Shown piece by piece: positions 1 to 64,000 of a DNA stretch of 64,000 nt (position 1 is the stretch's first letter; each line of letters opens with the position of its first letter). The position numbers and the translations under genes were made by a program. Origin of the DNA: a virus; IMG/VR virus record IMGVR_UViG_3300035034_001349, positions 1-64,000 of that record; one strand, given 5' to 3'. The notes under the pieces were generated by a model. It did not search any database and had not been told where the DNA came from. It worked only from the letters and a program-made list of their open reading frames with translations.

Positions 1-3000
1 CTTAGCCACTCCTCCACCTATAGTTTTATCATATACATTCTTAATACCACGCTTAGCTCTACCTATAGTTTTGTCTTTAATTATACCTAGTGAACTATCT
101 ACGACGTCTCCCATAACTTCATCTAGTGAGCCATCTTCTTTCATAATATGGACTCCATTAATCACAGAGTCTCTAGCTATTTTACCAGTCTTCTCAGTAA
201 ACTTTTCTTTAAACTTTCCGAATGGTGCTTTTATGAAGTTCTTTACTTTTGCAAATATACCTTCTTTTTCTTCTCCACTCTCTCCACCTTTAAATAAATT
301 GCTCATAAATGCCTTAATTTTATCAACAAAGGATACAACAGGTGCACCTATAAATCCAGAACCCAACTTAGGCATTTCTGTCTCATAGAATGGTAGTGCT
401 TTTGTTGGAGGTTGTGGTACTATATCTACAATTCTTACATTCATAATTTTATCTTTAATCTTTTTAGTTATTGATTTACCGTCTTTACCGTCTTTTCCCT
501 TTCTAGAAGCCATCCATCTAAAAGGTGATGTAGCCATGTCAATCATAGATTTACCTAATCCGCCTAGTCCTCTAAGAACTGATGGGATTATATCCATAGC
601 CATTTTAGTAACTCCAGTAACTACTTTGCCAATTGACTGTGCTAGTTTTGTTGCATTATCTAGTATACTAGTAGTAATCTTAGTTAAATTATCTGCCATT
701 GAACTGATTACATTACCTGCAGATTTAATTGCTCCTGATACTACATCTACTGCAACATTCAATCCTTTACCTATTCCCTTAGCTAAAGTTGGACCTATAG
801 TTTTAACAGTTTCTCCAATAAGTGATACTAGTTTCATAGGTAATTTAGCAATCTTCCATAAACCTTTACCCATTTCTTGTACTGATTTAACTGTCTGTCC
901 TGCAACATTAGACATTGACTTAAAAGGGAATGAAATGATTTTAAATGCTTTACCAAAGAAACCTTTTCCTTCTTTAATACTTTCTTCGAACTCTTCCATC
1001 TTTCCACCTAAGCCTACATTACCAAATTTTCTTCTTAAATATAATGCAATATTCTTAGTGTACTTCTTGGTTCCTGCAGTATTTCTACTGATTGATGAAA
1101 GTTTTTCTATTGAGTGTATAGACTCTAAATCATCTAATTTACTCTTATTACTCTTATTAGCTTTTGAATTGATATTTGCTGAAGATATAGAACCATTACC
1201 CATTAATATATCAGGTATACTTGCACTAATTCCATTACTCCCACTTCCACTACCTTTACTTCCAATACCAAATGCACCTAAGAACTTTTCCATTAGTCCT
1301 GCAGTCTTTTTAGTATGTGTAGCAATCTCAGAAGATTTTTCAGCAGTTGTCTTTATATTAGTTGCCTCACGCTCTTTAGAAGACTTTTCTATACTATCTG
1401 CCTTCTTACGTTCTTTTCTTTCAGCTTTACGTCTTGCTCTTGCTTCTTTACTCATGAAGTTTAGTATTCCATTACCCTTCTTATCAACTTCTATTCCTAA
1501 GTCATCTGATTCACCAGTTAATGCACTTCCTGCATATGCTAAGTTCATTCCTCTATGCTTATTTCTTAGGCTTTCACTAGCATCCTTTATAATACTCACT
1601 GGTAATTTAAACATTGACTTAAATATATTAATTAAAGAGTTCTTAATTGTGTCTAATGCATCACTCATTGGCTCTACTATTTTCTCATGGAATGTTTCAG
1701 AGAAAGTAGTACCATAGTATTTAGCAAAACTTTCATTTAAATTATCTGCCATATGCTTTATTACACTTGAACCCCAATCTTTGAAATTACCCATCTGAAC
1801 TTTAAACTCTTCCCAAAATGGTCTCATAGATTTCTTAATTGGATTAAATACTTCTTCAGTCATAAAAGTTCTTAAGTCATCAAATGTGTCAAATATAGTT
1901 CTCTTAATTGGTTCATAGATATTTTCTCGTGTATATGTTATTGCTGATGAGAATAAACCTTCATTATCTTCATCACCTAAAAGGAATAATTTACCCTTTT
2001 CAAATAGTTCAGAAGTCTTTATCTTAACTTCATCAACAAATCCACCAGATCTAAATAACTTACCATCTTTCTCATATTCTTCCCCAAATAAATAATTCTT
2101 AGCAGGATTTATAATATTGTCAGTTATAGTATCTTGTGCATTTTTCAGTATACCACGTTTCTTAATAACATTACCTTCAGAGTCAAGTTCTTCTTCACCT
2201 ACGAAGAATTGCTTAAAGTTTCTTCCCCATTTATAGAATAAACCATCATCTTTGTCATATAAGTATTCCTGAACATTATCCATTCCATGCACATAGCCTG
2301 CAACAGCACCAATTACCTTACCATACCCTGGTATAAACATTGAGCCTAATAAAGAACCTGCAGTAGCATGTGCTAAACTAGTCTTAACTTCTTCATTAAT
2401 AACACCACTAGCTACACGATTACCATCTGAGTCTAGTTCCCCAAATAAATACTGTTCTACTTTATTTCCATAGTTAATCATATTTTCTCTAAATGACTCT
2501 AATATTCCCATACCTTTTTCTTTAACACTATCAGCATATCCATTTTCACCAAATAATGATTCAGATATATTTGCAGAGATATTGCTTACATTATTCTTAA
2601 ATCTTGTTATTACTCCACCACTCTTAATGATATTTCCTTTAGCATCCATCTCTTGCTCACTGAATAAGAAATTCTTAGTAGGGTTTACTAGATAGTCACT
2701 AAACCATTCCTTAACAGATGTGAATATACCTTTATCAAATATTGAGTCAGATGGTACATTCCCATTACTATCTTTGTCACCAAACATTAATTTATTTAGT
2801 GGCTTAAATATAGACTCATTAAACTTTTTACCTATCGAGTTAAATAAACCGTCATCCTTCTCTCTATTCTTATCATTTCCAAAGAAAACGTTAGCTAATG
2901 ATTTAGATGCCTTATCAGCACCTCTTTCTAATGCCTTAAATGGTACTGATAATAATTTCTTAGCTTTATCGGTAAATTTGTTATCAGATGAAAATATATC

Positions 3001-4689
3001 ATTCATGAATTCACTTACGGATTTGTCTTTATCATCTTTCTTATTCTTCTTATCATAGAATGTAGAATTTTTAGTATCTCTAGTACTATTAAAATCCTTT
3101 TTAAGTTGTCTATCATTAAGTGCCTGCATTATACCACTATCTGCAAAATCTACACTAGAGCCTTCTTTAAATAAGAAATCTTTATATGAGTCCTGTGCCC
3201 CAACTATGGATGATGATATCTTCATAGCTAGTTCAGGATTATCTTGAATTAAACTGTTAACCATATCTACTGATGTCGAATTATTTAATGAACCGTCTAT
3301 ATGCTTCTTAGTCAATGCTTTATCAGGACTTTTACCTCTCATATTATAACCGTCTAATATCTTATCTATATCATTTCTTAATGACTTTCCTAATTCAGAA
3401 TCGGCAGTTATCCCTTTATCCTTAAGGATACCATTATACACTTCTAATTTGTCTTCGTCTCTTCCACTCATTATGTTTCGAATACTATCTTTACGGTCAT
3501 CTAATAATTTTTGCTTACCACGAAATACACCTTCTTCATAGTCATATACCATTTCTTTTTGACCTGATATTGCACTGTGAATTTTAGATAATAATGTAGG
3601 TATAACTTCTGTTATAGCTTTTCTAGTAACACCATCAAAACTAGTACTACCCTTTTTATATATATCTGATTTAGGCTCATTAGACCAACCAGTAGATAGT
3701 CCTAACATTCCACCTAAGAATTTCTTAAATGGATTGTCCTCTAATGCCCAATCATTCATTTTTAATATAAATGCGGAAGGAAGTCCTTTAATAATATCAT
3801 CTAAGTTTTTCATAGAGTCTTTAAAACTTTGCGGTATTACAGCATTAATAGTTTCTTCCATTACAAACTTAAGTGGATTAGCTATTACTTCTTCTAACAG
3901 CATACCGAACATTCCACCACCGCTTTTAGCATTCTTAACTACTTCACTCATATAATTACTAAAGCTCATTTGACCATTATAACTTATAACTCTATCAAAC
4001 TGAGATTTTCTTCTTTCAATACTTTCATCTTCATCAGTACCCATAAATTTATTTCTACTAGTTTGTAAATCTACTAGCTTTTCTAACTTATTATTTATAT
4101 CTGCCATGTTTCCAACCATTGCAGCTCTGTACTTACCAGTCTTTTGATAATGAGTAAGTGTAGCTTCTTGATTGAATTGATTTATTTGATTCATCTGCTC
4201 TGACATAACTGACATAGATCTTAGTATATTATCATTCAATAATATATTTAATCCTGATTGCTTCTTCATTTCATTAGCAACAACTTCAGTGTCGGGTCCA
4301 TTTATATTAACTTGATTCATAGTCTTCCGATTGTCTTTTATTATTTTATTTGACTGTATATTGGTTCCACCATCTGATGTAGTAGTTTCACTAACATCAT
4401 CTTCAAAATCGAAGTCATCATCAAAACCATCATCAAAAAAATCACTAGTATCATTATCACTAGTACCATTCTTTATGTCATTCTTTAAATTCTTCATCAA
4501 GTTTCCGCCAGTATCATCCCACTTAGTCATACCACGTTCAACTAATCTGCGATGGTCTATCATCATCTTTCTAGACTGCTGGGGAAGGCTTATATTTCTT
4601 TTATAATCAGCAACAGTAGGCATTACTGTACCTAACGCACTTGGAATAGAGTATAGGAACGACTTACCTAAATTTTTTATTACACTCAT
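1..4689 (-). CDS. Tape-measure-like tail protein (3' end outside the window)
   Basis: One reading frame is open for 1563 codons from an ATG at 4689, preceded by AAGAAAGGGG, and runs off the left edge. The N-terminal third is polar and Asn/Asp-rich. Residues of about 630-910 hold seven or so spaced copies of a motif like YLFGEEDSDGNVIKSGG, followed each time by an amphipathic stretch. The C-terminal part has long alternating hydrophobic segments of the type KMAMDIIPSVLRGLGG, as in tape-measure proteins, which fill the tail tube and set its length. Size, hydrophobic periodicity and the contractile-tail context support the call. No peptidase or lysozyme domain is recognised in the visible part. 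Another very large tail or virion-associated protein remains possible. Confidence 0.6.
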   Translation of the reverse strand, partial: MSVIKNLGKSFLYSIPSALGTVMPTVADYKRNISLPQQSRKMMIDHRRLVERGMTKWDDTGGNLMKNLKNDIKNGTSDNDTSDFFDDGFDDDFDFEDDVSETTTSDGGTNIQSNKIIKDNRKTMNQVNINGPDTEVVANEMKKQSGLNILLNDNILRSMSVMSEQMNQINQFNQEATLTHYQKTGKYRAAMVGNMADINNKLEKLVDLQTSRNKFMGTDEDESIERRKSQFDRVISYNGQMSFSNYMSEVVKNAKSGGGMFGMLLEEVIANPLKFVMEETINAVIPQSFKDSMKNLDDIIKGLPSAFILKMNDWALEDNPFKKFLGGMLGLSTGWSNEPKSDIYKKGSTSFDGVTRKAITEVIPTLLSKIHSAISGQKEMVYDYEEGVFRGKQKLLDDRKDSIRNIMSGRDEDKLEVYNGILKDKGITADSELGKSLRNDIDKILDGYNMRGKSPDKALTKKHIDGSLNNSTSVDMVNSLIQDNPELAMKISSSIVGAQDSYKDFLFKEGSSVDFADSGIMQALNDRQLKKDFNSTRDTKNSTFYDKKNKKDDKDKSVSEFMNDIFSSDNKFTDKAKKLLSVPFKALERGADKASKSLANVFFGNDKNREKDDGLFNSIGKKFNESIFKPLNKLMFGDKDSNGNVPSDSIFDKGIFTSVKEWFSDYLVNPTKNFLFSEQEMDAKGNIIKSGGVITRFKNNVSNISANISESLFGENGYADSVKEKGMGILESFRENMINYGNKVEQYLFGELDSDGNRVASGVINEEVKTSLAHATAGSLLGSMFIPGYGKVIGAVAGYVHGMDNVQEYLYDKDDGLFYKWGRNFKQFFVGEEELDSEGNVIKKRGILKNAQDTITDNIINPAKNYLFGEEYEKDGKLFRSGGFVDEVKIKTSELFEKGKLFLLGDEDNEGLFSSAITYTRENIYEPIKRTIFDTFDDLRTFMTEEVFNPIKKSMRPFWEEFKVQMGNFKDWGSSVIKHMADNLNESFAKYYGTTFSETFHEKIVEPMSDALDTIKNSLINIFKSMFKLPVSIIKDASESLRNKHRGMNLAYAGSALTGESDDLGIEVDKKGNGILNFMSKEARARRKAERKERKKADSIEKSSKEREATNIKTTAEKSSEIATHTKKTAGLMEKFLGAFGIGSKGSGSGSNGISASIPDILMGNGSISSANINSKANKSNKSKLDDLESIHSIEKLSSISRNTAGTKKYTKNIALYLRRKFGNVGLGGKMEEFEESIKEGKGFFGKAFKIISFPFKSMSNVAGQTVKSVQEMGKGLWKIAKLPMKLVSLIGETVKTIGPTLAKGIGKGLNVAVDVVSGAIKSAGNVISSMADNLTKITTSILDNATKLAQSIGKVVTGVTKMAMDIIPSVLRGLGGLGKSMIDMATSPFRWMASRKGKDGKDGKSITKKIKDKIMNVRIVDIVPQPPTKALPFYETEMPKLGSGFIGAPVVSFVDKIKAFMSNLFKGGESGEEKEGIFAKVKNFIKAPFGKFKEKFTEKTGKIARDSVINGVHIMKEDGSLDEVMGDVVDSSLGIIKDKTIGRAKRGIKNVYDKTIGGGVAK

Positions 4690-4801
4690 ATGACACATTG
4701 CCCCTTTCTTTAACTATTTATTTATATGTATATCCGATATCTCAATTTAATTAATCTATTGTTATAGTATAACGATTATATGAAAAATAATCAAAAAAAA
4801 A

Positions 4802-4829
4802 ATACCTACCGTATGTGGGTGGTAGGTAT
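4802..4829 (-). terminator. Terminator closing the 4.8-5.1 kb RNA
   Basis: A stem of nine base pairs (ATACCTACC with GGTAGGTAT) is followed, reading on the minus strand, by a run of T. It ends transcripts coming from the right, that is from the 5183-5797 gene and the RNA region next to it, before the tape-measure gene begins. Confidence 0.8.
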
Positions 4830-5145
4830 TTAACTATATACATACAAGGCGTGGTAGCATTATAGTATATAAGCGTAACTCGTATGATGAATTAACATCA
4901 TAATAAAGTAGTCTATCCTAATTTGAAAAATTATATACTTAAGATAGTATCAATTTGTTAACTAGATTAAAAGGTTTTAATTAACATTGATAAAGATTCC
5001 CAACATAATAGCTGGTTAAAGGATGTTGATATACAACTATGTTACGTCTACCACTTTATTCGATCGTTTCGTTTATTTACGATTGTGTGGATAGACTACT
5101 TTATTATGAACACGAGATACCACTAATATAGTAGTATCTCGTGTT
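4830..5145 (-). ncRNA. Candidate structured noncoding RNA
   Basis: The 493 bases between the tape-measure start and the next gene have no convincing reading frame. They hold a perfect 21-base inverted repeat, 4898-4918 against 5089-5109, enclosing about 170 bases, plus smaller hairpins such as 4885-4902 and one within 5061-5083. A 12-base-pair hairpin (5109-5145) separates the region from the upstream stop codon, and a T-run terminator follows at 4802-4829. I therefore read it as a minus-strand RNA, either independent or cut from the upstream mRNA. It does not match tRNA, tmRNA, RNase P RNA or a group I core as far as I can tell. Confidence 0.5.
4898..5109. repeat. 21-bp perfect inverted repeat, arms 4898-4918 and 5089-5109
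   Basis: Arms read TCATAATAAAGTAGTCTATCC and its exact reverse complement. Pairing stops at both ends after 21 bases. No target duplication flanks the arms, so an RNA closing stem is more likely than a mobile element. Confidence 0.85.
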
Positions 5146-5182
5146 AAAATTTATATAATGATTTATTTAGAATCTATTGATT

Positions 5183-5797
5183 CTAAACTTCATATTCTTC
5201 ACCTTCAAGTGTAGTGAAAATTCCTTTTTCTTTGTCATATTTACCTTTAACTTTTAAATCTTCTGGGTCTACATTAACATATTCTATACGTAATTCAACA
5301 CGGTTATGTGGGAATACTAATGTATCATGTTCGACCTTTTCTAAGTTAGAACCATACGCACGTAAATCAACATACTTATTCTTGTAAGCTGCACCTAATA
5401 CAGTATCTTTGTAAGAACACCCTGAAATAACATCTTTTAATAATGTACTGTATACTTCCATGATATCTCCAGCAACTCTCTTATTAACTCCAATACCTGC
5501 ATCATTTAATCTCTCAGCAAAGTTGTGTAAGAATTGTGCCTTTGTACATGTGCCTTCTTCTGGAATTTCAAATTGAGACATATCTACTTCAGGTTCATTA
5601 GTTAAATCAACCTTCTTCTTAACAGTTGTTTCTTTCTCAACGATTTCTTCTTCAGAAGTCATTTCTTCTTCAACTACTTCTTCCTTTTCAACTGGCTTCT
5701 TTACAGGTGCTTTCTTTACTACTTTCTTCTTAACTACCTTCTTGTTTACTTCCTTAGGTGAAAATGACTTCTTTTTAATATTCTTCTTTAGTGCCAT
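5183..5797 (-). CDS. Lys/Glu-rich protein with possible HU-like domain
   Basis: A 204-residue protein. Residues 1-65 are a charged low-complexity tail with alternating KKVVKK and EEVVEEE blocks, like histone-type tails. Residues of about 83-175 (from KAQFLHNFAERLND) have the helix-helix-strand order of HU/IHF proteins, with strands such as RVELRIEYV, but no clear HU arm signature. It may be a DNA-binding or nucleoid protein; this is a weak structural guess. The ATG has a good RBS (GAGGAGGATG region) and a promoter-like block at 5862-5883. Confidence 0.4.
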   Translation of the reverse strand: MALKKNIKKKSFSPKEVNKKVVKKKVVKKAPVKKPVEKEEVVEEEMTSEEEIVEKETTVKKKVDLTNEPEVDMSQFEIPEEGTCTKAQFLHNFAERLNDAGIGVNKRVAGDIMEVYSTLLKDVISGCSYKDTVLGAAYKNKYVDLRAYGSNLEKVEHDTLVFPHNRVELRIEYVNVDPEDLKVKGKYDKEKGIFTTLEGEEYEV

Positions 5798-6382
5798 AAT
5801 TATAACATCCTCCTCATTAATCTTTTATAAGTATTTATTTACTTATAATTATCCTTATAACTTCATTTAAATAATATATAATTAAAAACTATAATAACTT
5901 TAAATATAACCATATTTAGTACCTGTGATAGATTAAATTTGACTATATACAATATATTAATAACAATACTTATTGTATTAAATATAAGTAAAATTAAAAT
6001 TATTATAATTATTATCACTATAATAATATATAATTAGATATCATATTAAAATAAATTATTAATTAATTATTAATTTTAAATCTTTAAAAAATATTATATT
6101 ATTAATCATAATCTTCAATTATTTATTATTAATATTTTTTATTTATATCAATATTATGTATTAAGGTAAATATTTTTTGTTAAAATACTATTATAACATA
6201 GATATTAATAAGGTTAAAATTATATTAATATTTAAAGTAAAGGGGATATGGGGTTATAATTAATTATTTATATTTATTATAATTATATTGAATTATCATA
6301 AATTATACAAATAATTTTAGTTATAACAATTAATTAATCGAAATATAAATAATAAATAATAAATGAAAGAGAGGTATATTTT
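5798..6382. other. 585-base AT-only spacer with a G-rich island
   Basis: Divergent spacer with almost no G or C. The exception is AGGGGATATGGGGTT at 6241-6255, which has a close match at 58043-58057 in the other very AT-rich spacer. No reading frame with an RBS is seen. It must hold the promoters of the two flanking genes and could contain a replication or other control site. Confidence 0.5.
5862..5883 (-). promoter_or_regulatory. Promoter-like AT block before the 5183-5797 gene
   Basis: On the minus strand it reads TATATATTATTTAAATGA, close to the recurring block TATATATTATAAnnnTGAT found before many other genes here. Confidence 0.45.
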
Positions 6383-9300
6383 ATGATAAAAGTTTTATCA
6401 GAACTAAAGGATACTTATATCTATAAAAATTTGAAACTAATCTTCAATGAAGAAGATAAGCGTAATAACACAGTATTATTCCATTTATCCAATGGTAAGA
6501 ATGATTTAAAAGAATTGGTAAAAATGGATTACTATAAACCTAATCATATACGGTCTTATTATTGTCCAAAGACACTAAGTATTAAATCTGCTCCAATTAA
6601 TAAAATCAAAAGAATAGACCAGAATGAAGTATACAAGGTTGTAAAGAACGAGTATAAATATATAAATTACTTCAGGGTTAAATTGAAAATGTATGGTACA
6701 AAGAATATGTACTATGATATGTCTTTTGAAAATAATCACTTCTTTAATAGTGTAACTATGAGTGGACCAGTTATGTATGGCTATTATAAGAACTTTTTAA
6801 ATGAGGTTATAAATCAAAAAGAATTTGAGGGTAAGAAGAAAGTTGTATTTGTAAAGATGAATAATAAGTTATCATCAGACGAACCTAATAATCCTGCTAA
6901 AATATTATATAGTCTTATATATAGACGTATGTTATTAGAAAATGATTTAAAAGATATAACATTTATATTCTATTCAACTAAACAGAACTTACTATTCAAA
7001 GTTAGTAACTTCAATGATATTAATATATCTAAATTTAAGAATTTACTAGGATTAATTAATTCCTTAGAGACTGGTAAAACTATGACTCCTACTGAACTAA
7101 ATTTACTTAATTCAGATAGCGATAGTGAAGGAGAAATGAATATAAGTAAGGAAGCTAATAAAAGTGGTATGTTAGATTCCTTAATGAGTAAGATTAAAAA
7201 GGGTATGAATTTGGAGCCTAAGGTACATGCGTTGACAGGTGAAGATATAGATGTCATTGATAATATAGAAGAAATTACTGAAAAATTTATAGACGAACAT
7301 CCTGATATAGATAATATAGAAGACTTAGAGGATTCATTAAATGATAATGAAGAATTCCTAAGATATCTAAATGATTTAAAAGAAGAAAAAGCTGAAGCAG
7401 TAGAAAATAAAGTCATAGATTCAAGAGTTAATAAATTAAAGTCTGCACAGAGTGAAGTAGAGTTAGATAATGTTACTATTGACAGTATACTCGATAATTT
7501 TAAGATGTCATCAATTGAAATAGATGAGATGAATAATATAGGTACACTTCATGACGAAATAAAAATAAGTAAACTTAAAGACTTAGATAGTAATTATAAC
7601 AAGTATCAAAATCAAAAAGACTTTTCATCAGTAATAACAGCATTTAATAATGATGACGATATCAAATTATATGTAAGAAATATTGAAAGAGAAGATACAT
7701 CTGATTCATTCAATAAAAAAGAAACTATTACTATCAAGTTTAGAGATTCTAAGAATGAGGACCATACATTTAAGGTTGATTTACCTAAAATAGTAGACGA
7801 TAGATTTTTATTTTTAAATGGCGGTAAGAAATCAATAGCTAAACAGTTGACATTGTTGCCTATCGTTAAGACTAAGGAAGATACAGTTCAAATAACTTCA
7901 AACTACAATAAGATATTCCTGACTAGATTTGGGAATAAGATAAATCCTAATACTGAGAAGATAAGAAAATATTTACTTGGTAGTGATAGTCATGAGTCTA
8001 TTAAAATCCAAAAGGGTAACAATAGTGAAGTTAATAGTAACTATGATAATACATTAGAATATGATGATATATCGAATAATTTTATTAGAATTGATGTTGG
8101 AGATTATACATTTAGATTCAATCGTGGTAAGATAGAGAATGAGGTTGAAAGTAAAGGTATAAATCTTGATGGCTTGATAAATGGTAATGAATACTTATTA
8201 GGTTGGATTAAGAGAAAAGCATTAATAGTAAATAAAGAAGATGGTCATGTATATATTCGCCATCACTATCATAATGAAATAAAGAGTGAAGTGTTTGCAG
8301 AGTCAGTAGTTAAGGCTATCATAAATGCAATAGTTGTTACTTCAGGTGATGAGACTATAAAAAGTGATATAATGAATATAAATACTGGTTCTAGATTTGT
8401 TTATTCAAGAGCATCAGTAATAGGTAGAAAATTTCCGTTAGTTATAATATTAGGATTCTATAAAGGTTTAGAAAATATTATGAATAGCTATGAAATGGAA
8501 TATGAATTTTTAGAAGAGCGTAAGAAATTAACTCCAGATGAGAAAGCCAACTATAATGTAGTTAAGTTCAAGGATGGTTACTTATATTATAAAAATAATA
8601 TGATACGTTACTCTTTACTAATGAATGGACTATATGTAGCTAATACTGAAGAATATAACTTCGATGATTTCAATGATACTGAAGTATACCTTGATGTATT
8701 TAGTAATAAATATGGTAGTAGAAATATTTCAAAGGGTATAAATAATATGCTTAATCTTATATTAGATCCTATCACTATTGAAGTACTGGAAAATATGGAT
8801 ATGCCAACTGATATAGATAAACTATTATTAGAAGGTAATACATTATTAGAGAATAAAAACTACAGTGGTATTAATAATATGACTAACTATCGTATTAGAG
8901 GCAATGAATTAATTAATGCACACTTATACAAAGTATTAGCTGATGCATTTAGAGTTTATAAGGATACATCTAGATTAGGCACACCTAAGAAAATCACTGC
9001 AAGACAAGATGTTATCACTAAAAAACTTCTTGAGAGCCCGTTAATAGATGAATATTCAGTACTTAATCCAGTAAGTGAAGTTGAAAGAATGGGTAAAGTA
9101 TCCTATAAGGGACTAAGTGGAACAAATAGTGACCATGCATTTACTCTTGACATGAGAGCATATGATAAAAGTATGTTAGGTTTCTTTGGAATGAATAGCC
9201 CAGATAGTAGTAAGATAGGTACAGTTAGACAATTATCATTTAATCCTAAGATTAAAAATACCCGTGGTATAATTGATGATGACATTGATGTTAATCATAT

Positions 9301-10537
9301 GAATCCATCAGATATGCTAACACCTGCTGAGTTGTTATCTCCGTTTACTTCTCGCAAGGCAGATCCTCCAAGGATTGGAATGCAAGTCACACAGAGTAAA
9401 CACATCATGCCTACAAAGATATCAGATAAACCATTATTCGGCTCAGGAGTAGAACGAGCTTTACCTCAAATGATTGGTTCTGATTTTGTATTTAAGTCTA
9501 AGCAAGATGGTGTAGTTGAAAGGTTAGATGAAAAAAATCAATTAATGATATTAAAATATAAGGATGGCACTAAGGATATTGTGGATCTATCTCCAGTGCA
9601 AGCTAAGAATAGTAACGGTGGGTTTTACATTACAAATAAAAAAGATCCCCTAGTATCAGAAGGGGATAGTTTTAATAAAAGCGATATACTTGCTAAAAAT
9701 CCTCAATTCTTCCAATCTGTAAAATCGTTTGGGGATGATTGTGAAACATATGTTACTGGTAAGTTAACAAAGGTAGCTATAGCAAGTGGTGATTATACTA
9801 TGGAAGATAGTAGTATGGTAACTACTAATCTATCTAAGGATATGTCATCAAAGGTAACTATGAAAAAGACCTTAAACTTAGGTGTTAACTCTAATATAGA
9901 CTTTATGATAAAAAATGGTTCTAAAGTTAAGACGGGTGACCCATTACTTAAATTTGAACAATCATTTGATGAAAAGGAAGCAAATAAATTACTGAGTTCT
10001 ATTGGTAGTGAATTTGATAGTATGATTGATGAGTTATCTAAAAATGTTGTGAGTAGTAAATATACAGGTGTTATATCTGATATTGTAATCTACTATAATC
10101 GTGACATGGAAGATTTTACAGAGTCCATACAAAAGGTTCTTAAGAAATACATTAGGAACATAGAAAGACGTAAGAAAGTTGCTAAGGATATTAGTGATGA
10201 AAATCTAGTATTCCCACCTACATCAAAGGTTAATAGTGATAAAATCAATGGCGAAGAAGTTGATGGAATCATGATTGAGTTCTATATAACATATGAGGAT
10301 AATATGGGAATAGGAGACAAGGTAGTATTTGATACTAGTTTAAAGTCAATTATAGGTAAGACAATTGATAGTAGTAAAGCACCAACAACTGTTAGAAACA
10401 CAGATGAGGAGATTTCAGCAATAGTATCGCCTTTGTCTATAGTTTCACGTATGACAACAGATGTATATTCTAAGTTATATTTAAATAAGGTGCTTATAGA
10501 ACTGAAGGATGAAGTTAGAAAGATAGTTGAAGAATAA
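6383..10537 (+). CDS. RNA polymerase beta subunit-like protein, full length
   Basis: A 1384-residue protein related to the beta subunit of multisubunit RNA polymerase. The first 450 or so residues are phage-specific, with acidic linkers. Residues of about 895-960 match the beta block around the 'HPSHYGR' region. KPLFGSGVERALPQ near 1015 matches the VGTGxE segment. GIGDKVVFDTSLKS near 1308 matches the GDKMAGRHGNK active-site loop, keeping both lysines. SPLSIVSRMT near 1350 matches the C-terminal NPLGVPSRM. RBS GAGAGG precedes the ATG. In jumbo phages with two polymerases an undivided beta with a long N-terminal part would fit the virion enzyme, but this is inference. Its partner beta' is not certain in this window. 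Confidence 0.85.
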   Translation: MIKVLSELKDTYIYKNLKLIFNEEDKRNNTVLFHLSNGKNDLKELVKMDYYKPNHIRSYYCPKTLSIKSAPINKIKRIDQNEVYKVVKNEYKYINYFRVKLKMYGTKNMYYDMSFENNHFFNSVTMSGPVMYGYYKNFLNEVINQKEFEGKKKVVFVKMNNKLSSDEPNNPAKILYSLIYRRMLLENDLKDITFIFYSTKQNLLFKVSNFNDINISKFKNLLGLINSLETGKTMTPTELNLLNSDSDSEGEMNISKEANKSGMLDSLMSKIKKGMNLEPKVHALTGEDIDVIDNIEEITEKFIDEHPDIDNIEDLEDSLNDNEEFLRYLNDLKEEKAEAVENKVIDSRVNKLKSAQSEVELDNVTIDSILDNFKMSSIEIDEMNNIGTLHDEIKISKLKDLDSNYNKYQNQKDFSSVITAFNNDDDIKLYVRNIEREDTSDSFNKKETITIKFRDSKNEDHTFKVDLPKIVDDRFLFLNGGKKSIAKQLTLLPIVKTKEDTVQITSNYNKIFLTRFGNKINPNTEKIRKYLLGSDSHESIKIQKGNNSEVNSNYDNTLEYDDISNNFIRIDVGDYTFRFNRGKIENEVESKGINLDGLINGNEYLLGWIKRKALIVNKEDGHVYIRHHYHNEIKSEVFAESVVKAIINAIVVTSGDETIKSDIMNINTGSRFVYSRASVIGRKFPLVIILGFYKGLENIMNSYEMEYEFLEERKKLTPDEKANYNVVKFKDGYLYYKNNMIRYSLLMNGLYVANTEEYNFDDFNDTEVYLDVFSNKYGSRNISKGINNMLNLILDPITIEVLENMDMPTDIDKLLLEGNTLLENKNYSGINNMTNYRIRGNELINAHLYKVLADAFRVYKDTSRLGTPKKITARQDVITKKLLESPLIDEYSVLNPVSEVERMGKVSYKGLSGTNSDHAFTLDMRAYDKSMLGFFGMNSPDSSKIGTVRQLSFNPKIKNTRGIIDDDIDVNHMNPSDMLTPAELLSPFTSRKADPPRIGMQVTQSKHIMPTKISDKPLFGSGVERALPQMIGSDFVFKSKQDGVVERLDEKNQLMILKYKDGTKDIVDLSPVQAKNSNGGFYITNKKDPLVSEGDSFNKSDILAKNPQFFQSVKSFGDDCETYVTGKLTKVAIASGDYTMEDSSMVTTNLSKDMSSKVTMKKTLNLGVNSNIDFMIKNGSKVKTGDPLLKFEQSFDEKEANKLLSSIGSEFDSMIDELSKNVVSSKYTGVISDIVIYYNRDMEDFTESIQKVLKKYIRNIERRKKVAKDISDENLVFPPTSKVNSDKINGEEVDGIMIEFYITYEDNMGIGDKVVFDTSLKSIIGKTIDSSKAPTTVRNTDEEISAIVSPLSIVSRMTTDVYSKLYLNKVLIELKDEVRKIVEE

Positions 10538-10545
10538 AAAAAAAA

Positions 10546-10567
10546 GAATATACTTAATTGTATATTC
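10546..10567. terminator. Bidirectional terminator between converging genes
   Basis: GAATATAC paired with its near-complement GTATATTC around a TTAATT loop, with A-run on one side and T-run on the other, so it can stop transcription from both the beta gene and the gene at 10580. Confidence 0.85.
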
Positions 10568-10579
10568 TTTTTATTCTTA

Positions 10580-11206
10580 CTATGCTAACTCTTCTTCGTT
10601 ATTAGGTGTTGAGAATAATGAAGAAAACATTTCAATGTAATCTGAATAGTGTTTAACAATTTCTCCCTCAGAATCATCTAATAGACCTCTAATTTCATCA
10701 TATAATTCAGGATCATAATAATCTCTAACAGACTCCATATATAAATTAGTTACTTCAACCATATTTTTAGCATCTATACCTAAGAAGAGATTATCAAATA
10801 AATTACCTAGTTCGTGTTTAATACCAGTTGTATTAATCTTAAAAGCAGTACTATTTCTAAACTCTGATTCGTTTGTAGAGAATTCACCTAATAGTAATGA
10901 AGCAACTCTTAATGAACTATTGAATGCGTCTACCATACTCCAATCGACTTCAATATGAATATTATTATCAATACGCTTAATTGAACCTTTGTTCATTAAC
11001 TCGAGCATTTTACCCTGATCATCAACTAGTTTGTTAAATACATCATCATCATTTTCAAAATCATACATTAATCTTTTGATATCAATTATTTCACTAATTT
11101 CATCAATATCTAGGTTTCCCAATAAACCATTGTTTAATAAATCATCCATCATTTCTCTGTTAATACTAATTAATTCCTGTTTTGTCATTTTCATTGTTAC
11201 TTTCAT
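10580..11206 (-). CDS. Unknown protein, 208 residues
   Basis: Acidic, mostly helical protein with the segment IDISEIIDIKRL-like helices near the start and an acidic tail (NNEEELA). Start is set by AAAGGAGG five bases before the ATG. A promoter-like block sits at 11251-11270. No family recognised. Confidence 0.75.
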   Translation of the reverse strand: MKVTMKMTKQELISINREMMDDLLNNGLLGNLDIDEISEIIDIKRLMYDFENDDDVFNKLVDDQGKMLELMNKGSIKRIDNNIHIEVDWSMVDAFNSSLRVASLLLGEFSTNESEFRNSTAFKINTTGIKHELGNLFDNLFLGIDAKNMVEVTNLYMESVRDYYDPELYDEIRGLLDDSEGEIVKHYSDYIEMFSSLFSTPNNEEELA

Positions 11207-11250
11207 AACAACCTCCTTTTAATCTTCTAGTAATCTAAATAAACCTTTTT

Positions 11251-11270
11251 AATCATTATTATAATATATA
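11251..11270 (-). promoter_or_regulatory. Promoter-like block TATATATTATAATAATGATT
   Basis: Best single example of the recurring block on the minus strand, about 45 bases before the ATG at 11206 and directly after the end of the upstream gene. Confidence 0.5.
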
Positions 11271-11286
11271 ACTATAAAACGTTTAT

Positions 11287-12237
11287 TTACATATTTTTAA
11301 ATAGATTGCTTTTTATTCTATTCGTAACCTTATCAGAATAAAATTTTTCATTGATGAATGGTAATGCTTCATGAATATTATCAGAGTGATCAATAAGTCT
11401 AAGTATAACTTTCTCAGTTATTTTATCGTACTGGAACATAGAAAATACTTCTAGTACATCCATAAAGTCGTAGGTGTCATTTACTCTTTGAAATGAATCC
11501 AATGAACTATATGTCTTAAATTCATCTAATGCTTTAATCATAACATCTTCATCACTTATAGATATCTTTTTAACAATATCACTAGTTAAGCTATCTTTAT
11601 TTTTAATTACCTCATTTATTAGATAATTATCAATTAAATGATGACCTTTTAGCATAAAATCATCAAATTTACTAACTAGAACATCTTTTAAATCCTTACT
11701 AACTTGGTTGTCAAAGTTAAAATATATACCATGTATATTATAAAACCAAGGATCTAACTTAATCAAATTACTAAAAACTTCTTCATGTAGATATACATAG
11801 TTTAATATAAATTTATTTTTTATGATCATAGTCTTATCCTTTTTGAGTATAAACATTACTAAGTCAGTATTTAAATATGCTCCATATTTGAATGACATAT
11901 TTATATCATTTCTTATTAAGTCACTTATTAAATCCATACTCACTGGATTAGAATTACTTATTACTATATTCATAACCATTGAGTCTACATCTTTTAGTGC
12001 CCCCTTTAAAGACTTTGTATATGCTTTATTGTCTTTAGTTCTTTTTTCACTATACTCACCATATTCTCTAAGTATTTTACACTCATACTCATTTATATCT
12101 TCTAGTCTTACTATATTTTTAACAGATTCAATACTCTTTAAAAATGTATCATTTCTCTCAGATGGTAGTATTGTAGTAGTATCCTCTAAGTTCAGTTCAG
12201 ATAATACTTTTCTTATTTCATTTAGGTTTTTGTTCAT
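11287..12237 (-). CDS. Unknown protein, helical repeat type
   Basis: About 316 residues from the ATG at 12237; a GTG 15 bases further up sits inside the RBS AAAGGAG and is a less likely start. Sequence is helical, with recurring segments about 25-30 residues apart such as NKFILNYVYLHEEVFSNLIKL, which resembles the short helical repeats of the neighbouring upstream gene. No catalytic motif seen. Confidence 0.65.
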   Translation of the reverse strand: MNKNLNEIRKVLSELNLEDTTTILPSERNDTFLKSIESVKNIVRLEDINEYECKILREYGEYSEKRTKDNKAYTKSLKGALKDVDSMVMNIVISNSNPVSMDLISDLIRNDINMSFKYGAYLNTDLVMFILKKDKTMIIKNKFILNYVYLHEEVFSNLIKLDPWFYNIHGIYFNFDNQVSKDLKDVLVSKFDDFMLKGHHLIDNYLINEVIKNKDSLTSDIVKKISISDEDVMIKALDEFKTYSSLDSFQRVNDTYDFMDVLEVFSMFQYDKITEKVILRLIDHSDNIHEALPFINEKFYSDKVTNRIKSNLFKNM

Positions 12238-12305
12238 ATATTTACTACACACTCCTTTATTGTATAAGTCAAGTCCAATAGTATATCATTATAATTACAA
12301 AACTA

Positions 12306-12746
12306 TTACCTCATAAATTTAAATTCAAGTATTCTTCTTAATGTCTCTGAGTACTCATGAAAATCATTAGACGATGAACCCATAATTATTGTTATAGACA
12401 CATATCCAAGATGCTCATAAACAAATTCCTCACTCATCCTTTGATTCTTACATAAATAGAACCAGTCTAGTTTATCCTTATGTTTTCTCATGAAATCTTC
12501 ACTCAGTGTCTGAAAAAATGATGTTGATGGATAATTAAAACACTCAGGATTATCCTCTATGAATTTCTCACTCACTACTTGACTAGATAGAACATAATTC
12601 AAGGGTACATATTCTATATATTCATTTATAATTTCTTCAGGGAATTCATAGTCTACTAAAATAACCTTCCACTCACTCTTACTGTTTACATCTAACTCAT
12701 CTAATATATCTCTGGTTATTTTTCCTTGTTTATCACGAATAATCAG
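12306..12746 (-). CDS. Repeat protein with a non-standard start codon
   Basis: The frame is open from just after a TGA at 12747-12749 and contains no ATG, GTG or TTG before a TTG at 12600, yet the upstream part codes for a plausible protein (RDKQGKITRDILDELD). GAGGAG lies four bases before CTG (12744-12746) and seven before ATT (12741-12743), so one of these is probably the start. The C-terminal half has two repeats of the type LSEDFMRKHKDKLDWFYLC, a short helical repeat seen in phage proteins of unknown role. A promoter-like block lies at 12791-12810. A start at the internal TTG would give a 98-residue protein. Confidence 0.6.
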   Translation of the reverse strand: MIIRDKQGKITRDILDELDVNSKSEWKVILVDYEFPEEIINEYIEYVPLNYVLSSQVVSEKFIEDNPECFNYPSTSFFQTLSEDFMRKHKDKLDWFYLCKNQRMSEEFVYEHLGYVSITIIMGSSSNDFHEYSETLRRILEFKFMR

Positions 12747-12790
12747 TCAGCTCCTCTCTATTAATAATAAAATATTACTTAAATCCTTCT

Positions 12791-12810
12791 AATCACTATT
12801 ATAATATATA
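12791..12810 (-). promoter_or_regulatory. Promoter-like block in a divergent spacer
   Basis: Minus-strand TATATATTATAATAGTGATT, same form as at 11251-11270. The plus-strand gene at 12873 starts from the other side of the same spacer. Confidence 0.5.
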
Positions 12811-12872
12811 TTTAGAAAAAAATATAGAAACATTATATTAATCACTGAATATAAAATGAAAGGAAGGTTATA

Positions 12873-14072
12873 ATGGGTAGATTAGTAAATGATGAGCAAG
12901 AAATAATCAGTAAAAATATAGATAACTACTTAGATGCTTCAACCTCAGAGTACAGTAAGTACCTCAATGGAGTACCAACATTTACAACTTATTATCATAA
13001 AAATGTAAATGCATCACACCAAGATGTAGGTCTAGAACAAGTGCAGGAAGTCATAGGAAGTGAGTCTCCTATACGATATGATAAAATAGATGACCTATCG
13101 TTATACGGAATATCACAGGCGGATTTACAATATGTTGTAGATGAAAATTATGGAGTGGAAAGTGAAGTTGAAGGTGATGCTATTGTACTACCAGATACAA
13201 TTAAGCCATTACCAGATGATTTCTTCTTAGTTAATTACAATGATACTGATTTATTATTCAGAGTAACTAATGTAAATATAGACAAAATGAATGGTAAAAA
13301 GTATTATAAGATAGACTTTGTATTATCTACTTATGACGTAGCACTAATAGAAGAACAAATTGAAGGCAACTATACACAATTCTTCGAAAATATAGGTACT
13401 GAAAAGAATACTATAGTTGAAAATAAAGATGGTCTTATAATCCAATATATAGACAAACTATTAGACTCTTTAACTACGAACTATTTAGAAGACTATATGA
13501 ATAAAAAAATTGATATATTGACTTATACATTTAACGACAAGATTCTTTATAACGAATTCCTAATAGAGTTTATAACTGACAATAATGTAATGTCTGAGAA
13601 TAATAATGTATTCTCCCAATATGTAATAGACAGTATTTTTGAGACAAATGATCGTAATTTTAACAATATGTATGATAAGACTATATATAGTGCATTAGAA
13701 TTAAATAACACTGATGATTTAGTGCCAAATAACTTGGTTGCTACTGAAATAACTAATGTAAATACTGTATTCTATTATGATATTAATACTTACTACTTTT
13801 TACAACATACTATTACAGAGAATGAAGAAGAAATAGTTATACCTTATAGTATGGATTTAGTAGATAATATTAAGAATAATACAACTTATACAGATGTCGA
13901 ATTATATTTTATAGAGAATATATTAGTTAATCACTTTAATGATAGTCTAGTTATTGATGAAGAATTCTTGGATACTATTAACAATCATGATTTTTCCATA
14001 GGTCTTTCAAACTTCTTACTTATTCCAGCATTAATGTTTGTATTACAACTTTATAAGAAAAAACTATTATAA
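12873..14072 (+). CDS. Probable virion or tail-associated protein
   Basis: A 399-residue protein. The first half (to about residue 165) holds strand-rich sequence with PLPDDFFLVNYND and LLFRVTNVNIDKMNGKKYYKIDF, typical of phage structural connectors. The middle is helical and acidic. The end is a hydrophobic helix (IGLSNFLLIPALMFVLQLY) followed by KKK. RBS GGAAGG precedes the ATG. No named family can be assigned. The three-gene plus-strand group 12873-14714 is probably one operon. Confidence 0.5.
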   Translation: MGRLVNDEQEIISKNIDNYLDASTSEYSKYLNGVPTFTTYYHKNVNASHQDVGLEQVQEVIGSESPIRYDKIDDLSLYGISQADLQYVVDENYGVESEVEGDAIVLPDTIKPLPDDFFLVNYNDTDLLFRVTNVNIDKMNGKKYYKIDFVLSTYDVALIEEQIEGNYTQFFENIGTEKNTIVENKDGLIIQYIDKLLDSLTTNYLEDYMNKKIDILTYTFNDKILYNEFLIEFITDNNVMSENNNVFSQYVIDSIFETNDRNFNNMYDKTIYSALELNNTDDLVPNNLVATEITNVNTVFYYDINTYYFLQHTITENEEEIVIPYSMDLVDNIKNNTTYTDVELYFIENILVNHFNDSLVIDEEFLDTINNHDFSIGLSNFLLIPALMFVLQLYKKKLL

Positions 14073-14128
14073 ATTAACATTTAATTAATCAATACTAATA
14101 TAACAATAGAAGGGAACAGGTGGTTTTC

Positions 14129-14257
14129 TTGCTACAAGAATTTATTAAGATATTTAATGAGCAGAAAAAGGTTAACTTAAATGAGTCAAATCAAAATCTA
14201 GATGAAGAAAATATGAAAGTTCTAAAGGAAGAAGATAAAGGAAGAGTTTTATTATAA
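14129..14257 (+). CDS. Small acidic protein, 42 residues, TTG start
   Basis: A short frame between two larger genes. AGGTGG lies six bases before the TTG. Product begins LLQEFIKIFNEQKK and is highly charged. Another good RBS (AGAAGGGAG) follows its stop and serves the next gene. Function unknown. Confidence 0.5.
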   Translation: MLQEFIKIFNEQKKVNLNESNQNLDEENMKVLKEEDKGRVLL

Positions 14258-14279
14258 TTTAGAAGGGAGAAATGTTTAT

Positions 14280-14714
14280 ATGAAAAAAGTAAAAGTAATT
14301 GTTAAGCATAGGGGTCATGTACCATTTATCGGTCATGGACCAGTTACTAAGCCAATTTTTATTAATGATTCACAATTCAAAGTGTTGAAAAAGGGTGGCT
14401 ATGATGTTGAAAAGGTAGAAGAGCCAAAAATTAAGGAAGTAGAAGTAGCCGAAGTAGTTGAGGAAGAGATCGTTGAAGAGCAGGTAGAAGTAGAAGAAGT
14501 TACTGAGCCTGAAGAAGAAATCATTGAAGAAGTAGAAGAAGAAATTCTTATGGATGATGAAAACTTAAGTGCTGAAGCTTTTTATAATAGAGACTTCTTA
14601 ACAGTTTCAAAGTCAAAAGAAATATTAGATGCTAGAGGCATTGAATATTCTCATGATGAAAAAGCTAGTCCTTTAAAGGATAAGGTTGAAGAATCTAATC
14701 CTGAAACAGTATAG
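14280..14714 (+). CDS. Acidic low-complexity protein, 144 residues
   Basis: Residues 1-45 form a small basic domain (KVKVIVKHRGHVPFIGHGPV), followed by a Glu/Val-rich stretch to about residue 90 and a short C-terminal helix region (TVSKSKEILDARGIEYS). Similar small domains occur in phage structural proteins, but no function can be assigned. A bidirectional terminator follows. Confidence 0.6.
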   Translation: MKKVKVIVKHRGHVPFIGHGPVTKPIFINDSQFKVLKKGGYDVEKVEEPKIKEVEVAEVVEEEIVEEQVEVEEVTEPEEEIIEEVEEEILMDDENLSAEAFYNRDFLTVSKSKEILDARGIEYSHDEKASPLKDKVEESNPETV

Positions 14715-14720
14715 CAAAAA

Positions 14721-14755
14721 AAAAACAGTAATAGCTTAATTGCTATTACTGTTTT
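14721..14755. terminator. Bidirectional terminator
   Basis: AAACAGTAATAGC pairs with GCTATTACTGTTT around TTAATT, with A and T runs on the two sides. It separates the converging genes ending at 14714 and 14736. Confidence 0.9.
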
Positions 14756-15149
14756 TATTTCCTTTATCAACTAGACTGAGTTCTACATTAAGAATTTCAA
14801 ACCAGCGTTTAAGTGTGGTAGTTGACATTGATGGTCTTGTTGCTAAACCGTAAAATAAATTGTATCCATCATGACCTTTTTCATCAGCATAATCATAGAT
14901 ATCATTTAACGTTATTTGTTTTTTATTAACTTCACTCTTGATTACAGTTACTATTTCATCATCAGTGTCAAAATGTTCCATCACAATTATTTCATCTTTA
15001 GATGTTCTATCCCCACCTTTAGTTCTTTTTAATGTAGATTTCTTAGATTTGGTACTCTTAACTTCTTTATTCTTATTTTTATCTATTCTGTCCTTTAATT
15101 TTTCATTACTATTTAAATATTCTTCATATAATCCGCCTACGTCTGACAT
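14736..15149 (-). CDS. Unknown small protein with possible helix-turn-helix
   Basis: A 137-residue protein with a basic N-terminal half (KNKNKEVKSTKSKKSTLKR). The C-terminal part, ITLNDIYDYADE to SMSTTTLKRWFEILNV, could form a helix-turn-helix, but no family is recognised. AGGAGGAG gives the ATG. It lies eight bases after the next upstream gene, so both are probably co-transcribed. Confidence 0.65.
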   Translation of the reverse strand: MSDVGGLYEEYLNSNEKLKDRIDKNKNKEVKSTKSKKSTLKRTKGGDRTSKDEIIVMEHFDTDDEIVTVIKSEVNKKQITLNDIYDYADEKGHDGYNLFYGLATRPSMSTTTLKRWFEILNVELSLVDKGNKNSNSN

Positions 15150-15157
15150 AACTCCTC

Positions 15158-16207
15158 CTATTCTGAATATTTTGCAATAGAACTAAGGTTAACTATAGTA
15201 TCAGTCTCATCTTCATATTCTGAATTACCTTTAACCATATCATCTAAACCATTAAATTCACCATCTTCTTTATCGGCTACTTCCTCAGTTTCTTCATCGT
15301 CATCACCTTTAAGCCATTCAGGTATTTCTTCTTCACTCTCTTTTTGTTCTTCATCAGTTAATTTGTATTCCTCTTCCTCTTCACTTTCTTCAAATGGTAA
15401 ATCTTCTTCATCATCACTTGAACTGCCAAACATATCATTTATCGGAGTACTATAACTGCTATTATTCTTAAATTTTCGTGTTATCTTTTTCTTAGTACTC
15501 TTAACTTTACTCTTAACTGTATTTGGAACTCTATTTGATTCTGAGCTACTCTCTGATTTATGTGATGATAGAGTTAATAACGCAGTATTATATATAAGTT
15601 CACTACTAGTTACTAAGTTAAATCTATCAAGGAAATAAACTAATCCATCCAACATCATTTCAGAAACTTCAGCACCATATCCACTATCATTCATATAAAA
15701 TATAGCACCCTTACTCTCGTTCATACCCTCTCTATCATGAACGATAACATCAAATTCAATTGATATAACTTTATCGAATATAAGTCTATCTATATTAACA
15801 CGTAAGTCCTCATACTCTCTATTTAGAAATATACCCTCATCAGTTTCAAAGAAGACTTCTACTGGCTCATCATCATGCACTACTTCATTTTTAATTATAC
15901 TTTGTGCAAATTTAAGTTGTTTAATCAAGTGTGGTATATGTGGATAGCTTAGATAGATTTCCTCATAATTCTTATTTTTTCTATCACTATACTTAAATAC
16001 TAGGTAATCTTGTGTATCTATAGATATTTGACTCAATTTACTGTAATTACTATACTTACTTGAGTCATAACTTCTTTCATAATGAGGTTCAATCTTCTCA
16101 TCTCTACTGTTCTTTTTACCTAATAGAACTACATTCTTAACTTCTAGATTCTTTGATATGCGTAGTAATGATCTTTCTATTTTTTCATAATTATTGAACT
16201 GAAACAT
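15158..16207 (-). CDS. Unknown protein with acidic tail, about 349 residues
   Basis: The ATG at 16207 is preferred over a GTG at 16240, because the GTG has no RBS and lies inside the promoter-like block 16236-16254. The N-terminal 210 residues are a mixed fold (KIERSLLRISKNLEVKNVVL). Then comes a basic linker (VKSKVKSTKKKITRKFK) and an acidic tail rich in EE and DD. The acidic tail next to a helicase gene resembles proteins that recruit replication factors, but this is only a hint. Confidence 0.6.
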   Translation of the reverse strand: MFQFNNYEKIERSLLRISKNLEVKNVVLLGKKNSRDEKIEPHYERSYDSSKYSNYSKLSQISIDTQDYLVFKYSDRKNKNYEEIYLSYPHIPHLIKQLKFAQSIIKNEVVHDDEPVEVFFETDEGIFLNREYEDLRVNIDRLIFDKVISIEFDVIVHDREGMNESKGAIFYMNDSGYGAEVSEMMLDGLVYFLDRFNLVTSSELIYNTALLTLSSHKSESSSESNRVPNTVKSKVKSTKKKITRKFKNNSSYSTPINDMFGSSSDDEEDLPFEESEEEEEYKLTDEEQKESEEEIPEWLKGDDDEETEEVADKEDGEFNGLDDMVKGNSEYEDETDTIVNLSSIAKYSE

Positions 16208-16235
16208 AAAACGTTTGCCTACCTTTCTATATATA

Positions 16236-16254
16236 CTCACTACTATAATATATT
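16236..16254 (-). promoter_or_regulatory. Promoter-like block AATATATTATAGTAGTGAG
   Basis: Matches the recurring AT block on the minus strand, 30-45 bases before the ATG at 16207, and argues against the GTG start inside it. Confidence 0.45.
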
Positions 16255-16255
16255 A

Positions 16256-17710
16256 TTATAATTCTATTTCAAATGCTTCTTTTGCTATTTTATTTAGTGT
16301 TCTACGCTTGTAGGTCAATTGTTTCTTACACTCATCGAATCCCATATCAGTTATATCAAAATATACTGATGGTTTATCTTCACCTCTAAATCTTAATCTA
16401 CCTATTATTTGCTTGAGAAGAGCAGATGAAGACATAGGTACAGTATTAATTAATGCACTAACATTATCCACATGAACTGCTTTATTAAAACTTTTAACAG
16501 TAGTTATTACAATATCTTTATCTAATTCTTTATCTCTTTTATCTCTCTTAACAAGTCCACAAAATCTACCTATATTCTTACTCTCAAAATCTTCATCTAA
16601 TTTTTTATATAATTTTTGTATAAGGTCATTCTTCTGTATCATAATAAATACTCGATTACTATTTTCCTCAGGCTTACTCTTTAGAACCATATCATTGACT
16701 ATATTGAATAGAATGCCATAAAACTGTTCGAATTTATCATCTTTTAAATAATCTGAAAATGCATTAGCACTAAATCCATAATTCCCTGATACCATACTTG
16801 CTTGTTGCTTTACATTAGGTTTTGTATTTATTTTAGTGTAAACAACTGTATGATATCTCTCATCATCATGTATATGAAGACCATGTACCACTACTGTCTC
16901 ATACATGCGTTGATAAATATAATCTTCTTTATAGTCACTTCTTTCAGGAGTAGCTGTAAGATATAAGGTTTCAGATATATCAGTTAATGCATCTATATAG
17001 AATATATTCATCCATTCTACATGTGCTTCATCATAAATCTTGATACCTACACCTAAGTTTCTCATTAAATCTCTAAATTTATTAGGCTTATCTGTTAGAA
17101 AGTTTGACACAGTTCTATGCATTGCAATTATAAATTTATAGTCATGGTCATGATATTTTATTTCCATAAGCTCTTCAATTGTTTCTTTACCAGATATAAT
17201 GAATATTTCATCTTCAGTTACATCAGTGAACTTCAATACTGAGTCCTTCCATTGTTGTGCAACTCTATCTAAGTCAACAAATACCATTGGCAACTTCTTT
17301 ACTGTAGATATATAATTTATAGCACAATATGTTTTACCATCACCTGGTTTCAATGCTAATATCTTTTGAGTTTCATTATCTAAATCATCAAACTCCTTTC
17401 GTTCATTTAGGAAGTCTAATGCCCTCTCTTGTATATTGTCTCTAGGTTGTGATATCATATTATATCTAATACTCATATACTTAGAGTGGGACATAGATAA
17501 ATCTACTATATCATCCATATTTTTGTCAAGATGTTGTAAAAGTTTATTTATGTTATATCCTCTAGGAATGAGTAATGAACCGTCTTCCTTAATCATTGCA
17601 CTAAAATCTACACTGAAGGTAGCTGGATTCCATAAGTTTAATGAATATTCCAGCTTCTTAACAGTCTTATAATTTTCTATTTCTATATGACTTGGTTTTA
17701 ATTTAATCAT
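16256..17710 (-). CDS. Superfamily 2 DNA/RNA helicase
   Basis: A 484-residue ATP-dependent helicase. Walker A is LKPGDGKTYCA near residue 120, the DEAH box is KIYDEAHVEW near 225, motif III is LYLTATPERS near 252, and motif VI is QIIGRLRFRGEDKPSVYFD near 440. The order and size fit T4 UvsW-like or type III restriction-type helicases used in recombination and fork rescue. RBS GAGAGG precedes the ATG. It sits between an unknown gene and the beta' C-terminal gene, 15 bases apart. Confidence 0.9.
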   Translation of the reverse strand: MIKLKPSHIEIENYKTVKKLEYSLNLWNPATFSVDFSAMIKEDGSLLIPRGYNINKLLQHLDKNMDDIVDLSMSHSKYMSIRYNMISQPRDNIQERALDFLNERKEFDDLDNETQKILALKPGDGKTYCAINYISTVKKLPMVFVDLDRVAQQWKDSVLKFTDVTEDEIFIISGKETIEELMEIKYHDHDYKFIIAMHRTVSNFLTDKPNKFRDLMRNLGVGIKIYDEAHVEWMNIFYIDALTDISETLYLTATPERSDYKEDYIYQRMYETVVVHGLHIHDDERYHTVVYTKINTKPNVKQQASMVSGNYGFSANAFSDYLKDDKFEQFYGILFNIVNDMVLKSKPEENSNRVFIMIQKNDLIQKLYKKLDEDFESKNIGRFCGLVKRDKRDKELDKDIVITTVKSFNKAVHVDNVSALINTVPMSSSALLKQIIGRLRFRGEDKPSVYFDITDMGFDECKKQLTYKRRTLNKIAKEAFEIEL

Positions 17711-17725
17711 TCAATTTTCACCTCT

Positions 17726-19992
17726 CTAAATAAATACATTATCTATTATAGATGTACCATCCTTTTGATATAGTAATGGTGATAAGAATTGCCCTTTGAG
17801 TCTCTCAAATGCTAAACTAACTGAAGGACTCTTACTATTCTGTATTGCTGATGACACACGTAATACCTTGTATGGTGGAATCTTTTCACCAAGGAAATTA
17901 GGTTTATTTAATAAATTATCTGTATCTCTAATTAATTTACTTACAATTAACTCTGCATGAACACTATCTAAATTAATACCACTCTCTTGTATTAACTCTA
18001 TAAATTTATTATGAATATCATTAAAATTACTTAAACCTAAGTGATCTTTATTCTCAATTAATTTAAGTATTTTCTTTAATGGTTTAGATAGTTCATTGTT
18101 CTCCATTATAAACTTGAATAGAACATCCATATCTGAGTACTTGATAGTGTTTATTTTAATAATACCGTCTACATTTACACTATTGATTCTTTCAAGTAAT
18201 AATTCTGATGGGAAGAATGTTATAGGTAACTCAATTAATTTTTCATCACCATCATCATTCTCTATATACATTTTATCGATAGCATAACTACTATGCTCAT
18301 CATCCATGTATAAATCTTCTTCCTTTATAATTATACTTACATCTTTTGTTATATTATCTCTGTTAATAAATACCATATTTCTATCTACAACAAAATACTT
18401 AGTAAACGTATTACTCCAATCAAGTTCATCTGATACTGCTTGCAATAAGTGTTTAGCAGATAGTAATCTTTGTGTTATCTGTTCTGTTAAGAATAGCACT
18501 GCTATTATACCAATATGAAGGTTTCTATTTATCTTAGCCATTTTACCATAGCAAATATCACATGCACCTTCATCTTCATTACAAGTAATAGGACTCCTAA
18601 GTTTTATAGTCTTGCCAATTAAATGATAATAATCTTTATCAATTATTTTTAGACCACTATCTGTTATATGGTAACGTCCTAATACTTTCTTCAATGTGTC
18701 TTCATTAGTCACATCATATTTTAAATAATGTTTAGTCTCACAATCTTCAATATCACTAAGTTTAGTATCAATCATTAAGAGTGATAACTTTCTGGTTAGA
18801 TCGCTTACATTCATGTGAATTCGTTAGACTCACACAGTTCTTTTATGAACTTCTATATGTTTCCATATAGGCTAGACTATATCTTTTCACAATATGAGAT
18901 ATTGTTTATTCTCCGTTTCGATTTAAGGGATTCTCACCCACGCCAATAACTTGCGTCCTACTCCTAATGCATCATATGATGCCAATGGGATAGTCGTTGA
19001 ACCTTACTCTTATAAAAGAGTCTTGGATGCTGATTGTCTTCACCACCATGTGTTAAGATTTCCCAGCAGTTAAAAGAATTTATTCTGAGCTATAAATCTA
19101 AAAAGTTTAGTATCTTATCTTCTCTAAACTTTATATCTTTATTATTCATATTATATCTCCTCTAGATAATAATACGTGCGGTTAAGTTTAACCCAGATTT
19201 CCTTACTTGCTTATAATTTGTTATGATAGCCTTTCTAGCACCTGAAGCGTTTATAACAAAATCATCTACATTTCTCATTCCATTTATAAGACTAGTATTT
19301 ACAATCTTCTCTAATATACTTCCATCTAATCCTGGTTTAGCTCCAACTGCAATGGCATACTGTCTTAACTGTTTAACATTAACACCAGTACCACTATTTA
19401 GATAATTTTTCATTACATTATCTTCAGTCCTTAATATCTCTAATAATTCATCCAACTTACGATTACCCATATCTTCAATCTCTTTATATTCGATATTAGG
19501 TGGGAATTTGAAGTTTAATAAATTATAAAGGTCTTCATTCTTATTTGATAACTCTATTAGAGAGTATAGATTCATACTATTTCCATACAACACGTTGTAT
19601 GTGCCTGAGATATCATCTAGTGTATTAGTAATATCTGAAATTATACCATTAATCTTTATGAATCCTTCTTCACTTTTACCGAACTTATCAATAATACGAT
19701 TGTAATATTTCTCTAGATTACTTGATTTAAAGTTATTTGGGTCTGTTATAATAAAGTTATCATCTATACTATTACATTCAAATGTAAAGAAAGGTTTGAG
19801 TAATATTACATTAGTTACAAAATTTGCAAAAGGCATTTCATATGTTTTATCACCATTTATAACCTTTACCTTATCCTTTCTGTCACTAAATTTTTCTATA
19901 GACTCATCTACTATATGTTCAAGATTTGTTTCATAGTTATTGAGTACTAACTCCTCTAAGTTATATATCTTCAAAAAATCATCTCCATTCAT
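17726..19992 (-). CDS. RNA polymerase beta' C-terminal half, split by a group I intron
   Basis: Exon 1 is 19191-19992 and exon 2 is 17726-18801, together 625 codons. Exon 1 ends in the beta' trigger-loop region, DFVINASGARKAIITNYKQV then RKSG. Exon 2 begins LTRKLSLLMID and continues through the block with ITCNEDEGACDICYGKMAK, as in bacterial beta'. Removing 18802-19190 gives RKSG-Y-LTRKL, matching NSGYLTRRL of E. coli beta', in frame. Without splicing exon 1 would end at 19162 and exon 2 would need an ATG (18814) that has no RBS. The exon 1 ATG also lacks a clear RBS; GGAG precedes a TTG seven codons in. The N-terminal half with the catalytic DYDGD is at 29072-30580. Confidence 0.85.
18802..19190 (-). 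ncRNA. Group I self-splicing intron (IA2-like)
   Basis: A 389-base intron. Exon 1 ends UCUGGGU, which pairs over seven bases with the internal guide GCUCAGA at 19084-19090, including the required U-G pair at the splice site, much as in the T4 td intron. Core elements on the minus strand are CTGCTGGGAAATC (near 19058-19069), GACAATCAGCATCC (19025-19038), CAACGACTATCCC (18988-18999) and AAGATATAGTC (18875-18885), the P7 signature, followed by TATATGGAAACATATAGAAG as in Staphylococcus phage Twort introns. The last intron base is G (18802). It has no endonuclease gene, only a 19-residue frame in the P1 loop. Confidence 0.93.
19090..19149 (-). CDS. 19-residue frame inside the intron P1 loop
   Basis: ATG at 19149 with GAGGAG seven bases upstream, product MNNKDIKFREDKILNFLDL. 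The last base of its TAG stop is the first base of the guide sequence that pairs with exon 1, so a ribosome ending here would cover the splice-site helix. Possible control element rather than a functional protein. Confidence 0.35.
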   Translation of the reverse strand: MNNKDIKFREDKILNFLDL

Positions 19993-20001
19993 GTTATAAA
20001 C

Positions 20002-20292
20002 TTAAACTGCTAAATTCAATACTGCCGATACTAATAGTCCTCCTAGAACTGTTCCTAGTAACATAGTTAATAATAATGATACGCTAAAACTTGAGAGCAA
20101 TGACATATCTGTTCTAAGACATCCTATAACTGTAAGTAAGCTATAAATTAGAAAAACTGTAAATGATGATATTATTACGTTTATAGAAGGCATTGCAGAG
20201 AAAATTAAAATCATCACTGATGCAATCAAAGTAAACATAAGAGTCCATTCTATTAATAATTTTGTCATTGCTATTTTCTTACTTTTCTTCAT
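20002..20292 (-). CDS. Small membrane protein A, 96 residues
   Basis: Three predicted membrane helices after a basic start (MKKSKKIAM). The stretch MILIFSAMPSINVIISSF aligns with IILILTSLPIINIILATF of the next gene, so the two are paralogues. AGGAGG precedes the ATG. It is the last of five small membrane genes transcribed together towards the RNA polymerase gene, ending ten bases before it. Function unknown. Confidence 0.75.
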   Translation of the reverse strand: MKKSKKIAMTKLLIEWTLMFTLIASVMILIFSAMPSINVIISSFTVFLIYSLLTVIGCLRTDMSLLSSFSVSLLLTMLLGTVLGGLLVSAVLNLAV

Positions 20293-20303
20293 TGGTATTC
20301 CTC

Positions 20304-20594
20304 CTATATAATATTATACCCTGATATACTAAATATCATTCTGACTACAACGTTTCCAATTAGTGCACTTGATATAAGGCAAACTAATACTAAACCGTTT
20401 TCTTTTGTAAATAAAGTCCCACTATTAGAAGCACCAGTTGTTGTTAATACTACTGTAAAAATTAAACCTGATATGAATGTAGCAAGTATAATATTAATAA
20501 TGGGTAAACTTGTAAGTATCAATATTATGATTGTTTGATATATTGAAAGTAACCATACACCCTCTAGAAACCACATTAAGCCATCTTTTTTCAT
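20304..20594 (-). CDS. Small membrane protein B, 96 residues
   Basis: Same length and three-helix pattern as the downstream neighbour, with the shared core LPIINIILATFISGLIF. RBS GGGAGA before the ATG. No charged catalytic residues in the helices. Function unknown. Confidence 0.75.
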   Translation of the reverse strand: MKKDGLMWFLEGVWLLSIYQTIIILILTSLPIINIILATFISGLIFTVVLTTTGASNSGTLFTKENGLVLVCLISSALIGNVVVRMIFSISGYNII

Positions 20595-20606
20595 TATCTT
20601 ATCTCC

Positions 20607-20852
20607 CTAGTTAAATAAAATTACAACTACTGCAATTATTATACCTATTAAATTAAACTTTATATCGCTTGGTATCTTTATATAATCTTCACTAACCATA
20701 CTTTTAAATACTTCAGATAATACACTTACAATCACTACATTTAGTACACTCAAACCCATACCAAAATACGGTATTACATAATATGAAATTACCATAAATG
20801 TTGATGATATAGTCATGCGATAGAAATTACTAATTTTTGGTTTTTTACTCAT
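20607..20852 (-). CDS. Small membrane protein C, 81 residues
   Basis: Basic N-terminus (MSKKPKISNFYR) and two to three hydrophobic segments, ending in GIIIAVVVILFN. GLSVLNVVIVSVLSEVF resembles the core segment of proteins A and B. RBS AAGGGG. Function unknown. Confidence 0.72.
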   Translation of the reverse strand: MSKKPKISNFYRMTISSTFMVISYYVIPYFGMGLSVLNVVIVSVLSEVFKSMVSEDYIKIPSDIKFNLIGIIIAVVVILFN

Positions 20853-20871
20853 TTGATTTCCCCTTACTTTT

Positions 20872-21129
20872 TTATATAGTTATTGCCAGCATTGCCAATA
20901 GTGTAGATACTGTAAACATTAATGCACTCGACCAAAAATTTGAAGTAAAATATTTAGGATCAAAATATCTAAAGGCAAAATATGCATCTATCGATAATAT
21001 CAAAATAACTGTTGATATACCAGACCAAACTAATGTTAAACCCACTAAAGTATTAAACATAAATATGCTTAAGAGTGATGGGAATATAAGTACAAGTGTC
21101 TGATAATATTTGTTAGTTAATACTTTCAT
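20872..21129 (-). CDS. Small membrane protein D, 85 residues
   Basis: Three hydrophobic segments separated by a polar loop (YFAFRYFDPKYFTSNFW). Its start overlaps the stop of the upstream gene by four bases (ATGA type), which suggests coupled translation. Function unknown. Confidence 0.72.
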   Translation of the reverse strand: MKVLTNKYYQTLVLIFPSLLSIFMFNTLVGLTLVWSGISTVILILSIDAYFAFRYFDPKYFTSNFWSSALMFTVSTLLAMLAITI

Positions 21130-21404
21130 ATTATACTAATCACCTGCATTCCAACTAAATACAGTACTAAGAAATTTAAACTACCTATTAACATAGATAT
21201 GTATATAAGTAATAAATTCTTAGTTGTAGTATCAAAGTTCTTCAATGAATATATAGTAAATCCAAGACCTGCAGAGTTTACTGTAATTAAAAACGTGGAA
21301 AATATACCTAAGTCAAATATTAATTTACCTAGTACTAATGTTATAGCATGAATTACAAACATAACTGCAACTATCAGTGGTGTATTCGTTTTATCATATG
21401 TCAT
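21126..21404 (-). CDS. Small membrane protein E, 92 residues
   Basis: First gene of the cassette. Three hydrophobic segments with the loop YSLKNFDTTTKN. GGAGGG precedes the ATG. A promoter-like block lies at 21465-21487, so all five genes plus the beta' gene may form one transcript. Function unknown. Confidence 0.72.
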   Translation of the reverse strand: MTYDKTNTPLIVAVMFVIHAITLVLGKLIFDLGIFSTFLITVNSAGLGFTIYSLKNFDTTTKNLLLIYISMLIGSLNFLVLYLVGMQVISII

Positions 21405-21464
21405 TTATTCCCTCCATTTATTTTATTAACTAAATAATAGATGTCCTCCCTTCAAAAATATATA

Positions 21465-21487
21465 CATCATGTTTATAATATATAATT
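21465..21487 (-). promoter_or_regulatory. Promoter-like block before the membrane cassette
   Basis: Minus-strand ATTATATATTATAAACATGATG, a clear form of the recurring block, about 65 bases before the ATG at 21404. Confidence 0.45.
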
Positions 21488-21629
21488 GGTATACTAACTA
21501 AAATTTACTCTTTTTTACTTTAAAAAAGATATTAAATTGTTATAATTTTTTATTTAAAAAATTATTTTTTGTTGATTAATTAATATATTCATAACATTTT
21601 ATTAATAAAATAGATGGAGGAGTGTGAAT

Positions 21630-22352
21630 ATGAGTATTAAAGAAGAAGAAGTAAAAGATAATAATCTGGAGAAATATGAAGAAGTATTTAAAGATGAAAT
21701 AGAAATGATACAAGAAGAAATGAGTGAGATGGATAGTCTGTATGAAGAAACTAAGAAACATTTTGATGAGGTTAAAGGTAACCCTCAACGTGCTACTCTA
21801 CGCTTCATCCAAGAACAAACTTCAAATTTAATAAGTATGAAGGATAGTAAGATAAAGATGATAAAAAGTAGTGTAGATGTCAAGAAAATAATATCCGACT
21901 TTGCATATAAATATGATAAAATGGAAAATAATGATAGACTTGATACTGACTTATCATTGCAATTATTTGAAAGAATGATGGAAAGTCAAAAGAGAGAAGG
22001 AGTAAGTCTAAGTTCAGATGATAAAGATGATTCTATGGATGATGAAGAATTAAATGGAAGAATTGAGGACTTAATTGCTAATGATGAAGAAATAGCAGAT
22101 GAAATAAATACTATAGTTGAAGGACTTAAGGATGAAATAGATAGTGATGATGAGGAATCTTCTGAATCAATCGTTTCAGATTTATATGGAACATTATATG
22201 TATATGATAGTGATACTAATGAAATAACTAAAGAAGGTGTTCCTGAGGGTCTAGAAGTTATAGATATAACCATAGATGAAGAAAATGACGAGTATTATGT
22301 AGAATGTAGTGATGGTAATAAATATGAAATAGTTGAAATAGACTTATCATAA
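21630..22352 (+). CDS. Acidic coiled-coil protein, 240 residues
   Basis: The ATG at 21630 is nine bases after GGAGG; a GTG at 21624 is too close. Residues 1-110 are helical with heptad spacing (EEEMSEMDSLYEETKKHFDEV). The middle is acidic. The last 60 residues look strand-rich (LYVYDSDTNEITKEG, EYYVECSDGNKYEIV). Function unknown; a scaffold or virion role is possible. Confidence 0.6.
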   Translation: MSIKEEEVKDNNLEKYEEVFKDEIEMIQEEMSEMDSLYEETKKHFDEVKGNPQRATLRFIQEQTSNLISMKDSKIKMIKSSVDVKKIISDFAYKYDKMENNDRLDTDLSLQLFERMMESQKREGVSLSSDDKDDSMDDEELNGRIEDLIANDEEIADEINTIVEGLKDEIDSDDEESSESIVSDLYGTLYVYDSDTNEITKEGVPEGLEVIDITIDEENDEYYVECSDGNKYEIVEIDLS

Positions 22353-22367
22353 AAAAAAAAATAAAAA

Positions 22368-22393
22368 GACTTAAGGAGAATTCTCCTTAAGTC
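22368..22393. terminator. Bidirectional terminator
   Basis: Perfect palindrome of 13 base pairs, GACTTAAGGAGAA with its complement, preceded by an A-run. Lies between the converging genes ending at 22352 and 22461. Confidence 0.85.
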
Positions 22394-22460
22394 TTGCTTA
22401 TTATTTAATGGATGATGATTATTTATGCCTTATAAAATTGTTTAATTTAAATATTTAAAA

Positions 22461-25196
22461 CTACGATACACTGAATAGAACATTCTTATCAGACATGAAG
22501 TCTTCATCTTCAATATCAACTCCACTATCTCGTAATAATATCATATCAATAGGTTGACTAAAGAATTCTTGATTATGCGAGATAATAAATGTCTGTTCAG
22601 AATTTAATTCATTCATTTGTTTCTCAATCATAGTAATAAATGAACGTCTATTCTTAGTATCTAATGGACCATCTATCTCATCAAGATATAAAATATTGTA
22701 CTTTGTTGTAGCCTTCTTAATCATAGCTAATGAAATTGAAACAGTAGTTAATGCTGTCTCACCCTGTGATGCTATATTAATATCCTCAAGAACATCACCA
22801 TTATCCTTATATACATGGATGTAGAAGTTCTTATCATCAATATCAAATAATATTCTAAATCTACCATCTTGTGATATATCTAATAATTGGTTAGCACTAT
22901 CTTGAATATCAACTAAATAGTCTCCAATAAAGTGTAAAGGTATTCCCTTCTTAGGGTCTAATGAGTCTTTAACTAATTCATCAAACTTAAAGTTATCATC
23001 AAGGTCTAATTTACGTTTTTCATAGTCATTAAGTCGGTTAATACTATACTTTATAGAATCTAAAGATTCATCTAATGGAGTTAATTCTTTTTCTAGACGT
23101 TTGACATCTTTATCTAATTCGTCTATTTCATCATTAATAGTATCTACAGTGGTAGATTTTTCTAATAACTCTGTATACTTCTTTTCAGCAGAGTCCATTT
23201 CCTTCTTAGCTTCATCCACATTCGTAGTACTTTCTAATAATGTTTCTAATATATTAAGCTTACTTTCATTATCAGATATATCATTCTTTAATTTAGGCAT
23301 TGATTCCATCTTAGTATCTATAAAATCATTCAATACCTTCTTCTCATCATTAAGGGTTTCTATATCCTTCTTGATCATTTCAATTACTTCCTGATTATTT
23401 AGTATATTCTTACGCTTTTCTTCAAGAGAGGTAATTTTATCTTCCAATAGTTCTATATTATCATTTAATTTAACAAATTTAATTTCATCACTAATATCAA
23501 ATAATTCATCTAATTCTTTTTTAGTACCATCTATTAGAGATATAAAGTCATCTTGATTAGCTATACTTCTATCTTTTAGTAGTGTACTAGTATTTCCACT
23601 AAAGTGCTTATCATATACATTAACAGTTGAATTAGCATGACGAACTACATTTTCAATAGTATCCTTCTGATACTCTAATTCTTTTAACTCTTTCTTATAT
23701 TCATCCTTCTTAACATTAAGTTTTTTTATATCTTCTTCAGCATTTTCAAACTTAAGTGCATTCTTAATAAACCCACAATCATCTATTGTGCATAATTCAG
23801 GTCGTTTAGATAATATACTAGACTGCTCATGAAAGTTCTTAGTCAGATAATTTATCTCATCATTAACATCTTGCACTTTATCATTAATAGTATTAATATC
23901 AGTATTTAGTGTAGTTAACATATTTTCTAAATCCGAAATATCGTTATCTCCATTAATAACTGTATCAAATATTGTCTTCTCTTGAGTATTTATACCGTAA
24001 ATTACGTTATTAATAGCTTCCTCAAGTAACCCAATTGAGACTTCCATAGTCTTAAGTTCTGTTTCTGTAAAATTACAATTTGTAATTTCAGTTTCTTCTA
24101 ATGCATCTTTATATGACATTAATTCTTTCTTCTTATTACCTATTGTAGTATTAATTTTATCAATAGTTACATCACTATCATATTTACTAAGTTGAACTTC
24201 TTTAGATTTAATTGCTTTGGATTTATTATTGACTTCTACACGCTTACTATCTACAGTACTCTTAAGATCTTTAACTTTCTCATTCAAGGACTCTATTTTA
24301 GATTGTGCATTTGCTATTCCCTTATTCATACGCTTAATATCATATTCTTTTAAACTAGGATATGATTCAAGATATTCATCAATAGTAGTCTTCATTTTTT
24401 TATATTCTTTCATAGCTGTTGAAAACTCTTTCTTAAGCTCAAGAACTCTCATATCGATATTATTATCAGGGTCAAGATTACTTACTTTGCCTCGCTTTTT
24501 ATTAATAGTTGCATTCGTACTTTCTATGTTCCTTTGTTTAATATTAATTCTTTCTTGAGTAGACTCAAGGCGATTATTAAGTACTTCTCTATCCTCAATT
24601 TTATCTAATTGATCTGCAACATACTTAATTTGTTTCTTATGTGCTAGATACTTAGTATTAACGATAGAGTACTTCTGAAGAAATTCATCAATATTTGGTA
24701 AGAAGTTTCCCATAAATTTCTTTCTCTGTGCAGTCTTAAGGTCAATAAAGTTAGTAACATTACTCCCTATTCTAGATAATTTGAAGAACTCCGTATCAAC
24801 ATTTAAGTGTTCACTAACCAAGTCTTCAAAACTTCTAACACCACCATTTTCATTTAGTTCTACACCATTCTTTTTTATAAAACACTTATTAGATGATTTA
24901 TAATGATGTTCAATTTCATAAAGATCTTCACCATCTTGAATATGAATTTCTTTATAACCATCTTTTCCTTCAATGATCAAATCTTTACGCTCATCATTAT
25001 TGGAATCTTTGAATGGTGTTAATGTACTTAGGATAGTACTTTTACCACTACCATTAGCACCGAATAACATAACTATGTTATTAGACTCTACATCTTCTCC
25101 TAGATGATTTTTAGTAAAGTCAATTTCAATTTCCGTTCTATCCATTCCTGCATAAACCCCTGCAAAGTTTATAAGTTTAAGATAAGTTATCTTCAT
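22461..25196 (-). CDS. Rad50/SbcC-type recombination ATPase (T4 gp46-like)
   Basis: A 911-residue SMC-like protein. Walker A is MLFGANGSGKSTIL near residue 45. Two long coiled-coil arms flank a central hook near residue 470, where Rad50 has CxxC but this protein has C-TIDD-C. The signature motif is ASQGETALTTVS near 800, and Walker B is YNILYLDEIDGPLD with a following ISHNQEF. Such proteins work with an Mre11/gp47 nuclease to process DNA ends. No nuclease partner is seen in this window. Promoter-like block at 25240-25260. Confidence 0.9.
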   Translation of the reverse strand: MKITYLKLINFAGVYAGMDRTEIEIDFTKNHLGEDVESNNIVMLFGANGSGKSTILSTLTPFKDSNNDERKDLIIEGKDGYKEIHIQDGEDLYEIEHHYKSSNKCFIKKNGVELNENGGVRSFEDLVSEHLNVDTEFFKLSRIGSNVTNFIDLKTAQRKKFMGNFLPNIDEFLQKYSIVNTKYLAHKKQIKYVADQLDKIEDREVLNNRLESTQERINIKQRNIESTNATINKKRGKVSNLDPDNNIDMRVLELKKEFSTAMKEYKKMKTTIDEYLESYPSLKEYDIKRMNKGIANAQSKIESLNEKVKDLKSTVDSKRVEVNNKSKAIKSKEVQLSKYDSDVTIDKINTTIGNKKKELMSYKDALEETEITNCNFTETELKTMEVSIGLLEEAINNVIYGINTQEKTIFDTVINGDNDISDLENMLTTLNTDINTINDKVQDVNDEINYLTKNFHEQSSILSKRPELCTIDDCGFIKNALKFENAEEDIKKLNVKKDEYKKELKELEYQKDTIENVVRHANSTVNVYDKHFSGNTSTLLKDRSIANQDDFISLIDGTKKELDELFDISDEIKFVKLNDNIELLEDKITSLEEKRKNILNNQEVIEMIKKDIETLNDEKKVLNDFIDTKMESMPKLKNDISDNESKLNILETLLESTTNVDEAKKEMDSAEKKYTELLEKSTTVDTINDEIDELDKDVKRLEKELTPLDESLDSIKYSINRLNDYEKRKLDLDDNFKFDELVKDSLDPKKGIPLHFIGDYLVDIQDSANQLLDISQDGRFRILFDIDDKNFYIHVYKDNGDVLEDINIASQGETALTTVSISLAMIKKATTKYNILYLDEIDGPLDTKNRRSFITMIEKQMNELNSEQTFIISHNQEFFSQPIDMILLRDSGVDIEDEDFMSDKNVLFSVS

Positions 25197-25239
25197 TAAT
25201 ACACTTCCTCTCTATACATTTATTTTAAATTATTATTAT

Positions 25240-25260
25240 ATCATCATTATAATATATGAT
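25240..25260 (-). promoter_or_regulatory. Promoter-like block ATCATATATTATAATGATGA
   Basis: Recurring AT block on the minus strand, about 45 bases before the Rad50-like gene and just after the terminator at 25291-25312. Confidence 0.5.
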
Positions 25261-25290
25261 TAAGGTATTGTTTTAATTAATCAAAAAAAA

Positions 25291-25312
25291 AACACTTACG
25301 TAAATGAGTGTT
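25291..25312 (-). terminator. Terminator overlapping the stop of the 54-residue gene
   Basis: AACACT pairs with AGTGTT around TACGTA-containing loop, followed on the minus strand by ten T. The stem uses the gene's stop codon bases. Confidence 0.8.
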
Positions 25313-25475
25313 ATTTTCTTCTTGCTTCACGTACTTCTTCAATCGTTCTATCAGCATCCTCATAATTTTTTATATTTGTTGAAGTAATTCTTTCATCATC
25401 TAGTTTACGCTGTATAGCATTTTTTAATTCTTTATTAATTCCCTCAAATACTCTCCCATTGAATCCCTTAAACAT
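25311..25475 (-). CDS. Small charged protein, 54 residues
   Basis: ATG at 25475 after GGAGAG. Product starts MFKGFNGRVFEGINKELKN and is helical and highly charged, ending VREARRK. The terminator at 25291-25312 follows at once. Function unknown. Confidence 0.6.
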   Translation of the reverse strand: MFKGFNGRVFEGINKELKNAIQRKLDDERITSTNIKNYEDADRTIEEVREARRK

Positions 25476-25505
25476 AACAACTCTCCTTTCTAATAATTAA
25501 TTTAA

Positions 25506-25530
25506 GAGGTCAACATAGATTGTTGACCTC
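25506..25530 (-). terminator. Hairpin after the 20-residue frame
   Basis: GAGGTCAAC pairs with GTTGACCTC around a seven-base loop. No strong T-run follows, so it may be a terminator or a processing site. Confidence 0.5.
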
Positions 25531-25548
25531 AATACAATGTGTTTGATA

Positions 25549-25611
25549 CTAATCTTCAGTAACAACTTCAGGCACCGTACCACCTCCTTGAGAGGTTCTA
25601 TAATAGTACAT
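25549..25611 (-). CDS. Possible 20-residue peptide gene
   Basis: ATG at 25611 directly follows the stop of the 73-residue gene. Product MYYYRTSQGGGTVPEVVTED. A very strong AAGGAGGT lies inside the frame, before an internal GTG that would give only eight residues. Either the longer frame or the RBS-driven short one could be translated. Confidence 0.3.
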   Translation of the reverse strand: MYYYRTSQGGGTVPEVVTED

Positions 25612-25833
25612 TTATGCTAAACTCTTCTTTATCATTCTTATTAATTTATCAGGTTTTGATGAATGTCTAATTAGACCAAATTTAACAACTCTAAATTCAT
25701 TATCAATAAAGGCTATTGAGCTCTTATCAGTAATTCCTCTTTTCTTTCTATTTTCTAAAATTGCTACACATCGTTCTAATGACTCTCTTTTATTTTTTAG
25801 CTCTGTACTAGTGAATGACATAATTGACTTCAT
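25612..25833 (-). CDS. Small basic protein, 73 residues
   Basis: Helical and basic throughout (TELKNKRESLERCVAILENR), ending PDKLIRMIKKSLA. RBS AAAGGAG and the promoter-like block 25868-25888 precede it. Function unknown. Confidence 0.65.
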   Translation of the reverse strand: MKSIMSFTSTELKNKRESLERCVAILENRKKRGITDKSSIAFIDNEFRVVKFGLIRHSSKPDKLIRMIKKSLA

Positions 25834-25867
25834 GTTATCTCTCCTTTTATATGATTAGTTTATATTT

Positions 25868-25888
25868 ATCATTATTATAATATATGAT
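25868..25888 (-). promoter_or_regulatory. Promoter-like block ATCATATATTATAATAATGA
   Basis: Nearly identical to the block at 25240-25260, about 35 bases before the ATG at 25833. Confidence 0.5.
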
Positions 25889-25909
25889 TACATACTAATT
25901 TACTACAAT

Positions 25910-27337
25910 TTAATAGAATTTAGTAAATACATCTTTCTTAACAGATGAGATAGTATCTTTAGATATATAATCTGTAAAGTGAATTAATTCTGTAACTAAA
26001 TATGGGAACTTTACTATCAAGTCATTAACTAGACCGTTATCTAAATCATCAAAACAGCATATATAGTTTATATTACGCATTAATATCTTTCTCTGAGTTC
26101 TTTCTTCAATTAATAATTCAGATGGGATACACTTCATATATGCATTAGTTCTTACAACACTTTCATAAACCTGGTCAAGTGTAGGATTATCTATATATAA
26201 TATAGACTCTGCAGACTTACTAACTGCATAATCCGCCATTTTTTCACTAATCTCATTAAAGAATCTAAGAACTGATACATTTGTGTTTATTGCAATTTTC
26301 TTAATTTCATCATCAGTGTGTCTTAGGTACCTATAATTAGTATATGTAGCCCTTTCTATAACTTGTTTCTCAAACTCCTTACTTACGGGGTGTATAACTT
26401 GAGTAAGTATATCAGAATTAATCTTATAATTATCATCTGTAAGATATAATTCAGCTATATAGTCATTGAGAATAGTTGGTATATTTGTCACTCCACTATT
26501 ATCCCTGATGTTCTTGATATCATCCTTAGTCAATAATAGTCCGTTAGATAGTGTACTTTTACTACTTGCATTTCCAGATGCTTGCCCTATAATTGCATTT
26601 AAGTTTTCAATGAAGTATTTCTTAGTATCATCACTTATAACCCCTGATATATCCTTTAAGAAATTACTATCCAATACTAACCCAAAATCATTTTTAGTAG
26701 CATACTCAATAAACTTAAATGCAAGTTTATCTGCATCAATTTTATCATTTAGTTGATGTATAAATTGTATAGGGTAAAATGAACTGTAATTACATTTTAT
26801 GAATACTTTAAATACCTTATCTGCATTAAGATTCTCACTTTTCTTTACACAAGGCAATAATCTAAATATATCAATTTTAGTAGTTGCATAATCATGTGTA
26901 CCATTCTCGTTCATTAGTTCAATTAGATCATCTATATCTACCCTATTTTTAAATCTTAGATACACACCATCATGCGTCATTCTATCATTACTATATAATT
27001 CAACTCTTTCTTCAGGACTATATAATTTTCTAATAAATTCTCTACTCACATGATTACCATACTTGAGTAACATATTTAATAAATATTTTTGTGAATTACC
27101 ATTCTCCATACCCTTAATGCCCTCAGAGTAATCAGGGAATCTCTTTTTATTTGCAAATATACCAACTGCATTATTGATGATGTCATTATTATCTTTTATT
27201 TTATCCATTACATCTAATTGTTTTTCATAAGTAGCACTATCAAATACACCATTCGAATCAACTGATATAAATTTTGTATCTTTATTATCTTCTATAAATT
27301 CTTTTAGTTCATCATAATAATTCTTATCTACATTCAT
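25910..27337 (-). CDS. Unknown protein, 475 residues
   Basis: Helical protein with irregular repeats of about 30 residues, each around motifs such as VSREFIRKLYSPEE or HPVSKEFEKQVIERATY. The pattern 'hold-SKEF-then helix' recalls the short helical repeats in the 11.3-12.7 kb genes. Its start overlaps the end of the upstream gene by 14 bases. No enzyme motif seen. Confidence 0.65.
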   Translation of the reverse strand: MNVDKNYYDELKEFIEDNKDTKFISVDSNGVFDSATYEKQLDVMDKIKDNNDIINNAVGIFANKKRFPDYSEGIKGMENGNSQKYLLNMLLKYGNHVSREFIRKLYSPEERVELYSNDRMTHDGVYLRFKNRVDIDDLIELMNENGTHDYATTKIDIFRLLPCVKKSENLNADKVFKVFIKCNYSSFYPIQFIHQLNDKIDADKLAFKFIEYATKNDFGLVLDSNFLKDISGVISDDTKKYFIENLNAIIGQASGNASSKSTLSNGLLLTKDDIKNIRDNSGVTNIPTILNDYIAELYLTDDNYKINSDILTQVIHPVSKEFEKQVIERATYTNYRYLRHTDDEIKKIAINTNVSVLRFFNEISEKMADYAVSKSAESILYIDNPTLDQVYESVVRTNAYMKCIPSELLIEERTQRKILMRNINYICCFDDLDNGLVNDLIVKFPYLVTELIHFTDYISKDTISSVKKDVFTKFY

Positions 27338-27779
27338 TTATTATATTCTCCTTTGATTTGCTTCTAAAGAAGTTACTTATCTTATTAAGAAGTAACTCCT
27401 TATCACTTACATTAGTAAATACAATTTTATAATCTGCCATACATTCATTAGGGTCACACCCTGGATAATTAAGCAATGATGCTGAATATACTCTGAATAT
27501 TTGCATTTCTATTTCTAGAGTTAACTCCATTACCATCTGTTCCACTTCATCCTCATAACCTTCTAAAACGCCAAACAAAATATAACTAATAGGTGCATGA
27601 CCGCCAGAGTAACCGTCTCCTCCCCCTTGACAACAATTTAGAGATACGACACGTGTACCATATGAGTTTATAGCATCAATAGTATCCTTCAGCATAGGAT
27701 CTATCTCTATTTCCCCACTAATTATATTTCGTGTGATATCAGTTTTATATTCTTTAGAATGATAATTTTTAAACATCAT
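27324..27779 (-). CDS. Unknown protein with Cys/Gly-rich motif
   Basis: A 151-residue protein. The segment AINSYGTRVVSLNCCQGGGD followed by GGHAPISYILFG resembles a small phage family with a 'xxYSCSGH...YIxF' pattern of unknown role. A Cys-containing loop (YPGCDPNECMADYKIVF) follows. Overlaps both neighbours by 11-14 bases, so it is part of a tight operon. Confidence 0.6.
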   Translation of the reverse strand: MMFKNYHSKEYKTDITRNIISGEIEIDPMLKDTIDAINSYGTRVVSLNCCQGGGDGYSGGHAPISYILFGVLEGYEDEVEQMVMELTLEIEMQIFRVYSASLLNYPGCDPNECMADYKIVFTNVSDKELLLNKISNFFRSKSKENIINECR

Positions 27780-28293
27780 ATCGTGTCCCTATTAGATTAC
27801 TTATCTTTCTATCACATTCAGAACAATAACCAATCTCATCATGGTTATCAATAGTATCAAAACAACAAGATGTTTTGGATTCTTCATCTGACTTAACTAT
27901 ACCTGTCTGACCTTGAGGTAACGCATACTTAAATTTATATGTTGGAGTACCTTCATATTTTTCTCCATTTATATATTCTTTACTCCGTAAGAAATACTTA
28001 TATTCACACTCATATAACGGTGTATATAAATAAAATTCTTTCATTGTTGCACCTATTACATTATGATGTACAGCACCTGTAGTATTGTGTATAGGTATTA
28101 GAATACTGTTTGTACATATAACATAATCTTTAGATTTAAAATGTTCCCTAACTTCTAGTGACACACCACTCCATCCATCTAGTAGCTCATGAACAACACT
28201 CATGAATTCATTAGTTGAATCGTAGTTAATTAAATCAAACTCCTCATCTTCACCATTAAAATCATTGATAAGTAACACAGTTTCATTCTTCAT
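27769..28293 (-). CDS. Unknown protein with C-terminal Cys cluster
   Basis: The ATG at 28293 is six bases after GGGAGG and is preferred to one at 28299. Residues 145-165 have CC...CSEC, a possible zinc site. The rest is a mixed fold with no recognised family. First gene of the operon that continues to 25910. Confidence 0.6.
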   Translation of the reverse strand: MKNETVLLINDFNGEDEEFDLINYDSTNEFMSVVHELLDGWSGVSLEVREHFKSKDYVICTNSILIPIHNTTGAVHHNVIGATMKEFYLYTPLYECEYKYFLRSKEYINGEKYEGTPTYKFKYALPQGQTGIVKSDEESKTSCCFDTIDNHDEIGYCSECDRKISNLIGTRYDV

Positions 28294-28326
28294 CTTCATC
28301 CTCCCTAAAATCTACAATTTTATCTT

Positions 28327-28343
28327 CAATAGTATAATATATG
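28327..28343 (-). promoter_or_regulatory. Promoter-like block GCATATATTATACTATT
   Basis: Recurring AT block on the minus strand, about 40 bases before the ATG at 28293. Confidence 0.45.
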
Positions 28344-28370
28344 CTTAGATAGATAATTAGAGAAATACAA

Positions 28371-28400
28371 ATAAGCATAACCAATTAAGGTTATGCTTAT
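28371..28400 (-). terminator. Hairpin terminator
   Basis: AAGCATAACC pairs with GGTTATGCTT around AATTAA, after the stop of the 28418-28669 gene. The loop and inner stem are identical to the terminator at 47641-47666. Confidence 0.75.
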
Positions 28401-28417
28401 AATGATTAATATTGAAC

Positions 28418-28669
28418 TTACCTCTGTAAGTATAAATATAATTCAGTAATCCTTTTATATCTTTGAATTCTTTCATTCTTATAAAACTGCATTGTTTGAA
28501 TTAGCCATTCTTCACAATCATCAAAGTTCTCAAATGGTTCTACTACAAATATAGATGATATACTCTCATTGGTTATATTATCAATTAGAGTACATGTGAA
28601 TGTATAATCTAATTCCATGGTATAAAACTCAAAGTTGTTAGAGAGTACTTTAGTATTTGATAATTCCAT
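28418..28669 (-). CDS. Unknown small protein, 83 residues
   Basis: AAGGAG lies eight bases before the ATG at 28669; an upstream GTG at 28678 is too close. Strand-rich start (FEFYTMELDYTFTCTLIDN) and helical end. Function unknown. Confidence 0.6.
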   Translation of the reverse strand: MELSNTKVLSNNFEFYTMELDYTFTCTLIDNITNESISSIFVVEPFENFDDCEEWLIQTMQFYKNERIQRYKRITELYLYLQR

Positions 28670-28707
28670 ACTCACCACTCCTTCTTAAATTGTTAGCGTT
28701 AATATTA

Positions 28708-29061
28708 TTATCTTAGTCTATTAGCACTATTTTCTAATTCATCCTTATAGTCAGTCTTTAAGAATTCTATATGTTGTTCTATTTCTTTATAGTTAGGACT
28801 ATCTTCTAAATAATTGCCCAACATCTCGTCCAGTTGAGTTATAAATACTTCCCTATCTCTCATTAGTAAATCTACTTCCCCTATACTTGTTGCACTTTTA
28901 GCCATCTTTATTAATATAGGTTCGTTTTTATTTAATTCTAGTCTCATATAGTTTCTTCTAAGACTTTTACCGTCTCTTTTTCTCATTATCTTAAATGTAT
29001 TATATAAGTCGGGTATTATACCTTCTAAGAATAGACATTCATTATACATTTCTCTTTTCAC
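28708..29061 (-). CDS. Unknown helical protein, 117 residues
   Basis: Basic and helical (FKIMRKRDGKSLRRNYMRLE), eleven bases after the beta' N-terminal gene and probably on the same transcript. Function unknown. Confidence 0.6.
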   Translation of the reverse strand: MKREMYNECLFLEGIIPDLYNTFKIMRKRDGKSLRRNYMRLELNKNEPILIKMAKSATSIGEVDLLMRDREVFITQLDEMLGNYLEDSPNYKEIEQHIEFLKTDYKDELENSANRLR

Positions 29062-29071
29062 TCCAAACCTC

Positions 29072-30580
29072 CTAATTTTTAGTTAATGTAAATATTGTCT
29101 GTACTGCTTCATTTCCTATAGTTCTATTAAAATTACCAGATGGATCTAAGAAATTCCTTAAACTATTTATAGTATCTTCAGCTTCAATATTTGCTTCATT
29201 ACTCCATACTGCTCTTAATGATACTGTATCACCATCATAATCACCACCAAGGGCATCCAAAACTGCATTACCTACAACAATAGTATCTATAAATTCATTT
29301 TCTTTAGCTATATCAGTTATGATAGGATAATCTTCAAATAATGTATTTTGTACCTCAACATTTTTATCTACTTCCTTGGTAGTCATAACTTTTATCCTAG
29401 CAGGATATATATTATTAAAAGTTTCGACTGGATATCTAGTTACATATACATGTTTACCCTCTACTACTTTTGTAGCAATTATATACAGTAAATCAGTAAG
29501 TGTAAATATTCTAGGTTCTCCATCTACAATTATATTAAGTTTCTTTTTACCTTTTTCAGTATTAACTTCAATAGGCATAAATCTTTTATCAGGACTCTTA
29601 ATATATAGGTTAAGTAGCTTCTTAAATTTATCAGGCGTAAAGTCATCCATAGGATTTTCTAACATATACTGTTTGCCTGACTTAGTCTTTATATACTTAG
29701 TAACTGAAAATATTTCTTCGAAATAACCAGTTAAATGGTATATAAAAAAAGGAAAGAATAGATTTATTACATGACTTAAAGGAACACCACAATAACCAAA
29801 CTTTATATTACTGCTTTCCCAACTATTAGAATCATACGTATTGGCACTTATAACCCCACGTGTAGCATAATCAATAGCCTTTCCCATTAAACCTTGTCTT
29901 ATTATTCCTGTCTTCTTACTAACACTATCCTTAAATAAATTATATATATCCATGATAGTCTGTTGAAGTTTATATTCAGTTAAATTACCCATAAAACTAA
30001 AGTCACTACCTTGGTCTATTGATTTAGATAAATTTATTAATTTTGAGTATAGACTATTTATCTCATCTACACTTAATTTACCAGAACCTGACTTAGTCAT
30101 ATTTATATCTCTATAAAATGCAGGTATCACTAACCATTTAGACTGAAATGCTTCAGTTCTCTTGACAGTATTGAACACATCAATCTTTTCATTTCTCTTT
30201 CTACTCTCATTCTTTTTAAAATCCATTTTATAAAAGTTCTTATATAGAAATGATAAACCAGTTCCCCCATTTTCATCATCTTCTACAAGATAACCATTCT
30301 CATCAAGACTTACAAACTTCTCACCACTTATTACTTGTACTATACTTCTATCAATAGTGGTTAAGATTTTATATACTACTGGATGAAGAAAGTTATGTTT
30401 TAAATCTACATACCCAAATATAGTCTTTCTATCATAACTACCAACTGGTCCAAATAAAGAATATGAAAATAAACCATCTTCAGTAGGATGCCTAGATTTA
30501 TCTAAAAATATAGGATTCTCTACTTCTGGACATTCATTGATTTCTATAAATTTATTCACATCAAAAATATCATTTTTCAT
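29072..30580 (-). CDS. RNA polymerase beta' N-terminal half with catalytic Asp triad
   Basis: A 502-residue protein. DALGGDYDGDTVSLRAVW near residue 445 is the phage form of the NADFDGD motif, whose three Asp hold the catalytic magnesium. Upstream, KTIFGYVDLKHNFLHPVVYKI matches the beta' start seen in jumbo phage enzymes, and RQGLMGKAIDYATRGVISAN matches the [22 protein letters not shown] segment. The protein ends about 55 residues after the active site. The remaining beta' sequence is encoded 9 kb away at 17726-19992. RBS AAAGGAG lies well before the ATG. Confidence 0.9.
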   Translation of the reverse strand: MKNDIFDVNKFIEINECPEVENPIFLDKSRHPTEDGLFSYSLFGPVGSYDRKTIFGYVDLKHNFLHPVVYKILTTIDRSIVQVISGEKFVSLDENGYLVEDDENGGTGLSFLYKNFYKMDFKKNESRKRNEKIDVFNTVKRTEAFQSKWLVIPAFYRDINMTKSGSGKLSVDEINSLYSKLINLSKSIDQGSDFSFMGNLTEYKLQQTIMDIYNLFKDSVSKKTGIIRQGLMGKAIDYATRGVISANTYDSNSWESSNIKFGYCGVPLSHVINLFFPFFIYHLTGYFEEIFSVTKYIKTKSGKQYMLENPMDDFTPDKFKKLLNLYIKSPDKRFMPIEVNTEKGKKKLNIIVDGEPRIFTLTDLLYIIATKVVEGKHVYVTRYPVETFNNIYPARIKVMTTKEVDKNVEVQNTLFEDYPIITDIAKENEFIDTIVVGNAVLDALGGDYDGDTVSLRAVWSNEANIEAEDTINSLRNFLDPSGNFNRTIGNEAVQTIFTLTKN

Positions 30581-30647
30581 TTATTATACATTGCTCCTTT
30601 CTTAAAATTAACTATTAATGTAATGTTAAAGACAATGCAAAAAAAAA

Positions 30648-30675
30648 ACATTATATAGAGTTAACTATATAATGT
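30648..30675 (-). terminator. Terminator after the 91-residue gene
   Basis: ACATTATATAG pairs with CTATATAATGT, followed on the minus strand by ten T. Confidence 0.85.
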
Positions 30676-30681
30676 CTTATT

Positions 30682-30957
30682 CTAATATATTTTAACAACA
30701 AAACTCTTTTTATTAGATACCATAATATTAGCACTAGTTCTACCAAATGGTATTTCATTATTGCCATTATTTATTATAATATTCTTATATATTTCTCTTA
30801 TAATGGTTTGTATATCATTATCATCTTTTATAATAGATTCATCATTAAGAAGAGTACATGATATTCTCTCATGCTTCGTTGGAACATCTATCATAAATCT
30901 ATCTAGAAACTTGAACTTAACCTCTCCAAACCCCTCTACATTTCTGTTATCTTTCAT
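30682..30957 (-). CDS. Unknown protein, 91 residues
   Basis: AGGAGG five bases before the ATG. Strand-rich, with KFKFLDRFMIDVPTKHERI-like start and SANIMVSNKKSFVVKIY end. Last gene of the unit 30682-31848. Function unknown. Confidence 0.6.
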   Translation of the reverse strand: MKDNRNVEGFGEVKFKFLDRFMIDVPTKHERISCTLLNDESIIKDDNDIQTIIREIYKNIIINNGNNEIPFGRTSANIMVSNKKSFVVKIY

Positions 30958-30966
30958 AACTACCTC

Positions 30967-31155
30967 CTAGGAGTATTGATCCTCTAAATCTAGAAATTCT
31001 TCTAATGAATTTTGTCCTTTTTCACACTTCTCTGAACAACATCCATCATGTAACTCTAATTGTTCTGTAGATGACTTCTTATTACAGTATCTACAATACC
31101 CACCTTCTGTACTACAATACTTTTCAGCCATGTCTTCATATCCGTCCATTGTCAA
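30967..31155 (-). CDS. Small Cys-rich, probably zinc-binding protein
   Basis: About 60 residues with eight Cys, including YCRYCNKK and DGCCSEKCEKG, spaced like a treble-clef zinc finger. Start is either TTG 31155 (five bases after AAGGTG) or ATG 31149. The upstream gene stops at 31156, so translation is likely coupled. Could be an adaptor or DNA-binding protein. Confidence 0.6.
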   Translation of the reverse strand: MTMDGYEDMAEKYCSTEGGYCRYCNKKSSTEQLELHDGCCSEKCEKGQNSLEEFLDLEDQYS

Positions 31156-31848
31156 CTATTCACCTTCCCTAAATATTCTACTTTCATAAAGGTATACAGT
31201 TGAAAGATTATTAGTTGCTAGAGAAGAAATTTTCTCTCTCATTTCTTCATCCTTGTTGTATCCATACTTAGGTATAAAGAATGACTTATTATAAGAATTA
31301 GTATTCTTAAGTACATCATATATGTTATCCAAACAGTCATCAATAAATAAATCATATTCAATACCTAACTCATTTATAGCTTCAGACTTTTTAGTATCTC
31401 CATCTACTGAAATAAAGGTTATATTCTCAGTACCTAAATATTTAGCAACCCATCTTTTCTTATAATCTTCTGTACCTTCTATTACTTTAGTCACTATATA
31501 GATATGTTCAATCTCACCTCTATCAAGTAGTATTTTCAGAGTCATTCCGAAATTAGTTATTCTACAATTAGAGTAAAATTTATCATTATCTTTATATAAC
31601 CCTAAGAATAAGTCAAATACTTCTTCAGGCAATTCTTTACCATTTGATAGCCAATTATTTAGATAATATTCATCTCTGTTTAAGACGTGCATCATACTAT
31701 AATCAAAATCTAAGTCCATATATTCTGAAAAATGTGTCTTATTTTCCAATAATAAATATGTCCACAATGGGGATATAAGAGTTAATACCTCATCCATATC
31801 AGTTGCTATTTTCTTTTTATTTTTAAGATTTGAAAGTTTCTCTAACAA
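31156..31848 (-). CDS. HAD-superfamily 5' nucleotidase-like phosphatase
   Basis: A 230-residue protein. Asp17 and Asp19 in DMDEV are the nucleophile and acid of HAD phosphatases. IYIVTK near 115 is motif II, the Lys in SVDGDTKKSEAI is motif III, and DLFIDDCLDNI is motif IV. The family includes 5'(3')-deoxyribonucleotidases that remove phosphate from dNMPs. It lies near a dCMP deaminase, which fits a role in shaping the phage nucleotide pool. Start is TTG eight bases after GAGGAGG. Confidence 0.8.
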   Translation of the reverse strand: MLEKLSNLKNKKKIATDMDEVLTLISPLWTYLLLENKTHFSEYMDLDFDYSMMHVLNRDEYYLNNWLSNGKELPEEVFDLFLGLYKDNDKFYSNCRITNFGMTLKILLDRGEIEHIYIVTKVIEGTEDYKKRWVAKYLGTENITFISVDGDTKKSEAINELGIEYDLFIDDCLDNIYDVLKNTNSYNKSFFIPKYGYNKDEEMREKISSLATNNLSTVYLYESRIFREGE

Positions 31849-31875
31849 TTAAAATTCCTCCTCAATTCAAAAAAA

Positions 31876-31912
31876 TTAATCAATATTATATTGTGAGTAT
31901 AATATTGATTAA
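31876..31912 (-). terminator. Terminator after the 31924-32709 gene
   Basis: A perfect 15-base-pair stem, TTAATCAATATTATA with its complement, and a seven-base loop, followed on the minus strand by TTTTTTT. Confidence 0.85.
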
Positions 31913-31923
31913 CTTATATTTAT

Positions 31924-32709
31924 TTAGTCATTAAACATTCCTTTAATAGTACTCTTTTCAACTTTCTGTGTTTCTACAGACTCAGCTTCTTCATTCTTTT
32001 GCTTCTTATTACTTCTTGAAGAAATACCACGTGTCTTCTTACTTCTAGAACCTTTAGCAATTCCGCCACGTACATTTCTTGAACTTGTTGATGCTTTTAA
32101 ACTATAGTGTGAGTTGAATAAACCACCAGCAAATGAAATAGATGTCTTGATTACTTCATAGAATGATAAGAATTCTACATTAATTGCTAACTCATTACCT
32201 TCGCCAGTCTCTGGATCTACGTCTGTCATTATTGTTTGGATTCTATTTAATTGGTGAGTATATTGGCTTTTAATTTCACCATTTTCATATACATAAATAT
32301 TAATAATAATAATAGTGTTACCCTTTTCATCAAGGTCAGATACAATTTCAAGTAATGAACCTGTCATATCTTCTTGATTTACATGGTTCAGTTCAGTCTG
32401 AGATATTTTACCCAAGAACATTAGGTTCAATGCCTTCTCTAATCTGATTAACTCAAATTGTGTTAATGAAAAGAAACCTTCATCATAAATTGTTGTACTA
32501 CCCTTTTTCTCTAATTCAATCTTCTTACCACTATCACTTAATGGAATAATTTTAATTAAAGTATTAATGTAGCCTTTGTCTTTATCTTCTCTTACGCCTA
32601 CACTTAAAATCTGCTTATTATCATCACTATATTCCCAATATGTTACATCATCCCTGCTGTATTTATAGTTTGGCTTATCGCTTTTTGTACCTTTTCCTTT
32701 TCTTGCCAT
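31924..32709 (-). CDS. Unknown protein with basic tail, 261 residues
   Basis: Begins MARKGKGTKSDKPNYKYS. The middle is strand-rich (SVGVREDKDKGYINTLIKII, TIIIINIYVYENG). Residues 205-240 are Ser/Arg/Lys-rich (SSRNVRGGIAKGSRSKKTRG). The layout would fit a nucleic-acid-binding protein such as a single-strand binding protein, but there is no clear match. AAGGAGG gives the start. Confidence 0.6.
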   Translation of the reverse strand: MARKGKGTKSDKPNYKYSRDDVTYWEYSDDNKQILSVGVREDKDKGYINTLIKIIPLSDSGKKIELEKKGSTTIYDEGFFSLTQFELIRLEKALNLMFLGKISQTELNHVNQEDMTGSLLEIVSDLDEKGNTIIIINIYVYENGEIKSQYTHQLNRIQTIMTDVDPETGEGNELAINVEFLSFYEVIKTSISFAGGLFNSHYSLKASTSSRNVRGGIAKGSRSKKTRGISSRSNKKQKNEEAESVETQKVEKSTIKGMFND

Positions 32710-32772
32710 TGTTAAATTCCTCCTTAGAATATTCTTCTCATTTGTAATAAATAGTTTAAATTAAATAAAAAA

Positions 32773-32794
32773 TATGGGAACGCTACTTCCCATA
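32773..32794 (-). terminator. Terminator of the 32.8-33.0 kb RNA
   Basis: TATGGGAA pairs with TTCCCATA, followed on the minus strand by TTTTTTATTTAAT. A second hairpin (AAAGCTTTAGAGCTTT) precedes it. Confidence 0.8.
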
Positions 32795-33017
32795 ATAAAG
32801 CTCTAAAGCTTTTTAAGATCTAAGTCTTAGCTAGTCATCACTCCCTAATAGTATGCCAAACACTTGCAATACTATAAAACGACTTAATCCCGCACTAGGC
32901 TTGGTGACTGCATAATTACATAAAACGGTTGGCGTGTACTCCACCAGTTTTACTATATACAGTTCTTAGGAGTGTAGCAATAGCAAGGTTTATAGCGGTG
33001 ACTACTTAACCTTTATC
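32773..33017 (-). ncRNA. Candidate independent structured RNA
   Basis: The 330 bases between 32709 and 33040 code for no protein. On the minus strand the region begins right after a promoter-like block (33018-33040) and ends in a T-run terminator. Long-range pairings close it: TAGTCA near 33000 with TGACTA near 32830, and CACTCCTAA near 32970 with TTAGGGAGTG near 32840. Inner hairpins include AAAACTGGTG...CGCCAACCGTTTT and ATAGTATTGC...GCATACTAT. GC content is clearly higher than in other spacers. It is not a tRNA, and I find no group I, tmRNA or RNase P core. Length about 240 bases. Confidence 0.65.
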
Positions 33018-33040
33018 TATCATAATAATAATATATATTT
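33018..33040 (-). promoter_or_regulatory. Promoter-like block of the 32.8-33.0 kb RNA
   Basis: Minus-strand ATATATATTATTATTATGAT, matching the recurring block, directly after the stop codon of the DNA polymerase gene and before noncoding sequence only. This supports a separate RNA transcript. Confidence 0.5.
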
Positions 33041-35004
33041 TAAAAGTCTATTATATTCGAGTAATATGTTTTCTGGTCTGTTAACTTTAGTTCTTTGAAT
33101 CCTAGTGATTTAAGTATTATTAAACCATGTCTAATATTATCCCCTACAATTTCATTAACTGCAATATAAGGTCTAATCCATTCAGGAATATTATCTACAT
33201 TCTTTGGGAATGCAATAGTTGTAAAACCAAATCTACTTACATCAAAGCTAGGTTCACCTGGGAGTGGCTTTATACCATTCTCATCTAAATGGAATACTTC
33301 TTTCATTAATATCTTATATTCTTCTTCATGACCATTTTCTAATAAATCTTTTAAGTCTTCTGGATTACCAGCATTCAATTTTAACAAGTTAATTTTCTCT
33401 GGTGGTGCGATTGGATCATTAGGGAATAACTCATTATGAATGATAGTACCACGTAATTGAGCCATTCTATCAGGAAATGCATAATTGCTTGATGGATTAA
33501 CTTTAAATGGTGTAGTAAACGTCATTTCACCTTTAGCAAGACTCTCATTAACTTCAGCTTCAAATGCCTTAAATTCTTTTAGTACTCTAGATAGTGATAT
33601 ATCATCACTGCCTAATATTTCATCTTCAATAACTTTTGTTAATACTTCTTCAACTCGCTTACTAACATTAGATTTCTTAATCGATAAGCCTTTCATATCA
33701 GTTATAGGTGGGTCTAACATAACACCTTCTCGTGATAATAGTCTACCTACATACTGTTTCTTATTTTCAGTAGACATAAACTTCTCGTATAAATACTCAT
33801 TCTTCATATTTATTATGGGTTGCTTTTCTTCACTTAAGTTACAATTCTCTGTTAATCTCTTTAGTGATGCTTCTATAAAGTGAGTTAAGAAGTATACACC
33901 TATGTTAACTACACTTATAGTATCTTCTTTAGTATCTTCTACTTCAAATCTTTCAGATATAAATTCATAGAATGGATTCATATAGATAAAGTTAGAATCT
34001 GTATCTACTGTTAATATAGACTCTCTTTTATCTTTGATAGCACGTTCATATCTATCATATATACTATGGTCATGATATACAAATTCTTCAAGTAAATCCC
34101 ATAGTAAATCAAGATTAGTAGATATTTCCTCATTAGCATCACCTGCATCAAGGAACTCTGTTCCGACTACATTACTTAAACAATTCATAGCCATATCACA
34201 TGCATCAAGAAATTTATATATTTGATTCTTATAGTAAATTACATTACGTTGTTCTTGATTAAGTAGTGACACTAAATTCCGAACTTCCTCAAATCCTTCA
34301 GTATCTTTTACCATACCCTCTAGATAAACTAATAACTCATCTTCATCTATGAATGAATCTTCTCTTATAATCTCACTAATTATAAATTCAGAGTCTATGA
34401 TAACATCAGTCATAAATTGAAGCATTTCAGATACATTATTTAGTTTTATATTATTACTTAGAAATCTCTCAAAACTCAACATACTGTGTGTAATAATCTG
34501 AACTCCCGTATATGTTACTGAAGCCGCAACTCTATTATTATAGAACTGACTTGTAGGCATACCTGATGCACCGTAGTATGAGTTTGCAAGTAATTTAAGC
34601 ACTGAGCCTTGGAGTCTGTCTAACGCTTTTGCTAATTCTTCATTACCATCTTTCTTAGCTTCAAACATTCTCTGCTTGGCATCATTACGTTCACTAAGTA
34701 AATAGTCAAGCATGCTTGTTATTAAGTTATTTGTTTCATCATGTTGCTTATAGAATACCCCGAAACCTGTTAGGATATCACCTTTCTTCATAAAATTATC
34801 AAGTAAATCTAGTAACTTGAATTTACCTTCTTTTTGTTTATAATCATTACTGAAGATAGCATCAGGTGATTCAAGCCTCTCATCAATTATAACATCTACT
34901 TGTCTACTTAATTCATCTTCATCTATATCTGGTTTGCTTAGACGAAGACCATTCATTATTTGCTCCTTGTATTCATTAATAAATATTGAATCTTTATTCT
35001 CCAT
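33040..35004 (-). CDS. Family B DNA polymerase, C-terminal part (motifs B and C)
   Basis: A 654-residue protein. KLLANSYYGASG near residue 140 is palm/fingers motif B, and ILTVDTDSNFIYMNP near 335 is motif C with the catalytic DTDS. The ATG at 35004 follows AAAGGAG by six bases; the in-frame ATG at 35019 overlaps that RBS. The matching N-terminal part is the separate gene 38148-40016. Both are needed for a complete polymerase active site, so the proteins should assemble. No intein motifs are seen at the break. Confidence 0.9.
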   Translation of the reverse strand: MENKDSIFINEYKEQIMNGLRLSKPDIDEDELSRQVDVIIDERLESPDAIFSNDYKQKEGKFKLLDLLDNFMKKGDILTGFGVFYKQHDETNNLITSMLDYLLSERNDAKQRMFEAKKDGNEELAKALDRLQGSVLKLLANSYYGASGMPTSQFYNNRVAASVTYTGVQIITHSMLSFERFLSNNIKLNNVSEMLQFMTDVIIDSEFIISEIIREDSFIDEDELLVYLEGMVKDTEGFEEVRNLVSLLNQEQRNVIYYKNQIYKFLDACDMAMNCLSNVVGTEFLDAGDANEEISTNLDLLWDLLEEFVYHDHSIYDRYERAIKDKRESILTVDTDSNFIYMNPFYEFISERFEVEDTKEDTISVVNIGVYFLTHFIEASLKRLTENCNLSEEKQPIINMKNEYLYEKFMSTENKKQYVGRLLSREGVMLDPPITDMKGLSIKKSNVSKRVEEVLTKVIEDEILGSDDISLSRVLKEFKAFEAEVNESLAKGEMTFTTPFKVNPSSNYAFPDRMAQLRGTIIHNELFPNDPIAPPEKINLLKLNAGNPEDLKDLLENGHEEEYKILMKEVFHLDENGIKPLPGEPSFDVSRFGFTTIAFPKNVDNIPEWIRPYIAVNEIVGDNIRHGLIILKSLGFKELKLTDQKTYYSNIIDF

Positions 35005-35053
35005 TGACACTCCTTTCATAAAATATAATCATGTGTTATTTTTAAACCAAAAA

Positions 35054-35475
35054 TTAGATAGATACATCCCACGATTTACCAGTAAACTTATTCTTAGTAT
35101 CACATATCTCACACTTTGTTTTACTAAGTATAAATACTGTTATAGTATCACCCTTTATTATATTACCACACTTGATATGTTTTAGGGTAAAAGGTCTGTC
35201 ATATGATAACGCTGTTAGTGGTTCGTATTCGTCGCTATCTAACATTTCTAATAAGAATTTATGCTCATTAGTCCTCTTTAATCTTGAACACTCTGGACAC
35301 CGTCCACCTGAGAATAAGAAACTATTAGGTATAACTTTCCAAGAATGACCACAGTAATTATGTCTTACCATTAATTTTGTATGTGAATTAGTGTATGAAT
35401 CAATGACACTATATTCATCCCAGCTAATTCTTCAACTTCATTTTCAAATTCTTCTTGTGTTTTAGCTCTGCTCAT
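35054..35475 (-). pseudogene. Frameshifted homing-endonuclease-like zinc-binding protein
   Basis: Frame 1 begins at 35475 (MSRAKTQEEFENEVEELAG) and overlaps the end of the deaminase gene. It then loses frame at GCTGGGATGAA. In the other frame the protein continues DEYSVIDSYTNSHTKL and RHNYCGHSWKVIPNSFLF, with CGH, CPEC, CGN and CEIC zinc ligands. Together they read as one module of the kind 'kTqeeF...GdeY...H..CGh.w...P..Fl.G..CP.C' found in phage homing endonucleases. Insertion of a single G in the GGG run would restore it. The catalytic domain is absent or not recognised. It lies between the two DNA polymerase halves. Confidence 0.65.
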
Positions 35476-36427
35476 ATCTTCTAACTTCTAAACCTTTTTC
35501 TCCATATAATAAATGAATTAATAGGTTATCTATATCCTCTTTTTCATTTTCTTCAATAGTATTACCTTCCACTAATAGATTTAATACAAGTTTACGTATC
35601 CTTAAATTATTGTAATATCTATCAGTATTAAAGTCTACATTCGCTAGAAGGTGCTCTAGTACCTCAGATACAATTTCTGAAGTACTAGTAATATTTGGTA
35701 ATTTATCCACAGGAGTATCTATAAATGCAAGTAAATGAGATTCAATAGCAGTACTAAGCCCATCATCTCGTTGCATTTTAGAAATGATTTCATTAATTTC
35801 ATCGGTTCTTTCTAACCTTCTATTGAAATTGAACTCATCATCAGTTTTTTCTAAATTATTATAAGGATTATATTCATCTTCTTCATTATTATCTTCATTT
35901 ATTATAACAAATTCAACCATATCACTTGTCTTAGCATGCTCAATCATTGCACTTTCCCTAAACTTTTTATCAGATACTACACGCTTAATACCAGCTGATA
36001 TCAAAGCCTTAGCACAGTCATTACATGGACTATGAGTTGTATATGCAGTAGCACCATTTATACCTATATTATTCTTACTTGCCTTAGTGATGGCATTTAT
36101 TTCCGCATGTACTTCATACATTTTAGACCATTCTCTATGTGCAAGAGGAATTGAATTCCCTCCATATAGTTCTAACCACTTATCACTATTTACTTTGTTT
36201 TCACCATCTTCATGTGTATACAATTCATTACAATTTACATCACCTGATATAGTTCCATTTAATCCTATTGAAAGAATATTATTATCTCTAACTATAATGC
36301 ATGCTACCTGCTTGCTAGCACATTTACTATGTGTAGCCATTAATTTAGCCATACTTAAATAGGTTTTATCCCACTCTCTATTATCTGTATTATAACTATT
36401 AACCAATTTCATTGTAGTTACTGTCAT
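35462..36427 (-). CDS. dCMP/cytidine deaminase with C-terminal extension
   Basis: A protein of about 321 residues. VHAEINAI supplies the zinc-binding His and catalytic Glu, and SPCNDCAKAL the two zinc Cys of the deaminase family. NGTISGDVNC and the preceding CASKQVACIIV match dCMP deaminases, which convert dCMP to dUMP. Residues after about 165 form an acidic helical extension of unknown role. The ATG at 36427 is eight bases after AAAGGGG; a GTG at 36436 is inside the RBS. Deamination to dUMP would feed either dTMP or, in some related phages, dU-containing DNA. Confidence 0.88.
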   Translation of the reverse strand: MTVTTMKLVNSYNTDNREWDKTYLSMAKLMATHSKCASKQVACIIVRDNNILSIGLNGTISGDVNCNELYTHEDGENKVNSDKWLELYGGNSIPLAHREWSKMYEVHAEINAITKASKNNIGINGATAYTTHSPCNDCAKALISAGIKRVVSDKKFRESAMIEHAKTSDMVEFVIINEDNNEEDEYNPYNNLEKTDDEFNFNRRLERTDEINEIISKMQRDDGLSTAIESHLLAFIDTPVDKLPNITSTSEIVSEVLEHLLANVDFNTDRYYNNLRIRKLVLNLLVEGNTIEENEKEDIDNLLIHLLYGEKGLEVRRYEQS

Positions 36428-36450
36428 ATATTTCACCCCTTTATATTAAA

Positions 36451-36484
36451 AAAAGATAGGAACATAGAAAATGTCCTATCTTTA
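36451..36484 (-). terminator. Terminator after the degenerate deaminase gene
   Basis: GATAGGAACAT pairs with ATGTCCTATC (one bulge), followed on the minus strand by seven T. It separates the 36494 gene from the deaminase gene. Confidence 0.8.
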
Positions 36485-36493
36485 TAATTTACT

Positions 36494-37270
36494 CTAATCA
36501 ACCTTAACAATTCGTCCGTAATCAATAATACTTAACACTGATTTATTATCTAAGCTATTATCTTCTGTTGTAAAGATAGTTAACTTACCGTTAATATTTG
36601 ATTTATTAAACATTTTTAAAGCTTGAACCATTGAATTTCTAGCTGAATCCATATTGCCGTCAGATGCAACATTATAACCAGTGGATACAATAGTGTTATC
36701 TATTGTAAAGACTGTTGCATCATTTCCAAATTCACTTAATTTTCTTAATTCTTTAGTTAAGTTAACTACAATTTCTTCAAATTCTTTACTCTTATCATAC
36801 TTATATGACTCTTTAATGTTTGATATATCTAAGTCCTGAATAAAAGTTGAACTTTGACTTTTCATTCTCCGTTCTATAATAAATTCACTAACATCAGATG
36901 TAAATTCAATATCAACATTTGTCACATCATTTTCCCAAGATTGCATTTCAATTGCACCACTACCTAAAGTAATTACTGCAAAGCTCTTAGTGTTAATAAA
37001 TTCTTCCTTATCTGGTGCTAGGATTAAACCATACTCTCCAGTCTTCTCATTAAGAGCAATAGAACCTATATAATTAGACAGCTCACCTATATTGTCTTCG
37101 TTTTTTAAATACTCCTTAGAAAACTCAGTGACCATCTCTATATGCTTTTCTAATAGTTCATTCAGATTATCAAAGTCCTTATCAGTTATACATTCAATTA
37201 AATCTATTAATACAATAGTTACATTGTTCTCTAATTCCTTATCTTTAATCAGTCCTAAAGTGTTCTCCAT
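36494..37270 (-). CDS. Protein with a degenerate deaminase-like C-terminal domain
   Basis: A 258-residue protein. Residues 180-258 can be aligned with the neighbouring deaminase: NTIVSTGYNVASDG with NNILSIGLNGTISG, and LTIFTTEDNSLDNKSVLSII with ATAYTTHSPCNDCAKALISA. The HAE and PCxxC residues are replaced (MDSARNSM, EDNSLDNKS), so it cannot be an active zinc deaminase. The N-terminal 170 residues are unrelated. It could be a regulatory or structural paralogue. The alignment was made by eye. Confidence 0.55.
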   Translation of the reverse strand: MENTLGLIKDKELENNVTIVLIDLIECITDKDFDNLNELLEKHIEMVTEFSKEYLKNEDNIGELSNYIGSIALNEKTGEYGLILAPDKEEFINTKSFAVITLGSGAIEMQSWENDVTNVDIEFTSDVSEFIIERRMKSQSSTFIQDLDISNIKESYKYDKSKEFEEIVVNLTKELRKLSEFGNDATVFTIDNTIVSTGYNVASDGNMDSARNSMVQALKMFNKSNINGKLTIFTTEDNSLDNKSVLSIIDYGRIVKVD

Positions 37271-37293
37271 AAATAATCATCACTCCCACTCTT

Positions 37294-38085
37294 TTAAAAA
37301 TCTACAACATTGAAAAATTGACTATACTTATACCTATTTCTAATCTCTATATTTATCTCTATAGTATAGATATCATTATCAAGGTCAGTGAAATATAACG
37401 CTACATAACCTTTACCCTTTTTAGTAAATTTACTAAAGTATCTATAATTAAACTTAACTAATAAAAAGTTCTCATCCAAAGGCTTTTTGAAAGTTAGTTT
37501 TTTACTGTCTAAATTAATATAGATATTAGCATCATCTCTAAGGTCTTTCATTTCCTGAAATTGGTCATAGTCTATAGGCATTTTAAATATAATTACATCA
37601 TCAATACTTTTTCTAAAATTTTTAAGTAACTCCATATCATCCCTATACTTATCTTTATCTACAATAGTTTCATAGAACTCACCATCTTCAGTTTCAATTC
37701 TAAATAATCCCTTGTCATGATTATAGATTATTCTAGACATAATATCTTTTCTCTTAACTTTATTATCATTCTTCTTATTGTAAAAATCATAAAATGACAT
37801 TTTATCGTCATCATATTCATCTTCATTAAAGGTTCTCATCATCACTAACTTACCCTTGAAGAACTCAATAAAATCATCTTTTCTACTGTATTTCTTTTCA
37901 TATGGAACACCTGTGATTATTGGTGTAATTTGTTCATCATCAATAGCAATCACTTCATTGTCATCAATAAAATAATAATACCCTGATGAGTCAAAATTCT
38001 TTTTGAATCCTTGATTCAGATGATGTAGAAACCATAGTATTGAATCTACTTTTTCTTTATCATCAATTATTATATCATCTGACAT
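37294..38085 (-). CDS. Unknown protein, about 263 residues
   Basis: The ATG at 38085 is eight bases after GAGAGGGG; a GTG at 38094 overlaps the RBS. Acidic and lysine-rich mixed fold (SGYYYFIDDNEVIAIDDEQI, YRYFSKFTKKGKGYVALYF). No family recognised. It lies between the two polymerase halves, with a promoter-like block at 38126-38143. Confidence 0.6.
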   Translation of the reverse strand: MSDDIIIDDKEKVDSILWFLHHLNQGFKKNFDSSGYYYFIDDNEVIAIDDEQITPIITGVPYEKKYSRKDDFIEFFKGKLVMMRTFNEDEYDDDKMSFYDFYNKKNDNKVKRKDIMSRIIYNHDKGLFRIETEDGEFYETIVDKDKYRDDMELLKNFRKSIDDVIIFKMPIDYDQFQEMKDLRDDANIYINLDSKKLTFKKPLDENFLLVKFNYRYFSKFTKKGKGYVALYFTDLDNDIYTIEINIEIRNRYKYSQFFNVVDF

Positions 38086-38125
38086 CTTTATCACCCCTCT
38101 CTAGTTATATAAAATATCACTCAAC

Positions 38126-38143
38126 CAATTTTATAATATATAC
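38126..38143 (-). promoter_or_regulatory. Promoter-like block GTATATATTATAAAATTG
   Basis: Recurring AT block on the minus strand, just after the stop of the polymerase N-terminal gene and about 40 bases before the ATG at 38085. Confidence 0.5.
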
Positions 38144-38147
38144 TTTA

Positions 38148-40016
38148 TTATGAGACTAATTCTATCATTTCTTTTAGGTTAGGTAAGTTGAAGTACTCTT
38201 TACCTAAACTTATATAATCTCTACTGGATAATTTATCAACAAAGTCATAACCTTTATCCTCTGATAATAATCCCTCTTTACGTATCTTTCTATATACATC
38301 TGGATATTCTTTCTTACATGCTTCTATCCATAGATCACTACCAATACCATACTTATCAATATCATCTAAGAATATTTGTTTTTCATCTAATAATTCAATT
38401 ATATCATTTTTCTTATTTTCAAGTTCTAAACTATCATATAGAATGATCTTACCACGTTGTGTAGTAATATCTATATTAAATGCAGATAGTATAGATGGGT
38501 ATAATGAAGATAAGTCCATATCGATAACTAAATCAAATACAAATTTAGAGTTTTTACCATTAATCTTAACCCCCACATTCTTATTTAACTTAGGATTAGC
38601 CACATACGCACCACGGAACTTACCACTTATAGGTCTAACTCCTCCATAATTTTTATTTCTATTATTACTAAGAATGTAGTCTTGTTGGAAATAGTATTTA
38701 ATAGCTAGGTTCTTAAGACAAATAGTCTTTTTTAGTGCTTTAATATTTCTAGTATTTGTCATAGAAGCAATCATATCTAAAGTTTCTATATCTTCATTAT
38801 TATCTTCAAGTAAACCCAATAGCATAACATCATGAATATTGTATTCAACAAAACGTTCATAATTTTTATATGGGAAATTCTTTATATCAATTCCTTCATT
38901 ATTAGGATCTATTGGTAACTTTTGTTCATTTATTTCTTCTTCAACAATAGCATCTAATTTATATGATTCTTTTTGTCCACTTACCTTACGTAAGTTTGCA
39001 TATAAAAGTAGTAAATCATTATATTGAGTATATGAAGCACATTTAAAGTAGTCACCTTTATCAGTAAATTTATTATTGTAATCATCATCATAATAGTATG
39101 CCATCTTATAGGGCATATCTGGATGACTAACTAATTCATCAGCTTCTATTCCACCTTGATTTTTAGCACGATTAATTAACGTAAGAATATCAAACTTCAT
39201 ATTCCACGCATTGTTAAAATCAGGTTTAGTGATATTGACTATATTGAAGTAATCTTTAATTAACTCAACCTCATCATCATAGAATTTAGTCTTAAATGTA
39301 ATATCTAAACCATATTGGTCTTTATACTTCTTGTTCATTCTCTTATTAAATTCATCTATATTCTTTTCAAACTCAGGAATTTGTGGATTTGGTCTAGAAG
39401 CATGTCTTAATAGCAATGTGAATGATGTTTCACTTTCTCTATCCCAATGTGTTATAGCATTTACTGGAGCTTCAGCTTTAGATTCTTCTGGGAATCCATC
39501 TACATCAATACCATCTACCTCGATATCAAAATATGCCTTAGTTGGTTTGTAATCGCTTTCTTCCATAGGATTATCTAACATATGCTTTGATATATAATAA
39601 TCTTCTATATTCATATCACTTCTATGAACATTTGGGTCTAAATGTAATTTTCTTGCATGACCTGCATTGCCACTCTTTAAGCAGTCATAAAAGAATGAGG
39701 TATTGTAGTTAACTTCTTCCTCATATACCCTAGATTCTAATTCATCTAGTTCATTAGCTACACTTTTTAATAAATCCCTATTATTAACCTCTACAAAATT
39801 TACCTTCTCAGGTTCTATATGTGCAGTAGGTATTTCTTGGTAATGCTCTGGTTTATTTATGAAATATAACATCTTTGGATCACTTACTAACTCAAAATAC
39901 TTCTCTCCAGTTTCCTCATTTCTAAGTATCTTAATTAGTTTATCATTAAACTTATTTCCTTTTCCATACTTCTGTGGGAAGTATATTGTATTAATTAATT
40001 TTATTCTATCTCCCAT
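38148..40016 (-). CDS. Family B DNA polymerase, N-terminal part (exonuclease and motif A)
   Basis: A 622-residue protein. Exonuclease motifs are AYFDIEVDG near residue 160, NAWNMKFDILTL near 270 and YNIHDVMLLG near 390, giving the proofreading domain. DMDLSSLYPSILSAFNID near 500 is polymerase motif A (DxxSLYPS). The protein stops about 120 residues later, before motif B, which is encoded at 33040-35004. Four genes lie between the two parts on the same strand, so this is a true gene split and not an intron. Confidence 0.9.
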   Translation of the reverse strand: MGDRIKLINTIYFPQKYGKGNKFNDKLIKILRNEETGEKYFELVSDPKMLYFINKPEHYQEIPTAHIEPEKVNFVEVNNRDLLKSVANELDELESRVYEEEVNYNTSFFYDCLKSGNAGHARKLHLDPNVHRSDMNIEDYYISKHMLDNPMEESDYKPTKAYFDIEVDGIDVDGFPEESKAEAPVNAITHWDRESETSFTLLLRHASRPNPQIPEFEKNIDEFNKRMNKKYKDQYGLDITFKTKFYDDEVELIKDYFNIVNITKPDFNNAWNMKFDILTLINRAKNQGGIEADELVSHPDMPYKMAYYYDDDYNNKFTDKGDYFKCASYTQYNDLLLLYANLRKVSGQKESYKLDAIVEEEINEQKLPIDPNNEGIDIKNFPYKNYERFVEYNIHDVMLLGLLEDNNEDIETLDMIASMTNTRNIKALKKTICLKNLAIKYYFQQDYILSNNRNKNYGGVRPISGKFRGAYVANPKLNKNVGVKINGKNSKFVFDLVIDMDLSSLYPSILSAFNIDITTQRGKIILYDSLELENKKNDIIELLDEKQIFLDDIDKYGIGSDLWIEACKKEYPDVYRKIRKEGLLSEDKGYDFVDKLSSRDYISLGKEYFNLPNLKEMIELVS

Positions 40017-40099
40017 GAACTTTCAACCGCCCTTTCATTTATTTTCTCTTAAAGTTTATTGATTTGTTAATAGTTATTTTATGCAAAAAAATAGTGAAA

Positions 40100-40585
40100 T
40101 TATTCCTGACTTGCAGATATAATCCCACTGATTTTTGCAGTCTTAAAGAAGCCTTCTTCATAGACATAACTTGTTGAAAAAGATAGTTCTACAGAAAGGA
40201 TTCCATTGTAATCACCTGTCATTATTTTAAACAAGTCTGTCTTAAATTCATTAGCGAAGTTGTTTTCAAGTGTATATTCATTTATTAGTCTATAATCGAT
40301 GTGTTTCTTTATATCATTCTCTTTTTCTTTAAATATTAATATACTGCCATTCTCATACATAATAAATATAAAATTCATATTATCTATTTCAAGTTTTATA
40401 AAATTTGAGTATGTCTTATTGATTTCTACATCCATTCTAAGTTCACTAGTTACGATTTCTAATATAGTATACAACTTATCTATATTCACTAAGATCTTCA
40501 TTTTTTCATAATAATCAGTAGGTGACAAATCTAAAAATTCACTCTTAATTTTATTATATTTACTAGAAACTTTATTAAGATTCAT
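40100..40585 (-). CDS. Tandem family member 1, last gene of the array
   Basis: About 161 residues, ATG at 40585, overlapping the upstream gene. Layout shared by the array: an N-terminal helix (VNIDKLYTILEIVTSEL), a strand pair with a hydrophobic core (MNFIFIMYENGSILIFKEKE), then the signature FKTDLFKIMTGDYNGI and a variable strand-rich tail. No catalytic residue is conserved across the family. Function unknown. Confidence 0.65.
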   Translation of the reverse strand: MNLNKVSSKYNKIKSEFLDLSPTDYYEKMKILVNIDKLYTILEIVTSELRMDVEINKTYSNFIKLEIDNMNFIFIMYENGSILIFKEKENDIKKHIDYRLINEYTLENNFANEFKTDLFKIMTGDYNGILSVELSFSTSYVYEEGFFKTAKISGIISASQE

Positions 40586-41063
40586 ATTCACCTAATTCCT
40601 TTATAAAATTGCTAATACCTTCATTAATATCTATAACGGATAAACTAAACATAAAATCTCTTGTGAGTTTATCAACTCTAAGATTGAAAGTCGCATAGAA
40701 TATAGGGGATCTATCAGGGATTCCATTCATATGAAGTTTAAGTAATTCAATTATTATACTATCTCTTAATTCATCTGATAATATACTGCTTTTTCCACTA
40801 CATATATTTAACAATAGAGCAATAGACTGTGTATCATCATCAATTGATAATAATTCCAACTTATTATCATGTGTAATCAATATACCTAATTCAGTACCAT
40901 TAAGTGAAAATTTAACTATATTACTTCTATGGTCATTAATAAACAACTCATGAACACTTACTTTCATTCCTGATTCTATTCTAAGGTCTACTAGTATTTT
41001 CCTTATACTTTTCTGGACTTGATTGGAGTAAAGATACCGTGCAATGGATAATTTATTTTTCAT
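40575..41063 (-). CDS. Tandem family member 2
   Basis: 162 residues. Strands VKFSLNGTELGILITHDNKL are followed by DELRDSIIIELLKLHMNGIP, which takes the place of the FKxxLFKxF signature. This is one of the more divergent members. RBS AGGAGG. Function unknown. Confidence 0.6.
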   Translation of the reverse strand: MKNKLSIARYLYSNQVQKSIRKILVDLRIESGMKVSVHELFINDHRSNIVKFSLNGTELGILITHDNKLELLSIDDDTQSIALLLNICSGKSSILSDELRDSIIIELLKLHMNGIPDRSPIFYATFNLRVDKLTRDFMFSLSVIDINEGISNFIKELGEYES

Positions 41064-41077
41064 ATTATATTACCTCC

Positions 41078-41215
41078 TTAATCGCCATAATATACACTTG
41101 CATTCATAACTATCTTTTCATGTATTTTCTTATTTAGGTTGTCAATATTTGTTATATTGAATCTTCTATGCTTATCATATTGCTTTTCAAGTGCATATAA
41201 AATCTTAAAATCCAC
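41078..41215 (-). pseudogene. C-terminal remnant of a family member
   Basis: After the stop of the 41237 gene the same frame continues with KPLVDFKILYALEKQY and ends at 41078. This lines up with KPDLFKIFTSLG of the member at 41711. Only the C-terminal third is left. A GTG at 41215 could start a 45-residue protein, but its RBS is weak. Confidence 0.5.
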
Positions 41216-41236
41216 TAATGGTTTTACCCTTTCATT

Positions 41237-41689
41237 TTATACTGCAGTCAAAGAATAACCTAGTATTGATGGATGCTTACTTAGTCTATATGTGTTTCCA
41301 TGATCTTCAGTAAATATACATGTTTGCAAATTATCCATTCCAATTTCATTACCTACAAATATCTTAAATAGCTCAGATTTAAAAGAGGCTAGATCAGTAT
41401 AATTATATTCCCCAATGACTTTATAAATGTTGGACCAACTTACATTAACAGTAAGTGTTACGTTATCCCTAATTAATATTGCATATTCCGTTCCCCACAC
41501 TCTTAAACGTATTACATTGCACCTCGACTCTATAAGCTGATCTAAAGTGTCATAATAATATTTAGTATCACCAGATTTAGGTATACCAAATATACTGTAA
41601 AGTATATTATATACAACATCAAGCGATTCTATTAAGTTATAGTCAGGTTTTCCAGGTTTACTTACTTTAACTTTCTTTCTATAATGCAA
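41237..41689 (-). CDS. Tandem family member 3
   Basis: 150 residues. LDVVYNILYSIFGIPKSG is the N-terminal helix, VWGTEYAILIRDNVTLTV the strand pair, and FKSELFKIFVGNEIGMDNLQ the signature. RBS AGGAGG. Function unknown. Confidence 0.65.
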   Translation of the reverse strand: MHYRKKVKVSKPGKPDYNLIESLDVVYNILYSIFGIPKSGDTKYYYDTLDQLIESRCNVIRLRVWGTEYAILIRDNVTLTVNVSWSNIYKVIGEYNYTDLASFKSELFKIFVGNEIGMDNLQTCIFTEDHGNTYRLSKHPSILGYSLTAV

Positions 41690-41710
41690 CAGTACGCACC
41701 TCCTTTAATA

Positions 41711-42277
41711 TTATATTATATCGCTAATTGAATTATCACAATCACCATAGTTGTATCTTTTAACACTATAATTATTTTCCCTTAGTTCATCTATATTATC
41801 AAACTTTTTATATAAACCTAGAAATAAACCTACTCCTGATGCCTTAGTATATCCTCGTATATTATTAAGTGTATAATATGAATCTGATACGTTATATAAA
41901 GGGTCTATAATCCCTAGGCTGGTAAATATCTTAAATAAATCTGGCTTTAATTTACTTATACCATCCTCATCTAGACTATATTCACCTACTACTAACACGC
42001 ATTGATTCTCACTAGCTTTCACACTTCTTGGGTTTGATTGTATACCATGCATGTTTATAGCTAAATTATTAGTCACTATTACTGCAAAGCAATCCAATAT
42101 AACCATTGTAAAATCTGGACTTAATTTTATGATATTGTCTGAATTTGGACTGGATACTTTATCTTTATGCTTTAGTCCTGGTATAACTTGTTCTATTTTC
42201 GTATTGAATATCTTAGTTGTGTTAGCTATTTTATCATATTCATAGATTTTTTCGTCTTCAAATATAAGTCCTCTCAT
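41711..42277 (-). CDS. Tandem family member 4
   Basis: 188 residues, the longest intact member. TMVILDCFAVIVTNNLAINM is the strand pair and ISKLKPDLFKIFTSLGIID the signature, followed by a tail with a YTKASGVGLFLGLY strand. AGGTGA precedes the ATG. Function unknown. Confidence 0.65.
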   Translation of the reverse strand: MRGLIFEDEKIYEYDKIANTTKIFNTKIEQVIPGLKHKDKVSSPNSDNIIKLSPDFTMVILDCFAVIVTNNLAINMHGIQSNPRSVKASENQCVLVVGEYSLDEDGISKLKPDLFKIFTSLGIIDPLYNVSDSYYTLNNIRGYTKASGVGLFLGLYKKFDNIDELRENNYSVKRYNYGDCDNSISDII

Positions 42278-42289
42278 TTTATCACCTCA

Positions 42290-42694
42290 TTATCTATTTT
42301 CAGAATGTAATAATCTTACATAGTCACCATTATTTTCAATGACTGTTTCAACTACACATCCACTTGATTTATTACTAATATCGACACCATAATCTCCATC
42401 TGTAAACATTTTAAATACATGTGATTTGAATTTAGTAATTCTTTCATCATCTATATCCATTGTATCAATTAGGTATATAGGTCCTTTATGTTTAAAATAT
42501 AAAGCTAAGTCGAAAGTGTTAGAATACACAACTATTAATATTCTTCTATCTGTACTCGTTGTAATAGTTAGTGTATTCTTAAATATACTCACACTAGTCT
42601 CCCCAAATGTTTCATCTATAATAGATTTAAATAACTTTTTAAATCTATCAAGACCTCTAAGAACCGCTAACTCACTTTTTAAAGGGAAGATCAT
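42290..42694 (-). CDS. Tandem family member 5
   Basis: 134 residues. FKKLFKSIIDETFGETSV is the N-terminal helix, RRILIVVYSNTFDLALYFKH the strand pair, ITKFKSHVFKMFTDGDYGVD the signature. Start overlaps the upstream gene by four bases. Function unknown. Confidence 0.7.
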   Translation of the reverse strand: MIFPLKSELAVLRGLDRFKKLFKSIIDETFGETSVSIFKNTLTITTSTDRRILIVVYSNTFDLALYFKHKGPIYLIDTMDIDDERITKFKSHVFKMFTDGDYGVDISNKSSGCVVETVIENNGDYVRLLHSENR

Positions 42695-43074
42695 AAGTTG
42701 GATACCGTATTGATCATATTATATTTTCTAGAACCATACTCTTTTACTGTAAATTCCACTATTTTAACATCTTTAGTAAATACAACAGTATCATGAACAA
42801 GTTCAAATAAATAATGTCTAAAATCTTCGACCTCATCAATTGGTATACTATAAAATAATGCATTATCCTTTGGTCTTACTATGTTAACACACTTATCATC
42901 CCAATTGAATATTACATATGGTTCATCATCTCTTAATTTAGTCACTTTCATTTCATTAGAGTAATCCATAGAACTTTTAATTCCATTAATAAATGTATCA
43001 CATATGATTGGAAAAAAATCACTCATAAATTTTGAACCTAGTAAATTAATATCATTAGCATAATTATGTTTCAT
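42691..43074 (-). CDS. Tandem family member 6
   Basis: 127 residues. FFPIICDTFINGIKSSM is the helix, DEPYVIFNWDDKCVNIVRPK the strand pair, DFRHYLFELVHDTVVFTK the signature. GGAGAG precedes the ATG. Function unknown. Confidence 0.7.
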   Translation of the reverse strand: MKHNYANDINLLGSKFMSDFFPIICDTFINGIKSSMDYSNEMKVTKLRDDEPYVIFNWDDKCVNIVRPKDNALFYSIPIDEVEDFRHYLFELVHDTVVFTKDVKIVEFTVKEYGSRKYNMINTVSNL

Positions 43075-43075
43075 A

Positions 43076-43531
43076 TTATCTCTCCTTTAACTCAACTTCT
43101 CCCACTTTAATTTTATAATGTTCTGTATTTCCCGACTCAAGCACTAACGTATCTGTATTAAATTTAGTAACAATGTCTCCATCTTTTGTTTCAGGTGTAC
43201 CATTGTTAAATAATTTAAACAAAGCTGACTTGAATTTATTAATGTCATCTAATTTTATTTCATCTATCTGTAGGTCATATACAGAGTCTACAATAGTTAC
43301 AGAATCCTCACCTATGATAAAATCTATAAATCTATTCCAATCACTTTCCATTTTTGGTTCTATTAATATTAATATTGATAGTGAATTTTTATATTCCCAT
43401 GATGTTACATATTGTGAATTGTCATTAAGGAATAATTCATTTATAACAGGTTTAAAGTTTATAATGAATAAATCTATATTTTTGTTAATCTTATCTACAT
43501 CATATGAAAATTTTTCTTTACTAGCCCTCAA
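43076..43531 (-). CDS. Tandem family member 7
   Basis: 151 residues. FIINFKPVINELFLND is the helix, SLSILILIEPKMESDWNRF the strand pair, INKFKSALFKLFNNGTPETK the signature. One base separates its stop from the next ATG. Function unknown. Confidence 0.7.
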   Translation of the reverse strand: MRASKEKFSYDVDKINKNIDLFIINFKPVINELFLNDNSQYVTSWEYKNSLSILILIEPKMESDWNRFIDFIIGEDSVTIVDSVYDLQIDEIKLDDINKFKSALFKLFNNGTPETKDGDIVTKFNTDTLVLESGNTEHYKIKVGEVELKER

Positions 43532-43536
43532 TTACA

Positions 43537-43756
43537 TCATCCTCCCATACTAAATATTAAACCTAAGCCACCATTGTCTATATAATCACCCTTTACAGAC
43601 TCAGTCGTTTCTATACTATCTTTCTCAGTCTTTATTCCGAATAATGTTAACTTAAACTTATTTATCAAATTCTCATCAGAGAAATTTATTATATTGATCG
43701 CCATGTGATGTTTGAAGTATAAATGGTTTTAAATCTTCTGAATTTTTATTATTCAT
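43537..43756 (-). pseudogene. Truncated, frameshifted family member
   Basis: A short frame starts at 43756 inside the TAATG overlap with the upstream gene and stops after 26 codons. A second frame reads LYFKHHMAINIINFSDENLI and NKFKLTLFGIKTEKDS and ends at 43537. It matches DLALYFKHKGPIYLIDTMDI and the signature of member 5. The N-terminal half is lost. Remnant of recombination in the array. Confidence 0.6.
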
Positions 43757-44178
43757 TATTCAACCTCCATTACATAACTATCATATCCAGTATTAATAAT
43801 CTCTTTGAGTTCAACTAAGTTATATATCTCATTTTCAAAACCTAAATTAATACCATACATTTTGTCATAATCATCAACATCAATCATACTGCTATTAATT
43901 CTAAATACTACATTTTTCCAGTTATTTAAGGAGTTGGTATCATTAGGTATACTTTTAATTCTCCTATACGTATCAATGAATCCAAGGTCACTCATATCTT
44001 TTATAAGTATAGATGCTCTTCCATTAATCATAACCTCAATACATTCATCAGATAATAATACACACAACTTCTTATTTATAGCTCTATGGCTTATCATTAT
44101 TGTGTTTAATTTAATATCACAATGTATATCTAATATACTTTCATATACAGGTAAATACTCTTTAATAAATGTTTCCAT
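43756..44178 (-). CDS. Tandem family member 8, with a leader in another frame
   Basis: 140 residues from the ATG at 44178. KEYLPVYESILDIHCDIKL is the helix, CVLLSDECIEVMINGRASIL the strand pair, NSLNNWKNVVFRINSSMID the signature. No RBS lies before this ATG. A frame beginning at 44235 (MINIKEPTMNKESIREKK) would join it in frame if one base changed in the run of nine A at 44180-44188. So the real start may be at 44235 with a slippage or a mutation in between. Confidence 0.6.
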   Translation of the reverse strand: METFIKEYLPVYESILDIHCDIKLNTIMISHRAINKKLCVLLSDECIEVMINGRASILIKDMSDLGFIDTYRRIKSIPNDTNSLNNWKNVVFRINSSMIDVDDYDKMYGINLGFENEIYNLVELKEIINTGYDSYVMEVE

Positions 44179-44179
44179 A

Positions 44180-44188
44180 TTTTTTTTT
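44180..44188 (-). repeat. A9 tract at a frame break
   Basis: Nine A on the minus strand exactly where the leader frame from 44235 and the body of the 43756-44178 gene fail to join by one base. Confidence 0.7.
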
Positions 44189-44233
44189 CTCTAATACTTT
44201 CTTTATTCATAGTAGGTTCTTTTATATTAATCA

Positions 44234-44684
44234 TTATCTTGTCTTACTCCTCTCATATTCATAAACATTAAAGTGACTATTGTCACCATCATCTACTTTT
44301 TTTTTAATATAAATACTTCTCCTTCTTCCATATTCTCATTACACCTTAGTTTAAATATAAATTTTTCCAATTTGAAGTATAAAATTTATCGTTAGCTATG
44401 TGCTCAATCTCGGTATATTCTGTTACAATACTATGCTTATACATTCTCCCCAAGTCTTTATCTACGTACTTCTTTCTTCTTACTCCTGTAGATTTATGTC
44501 TAAGTATATATGTTGCATCTTTCTTAAATACTGCCTTAACACTTTTAATATCTTCACTTAGTTTAAAATATAGGACTACGGAATTTAAATCAACCGAATG
44601 ATTTGAGAGTATAAATAATTCTTTAAATATAGGTAGTATATTCTTATTGAATCTGTCGACTTGACTTAATTCATCATCATACAT
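44234..44684 (-). pseudogene. Tandem family member 9, broken by two frameshifts
   Basis: The frame from the ATG at 44684 ends at 44346 after SNWKNLYLN. Sequence past the stop continues the family signature in another frame: WKKFIFKLRCNENMEEGEVF up to an A9 run (44297-44305), then after a second shift VDDGDNSHFNVYEYERSKTR, ending at 44234. The expected protein would be about 150 residues, similar to its neighbours. The first break is at an A5 run (44362-44366). Either a pseudogene, a gene read by slippage, or homopolymer sequencing errors. Confidence 0.6.
44297..44305 (-). repeat. Second A9 tract at a frame break
   Basis: Nine A on the minus strand at the point where the C-terminal end of member 9 changes frame, the same length as the tract at 44180-44188. 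Confidence 0.7.
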
Positions 44685-45214
44685 TAGATTAAATCCTCCT
44701 CAAATATATACTCTGAGACATTGAAGCGTTTACGTATTACACCTCTACTTCTTCTACTTATACTATATGACCTAACCTCATTATATGACACATTATCACT
44801 ATTCAGATTAAATATAAATTTCCTCCAATTAGTATTATAATTATAGTCATATTTAATATACTCTAGTTTTAAATATGCTTGGAATTGTTCTTTAGTATTA
44901 TAATTATAGTCATATTTAATATACTCTAGTTTTAAATATGCTTGGAATTGTTCTCCAGGCTTATCTCCTCCAGCATGTCTAAAACTATGATACTCTATCG
45001 GTGCTCTTATGACTAAGGTATCCTGTTTCATTATGTAGACTCCACTAGGTTCAAATACAAGATATAATGGCTCTATTTGAGCAAATTCCAGATTAATCAC
45101 ATTAGACATTTGACCATTTCTTAATACTTTGAATACTGATTCAAATTCATTAAGAGTATACTCAATAAAATCACTTATTTTTGTTGAAATTATATTATTT
45201 TCTTTTTTATCCAT
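44684..45214 (-). CDS. Tandem family member 10, first gene, with an internal duplication
   Basis: 176 residues. EPLYLVFEPSGVYIMKQDTL is the strand pair and NTNWRKFIFNLNSDNV the signature. Between them QFQAYLKLEYIKYDYNYNT occurs twice, from a perfect 63-base tandem duplication. Start overlaps nothing upstream and faces the portal gene across a divergent spacer with a promoter-like block at 45264-45283. Probably leads the transcript down to 40100. Function unknown. Confidence 0.68.
   Translation of the reverse strand: MDKKENNIISTKISDFIEYTLNEFESVFKVLRNGQMSNVINLEFAQIEPLYLVFEPSGVYIMKQDTLVIRAPIEYHSFRHAGGDKPGEQFQAYLKLEYIKYDYNYNTKEQFQAYLKLEYIKYDYNYNTNWRKFIFNLNSDNVSYNEVRSYSISRRSRGVIRKRFNVSEYIFEEDLI
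44829..44954. repeat. Perfect 63-base tandem duplication, two copies
   Basis: 44829-44891 and 44892-44954 are identical. 63 is a multiple of three, so the reading frame is kept and 21 residues are repeated. Perfect identity suggests a recent event. Confidence 0.95.
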
Positions 45215-45263
45215 CCAATCATCCTTTCATTATTAAAATAAAAACCTTAACAAATTATTAATT

Positions 45264-45283
45264 AATCAATATTATAATATATA
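45264..45283 (-). promoter_or_regulatory. Promoter-like block of the tandem family
   Basis: Minus-strand TATATATTATAATATTGATT, 50 bases before the ATG at 45214. The block is partly symmetric and may also serve the portal gene. Confidence 0.5.
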
Positions 45284-45304
45284 TTTAAATTTAAAACATA
45301 AATT

Positions 45305-45346
45305 AGGAGGTGTGGTAAGTCTAATAACTTAGACTTGTATAATATG
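45305..45346 (+). promoter_or_regulatory. Folded ribosome binding site of the portal gene
   Basis: AGGAGG at 45305-45310 lies 33 bases before the ATG at 45344, too far for normal use. Between them AAGTCTAA (45317-45324) pairs perfectly with TTAGACTT (45329-45336) around a four-base loop, which would bring the RBS to about 13 bases from the ATG. A TTG at 45335 overlaps the stem. Confidence 0.6.
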
Positions 45347-47623
45347 GCTAAAAAGAAGAACAATAAGATACTAGATACTTTAAATCGTTTAACAACGGGT
45401 GCTATATATGGAACAGATCAAGATGTTCATGATTCCAATAAAGCAGATATAACCGAGATTAAGGGTATCATAAACAAAATTAATGGTAAGTATAAGCAGA
45501 ATACTGGCTCAGAAATGATGGACTTTTTCAATAGTGTTAGTAATAATGAAAACCGCAAGAAGAAGGATGAAGATAGTAAGAAGAATAAGAAGAAAGAACT
45601 TATAAAATTAGATGATATAGTCAAGACTGATGAATATCAGAATGCTATAAGTGATATATTCTTCTCAGAGAAAGATAGATTTAATCTTTATCATAACTTC
45701 GACTTAATCTATAATAATATACCACAGATGGGACAAGCTTTAGATACATATGTGGATAATATATTATCACCAGATGATTTCACTAAGAACATATTTAATG
45801 TAAAATATAATGATATAGCTTCAGAAGTGACTAAGGATATTGTAATGTCTAATTTAAATAGGATAAAAAAGAATTACAATATTAAGTATAATGCTAAGAA
45901 GTATATTAAGAATGCTTTAAAGAATGGTGATGAATTTGTCGCAGTACTAAAGATAAGTAAAGAGATTGATAGATTACTTGTAGAAGATGAAGATGAAGAA
46001 CTTTTCTTTGATAGAAGTAATGATGATGGAAAGAAGTTAGGTACTGAAGATATACGTTTAACTAATGAAGAATTATCAGTGCTTGAATCAATGAATAAGC
46101 AGTCTAAAGGTGATAAAGTACTAAACTTACAAGAGAGTATGAAAGGTAATGATTACAAACAGTTAAAAGAAAACTGGCAAAGTTATATATCTGAGATATT
46201 AAATGAAAATATTGAAGTTGAATATGATAGTAAGTCATTAACAAATAAGATAAAACAAGTACAAAAGGACTTTGCATCTGATAAAAGTACTACTATTGGA
46301 GACAATATTGGGGGAGATAATAATAAGTCTAAAGATGATAAGAATAATGCAATTGAACTTAATGGTTCTATAGTAAAGAGGTTAGAACCTGAGAATGTTA
46401 TAAAACTAGAAGTAGAAGGCGTTAACTATGGTTATTATTATATTGAAAAGAGAGATGAAAGATTTGGTGAATCTAAGAGTACTAATCAAGCTATAACTGA
46501 TATAGACTTAAGTTTCTCAAATGGTGACCTTGACGATAATACAAATAAAAAAGTAAAACTTGTAAATGATATATTTGCTAAGAATATAGCTAGTAAAATA
46601 GATAAGACGTTTATAAAAGATAATCCTGAATTCAAGAATATTATTCATAACCTTTTAAGAAATAACTATATAACAAATGGTAAGGTAAAAATTATATATC
46701 TACAACCAGATGAGGTAGTACATTTCAAAGGTGATGATGATGGGTCTGTTTACGGGGAGTCTTTATATAAAAATATACTATTTACAGCTAAAATGTACTT
46801 AACTGTTTTAACTAGTGATTTAATGAGTAAATTAGTTAGAAGTCCAGATAAGAGAACTTTTTATATAGAAGTTGGGTTAGATGAAGATAGCGAAGCAGCT
46901 GTAGAGAGTTTTGTAAGAGATATTAAGACTAAAGATATAACTATGGATAACCTTAAAGATATAGATACTGCTATGAATTCAGTTGGTACGTTCCAGGATT
47001 ACTATATTCCAGTAGTTAATGGAGAAAAACCAGTTGAAATTGATAGAACTGATGGTCTTGACACTGATATTAAGAATGACTTCTCTGAGTATCTACTTGA
47101 AGCTATGATTTCAGGCGTAGGTATACCTAAAGATTTCCTTTCTTATAGTGATACTGAGTTTGTACGTTCGTTAGCAATGCAGAATGGTAAATTCATTAGA
47201 AGCATTATAGTAAAGCAATCTATGATGGCAGAAGGATTCAATAAGTTGATTAGAATGATTTATAAGAATGAATTTGATCATAAAGGTAAACAAGGTGAAG
47301 ACTTTGATGTTAGAAGTATACTTCAGAATATATCTGTAGAATTCCCACCACCATCATCACTTAATGTAAGTAACTTAAGTGAACAGATACGTAATAGTGG
47401 TGACGTTATAAATTTCATAGTTGAAACTTATATGGGTGATAGAACAGAAGATGAAGAATTAAAGAGAAGATTTAAGAAGACAGTTACTAAAGAATTTATT
47501 CCATCAATTGAATGGAGTAGATATGATACTATTTATGAAAATGCTATTAAAGGTAAAACAAAGGATGAATTACTTGTAGACGGAGGAGAAGACGAAGATT
47601 CAGGTGGAGGAAGTTCTTGGTAA
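45344..47623 (+). CDS. Portal protein
   Basis: A 759-residue protein. IPQMGQALDTYVDNILSPDD near residue 130 and YLQPDEVVHFKGDDDGSVYG near 450, followed by helices LLFTAKMYLTVLTSDLMSK-like and ISGVGIPKDFLSYSDTEF near 590, match T4 gp20-type portals. Portals form the ring through which DNA enters the head. The first 90 residues and a Ser/Asn linker near 320-340 are low complexity. The end EDEDSGGGSSW is acidic. It is transcribed away from the tail genes and ends at a bidirectional terminator. Confidence 0.85.
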   Translation: MAKKKNNKILDTLNRLTTGAIYGTDQDVHDSNKADITEIKGIINKINGKYKQNTGSEMMDFFNSVSNNENRKKKDEDSKKNKKKELIKLDDIVKTDEYQNAISDIFFSEKDRFNLYHNFDLIYNNIPQMGQALDTYVDNILSPDDFTKNIFNVKYNDIASEVTKDIVMSNLNRIKKNYNIKYNAKKYIKNALKNGDEFVAVLKISKEIDRLLVEDEDEELFFDRSNDDGKKLGTEDIRLTNEELSVLESMNKQSKGDKVLNLQESMKGNDYKQLKENWQSYISEILNENIEVEYDSKSLTNKIKQVQKDFASDKSTTIGDNIGGDNNKSKDDKNNAIELNGSIVKRLEPENVIKLEVEGVNYGYYYIEKRDERFGESKSTNQAITDIDLSFSNGDLDDNTNKKVKLVNDIFAKNIASKIDKTFIKDNPEFKNIIHNLLRNNYITNGKVKIIYLQPDEVVHFKGDDDGSVYGESLYKNILFTAKMYLTVLTSDLMSKLVRSPDKRTFYIEVGLDEDSEAAVESFVRDIKTKDITMDNLKDIDTAMNSVGTFQDYYIPVVNGEKPVEIDRTDGLDTDIKNDFSEYLLEAMISGVGIPKDFLSYSDTEFVRSLAMQNGKFIRSIIVKQSMMAEGFNKLIRMIYKNEFDHKGKQGEDFDVRSILQNISVEFPPPSSLNVSNLSEQIRNSGDVINFIVETYMGDRTEDEELKRRFKKTVTKEFIPSIEWSRYDTIYENAIKGKTKDELLVDGGEDEDSGGGSSW

Positions 47624-47640
47624 TATAATAAAAATAAAAA

Positions 47641-47666
47641 GACTATAACCAATTAAGGTTATAGTC
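47641..47666. terminator. Bidirectional terminator between portal and tail tube genes
   Basis: GACTATAACC pairs with GGTTATAGTC around AATTAA, with A-rich and T-rich flanks. Confidence 0.85.
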
Positions 47667-47684
47667 TTATTTTTATTATTTATA

Positions 47685-48506
47685 CTAACCAGCACTACCA
47701 TGAGCTGATCTGTCAATTTCAGTGGATGTAATATCTTTAGATTCATCATATGAATCAGAAATATTATCGCTTCCGTTATCTCCTGTAGGATCAAACGCAC
47801 CCATTTCTTTGAAACCATATTTATTTTTCTTAAGTAATTCTTTAGCAAACTCATCAACTTTAGCTGAAAGATTCAAATCACCAGTGAATGATTGTTCATA
47901 TTCAACTTGGTCATGTGTACCTTGAGTGTAGTTGAAGTGGCTTAATCTAATTGCCTTAGGCATTACATTAGTATAATAAGCCGCAAATTCAATATTGTTT
48001 TTATCAACGTTGTTCGCATCAGGTCTAGTAACAATGTAAATTAGTTCTCCAGTATGATTAGCAGATGCATAATCGATATCATGAATCTTTGGATAAGTTG
48101 CAAGACCAGTTTCAGGGTCTCTAATTCCAGTTACCCAATACTGATACATATTCTTCATTGGTGAACCACTGAATTCTTGGTGCTTAATTGTAAATTCAGT
48201 ATTTTGCTTCTTAATTCCACCTGCAATATGGTACTCATTTGCATTGAAGCCATGTGTAACAGAGATTGTTTCTAATTCAATGTCACTTAAACCGCCAAAT
48301 TCTTTGAAATTCTTTTCAGTCATTACTGCAAAATCAGGATAAGTATCTGTTACCCACTTAGGTAGTGTTACCCAAATGAAGAACGCATAACCTGTAACAA
48401 GATTATCATATTCCATCTTTTGTAAGTCGAATGAACCTGTAAAGAAATTCGAATTGGAAGCATTTTTAACGTTAAAGCTATTTATAGACGCTCCAGGTTT
48501 AATCAT
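47685..48506 (-). CDS. Tail tube protein
   Basis: A 273-residue protein. VTGYAFFIWVTLPKWVTDTY near the start, LETISVTHGFNANEY near 85, HQEFSGSPMKNMYQYWVTGI near 120 and the strand-rich end PKAIRLSHFNY...VEYEQSFTGDL fit T4 gp19-like tail tube subunits. A Ser/Asp-rich tail of about 35 residues follows. It lies next to the sheath gene, the usual order in contractile-tailed phages. RBS AGAAAGGA. Confidence 0.8.
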   Translation of the reverse strand: MIKPGASINSFNVKNASNSNFFTGSFDLQKMEYDNLVTGYAFFIWVTLPKWVTDTYPDFAVMTEKNFKEFGGLSDIELETISVTHGFNANEYHIAGGIKKQNTEFTIKHQEFSGSPMKNMYQYWVTGIRDPETGLATYPKIHDIDYASANHTGELIYIVTRPDANNVDKNNIEFAAYYTNVMPKAIRLSHFNYTQGTHDQVEYEQSFTGDLNLSAKVDEFAKELLKKNKYGFKEMGAFDPTGDNGSDNISDSYDESKDITSTEIDRSAHGSAG

Positions 48507-48567
48507 ATATTCCCATTCCTTTCTTTATATTCAAATTATATTAATTATTTGTTAGTTATATAAAATA

Positions 48568-48598
48568 AAGGGAGAGTTTATAGTAAACTCAACCCCTT
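48568..48598 (-). terminator. Terminator after the tail sheath gene
   Basis: Stem AAGGG-GTT-GAGTTTA with TAAACTC-T-CCCTT around CTA, followed on the minus strand by TATTTTAT. Confidence 0.7.
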
Positions 48599-48611
48599 AG
48601 TCTAATTATTA

Positions 48612-51464
48612 TTAATTAACAGTTAAGCTAATGAAAATTCTTTCGATTGTTGAGTTAAACTCTAACTCAATTCTTACTCTAGCTACTTTCTGCTTTCTAT
48701 CATACTCAGACGCATATACAGTACCACTAATTGAAGTACAAGCTTTATTAGTAACCCACTTCTGAAGATATCCATTTAAATTGCTTTGTGCAATTGTTAA
48801 TGTATTAGGATCATTAAATTCAAATTGATAATCTTCCATCATTAATTCAGCATCTCTCTGAATCTTAAGCAATACACGTACATTATTAATGTTACTTAAT
48901 GCAGATGTTGCTTTCTGAGAAGTTAATTGAGTACCAAATCTAGTACGTCTATTATCAGACTCTATATAGTTAAGCTGATTTTTATATAACTGTGTCTTCC
49001 AAGGTTCATTAGGGTTATAAGATAACTTCTTAAATCCTGATACTATACCTCTTCTATTTCCTGCTAATGGGTATTGAATACCATTAGAATCATCATTAGT
49101 AGGAATCATTCCCGCTAACATATACGTAGGTGTTACTTTAATATCTTTACCAGTATATTCTGCATCACTAACAATTAAGTCTTGTGTATATACTGCAAGT
49201 CTAAAGTCACTAACGTTATTAGCTTTTCTATAATCAATAGACTGCTTTGGTGTTGCTTGGAATCCAGTATCAAGGAAACCCATAAAGTCACGTCTAATGT
49301 CTTTAACTAATTCAGAAATTGCATCTTTAACTGATTGTGTGTAATTTGCATCTAATACTAAGTCAACAGGTATTAATTTCTTATTAAGAATATTATCATC
49401 TACTAGACCAGTATAAGCACGAACTAATAACGACTCAACAGTTTGTGATCTTAATGCTGAATCTGATACATCTAAATCTCCATCAGAACCATTAACTAAG
49501 AATGTTCCAGTTGGTAAATCTTCTAATGTATATTCGTGTGCATTACTTTCAATATCTACTAATTCTAATTGATAATCTGCAATTTTACCTTCAACGATAT
49601 CAACTATAGCAGGTATATCAGAGCCATTTACATTTCCTTCTGCAGATGTAGCAACTGCATTTGCATATGTGAAAGCATCATCAATTCTAATAATTAGTGA
49701 ATCAACGATATCAATTCCATTTTCAACTCTTACTTTTTCTATTGCATCTAATAGAGTATCTGTTAAACCAGCATAGCCAGTTGTAATAGCTTCTAATGCA
49801 ACAGTTTTATCAGACTCAATAGCAAATGAATTTATAACTTCATTATATTCAGTCTGTAATGTGGCTAATGTGCTCTCTGCAGAAGTAATATCATCATCAG
49901 CATAAGTATTAGTGTCGCCATCATTTATCTTTAAGAATGTGATTAATTCATCAGCAGTTCCTAAGTAATCATAAATAGAAGTAACTAATGATGTTGAAGT
50001 AATATCATCACCATACTTAGCATATTCAGTGTCTACATTCTTATCAGCATCTTCTAAAAGACCCTTGTATTTACCCAATTTTATATTAACGATATCATAA
50101 TCAACGATTTCATTTCTGATAGCATCGATTTCATTATTTAAATTAGTTGTTTCAGCTATGCTCTCGATTGTCTCACTATAATCACGTATTTCTTCATATA
50201 ATGGAACAATATTTCTAGAACCAGTAACTAACTGTTTAGCTGAGGCTAGTACAGATGAAGCATCAGATTGGTCTGTGTCATAAGTAGACTTAACAGATTC
50301 ATATGTTGTCATAACAGATTCTGTCACACCAACTAAGTCATCATGTGCTACATATAAAGTACCATCAGTAGTATTAACTAATTCAGTGGTTAATGTATCA
50401 AAGCTACCTGCTTTAACGTTAGAAAGAACTAACTTAGCATTATCAATTGTATTATTCATAGCATCTAAATCATGACTACGATAATTATTATCTGCAGTTA
50501 CGATGAATTTTTCAATACTATCGTCAACATCTACTAGGTTATTAGAACCTGTAGCGTTTCCATTACTATCATATTCATTAATAGCAATTAATAAATCTTC
50601 TTCAGAACCAGTAATGCTATCTGCATATACTTGTTCCATACTATCAAATGTGATCATGTCTAATTTCTTAGGATGAACATTAGGATTAATGATTTCTCCT
50701 ATCTTACCATATGCGTCTTCATTGAAGATAACATTAGCAATATTAGAATACTTATCAACCATATATTTTATGAACATTGACTCTCCACTAATACTTTGTG
50801 CATCAGGGTCAAGTGAAACATTGAAAGGACCTTCAATACTCTCAATAGAACCTGAAGAACTAATTTGTGTAATTTCTAATGAATAAACATTGAAATCATA
50901 TGTCTCTTTGAACTCATCATTAAGATACATTTTGAATCCTAATTTGTAACTAGTACCTCTACCTTTTGGATATAAACCGAAAAGCATATTTGTTTCAAAT
51001 CCATCAACTGTCACGTCACGTTCCTTAGTCAATTCATTAACTAAAGCACCATCACTAACATTATTAACTTCAGTAGTATTAACGACTGTTTTAACTTCAA
51101 CGTCATCAAAACTAACTAATGTACCAGATGAATCTTTTACTTGTTTACTACCTATTTTAGTCTGAAGACCGAACATTGTATGTGAGTAACCTGCATTATC
51201 AGGCATTACTCTTAATCCGTAAAGTCCTCCACCACTTTGAAGCCAGTTCATTATATTGTATAATGATTGTCCATGCTTACGCATATTAGGCTCACCATAC
51301 TCGAATAAGAACTCAGACGGTGATGTAATCATTTTAATTACATTATCCTCACCCTTATCAGAAGTGAAAGCGGCAAATAATTGTGTTGTACCTTCAGATG
51401 TTAAAAAGGTAATAGAATTATCAACTATTGTACTTTCTACACTTGGATGTAAATATTTCGCCAT
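48612..51464 (-). CDS. Tail sheath protein with a large central insertion
   Basis: A 950-residue protein, longer than most sheaths (often 450-700). The N-terminal part (PSVESTIVDNSI, FLFEYGEPNMRKHGQSLYN, GGLYGLRVMPDNAG) and the C-terminal part (FGTQLTSQKATSALSNINNV, RVLLKIQRDAELMMEDYQF, GTVYASEYDRKQKVARVRIE) are typical of contractile sheaths. Residues of about 300-690 are acidic, Thr/Ser/Asp-rich helical sequence that looks like an inserted surface domain. The sheath contracts to drive the tube through the host wall. RBS AAAAGGAG. Confidence 0.88.
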   Translation of the reverse strand: MAKYLHPSVESTIVDNSITFLTSEGTTQLFAAFTSDKGEDNVIKMITSPSEFLFEYGEPNMRKHGQSLYNIMNWLQSGGGLYGLRVMPDNAGYSHTMFGLQTKIGSKQVKDSSGTLVSFDDVEVKTVVNTTEVNNVSDGALVNELTKERDVTVDGFETNMLFGLYPKGRGTSYKLGFKMYLNDEFKETYDFNVYSLEITQISSSGSIESIEGPFNVSLDPDAQSISGESMFIKYMVDKYSNIANVIFNEDAYGKIGEIINPNVHPKKLDMITFDSMEQVYADSITGSEEDLLIAINEYDSNGNATGSNNLVDVDDSIEKFIVTADNNYRSHDLDAMNNTIDNAKLVLSNVKAGSFDTLTTELVNTTDGTLYVAHDDLVGVTESVMTTYESVKSTYDTDQSDASSVLASAKQLVTGSRNIVPLYEEIRDYSETIESIAETTNLNNEIDAIRNEIVDYDIVNIKLGKYKGLLEDADKNVDTEYAKYGDDITSTSLVTSIYDYLGTADELITFLKINDGDTNTYADDDITSAESTLATLQTEYNEVINSFAIESDKTVALEAITTGYAGLTDTLLDAIEKVRVENGIDIVDSLIIRIDDAFTYANAVATSAEGNVNGSDIPAIVDIVEGKIADYQLELVDIESNAHEYTLEDLPTGTFLVNGSDGDLDVSDSALRSQTVESLLVRAYTGLVDDNILNKKLIPVDLVLDANYTQSVKDAISELVKDIRRDFMGFLDTGFQATPKQSIDYRKANNVSDFRLAVYTQDLIVSDAEYTGKDIKVTPTYMLAGMIPTNDDSNGIQYPLAGNRRGIVSGFKKLSYNPNEPWKTQLYKNQLNYIESDNRRTRFGTQLTSQKATSALSNINNVRVLLKIQRDAELMMEDYQFEFNDPNTLTIAQSNLNGYLQKWVTNKACTSISGTVYASEYDRKQKVARVRIELEFNSTIERIFISLTVN

Positions 51465-51634
51465 AATAACTCTCCTTTTCTTGTAATTTTATTAATAAAA
51501 TTGAATTAAATATAATTCTTAATATAAGTTGTTTAACAACTATTATCATTTATTTAATTATTTGTTTTGTTATAATATCAGAAAATTGTTGAGTTAATGT
51601 CCCATTACCCTTAATAGGTAATGGGATTTTGTGT
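51465..51634. other. Spacer upstream of the sheath gene
   Basis: 170 bases, AT-rich, with a hairpin at 51601-51625 that ends the upstream holin unit. A promoter for the sheath gene is expected here, but no clear copy of the recurring block is seen. Confidence 0.5.
51601..51625 (-). terminator. Hairpin after the holin-like gene
   Basis: CCCATTACC pairs with GGTAATGGG around CTTAATA. The T-run is weak on the minus strand. Confidence 0.6.
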
Positions 51635-52036
51635 CTATTTAACTAAATCTACACTACTTTCAATTATGATATCAATAAAGTTATCTAAATCACCATACAT
51701 ATCTGTAATATATTTCTTAGTTTCATTATTTATAGTTGTTTTAAATTCCTCAGTAACATCCTCTTTAATTTTTATACCTTCTTCTTTACTTAGTTTACCC
51801 TCAGAATCTCTAAGAGACTTAACTATACTACTTTCTGTAGCCATCATGATTTCGAATAATACATCTTTACCAATAGTGATGTATTTAGCCTTAAGTTCGT
51901 AGTACTTGTCATCTTTTTCACTTTCAATTAACTTAATCTTTGATGTTAGATATACTTGTAATAATCTAACCACAAAGGTGAATAAACCTGTTATCAATAC
52001 CACCAATACATTTGTAATAATTTCATTAAAATCCAT
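51635..52036 (-). CDS. Holin of the LLH type (probable)
   Basis: 133 residues with one N-terminal membrane helix (IITNVLVVLITGLFTFVVRL) and a long charged region that ends YITDMYGDLDNFIDIIIESS. This ending and the overall layout fit the LLH holin family, which opens the membrane for lysis. No endolysin gene is seen next to it, so a tail-associated membrane role is also possible. Confidence 0.65.
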   Translation of the reverse strand: MDFNEIITNVLVVLITGLFTFVVRLLQVYLTSKIKLIESEKDDKYYELKAKYITIGKDVLFEIMMATESSIVKSLRDSEGKLSKEEGIKIKEDVTEEFKTTINNETKKYITDMYGDLDNFIDIIIESSVDLVK

Positions 52037-52051
52037 TATTTAACATCCTCT

Positions 52052-52786
52052 CTAGTATTTCATAGTTTTCTCTAACGGAGATTCATTTTCATCCGCACCA
52101 GTTCTTGTTTTGTTTACACTTGATATTATAGCTTGGTTCATGTCTTCAAATGTAATATCTGTAAATTGTGAGTTTAAGTTTGCAAGACTCTTTAAACTAA
52201 CAGTTGCATAATCATACTCAGTTGCTTTAGAATTTTCTTTACCTATAGTTCTTCTAAAAGGTTTATCTAAACTATCCTTATTACGGTATAATTCAGCTAC
52301 TATAAATTCTAGTATAAATGAGGGAACACCTACATTTACGTCATTTATATCTAAATTACTATGATATAAATCAATTACCTCACTATATGGTATAGTATTA
52401 GCTAATTTACCACCATGAAGCAGTTTAACGAAGTTCTCTGTACTAGTTGCTGATTCTTCTATACTGTCCGAGTTTAAGAATATATCACCTTTATATAACT
52501 GAAATATTCTATATTTTTCTTCTCCATCTGACTTAATCTTTAATTTATCCTTAAAGCTAGACGAAAAGTTTATTGTGATATCCACTGGTAAGTCTAAACT
52601 AAATATCTCACCTTTTTTATCTTTACTATCGCTAACCATAAAGTAGAACAGTCCTATGGTATTCAACTTATCTGATGTTATCTTAGAAATTCCTTTTTTA
52701 AAGTAGAATTCGGGTATATATACTTCCATATACTCTTCATCAAAAAAGACTTTATTATTTTCTTCTTTCAAGAATGTAAAACCCAT
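52052..52786 (-). CDS. Probable virion protein, 244 residues
   Basis: AAGGAG lies eight bases before the ATG at 52786. Begins GFTFLKEENNKVFFDEEYME with a strand-rich first half and a helical second half (YSEVIDLYHSNLDINDVNV). Placed in a run of morphogenesis genes between holin and terminase. No family recognised. Confidence 0.55.
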   Translation of the reverse strand: MGFTFLKEENNKVFFDEEYMEVYIPEFYFKKGISKITSDKLNTIGLFYFMVSDSKDKKGEIFSLDLPVDITINFSSSFKDKLKIKSDGEEKYRIFQLYKGDIFLNSDSIEESATSTENFVKLLHGGKLANTIPYSEVIDLYHSNLDINDVNVGVPSFILEFIVAELYRNKDSLDKPFRRTIGKENSKATEYDYATVSLKSLANLNSQFTDITFEDMNQAIISSVNKTRTGADENESPLEKTMKY

Positions 52787-52821
52787 CAATATCACTCCTT
52801 TCTTAGATTATTAATAGATTG

Positions 52822-53460
52822 TTATAAGTTATCAACGAACTCGATATGTTCATTTATTTTCTCAACTAAATCGAATTCTGATTCTATACGGTCTAACCTA
52901 TCAATTAGCTTGGAAATAAATACTGAGTTTCTGTTGATATCACATTCAACGATAAATTTAAAAAAAGTGTAAATAAAATATCTCTTATTCTTTCTATTCA
53001 TACCATTCAGTACTTTATTTAACTTAGTAAATAAGAATCTAGGATTTTTGAAAGTATACATACTATTGCCTAATATATGGATAACTTTTTCTGTAATAAT
53101 TTTCATTTCACCATTAGATAAATCTTCTTTAACATCCTTAGCCAGTTCCTTATCAAATAGAGGCTCAATACTGTATATAAATTTAAATTGATTCATTAAG
53201 TAGTCAACTTCAATTATTTTCTCAGTATCACTCTCATCTAATGTATCTCTCAACTTCTTTAACTTATATAAATAAATCTTTTCATCATCTAATAAATTAG
53301 ATAAGTCAAAACCATCAATCTCTTCTTCTAGATCTTTATTTAGATTATCTATCTGATTGATTATTTTATCTAATTCTTTTAATTCTTTCTTATCACTCTT
53401 ATCTAACTCATCAAAACCTTTAAAGGCTTCTACTAAATCTTTCATAGTATCTGTTTGCAT
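52822..53460 (-). CDS. Unknown helical protein, 212 residues
   Basis: The ATG at 53460 is six bases after GGAGG. Coiled-coil type start (DELDKSDKKELKELDKIINQ) and helical throughout. Position suggests a tail assembly or scaffold role, but nothing in the sequence proves it. Confidence 0.55.
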   Translation of the reverse strand: MQTDTMKDLVEAFKGFDELDKSDKKELKELDKIINQIDNLNKDLEEEIDGFDLSNLLDDEKIYLYKLKKLRDTLDESDTEKIIEVDYLMNQFKFIYSIEPLFDKELAKDVKEDLSNGEMKIITEKVIHILGNSMYTFKNPRFLFTKLNKVLNGMNRKNKRYFIYTFFKFIVECDINRNSVFISKLIDRLDRIESEFDLVEKINEHIEFVDNL

Positions 53461-53484
53461 GTCCATCCTCCTATTATTATATTA

Positions 53485-54243
53485 TTAATCATCACTCTTT
53501 GGTAACATTTTAGTCACTTCATTAGTTATTTGTATTATCAAATCATTTCTATTTTCAGACTCTGATTGTAGTGGTTTAAAAAAGTTAGTATAGAATTCTG
53601 GTCCTACCATTCCCATTAACTCATTTTCCTCAAAGAATATTTCATTGATTAGAGCTAATGACGATTCCATTTCATCAGTAGATATAATACTTTTCATAAT
53701 ATTCTCTGAATTAGTATTAGTATTGATTATACCGTTTACTATATCTCTTACAGATACTATAATAACAACCTCATCAATAGACTTAAATACACGTTTTAAT
53801 GACTTCACTTGAATTGATTTCCTATTTAAATCAGATTTAAAGTTTTCTATATAGTCTTCTTTATTCTCATTAATATCAGACACAATGAAATCTATTAATT
53901 TTTCCTTATAATCTAATATAAATGCTTTGTATAGAGCATCAATATATAGGAAAAAGTCATCATCTAATATTTCATGTCTCCCAATATTTGTAGTTAAGTC
54001 AAATTTAGTCTCTATGTCTTCTAATAAACTCTCGTATATAGAGAATTTTTCTTCTAATATTTTTTCCATTACTTCATCATCTTCAGAGTACTTAAGCTTA
54101 ATTAAATTGTACCTATCTTTGAATATCTCTAGTACATTTGAAGGACTATATGACATTAAAATCTGCTCATCAACCTGTTCTCTTAGGTTTTCATACAATA
54201 TACTGTCTGATAACCTACTGACTACTTCATCTACATAGTACAT
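53485..54243 (-). CDS. Unknown helical protein, 252 residues
   Basis: Acidic helical protein (YEDVVSRLSDSILYENLREQ-like start, ESLLEDIETKFDLTTNIG). RBS AAAGGG. In the morphogenesis run, 24 bases before the next gene. No family recognised. Confidence 0.55.
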   Translation of the reverse strand: MYYVDEVVSRLSDSILYENLREQVDEQILMSYSPSNVLEIFKDRYNLIKLKYSEDDEVMEKILEEKFSIYESLLEDIETKFDLTTNIGRHEILDDDFFLYIDALYKAFILDYKEKLIDFIVSDINENKEDYIENFKSDLNRKSIQVKSLKRVFKSIDEVVIIVSVRDIVNGIINTNTNSENIMKSIISTDEMESSLALINEIFFEENELMGMVGPEFYTNFFKPLQSESENRNDLIIQITNEVTKMLPKSDD

Positions 54244-54257
54244 TATCTCACCCTTTC

Positions 54258-54512
54258 CTATTCTTCAATTGTAGCAATTATGTCTCTAGTCGTTATTGCT
54301 AAAATATCTTTTTTATGAAACTTTATCTTTGTTTTCATAGTCATTTGTTGTACAATTAGCTTAGTGCCTTTAGTATACTTAGCACTATCTTCTATTACTT
54401 CACATACTAAATATCCATCATGATTATTTGTAATTAAAGAATCACTACCATCTAGTATATCGCTACTTATTTCCTTTACTAATACATTATCTCCAACTGG
54501 AATTAATTTCAT
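54258..54512 (-). CDS. GroES-like co-chaperonin
   Basis: 84 residues. The start MKLIPVGDNVLVKEI matches MxIRPLxDRVxVK of GroES, and the end KIKFHKKDILAITTRDIIAT matches the xxxxxxYLILxExDILAxxE ending. The mobile loop region (DILDGSDSLITNNHD) is shorter than usual. Phage co-chaperonins such as T4 gp31 replace GroES to fold the capsid protein. Its position just before the terminase gene fits head assembly. AAAGGAG precedes the ATG. Confidence 0.7.
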   Translation of the reverse strand: MKLIPVGDNVLVKEISSDILDGSDSLITNNHDGYLVCEVIEDSAKYTKGTKLIVQQMTMKTKIKFHKKDILAITTRDIIATIEE

Positions 54513-54580
54513 TATAACACTCCTTTTTTACGCTATACATTCATTCTATATTGAGTTGTTAATATTAAATAAAAAAAAAA

Positions 54581-56518
54581 TTACTTATTTAGAGACAGTA
54601 TTCTACTTATTCCATTCGTCTTTCTAACTTTCTTATTTAATTGGTCATTTATAACCTTATCCATTAATTCATTTTCACTATTGCTAAATGAACTATTATT
54701 ATAACTAGATACCTTAGAAAAGTCTCTAGCCTTACTTCTATTTTGTTTCTCAAATTCTTTAGTACTATCAAATCCTGGAACTATCCATTTATTTAAGTCC
54801 TCACCATATGATAACACGTAACGCCCTATTAAATAAGCCATAACACTATCATCATGTTCACCATTTCTATGCTCTATTTTCCCTCTGCTATTTCGCTCTA
54901 ATGTCTTAATCTCATTATATAAAGTAGTTGTTGCCACTTCTTCAGGATTATTTTTCACAACATCTGTTAGGATTTCTAACATTAATGGACGAGTCTTTTT
55001 ATTAGTAGGAACTCCATACTCTAATGTTTGAGTTCTATTTTTAATATGTCTTGATTTCTTTACATCCTTAACTTTACGTTTACCTTTAGTTCTTCTCTTA
55101 GTGTAGTATAAATTCTTCCTTATATCTGTCTTCATAAGATTATCAAGAATATTTTTACCATAACTATTAGATTCTATAGCTAATAATGAGTTTGTAAAAT
55201 AATTCTTTATTAATTTGTATAGTAATATATTAAATTCAGCAGTATCTATAACATTATTACTGAACTCAGCAGCTGTTTTCATTGTATTAGGGTGGATTAC
55301 TTGAATAGTAGAGGAGTCTCTTGATAGACCTCCTGCCACATCGACACCTATTACATAAGGATATTCAAAATTGAGTTCTTCATATACGTCAATTCTATAA
55401 TGGTCAATAAAGAATTTACCTATTGGTGTTCTCTCTAAGTCCTTCAATGTTGTTAACTGTTCCTCTGTGTATATTGAATTATCTGTGGAGTATAACCATT
55501 CAAGAAGTATCTCTCTCTTTACCTTAAACATATCACCTTGTAGGGTACGTATTTGAGATTTCAACCATTTTTCATTATGACCTAGTTCCTTATAGGTAAA
55601 TTTTATATAGATAAAGTCATTCTTAGAATTCTTGAGTATATACCTATCTACATCACTATCACTCCAGTCATACATTTCTTCAACAAAGTCACACGAATCC
55701 TCAATCATATCATGACAATGCTTCCCTTCATCAATATCTAAGTTATTTGGAGTGGTTGTTATTATACGTCCATATGGTCTATTAGCTTCTCTAGCTAACT
55801 CCATAGCCTTAGATGTCGCTGGTGCACCTGACTGAATCATTATTTCATTATATTTAATCCATGCGTACTCATCAAGCCATTGACATGCAGTAGTATTACC
55901 TCTACCCTTCTTATCAGCGGCACTAACACTGCTTGCAGGTGATACAGCTTTTATAGTATTATTATTTTTAGTACTTGATATTGACTCCTTCTTATTAGTA
56001 TCATCCTTAGAACGGAACTGTAAATAATCAGGTAAATTCTCATATATATCTTTGAATCTCTTTAAGTTCAGTTTAGAGTCTGATGCTTCCTTATTGAAAA
56101 ATAGTATCTCATTATTTCTTGATGCAAAGTTATAGATATAAATATAATTACACACAGTTGAAATAGTCTTACCATGCTGACGTGGTAGTAATAATATTAA
56201 ACTTTTATTATTAAACATTGCCCATGATAGTGCCAGATTTCCTCTATGTAGCTTATATTGGATATCTCCTGCAACAGTTGGTATTCTTATTACTTCACGT
56301 AATAAATACCATGGATTCTTCATACATTCATTTGCGATTCTAGTTTTTTGTTCTAATGTAAGATCTTCAGAATGAGGGTTGACCCCTTTTAAACTCTTAT
56401 CATATAGTCTTAAAAAAAATTTATTATTCTTGACTCCTAACTTTTTGAGTATAATTGCCATTGATAAAAATGATTTATTCTTTGTAGAAAGATCAATAAC
56501 ATATTTATCACTACTCAT
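54581..56518 (-). CDS. Terminase large subunit
   Basis: A 645-residue DNA packaging motor. LLLPRQHGKTISTV near residue 112 is Walker A, ACQWLDEYAWIKYNE near 212 is Walker B with the catalytic Glu, and IITTTPNN is the coupling motif. YVIGVDVAGGLSRDSSTIQV near 395 begins the RNase H-like nuclease, with HRNGEHDDSVMAY near 580 supplying later Asp residues. The ATG at 56518 is nine bases after AAGGGG; one at 56527 overlaps it. Confidence 0.93.
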   Translation of the reverse strand: MSSDKYVIDLSTKNKSFLSMAIILKKLGVKNNKFFLRLYDKSLKGVNPHSEDLTLEQKTRIANECMKNPWYLLREVIRIPTVAGDIQYKLHRGNLALSWAMFNNKSLILLLPRQHGKTISTVCNYIYIYNFASRNNEILFFNKEASDSKLNLKRFKDIYENLPDYLQFRSKDDTNKKESISSTKNNNTIKAVSPASSVSAADKKGRGNTTACQWLDEYAWIKYNEIMIQSGAPATSKAMELAREANRPYGRIITTTPNNLDIDEGKHCHDMIEDSCDFVEEMYDWSDSDVDRYILKNSKNDFIYIKFTYKELGHNEKWLKSQIRTLQGDMFKVKREILLEWLYSTDNSIYTEEQLTTLKDLERTPIGKFFIDHYRIDVYEELNFEYPYVIGVDVAGGLSRDSSTIQVIHPNTMKTAAEFSNNVIDTAEFNILLYKLIKNYFTNSLLAIESNSYGKNILDNLMKTDIRKNLYYTKRRTKGKRKVKDVKKSRHIKNRTQTLEYGVPTNKKTRPLMLEILTDVVKNNPEEVATTTLYNEIKTLERNSRGKIEHRNGEHDDSVMAYLIGRYVLSYGEDLNKWIVPGFDSTKEFEKQNRSKARDFSKVSSYNNSSFSNSENELMDKVINDQLNKKVRKTNGISRILSLNK

Positions 56519-56540
56519 ATTAATCATCCCCTTATATTAT

Positions 56541-56572
56541 TACACCTAACAACAATTAAGTTATTAGGTGTA
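56541..56572 (-). terminator. Hairpin after the metallopeptidase gene
   Basis: ACACCTAA pairs with TTAGGTGT around a loop of about 14 bases. No strong T-run, so termination may be partial. Confidence 0.55.
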
Positions 56573-56579
56573 AGTTAAT

Positions 56580-57431
56580 TTAATTCTTCTCTAAAAATCT
56601 TATTTGAGATTTTAGTAATTCACGTTCATATGGACTATCAGCCATATCAAGATTCTTTTTTATATCCTTAAGAATTCTACGTCTTCGTTGTAGAAAATTA
56701 TCACCTAAATCTAACATAAATCCTATAAATGAATCTCTATCTTCATCATCTAATTGTTGTCCCTTAACAAATGCTCTAACTTTTAGTAATGCTTCAGATA
56801 AAGCCTGACCGTACCCATACTTAACTGCAAATGAGTCTGCTCTTACCTCAGTTTTATTCTTACCCAACAATAAATCACTAGGCATAGAGAATAATGTTGC
56901 AAATGTCATCTTAGTAAATGAACCTACTCTACCCATTTCTTTATAGTTGCTTGAGTTTAAATCCTTTACAGGTTCAGATATTGCAGACATCTTTCTGGTA
57001 TATACATTATTTATCTCATCTGCTATCTTTGAGTTTTCAGCTTTATGACCAATCTCATGTAATAATACCGCTACAATTTGTCTTGTACTAAAGCTCTCGA
57101 TTAATTGTGAATCAATTTCAATAACTACTTCATTGCAATCCTTAAATACATATCCATCATCGTTGTTCATTATTTCCATAGTCTTATTTTGTAGCTCTTC
57201 CTTAGATGGGAATATTCTCATTCCAAAGAAATGCTTATGTGCCTTAACTATGTAGATATCAGATACATACATATTGAATTCATCATATATAATACTAGAT
57301 AACTCATCATTGTGAGTATCCATTGTTTTATACATATCTGAACTACTCTTAATATCTTTAAAAAATAACTCCATTTCTTGAATATTTTCTTTGATATATA
57401 ATTTCTCATTGACTATCATACCATTCATCAT
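56580..57431 (-). CDS. Zinc metallopeptidase (HEIGH type)
   Basis: About 283 residues. VAVLLHEIGHKAEN near 120 is the HExxH zinc site, and TEVRADSFAVKYGYGQAL near 205 supplies the third ligand, as in M48-like peptidases. No signal peptide or clear membrane helix, so it probably acts in the infected cell or is packaged. It could process a virion protein. The ATG at 57431 follows AGAAAGG by nine bases; a TTG at 57440 is less likely. Confidence 0.78.
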   Translation of the reverse strand: MMNGMIVNEKLYIKENIQEMELFFKDIKSSSDMYKTMDTHNDELSSIIYDEFNMYVSDIYIVKAHKHFFGMRIFPSKEELQNKTMEIMNNDDGYVFKDCNEVVIEIDSQLIESFSTRQIVAVLLHEIGHKAENSKIADEINNVYTRKMSAISEPVKDLNSSNYKEMGRVGSFTKMTFATLFSMPSDLLLGKNKTEVRADSFAVKYGYGQALSEALLKVRAFVKGQQLDDEDRDSFIGFMLDLGDNFLQRRRRILKDIKKNLDMADSPYERELLKSQIRFLEKN

Positions 57432-57541
57432 ATAAATCAACCTTTCTGTTTTTATTGTAAAAATCCTATTTTTCTATGTTCCTGTAACGTTAATTAATAT
57501 TATGTTAATTTCTTTATCATATGTATATATACAAAAAAAAA

Positions 57542-57570
57542 ATATTCACCTATAATTAAATAGGTGAATA
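57542..57570 (-). terminator. Terminator after the 102-residue gene
   Basis: TATTCACCTAT pairs with ATAGGTGAATA around AATTAA, followed on the minus strand by T-run. Confidence 0.85.
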
Positions 57571-57576
57571 CTTCTA

Positions 57577-57885
57577 TTAATTTACTTTTATATGAACTAT
57601 AGTATTGATTAATTCACTACTACCTAGTCCTAAACTATTTGACTTTAATATTCTTTCTATTTCTTCAACAATGTCTGCTTCACAATTATCTGGTTGTTCA
57701 CTTGCATTATGGTAGATAAATCCATCTTTAATAAATACTAAATTACAACTTACCATTGCAAGTAATGCTTCAGATATAGTAGACTTACTATAACCTTCAT
57801 TGATAAATTGAATAAAGAAATTCTCTTTCTTTACTATCTTTTCTTCTACCACCATATCAAACATTGTCTCTTGTACATTTGTCAT
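57577..57885 (-). CDS. Unknown small protein, possible winged helix
   Basis: 102 residues. FFIQFINEGYSKSTISEALL and AMVSCNLVFIKDGFIYHN have the helix-helix-wing order of winged-helix proteins. No family match. A promoter-like block lies at 57931-57950. AAAGGAGG precedes the ATG. Confidence 0.55.
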   Translation of the reverse strand: MTNVQETMFDMVVEEKIVKKENFFIQFINEGYSKSTISEALLAMVSCNLVFIKDGFIYHNASEQPDNCEADIVEEIERILKSNSLGLGSSELINTIVHIKVN

Positions 57886-57930
57886 AATTAAATGACCTCC
57901 TTTAATTAATCTATACTATTATTGATACCT

Positions 57931-57950
57931 ATCACTTTTATAATATATAA
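57931..57950 (-). promoter_or_regulatory. Promoter-like block TTATATATTATAAAAGTGAT
   Basis: Recurring AT block on the minus strand, about 50 bases before the ATG at 57885. Confidence 0.5.
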
Positions 57951-58070
57951 GTGAATATTCAATATATACGATTTTTTTTTAATAAAAAAATATTATATTA
58001 ACAGATAATTACATAAAATATTTATATTAATTATTAATTATAAGGGGATTAGGGGTTTAATATTATTATT

Positions 58071-58151
58071 TATTTTATTATTAAATTTTATATATTATAA
58101 TTAATTATATATTTATTATTATTATTTTATTATTAAATTTTATATATTATA
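58071..58151. repeat. 29-base direct repeat in AT-only sequence
   Basis: 58071-58099 and 58123-58151 are identical, 52 bases apart. The sequence is only A and T, so chance repetition is more likely than elsewhere. Confidence 0.6.
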
Positions 58152-58251
58152 TATTTATTATATTAATTTATATATTATGTATTTTATATTATTTTTAATT
58201 AATTATATTATATATTTATTATTAAATTTATATAGTATGTAAAAATATTAA

Positions 58252-58289
58252 GAATATCTCTATATCTAATAATAGATATAGAGATATTC
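58252..58289 (-). terminator. Terminator after the HU-like gene
   Basis: A perfect 17-base-pair stem with a four-base loop, directly after the HU stop codon on the minus strand, followed by TTAATATTTTT. Confidence 0.85.
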
Positions 58290-58296
58290 ATTTGTA

Positions 58297-58575
58297 TTAC
58301 TTATTAACTAAATTCTTTAGAGTCTTTCCAGCTCTAAATGTTACTTGTTCTCTTTTACCAATATCGTAAGTCTCATCAGGATTTCTAGGATTTCTACCTT
58401 TTCTAGCCTTCATAGTCTTAACGTTGAAAGATCCAAAACCTGTTAGTTGACATCTTCCTTCTTCCTTTAAGCCTTCACTGATAACCTTGATTACAGCATC
58501 AACAGCTTTCTTTCCATCTTTCTTAGTACAGTTAAGTTCATTTGAAACTTCCTCTGTGATTTGTCTTAAATTCAT
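58297..58575 (-). CDS. HU/IHF-type DNA-binding protein
   Basis: 92 residues, the usual HU length. GRCQLTGFGSFNVKTMKARK followed by GRNPRNPDE is the HU signature and DNA-binding arm. The end VTFRAGKTLKNLVN is also typical. HU bends DNA as a dimer and could organise the phage genome. It is much closer to standard HU than the protein at 5183-5797. RBS AGAGAGG. Confidence 0.92.
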   Translation of the reverse strand: MNLRQITEEVSNELNCTKKDGKKAVDAVIKVISEGLKEEGRCQLTGFGSFNVKTMKARKGRNPRNPDETYDIGKREQVTFRAGKTLKNLVNK

Positions 58576-58887
58576 AATCCACCTCTCTTAAATTCATTTT
58601 TTAATTTTTTAAACATTAATTTTAACAAAGTTATTAATAGTATAAATTTTCAGTTTTACTATGTTAATTTAACTTTATTATTAAATTGTTTATTGACTCT
58701 TATGTAGTTATTTAATTTTTTATTTAAACAACCAATAGATAGTATATAAAAATATTATCTTAATATAATGTTACATAAATTACTATGAAAATTATTATTT
58801 TTTTATTTAAATATATATTATAACAATGATACAATATGATTAAATTTTATTAAATACTATATTAAGTATTGAGAGGAGATGTTAGTA
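58576..58887. other. AT-rich divergent spacer
   Basis: About 310 bases between the HU-like gene and the RNA polymerase gene, with a plus-strand promoter-like block at 58811-58830. No reading frame with an RBS is seen. Confidence 0.5.
58811..58830 (+). promoter_or_regulatory. Promoter-like block on the plus strand
   Basis: ATATATATTATAACAATGAT, the clearest plus-strand copy of the recurring block, 57-77 bases before the start of the RNA polymerase beta gene. Confidence 0.5.
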
Positions 58888-60354
58888 TTGAAGAAACATT
58901 TGTCAGTATATGGTAAAGAAAACAAAGAGAGGTTTAATGAAGATTTCATATATATGAAAAGAACTGATAACGTTCTTGATTATATTAATGATGTATGTAA
59001 AGCATTAGAAGTTATTGAGGGGGTAAAATTTATAGGTTCTGAGATATCCCATGATGAAAGTGAAATAAAGACCAGAGGTAAGAAAAATAATAAGTGGATA
59101 TCATTAGACGAATCAAGACTTGATTTAATTAAGCTACACTTTGAAGTAACTGGTATAGCAGGGAGAAAAAGAGTTACTAAAACAGAGACAGTTGAGAAGA
59201 CTATTTTATATCCTAAGTTAATTGATGATTTCTATTTCTTAATAGACGGAGTTACTTACTTCCCTATATATCAGATAATAGACTTAGCGACGTATAATAC
59301 ACCAAAGTCATTAAGACTTAAGACATTGTTAATGCCTATGGTACTAAGAGAGAAAGAATTGAAGTTTACAAGTGTTGATGACACTGAATTTATTGAATCA
59401 ACGTATCTAGTAGATCTATTCAAGTATAAGTTAAATGTATTATTCTATTATTTTGCTGAGTTTGGATATGATATAGCTGATAAGTTTGGATATTCTGAAG
59501 ATGATATAGGTCTAATGAATATTAATGAAGATGAGCTTACTAATAGAGACGAATACTTCCTATTTGAAGTGAATAAGAAAGGTCTTCATGTATATATTCA
59601 TGAGGGTATGCTGGAAGAAGGAACTTTTAAAAGAAAGTTCTCAATGATGTATTTGGATATGATTAATTTCAATAGTAGAATGACAATTGATAAGATAGCT
59701 AACAATGATTATTGGAAAAAGAGATTAGGTGCTACATTCACATCTAACCCTAATTCTCAAATTGAGAAATCAGATAAGATTTTATTATCATTCAAGAGAA
59801 TACTGGATGAGAGAACGAAGAAGATACTAAGAATTAAGGAAGAATACAAGGAAGATACATTTACTATAATTCAGTGGATGATGCGTAATTATGACAGATT
59901 CATGGAGAAAGATAATATGGACTTATCAAATAAACGTATAAGATTACATGAGTATTTAATATATCCACTACTGACTAGATTCTCAAGTATAACTTATAGA
60001 TTATTGAATAAGACTACACCTACACTTAATCAGAAGATGCAACTATTTAGTACTCTTGGACCTGGCTTTATTATAAAGAAGCTTAAGAAGAATGAGTTAC
60101 TTAGATATAATAACTGTGTTAATGGTTTAGATTTAATTAATGGAGGTCTTAAGTTTACACAATCTGGTCCTCAAAGTCTTGGGGATGGTAATAAAAATAT
60201 TAAAGTAAGATATAGAGGTATACATTCTAGTTATGTTGGACGTATTGGACTTACAGCATCATCAAGTTCAGACCCAGGGATTTCTGGAACATTTGTGCCA
60301 TTTATTGAAACACAAGGTTTATATTTCACAGACCCTGAACCTGAAGATAATTAA
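58888..60354 (+). CDS. RNA polymerase beta N-terminal half (second beta-type gene)
   Basis: About 488 residues. GGLKFTQSGPQSLGDG then IKVRYRGIHSSYVGRIGLTA, ending GISGTFVPFIETQG, matches the beta segment [21 protein letters not shown] with which the N-terminal half of beta ends. QKMQLFSTLGPGFI matches the preceding ALGPGG region. The rest is a phage-type beta lobe. The C-terminal half of this beta is not in the window. The TTG at 58888 is nine bases after GGAG, while the ATG at 58879 directly touches it, so the TTG is preferred. Together with the gene at 6383 it shows two beta-type polypeptides. Confidence 0.8.
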   Translation: MKKHLSVYGKENKERFNEDFIYMKRTDNVLDYINDVCKALEVIEGVKFIGSEISHDESEIKTRGKKNNKWISLDESRLDLIKLHFEVTGIAGRKRVTKTETVEKTILYPKLIDDFYFLIDGVTYFPIYQIIDLATYNTPKSLRLKTLLMPMVLREKELKFTSVDDTEFIESTYLVDLFKYKLNVLFYYFAEFGYDIADKFGYSEDDIGLMNINEDELTNRDEYFLFEVNKKGLHVYIHEGMLEEGTFKRKFSMMYLDMINFNSRMTIDKIANNDYWKKRLGATFTSNPNSQIEKSDKILLSFKRILDERTKKILRIKEEYKEDTFTIIQWMMRNYDRFMEKDNMDLSNKRIRLHEYLIYPLLTRFSSITYRLLNKTTPTLNQKMQLFSTLGPGFIIKKLKKNELLRYNNCVNGLDLINGGLKFTQSGPQSLGDGNKNIKVRYRGIHSSYVGRIGLTASSSSDPGISGTFVPFIETQGLYFTDPEPEDN

Positions 60355-60367
60355 GGAGCTGTTATAA

Positions 60368-60739
60368 ATGATAAAAACTGTATATAAAGTAAAATCACAT
60401 TCAGAAGAGGAAGTTATATTCATTGAGAGAGAATTTAATTTCCTTGGATTATTTAAGATACCGTATATTAAGAAGTTGGAGAGTCCTGAGTATGTATATT
60501 GGATAGAACATAGAATAGATGAGGGAAGGTACTGGTACTGCGAATATAAACCAGTTCTTAAACGTATTCATAAAGGTAAAGAAGTATATGAATATAAACT
60601 TCACCAACATCATTCTAAACAAAAAACAGAGAAGAGTGCTACAAAAATAGTTGAAGACATTGAATTAAGATCTGAGAAGAATGGCTATATTAGTGATGTG
60701 ATTACAGACTCTAGGAGTTTAAGGGGATTATATCTATAG
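60368..60739 (+). CDS. Unknown protein, 123 residues
   Basis: AAGGAG precedes the ATG, 13 bases after the polymerase gene. Strand-rich first half with aromatic residues (YVYWIEHRIDEGRYWYCEY), basic and helical second half. Function unknown. Confidence 0.6.
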   Translation: MIKTVYKVKSHSEEEVIFIEREFNFLGLFKIPYIKKLESPEYVYWIEHRIDEGRYWYCEYKPVLKRIHKGKEVYEYKLHQHHSKQKTEKSATKIVEDIELRSEKNGYISDVITDSRSLRGLYL

Positions 60740-60748
60740 GAGGAGTTA

Positions 60749-61228
60749 ATGAATAACGGTACAGTGGTTAAGGACTTTAAAGTGTATGAATTGGAGAATG
60801 TAATAGAATCATTAGGTGTTAAGCCTAATGATACAATTATAATAAAGAGTAAAGTAAACAATCCACATTATATTAGTGACGATTGTAAAAAAATAATAAA
60901 TTGTAATGATTCTGAATTGAGTATATTATCATTAATTGGCGAGGAATATATTATATTGCATGGTTATGAACATATAAGTAATGCAATGAGATTAATCAGA
61001 TGTATCAATAATGATATACCTTTGTTTTGCATGATTATTGAACACGGAGAAGTAAAAAATAAATTAAAGCTTCATCCAGTTAAGTATATCAAAAATAATG
61101 CTATTAATTTAGAGGGTTTAGCCATATATCCTCATGATGATATAGAGACTATGAGTAAGCATATTAGTTTCTTAGAGTTTGAAGATTATAAGTTCTTTAG
61201 ACGTAAGAAAGAACGAAGAGCGACATAA
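60749..61228 (+). CDS. Unknown protein, 159 residues
   Basis: AGGAGG five bases before the ATG. Contains EEYIILHGYEHISNAMRLIR near 70, reminiscent of ParB-like or small nuclease folds (xGHxRxxAxR), but the match is too weak for a call. Ends in a basic tail (RRKKERRAT). Confidence 0.55.
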   Translation: MNNGTVVKDFKVYELENVIESLGVKPNDTIIIKSKVNNPHYISDDCKKIINCNDSELSILSLIGEEYIILHGYEHISNAMRLIRCINNDIPLFCMIIEHGEVKNKLKLHPVKYIKNNAINLEGLAIYPHDDIETMSKHISFLEFEDYKFFRRKKERRAT

Positions 61229-61240
61229 TAAGTAATAAAT

Positions 61241-61269
61241 ATTCCATTAACCTTATGGGTTAATGGAAT
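61241..61269. terminator. Bidirectional terminator
   Basis: ATTCCATTAACC pairs with GGTTAATGGAAT around TTATG, followed by T-run on the plus strand. Confidence 0.88.
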
Positions 61270-61280
61270 TTATTTTTTTT

Positions 61281-61970
61281 TTATCTTATAAATATCTTTC
61301 GTCTATTAGCACTTTTATGAGAATGTTGTCTGAATGTTTCCAGTATATCTTTTCTATCATCTTCAGCACCCTCAAGTTTATTCATGAATAGTTCTATACT
61401 CCCATATAAAGTTTCGATATTATTGAACCTAAATCTTATAGGATATAAGAACTTCCTAACATCACAAATAGCTAGCTCATAGAATTGATCCTTAAGAGAA
61501 ATAGGGATAGTCGAAAAATGGTCAGGATGAACTGCTTTTATTTGAACTGTGAATTTACTTACTAAACTTTTTTTTGGAAATATTTCTATAAGTGATGGTG
61601 GATGAAATTGATGTGTTACTGGTTGCATCATCATAGAAGATGCATTACTAGCGGCTTGTCTATCTAAAGGACTTCTAGATAATAATCCACTGTTATATGC
61701 ACCATTACCAGTGTTGCCATAACTTAAAATTACCTTAGAAACAGATAATATATCGTAATCAGTATCTAAGAAATACATTTCTTCAGCACCATGCTTGTCT
61801 TTATCAGGTGTAACAATTACCTCCGCATAATGAGGAAAGTATTTACTAAATGTAGGTAAAGTTTCTTCCCTTATTATATCAAGTATTTCTTCTTTACTTA
61901 TTTCTAATACTTGATGAGTCACACCTAACATACCATCTATATGTCTAATAACTTTGGTAGGTGTTAACAA
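61281..61970 (-). CDS. Probable virion (neck or head) protein
   Basis: 229 residues. Helical ends and a strand-rich middle (YDILSVSKVILSYGNTG, FTVQIKAVHPDHFSTIPISL). Position next to the prohead protease suggests a head or neck component. No named family recognised. Confidence 0.5.
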   Translation of the reverse strand: MLTPTKVIRHIDGMLGVTHQVLEISKEEILDIIREETLPTFSKYFPHYAEVIVTPDKDKHGAEEMYFLDTDYDILSVSKVILSYGNTGNGAYNSGLLSRSPLDRQAASNASSMMMQPVTHQFHPPSLIEIFPKKSLVSKFTVQIKAVHPDHFSTIPISLKDQFYELAICDVRKFLYPIRFRFNNIETLYGSIELFMNKLEGAEDDRKDILETFRQHSHKSANRRKIFIR

Positions 61971-61986
61971 ATTGGATCACCTCCGT

Positions 61987-62826
61987 TTATTTAAAAATCT
62001 CTATTAAATCAGTATCTAATTGTTTCTTAGCATAATCTTCAATACGAACTTTAAATTTCTTACTACCTTCTTTAACATCTAAAAATCTAGCATCTTCATT
62101 CAAAGTAATATGAGATTCATTCATGGCTAAGTCAAACTTCTTAATTATGTCTTCCATGTCATTATCTTCATCACATATGAAGTCTGTCATATCTTCATTC
62201 TCAGTTAATGGTATTATTGAACCTTCTGATAACAACTTTAAATCAGCATTTTTATTAGGTAAAAGACTATCCATAGTTGACTCAGATAAGAATTTTTCCA
62301 TATATGCTATCTCATGAGATGGATGAATAACCCAGTCATAAGTAAATATTTTAATAGGGTCTTTAACATATAGTATATTACCTTGTTGTTCAGTTTTACT
62401 ACCTAGACCTCTCATTGAAAATGCAACTTCAGAACCTTGACGAATTAGTCCCATCATATCTCTACCACTTCTTGTATTAGCAGTCTCTATAAGACCTTTA
62501 ACTACATTACCTTCAAACCATACCTCACGAATAATATGAGATATTCTAGTCTGATCTATATGTAATTGTCGTTTAACATCATTTGATAAAGGATGTCCAC
62601 ATTCACCATACCATGCTTTTCTTTCTAAGCGTTCTTGAATATAATCACTATTTAGTGCATTCTTTAAACCTTTATACTGATAAGATCTTCTATTTCTATT
62701 AGGAGTATCTGCATCTTGTAATACTGCTTTAAATGTAACAGAATTAGTAGCTTCGTTATATCCTACAATTTCAGGTTTAGAAGTAATTGTACTTTCAGAA
62801 ATTAAAAAGGCATTATTTTTTTCCAT
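61987..62826 (-). CDS. Prohead core protease (T4 gp21-like)
   Basis: About 279 residues. AWYGECGHPLS near residue 75 carries the catalytic His, and EVAFSMRGLG near 135 the catalytic Ser, as in capsid assembly proteases that cut the scaffold and mature the head. VLQDADTPNRNRRSYQYKGL at the start is typical of the family. The C-terminal 90 residues probably are a self-cleaved region. The ATG at 62826 is nine bases after AAAGGA; the upstream ATGs touch the RBS. Confidence 0.82.
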   Translation of the reverse strand: MEKNNAFLISESTITSKPEIVGYNEATNSVTFKAVLQDADTPNRNRRSYQYKGLKNALNSDYIQERLERKAWYGECGHPLSNDVKRQLHIDQTRISHIIREVWFEGNVVKGLIETANTRSGRDMMGLIRQGSEVAFSMRGLGSKTEQQGNILYVKDPIKIFTYDWVIHPSHEIAYMEKFLSESTMDSLLPNKNADLKLLSEGSIIPLTENEDMTDFICDEDNDMEDIIKKFDLAMNESHITLNEDARFLDVKEGSKKFKVRIEDYAKKQLDTDLIEIFK

Positions 62827-62947
62827 AATCATCATTCCTTTCTTTATATTTAATTAATTTATCTCTTTATTATAATAGAATGTTTAATAATGATAACAAA
62901 ATATTAATATGAATTTAGATAAGTCAACGAAAGGTGGTAGGAATAGA

Positions 62948-63427
62948 ATGGATAAATATACAAGTAAACAGAAGATAATAACTGAGGGTGCATTATTTCT
63001 TAATGAAGATACTTCCTCAGAGGTACTAAATGAAAAAGTTACCAAAGAAGATGTCAAAGATAAGATGATTAAAGCTAAGGGTCTAATTAAGAAATTAATG
63101 GGTTTAAAGCCTGAAGACTTGGTTAAAGAAAGAAGTTCTATAACTGAAATATTTAAATTAGTACTAGGTACAACAGCATTACTATTAGTACTGAATAGTG
63201 CTTTAATAGCTTTATTAGGCTCATTAACAGCATCTTTCATTAATAATAAGGTTAAAGACAGTGAAAGAAAGAAACTAAAAAGTTCATATGAAACACAACT
63301 GAAGATTGTTAAAGAAAAGTTAGAAGATGCAAAAAAGGAAGATAATAAAAAAGAGAAATACAAGTTAATGAAGCTAGAATCAGAGTTAGAAAATAATATT
63401 AAGAAGTTAGAAAAAGCGGGTATTTAA
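62948..63427 (+). CDS. Membrane-anchored coiled-coil protein, 159 residues
   Basis: The ATG at 62948 follows AAAGGTGG at a suitable distance; a start at 62909 has no RBS. A hydrophobic segment (LVLGTTALLLVLNSALIALL) lies near residues 75-100, followed by a long charged helix. Divergent from the prohead protease. Function unknown. Confidence 0.6.
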   Translation: MDKYTSKQKIITEGALFLNEDTSSEVLNEKVTKEDVKDKMIKAKGLIKKLMGLKPEDLVKERSSITEIFKLVLGTTALLLVLNSALIALLGSLTASFINNKVKDSERKKLKSSYETQLKIVKEKLEDAKKEDNKKEKYKLMKLESELENNIKKLEKAGI

Positions 63428-63445
63428 TAGAAAAGAGGTGTTTAA

Positions 63446-63988
63446 ATGGGTCTTAAAGGAATGTTTCTTATACAAGAAGCACCTAATGAGGTTGATGAAA
63501 CTATTCATGAACCAACAGAAGATGATGCTGAAGTTAAATCTGATAAAAAAGATGATGAAGAAGAGGAACAAATTAATAATAATGATTCAGATGACAATGA
63601 AGATGACGTAGATGATGAAGAAATAGACTCTGATGACAATGAAGATGATGAAGAATCTGACGATGAAATTGATGATCCTGAAATTGAAAAGTCTGACGAT
63701 GAGAATACAAAAAAATATAAATTATATGAAGACTATGAGAAACTGTTAGTTATCGCAGAGGAACTAAATGAGTCATTGACTCACATAGATATTTCTAGTG
63801 ATGAGAAAATAGGTAATGAAGTATTGAATACGCTATCTAGTAAGATAGATGATAATGTTGACAAAATGAACTTTGTCCTAGTTAACAGTTTTGATGACTT
63901 TTCATATAAGAAACTACTCACTATATATTTGTATTGCAAGAACTCTTTATCGCTCATATCAGAATTGTTAAATGAGTTGTTAAAATAA
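63446..63988 (+). CDS. Acidic protein, possible prohead core or scaffold component
   Basis: 180 residues. Residues 10-90 are almost only Asp, Glu, Ser and Asn. Residues 95-180 are helical (YEDYEKLLVIAEELNESLTH). Acidic low-complexity proteins next to the prohead protease are often scaffold parts, but this is by position only. RBS AGAGGTG. Confidence 0.5.
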   Translation: MGLKGMFLIQEAPNEVDETIHEPTEDDAEVKSDKKDDEEEEQINNNDSDDNEDDVDDEEIDSDDNEDDEESDDEIDDPEIEKSDDENTKKYKLYEDYEKLLVIAEELNESLTHIDISSDEKIGNEVLNTLSSKIDDNVDKMNFVLVNSFDDFSYKKLLTIYLYCKNSLSLISELLNELLK

Positions 63989-64000
63989 TAAACATATTAA

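Follow-up and report, generated by a model that had tools for sequence, protein, structure and literature searches.

An RNA polymerase gene carries a group I intron 389 nt long (18802..19190, minus strand) in the window, the 64,000-nt stretch of viral DNA analysed here (positions 1-64,000 of IMGVR_UViG_3300035034_001349, the whole record being a 74,328-base fragment). We are highly confident that it lies in the beta' C-terminal gene of an AR9-like non-virion RNA polymerase (nvRNAP) and that its splicing would restore a tyrosine codon of the bridge helix. The assignment draws on the match to the group I model RF00028, the individual core helices, and the empty site in related phages.

The gap lies between two minus-strand open reading frames, one of 276 aa (19992..19162) and one of 362 aa (18814..17726), and both matched a single jumbo-phage gene at 36-40% identity, namely AR9 g154, which encodes the nvRNAP beta' C-terminal subunit. 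Both exons also fell in one PHROG family, phrog_3015. Exon 1 (19191..19992, minus strand), as delimited by the spliced alignment, comprises codons 1-267 and the first base of codon 268, and tblastn aligned it to AR9 g154 at 36% identity over 99% of the ORF. Exon 2 (17726..18801, minus strand) carries the end of the bridge helix, the trigger loop and the C-terminus; it aligned to AR9, PBS1 and Goe21 at 39% over 99% (tblastn) and to PDB chain 7s00_D. The spliced product of 625 aa matched that AR9 nvRNAP chain (7s00_D, gp154) at E=8e-110 over residues 38-622, and is thus homologous from end to end to the AR9 gp154 family of jumbo-phage nvRNAP beta' C subunits. Judged from these alignments, the interrupted gene encodes the C-terminal subunit of beta' in an AR9/phiKZ-like nvRNAP. 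This corrects the annotation of the locus, where automated gene calling would give a pair of broken genes. Directly upstream, a row of five small membrane-protein-like ORFs of similar size (81-96 aa) was observed (window 20002-21404).

The full RF00028 model (1-253) matched at 18853-19136 on the minus strand with 74.2 bits, compared with a gathering score of 50. The E-value was 2.1e-18 in a 2.3-kb search and 1.6e-20 in a search of the record, in which this was the sole match among 74,328 bases. A whole-window covariance scan with the default filter missed the intron, and the fast filter is therefore untrustworthy for such introns. Exon 1 terminates in ...AAATCTGGGT at U19191 and exon 2 opens with ATCTAACC at 18801, leaving G18802 as the final intron base (omega-G). 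At the 5' splice site, U19191 forms a U-G pair with G19090, within a P1 helix in which UCUGGGU of exon 1 (19191..19197, minus strand) pairs at 7/7 positions with the internal guide sequence GCUCAGA (19084..19090, minus strand). The join 19191/18801 keeps the reading frame (a phase 1 intron, in codon 268) and yields KSG-Y-LTRKL, the ligated exons being predicted to read AAATCTGGGTATCTAACC across the junction. P1 is weak by itself, because shuffling a 120-nt stretch produces a partner by chance ~5% of the time, and the argument consequently depends on the covariance score and on a join that is exact and in frame. The original prediction had named a group I intron at these positions in a phage RNA polymerase beta' gene, with splice sites set to the base, and had proposed a covariance search as a check; the search recovered the core, all of its helices pair, and both the boundaries and the gene family agreed with what had been claimed.

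The remaining core was resolved helix by helix on the minus strand. P3 (19079-19073 with 18914-18908; 7/7 pairs including 2 G-U) spans 18908..19079 and encloses P4-P6. P4 (19068-19063/19033-19028) and P5 (19058-19055/19040-19037) together occupy 19028..19068 with 6/6 and 4/4 pairs, and the P6/P6a hairpin (19002..19026) forms 2/2 and 6/6. The guanosine-binding helix P7 (18875..18995), which lies within the RF00028 alignment, pairs GACUA at 18995-18991 with UAGUC at 18879-18875 (5/5), while the P8 hairpin (18889..18905) and P9 (18853..18870) each show 7/7 pairs. All named helices (P1, P3-P9) use standard pairs, L9 is a GAAA tetraloop and P9.0 has 2 bp, and the P3-P7 pseudoknotted core of a group I intron is thus present together with P4-P6 and P8. 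About 70 nt separate the 5' strand of P7 from the 3' strand of P3; an insert of this size and of the P7.1/P7.2 type suggests subgroup IA. A candidate P10 (18796..18801, minus strand) pairs AUCUAA of exon 2 with UUAGAU at 19101-19096 (6/6), and is tentative because it is 5 nt off the guide and competes with an extension of P1. Both this offset and the position of the guide, which a large insert in the P1 loop keeps 100 nt away from the 5' splice site, count against the assignment.

To locate the insertion within the enzyme, the sequence around the junction, GARKAIITNYKQVRKSG|YLTRKL, was aligned with a bacterial beta' segment (chain 7xya_D), where the tyrosine of codon 268 corresponds to Tyr795. 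We take this bacterial segment to be the bridge helix, and by alignment the insertion site is in the code for that element. In AR9 gp154 the equivalent tyrosine is residue 274, and the trigger-loop insertion domain comprises residues 400-508 (PMC9209446). The trigger-loop helix of the window's protein (GIIAVLFLTEQITQRLLSAKHLLQ) begins at residue 365, ~97 codons past the site and entirely in exon 2. A trigger-loop placement of the intron, as the original prediction had it, was therefore dismissed on the alignments to 7s00_D and to the bacterial bridge helix; its point that the site is among the highly conserved ones of RNA polymerase stands, although the label was off by one element. The further claim that splicing is needed for a full-length subunit finds support in the reading frame. 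Without splicing, the frame continues for ~ten intron codons until a TAG closes it ahead of the mini-ORF of the P1 loop. The resulting product would have neither the end of the bridge helix nor the trigger loop, so that a working subunit should need splicing, and the phage must probably splice this message for a working enzyme. A second intact beta' C gene may lie elsewhere in the genome, outside the 74,328-base fragment.

The predicted activity is of the guanosine-dependent self-splicing type. In the transcript, the intron would adopt the standard group I core with UCUGGGU of exon 1 held by the guide. A guanosine bound at P7 would attack after U19191, exon 1 would next attack after omega-G 18802, and the joining of the exons would restore the bridge-helix tyrosine codon.

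As a rule, phages of this group have split polymerase genes (PMC7598289), and an in-frame ATG at 18814 is available for exon 2; the 276-aa and 362-aa ORFs might accordingly be translated separately and then assemble. This arrangement is highly improbable and was dismissed, as the break falls inside the bridge helix, whereas the known split follows the DPBB domain, the last codons of the exon 1 ORF (LNLTARIII) match nothing, the upstream ATG is intronic and lacks a Shine-Dalgarno sequence at normal spacing, and the gap is occupied by a full group I core. We give just as little credence to a dead relic in a gene that is broken in this genome. The record is single and fragmentary and splicing activity is a prediction, but decay would be expected to have broken at least one of the core, the splice sites and the two exon frames, all of which are intact. 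An assembly artefact that inserted the intron of another phage is hardly credible, for although the contig is metagenomic and the searches gave no near-identical second copy, a chance chimera would not yield a guide and splice sites that fit the exon to the base with an in-frame join.

A spliced group I intron, the preferred reading, agrees with the state of the site in relatives. The gene is continuous and the alignment runs through the junction in seven homologs (AR9 g154, Goe21, BpSp, LPJP1, phiR1-37, MarsHill and LY01). Among viral contigs, one tblastn segment crossed the site unbroken in 61/62 loci, which are not all independent and include AR9 and phiR1-37; the exception (L059) is truncated by its contig end and begins beyond the site. 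Single-protein scans of viral_contigs gave no close relative with an occupied site; of the two search patterns in the alignment scan, one reaches across the junction and would overlook genes with an intron there, while the other does not. The window thus holds the only occupied site found among the relatives searched, and a literature search for group I introns and the bridge helix returned no relevant paper. As far as these searches show, the bridge-helix site is new as an insertion position, the kind of intron being already known.

Within the intron, the only ORF with a good start is a mini-ORF of 19 codons in the P1 loop, MNNKDIKFREDKILNFLDL (19090..19149, minus strand), whose UAG stop ends on the guide G at 19090. 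A good ribosome site precedes it, and its AUG falls inside a predicted 12-bp hairpin (19176-19147). The mini-ORF is possibly a remnant; a blastn search for an endonuclease relic in the P1 loop gave no similarity, the 19-aa peptide being too short to search. The intron encodes no homing endonuclease, and models for HNH, HNH_3 and GIY-YIG found no match in the 74-kb record. It is therefore likely not mobile by itself, and is probably a resident whose mobility gene has been lost or was never present. It is also conceivable, though quite unlikely, that splicing serves as a timing switch that delays or meters nvRNAP and hence late transcription, with the mini-ORF and its start-codon hairpin coupling splicing to translation.

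Both genome annotation and the literature already record group I introns in the RNA polymerase genes of jumbo phages. AR9 has annotated joined coding sequences in g145 (vRNAP beta'N, from 3 pieces), g189 (vRNAP beta, from 6 pieces) and g270 (nvRNAP beta'N; KU878088 225343-227520). The last consists of two pieces around an HNH gene, and with exon 1 ending in SGDYDG its intron lies at the catalytic aspartate loop. AR9 and the window share the phage group, the intron kind, the enzyme family and insertion at active-centre motifs; they differ in the gene and site, AR9 g154 being uninterrupted, and several AR9 introns carry endonucleases whereas the window intron does not. Conversely, the window's vRNAP beta (6383..10537), vRNAP beta' N (29072..30580) and large terminase (54581-56527) genes are uninterrupted, while their AR9 homologs g189, g145 and g121 carry introns. 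MarsHill vRNAP beta has an annotated exon junction. In the jumbo phage PhiPA3, a group I intron likewise occupies a conserved polymerase site, but it interrupts vRNAP beta, following a pair of conserved Asp residues, and encodes an active homing endonuclease, the HNH enzyme gp210 (PMC11620839).

By blastn, the window intron was related to introns of AR9, PBS1, MarsHill and Twort-like phages. The core was ~70-81% identical over parts of P4-P9 to Twort-like staphylococcal and PBS1/Goe21 introns, which occupy other genes (endolysin, Mre11, vRNAP beta and others). At E<=0.001, at least 26/43 related virus records contained matches to RF00028, an undercount because the survey missed three matches in one record (L010) that a separate search found. 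The present intron adds the nvRNAP bridge helix to the active-centre sites occupied by group I introns in jumbo-phage RNA polymerases, and, considered alongside the introns in the catalytic loop of AR9 and L010, it supports the idea that such introns are retained where an inexact deletion would be fatal to the enzyme.

In L010 (IMGVR_UViG_3300036942_000148, 1789-4480), four unannotated group I introns appear to interrupt the vRNAP beta' N gene. A 15-nt exon, GGAGATTTTGACGGT (4071-4085), encoding the catalytic-loop GDFDG, lies between two of them. The P1 pairs match (TTTGGGT/GCCCAAA and GACGGT/GCCGTC), and the 3' boundary of the third intron can be shifted by one base without changing the spliced product. 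A further unannotated group I intron was found in L086 (1538-1735) and, on the opposite strand, in L104, with P1 formed by ACGUGCU/GGCACGU after ...TYARA in L086 and the 3' splice site a best guess. Like the window intron, it interrupts bridge-helix code, but in a beta' C-like paralog and ~15 residues more N-terminal.
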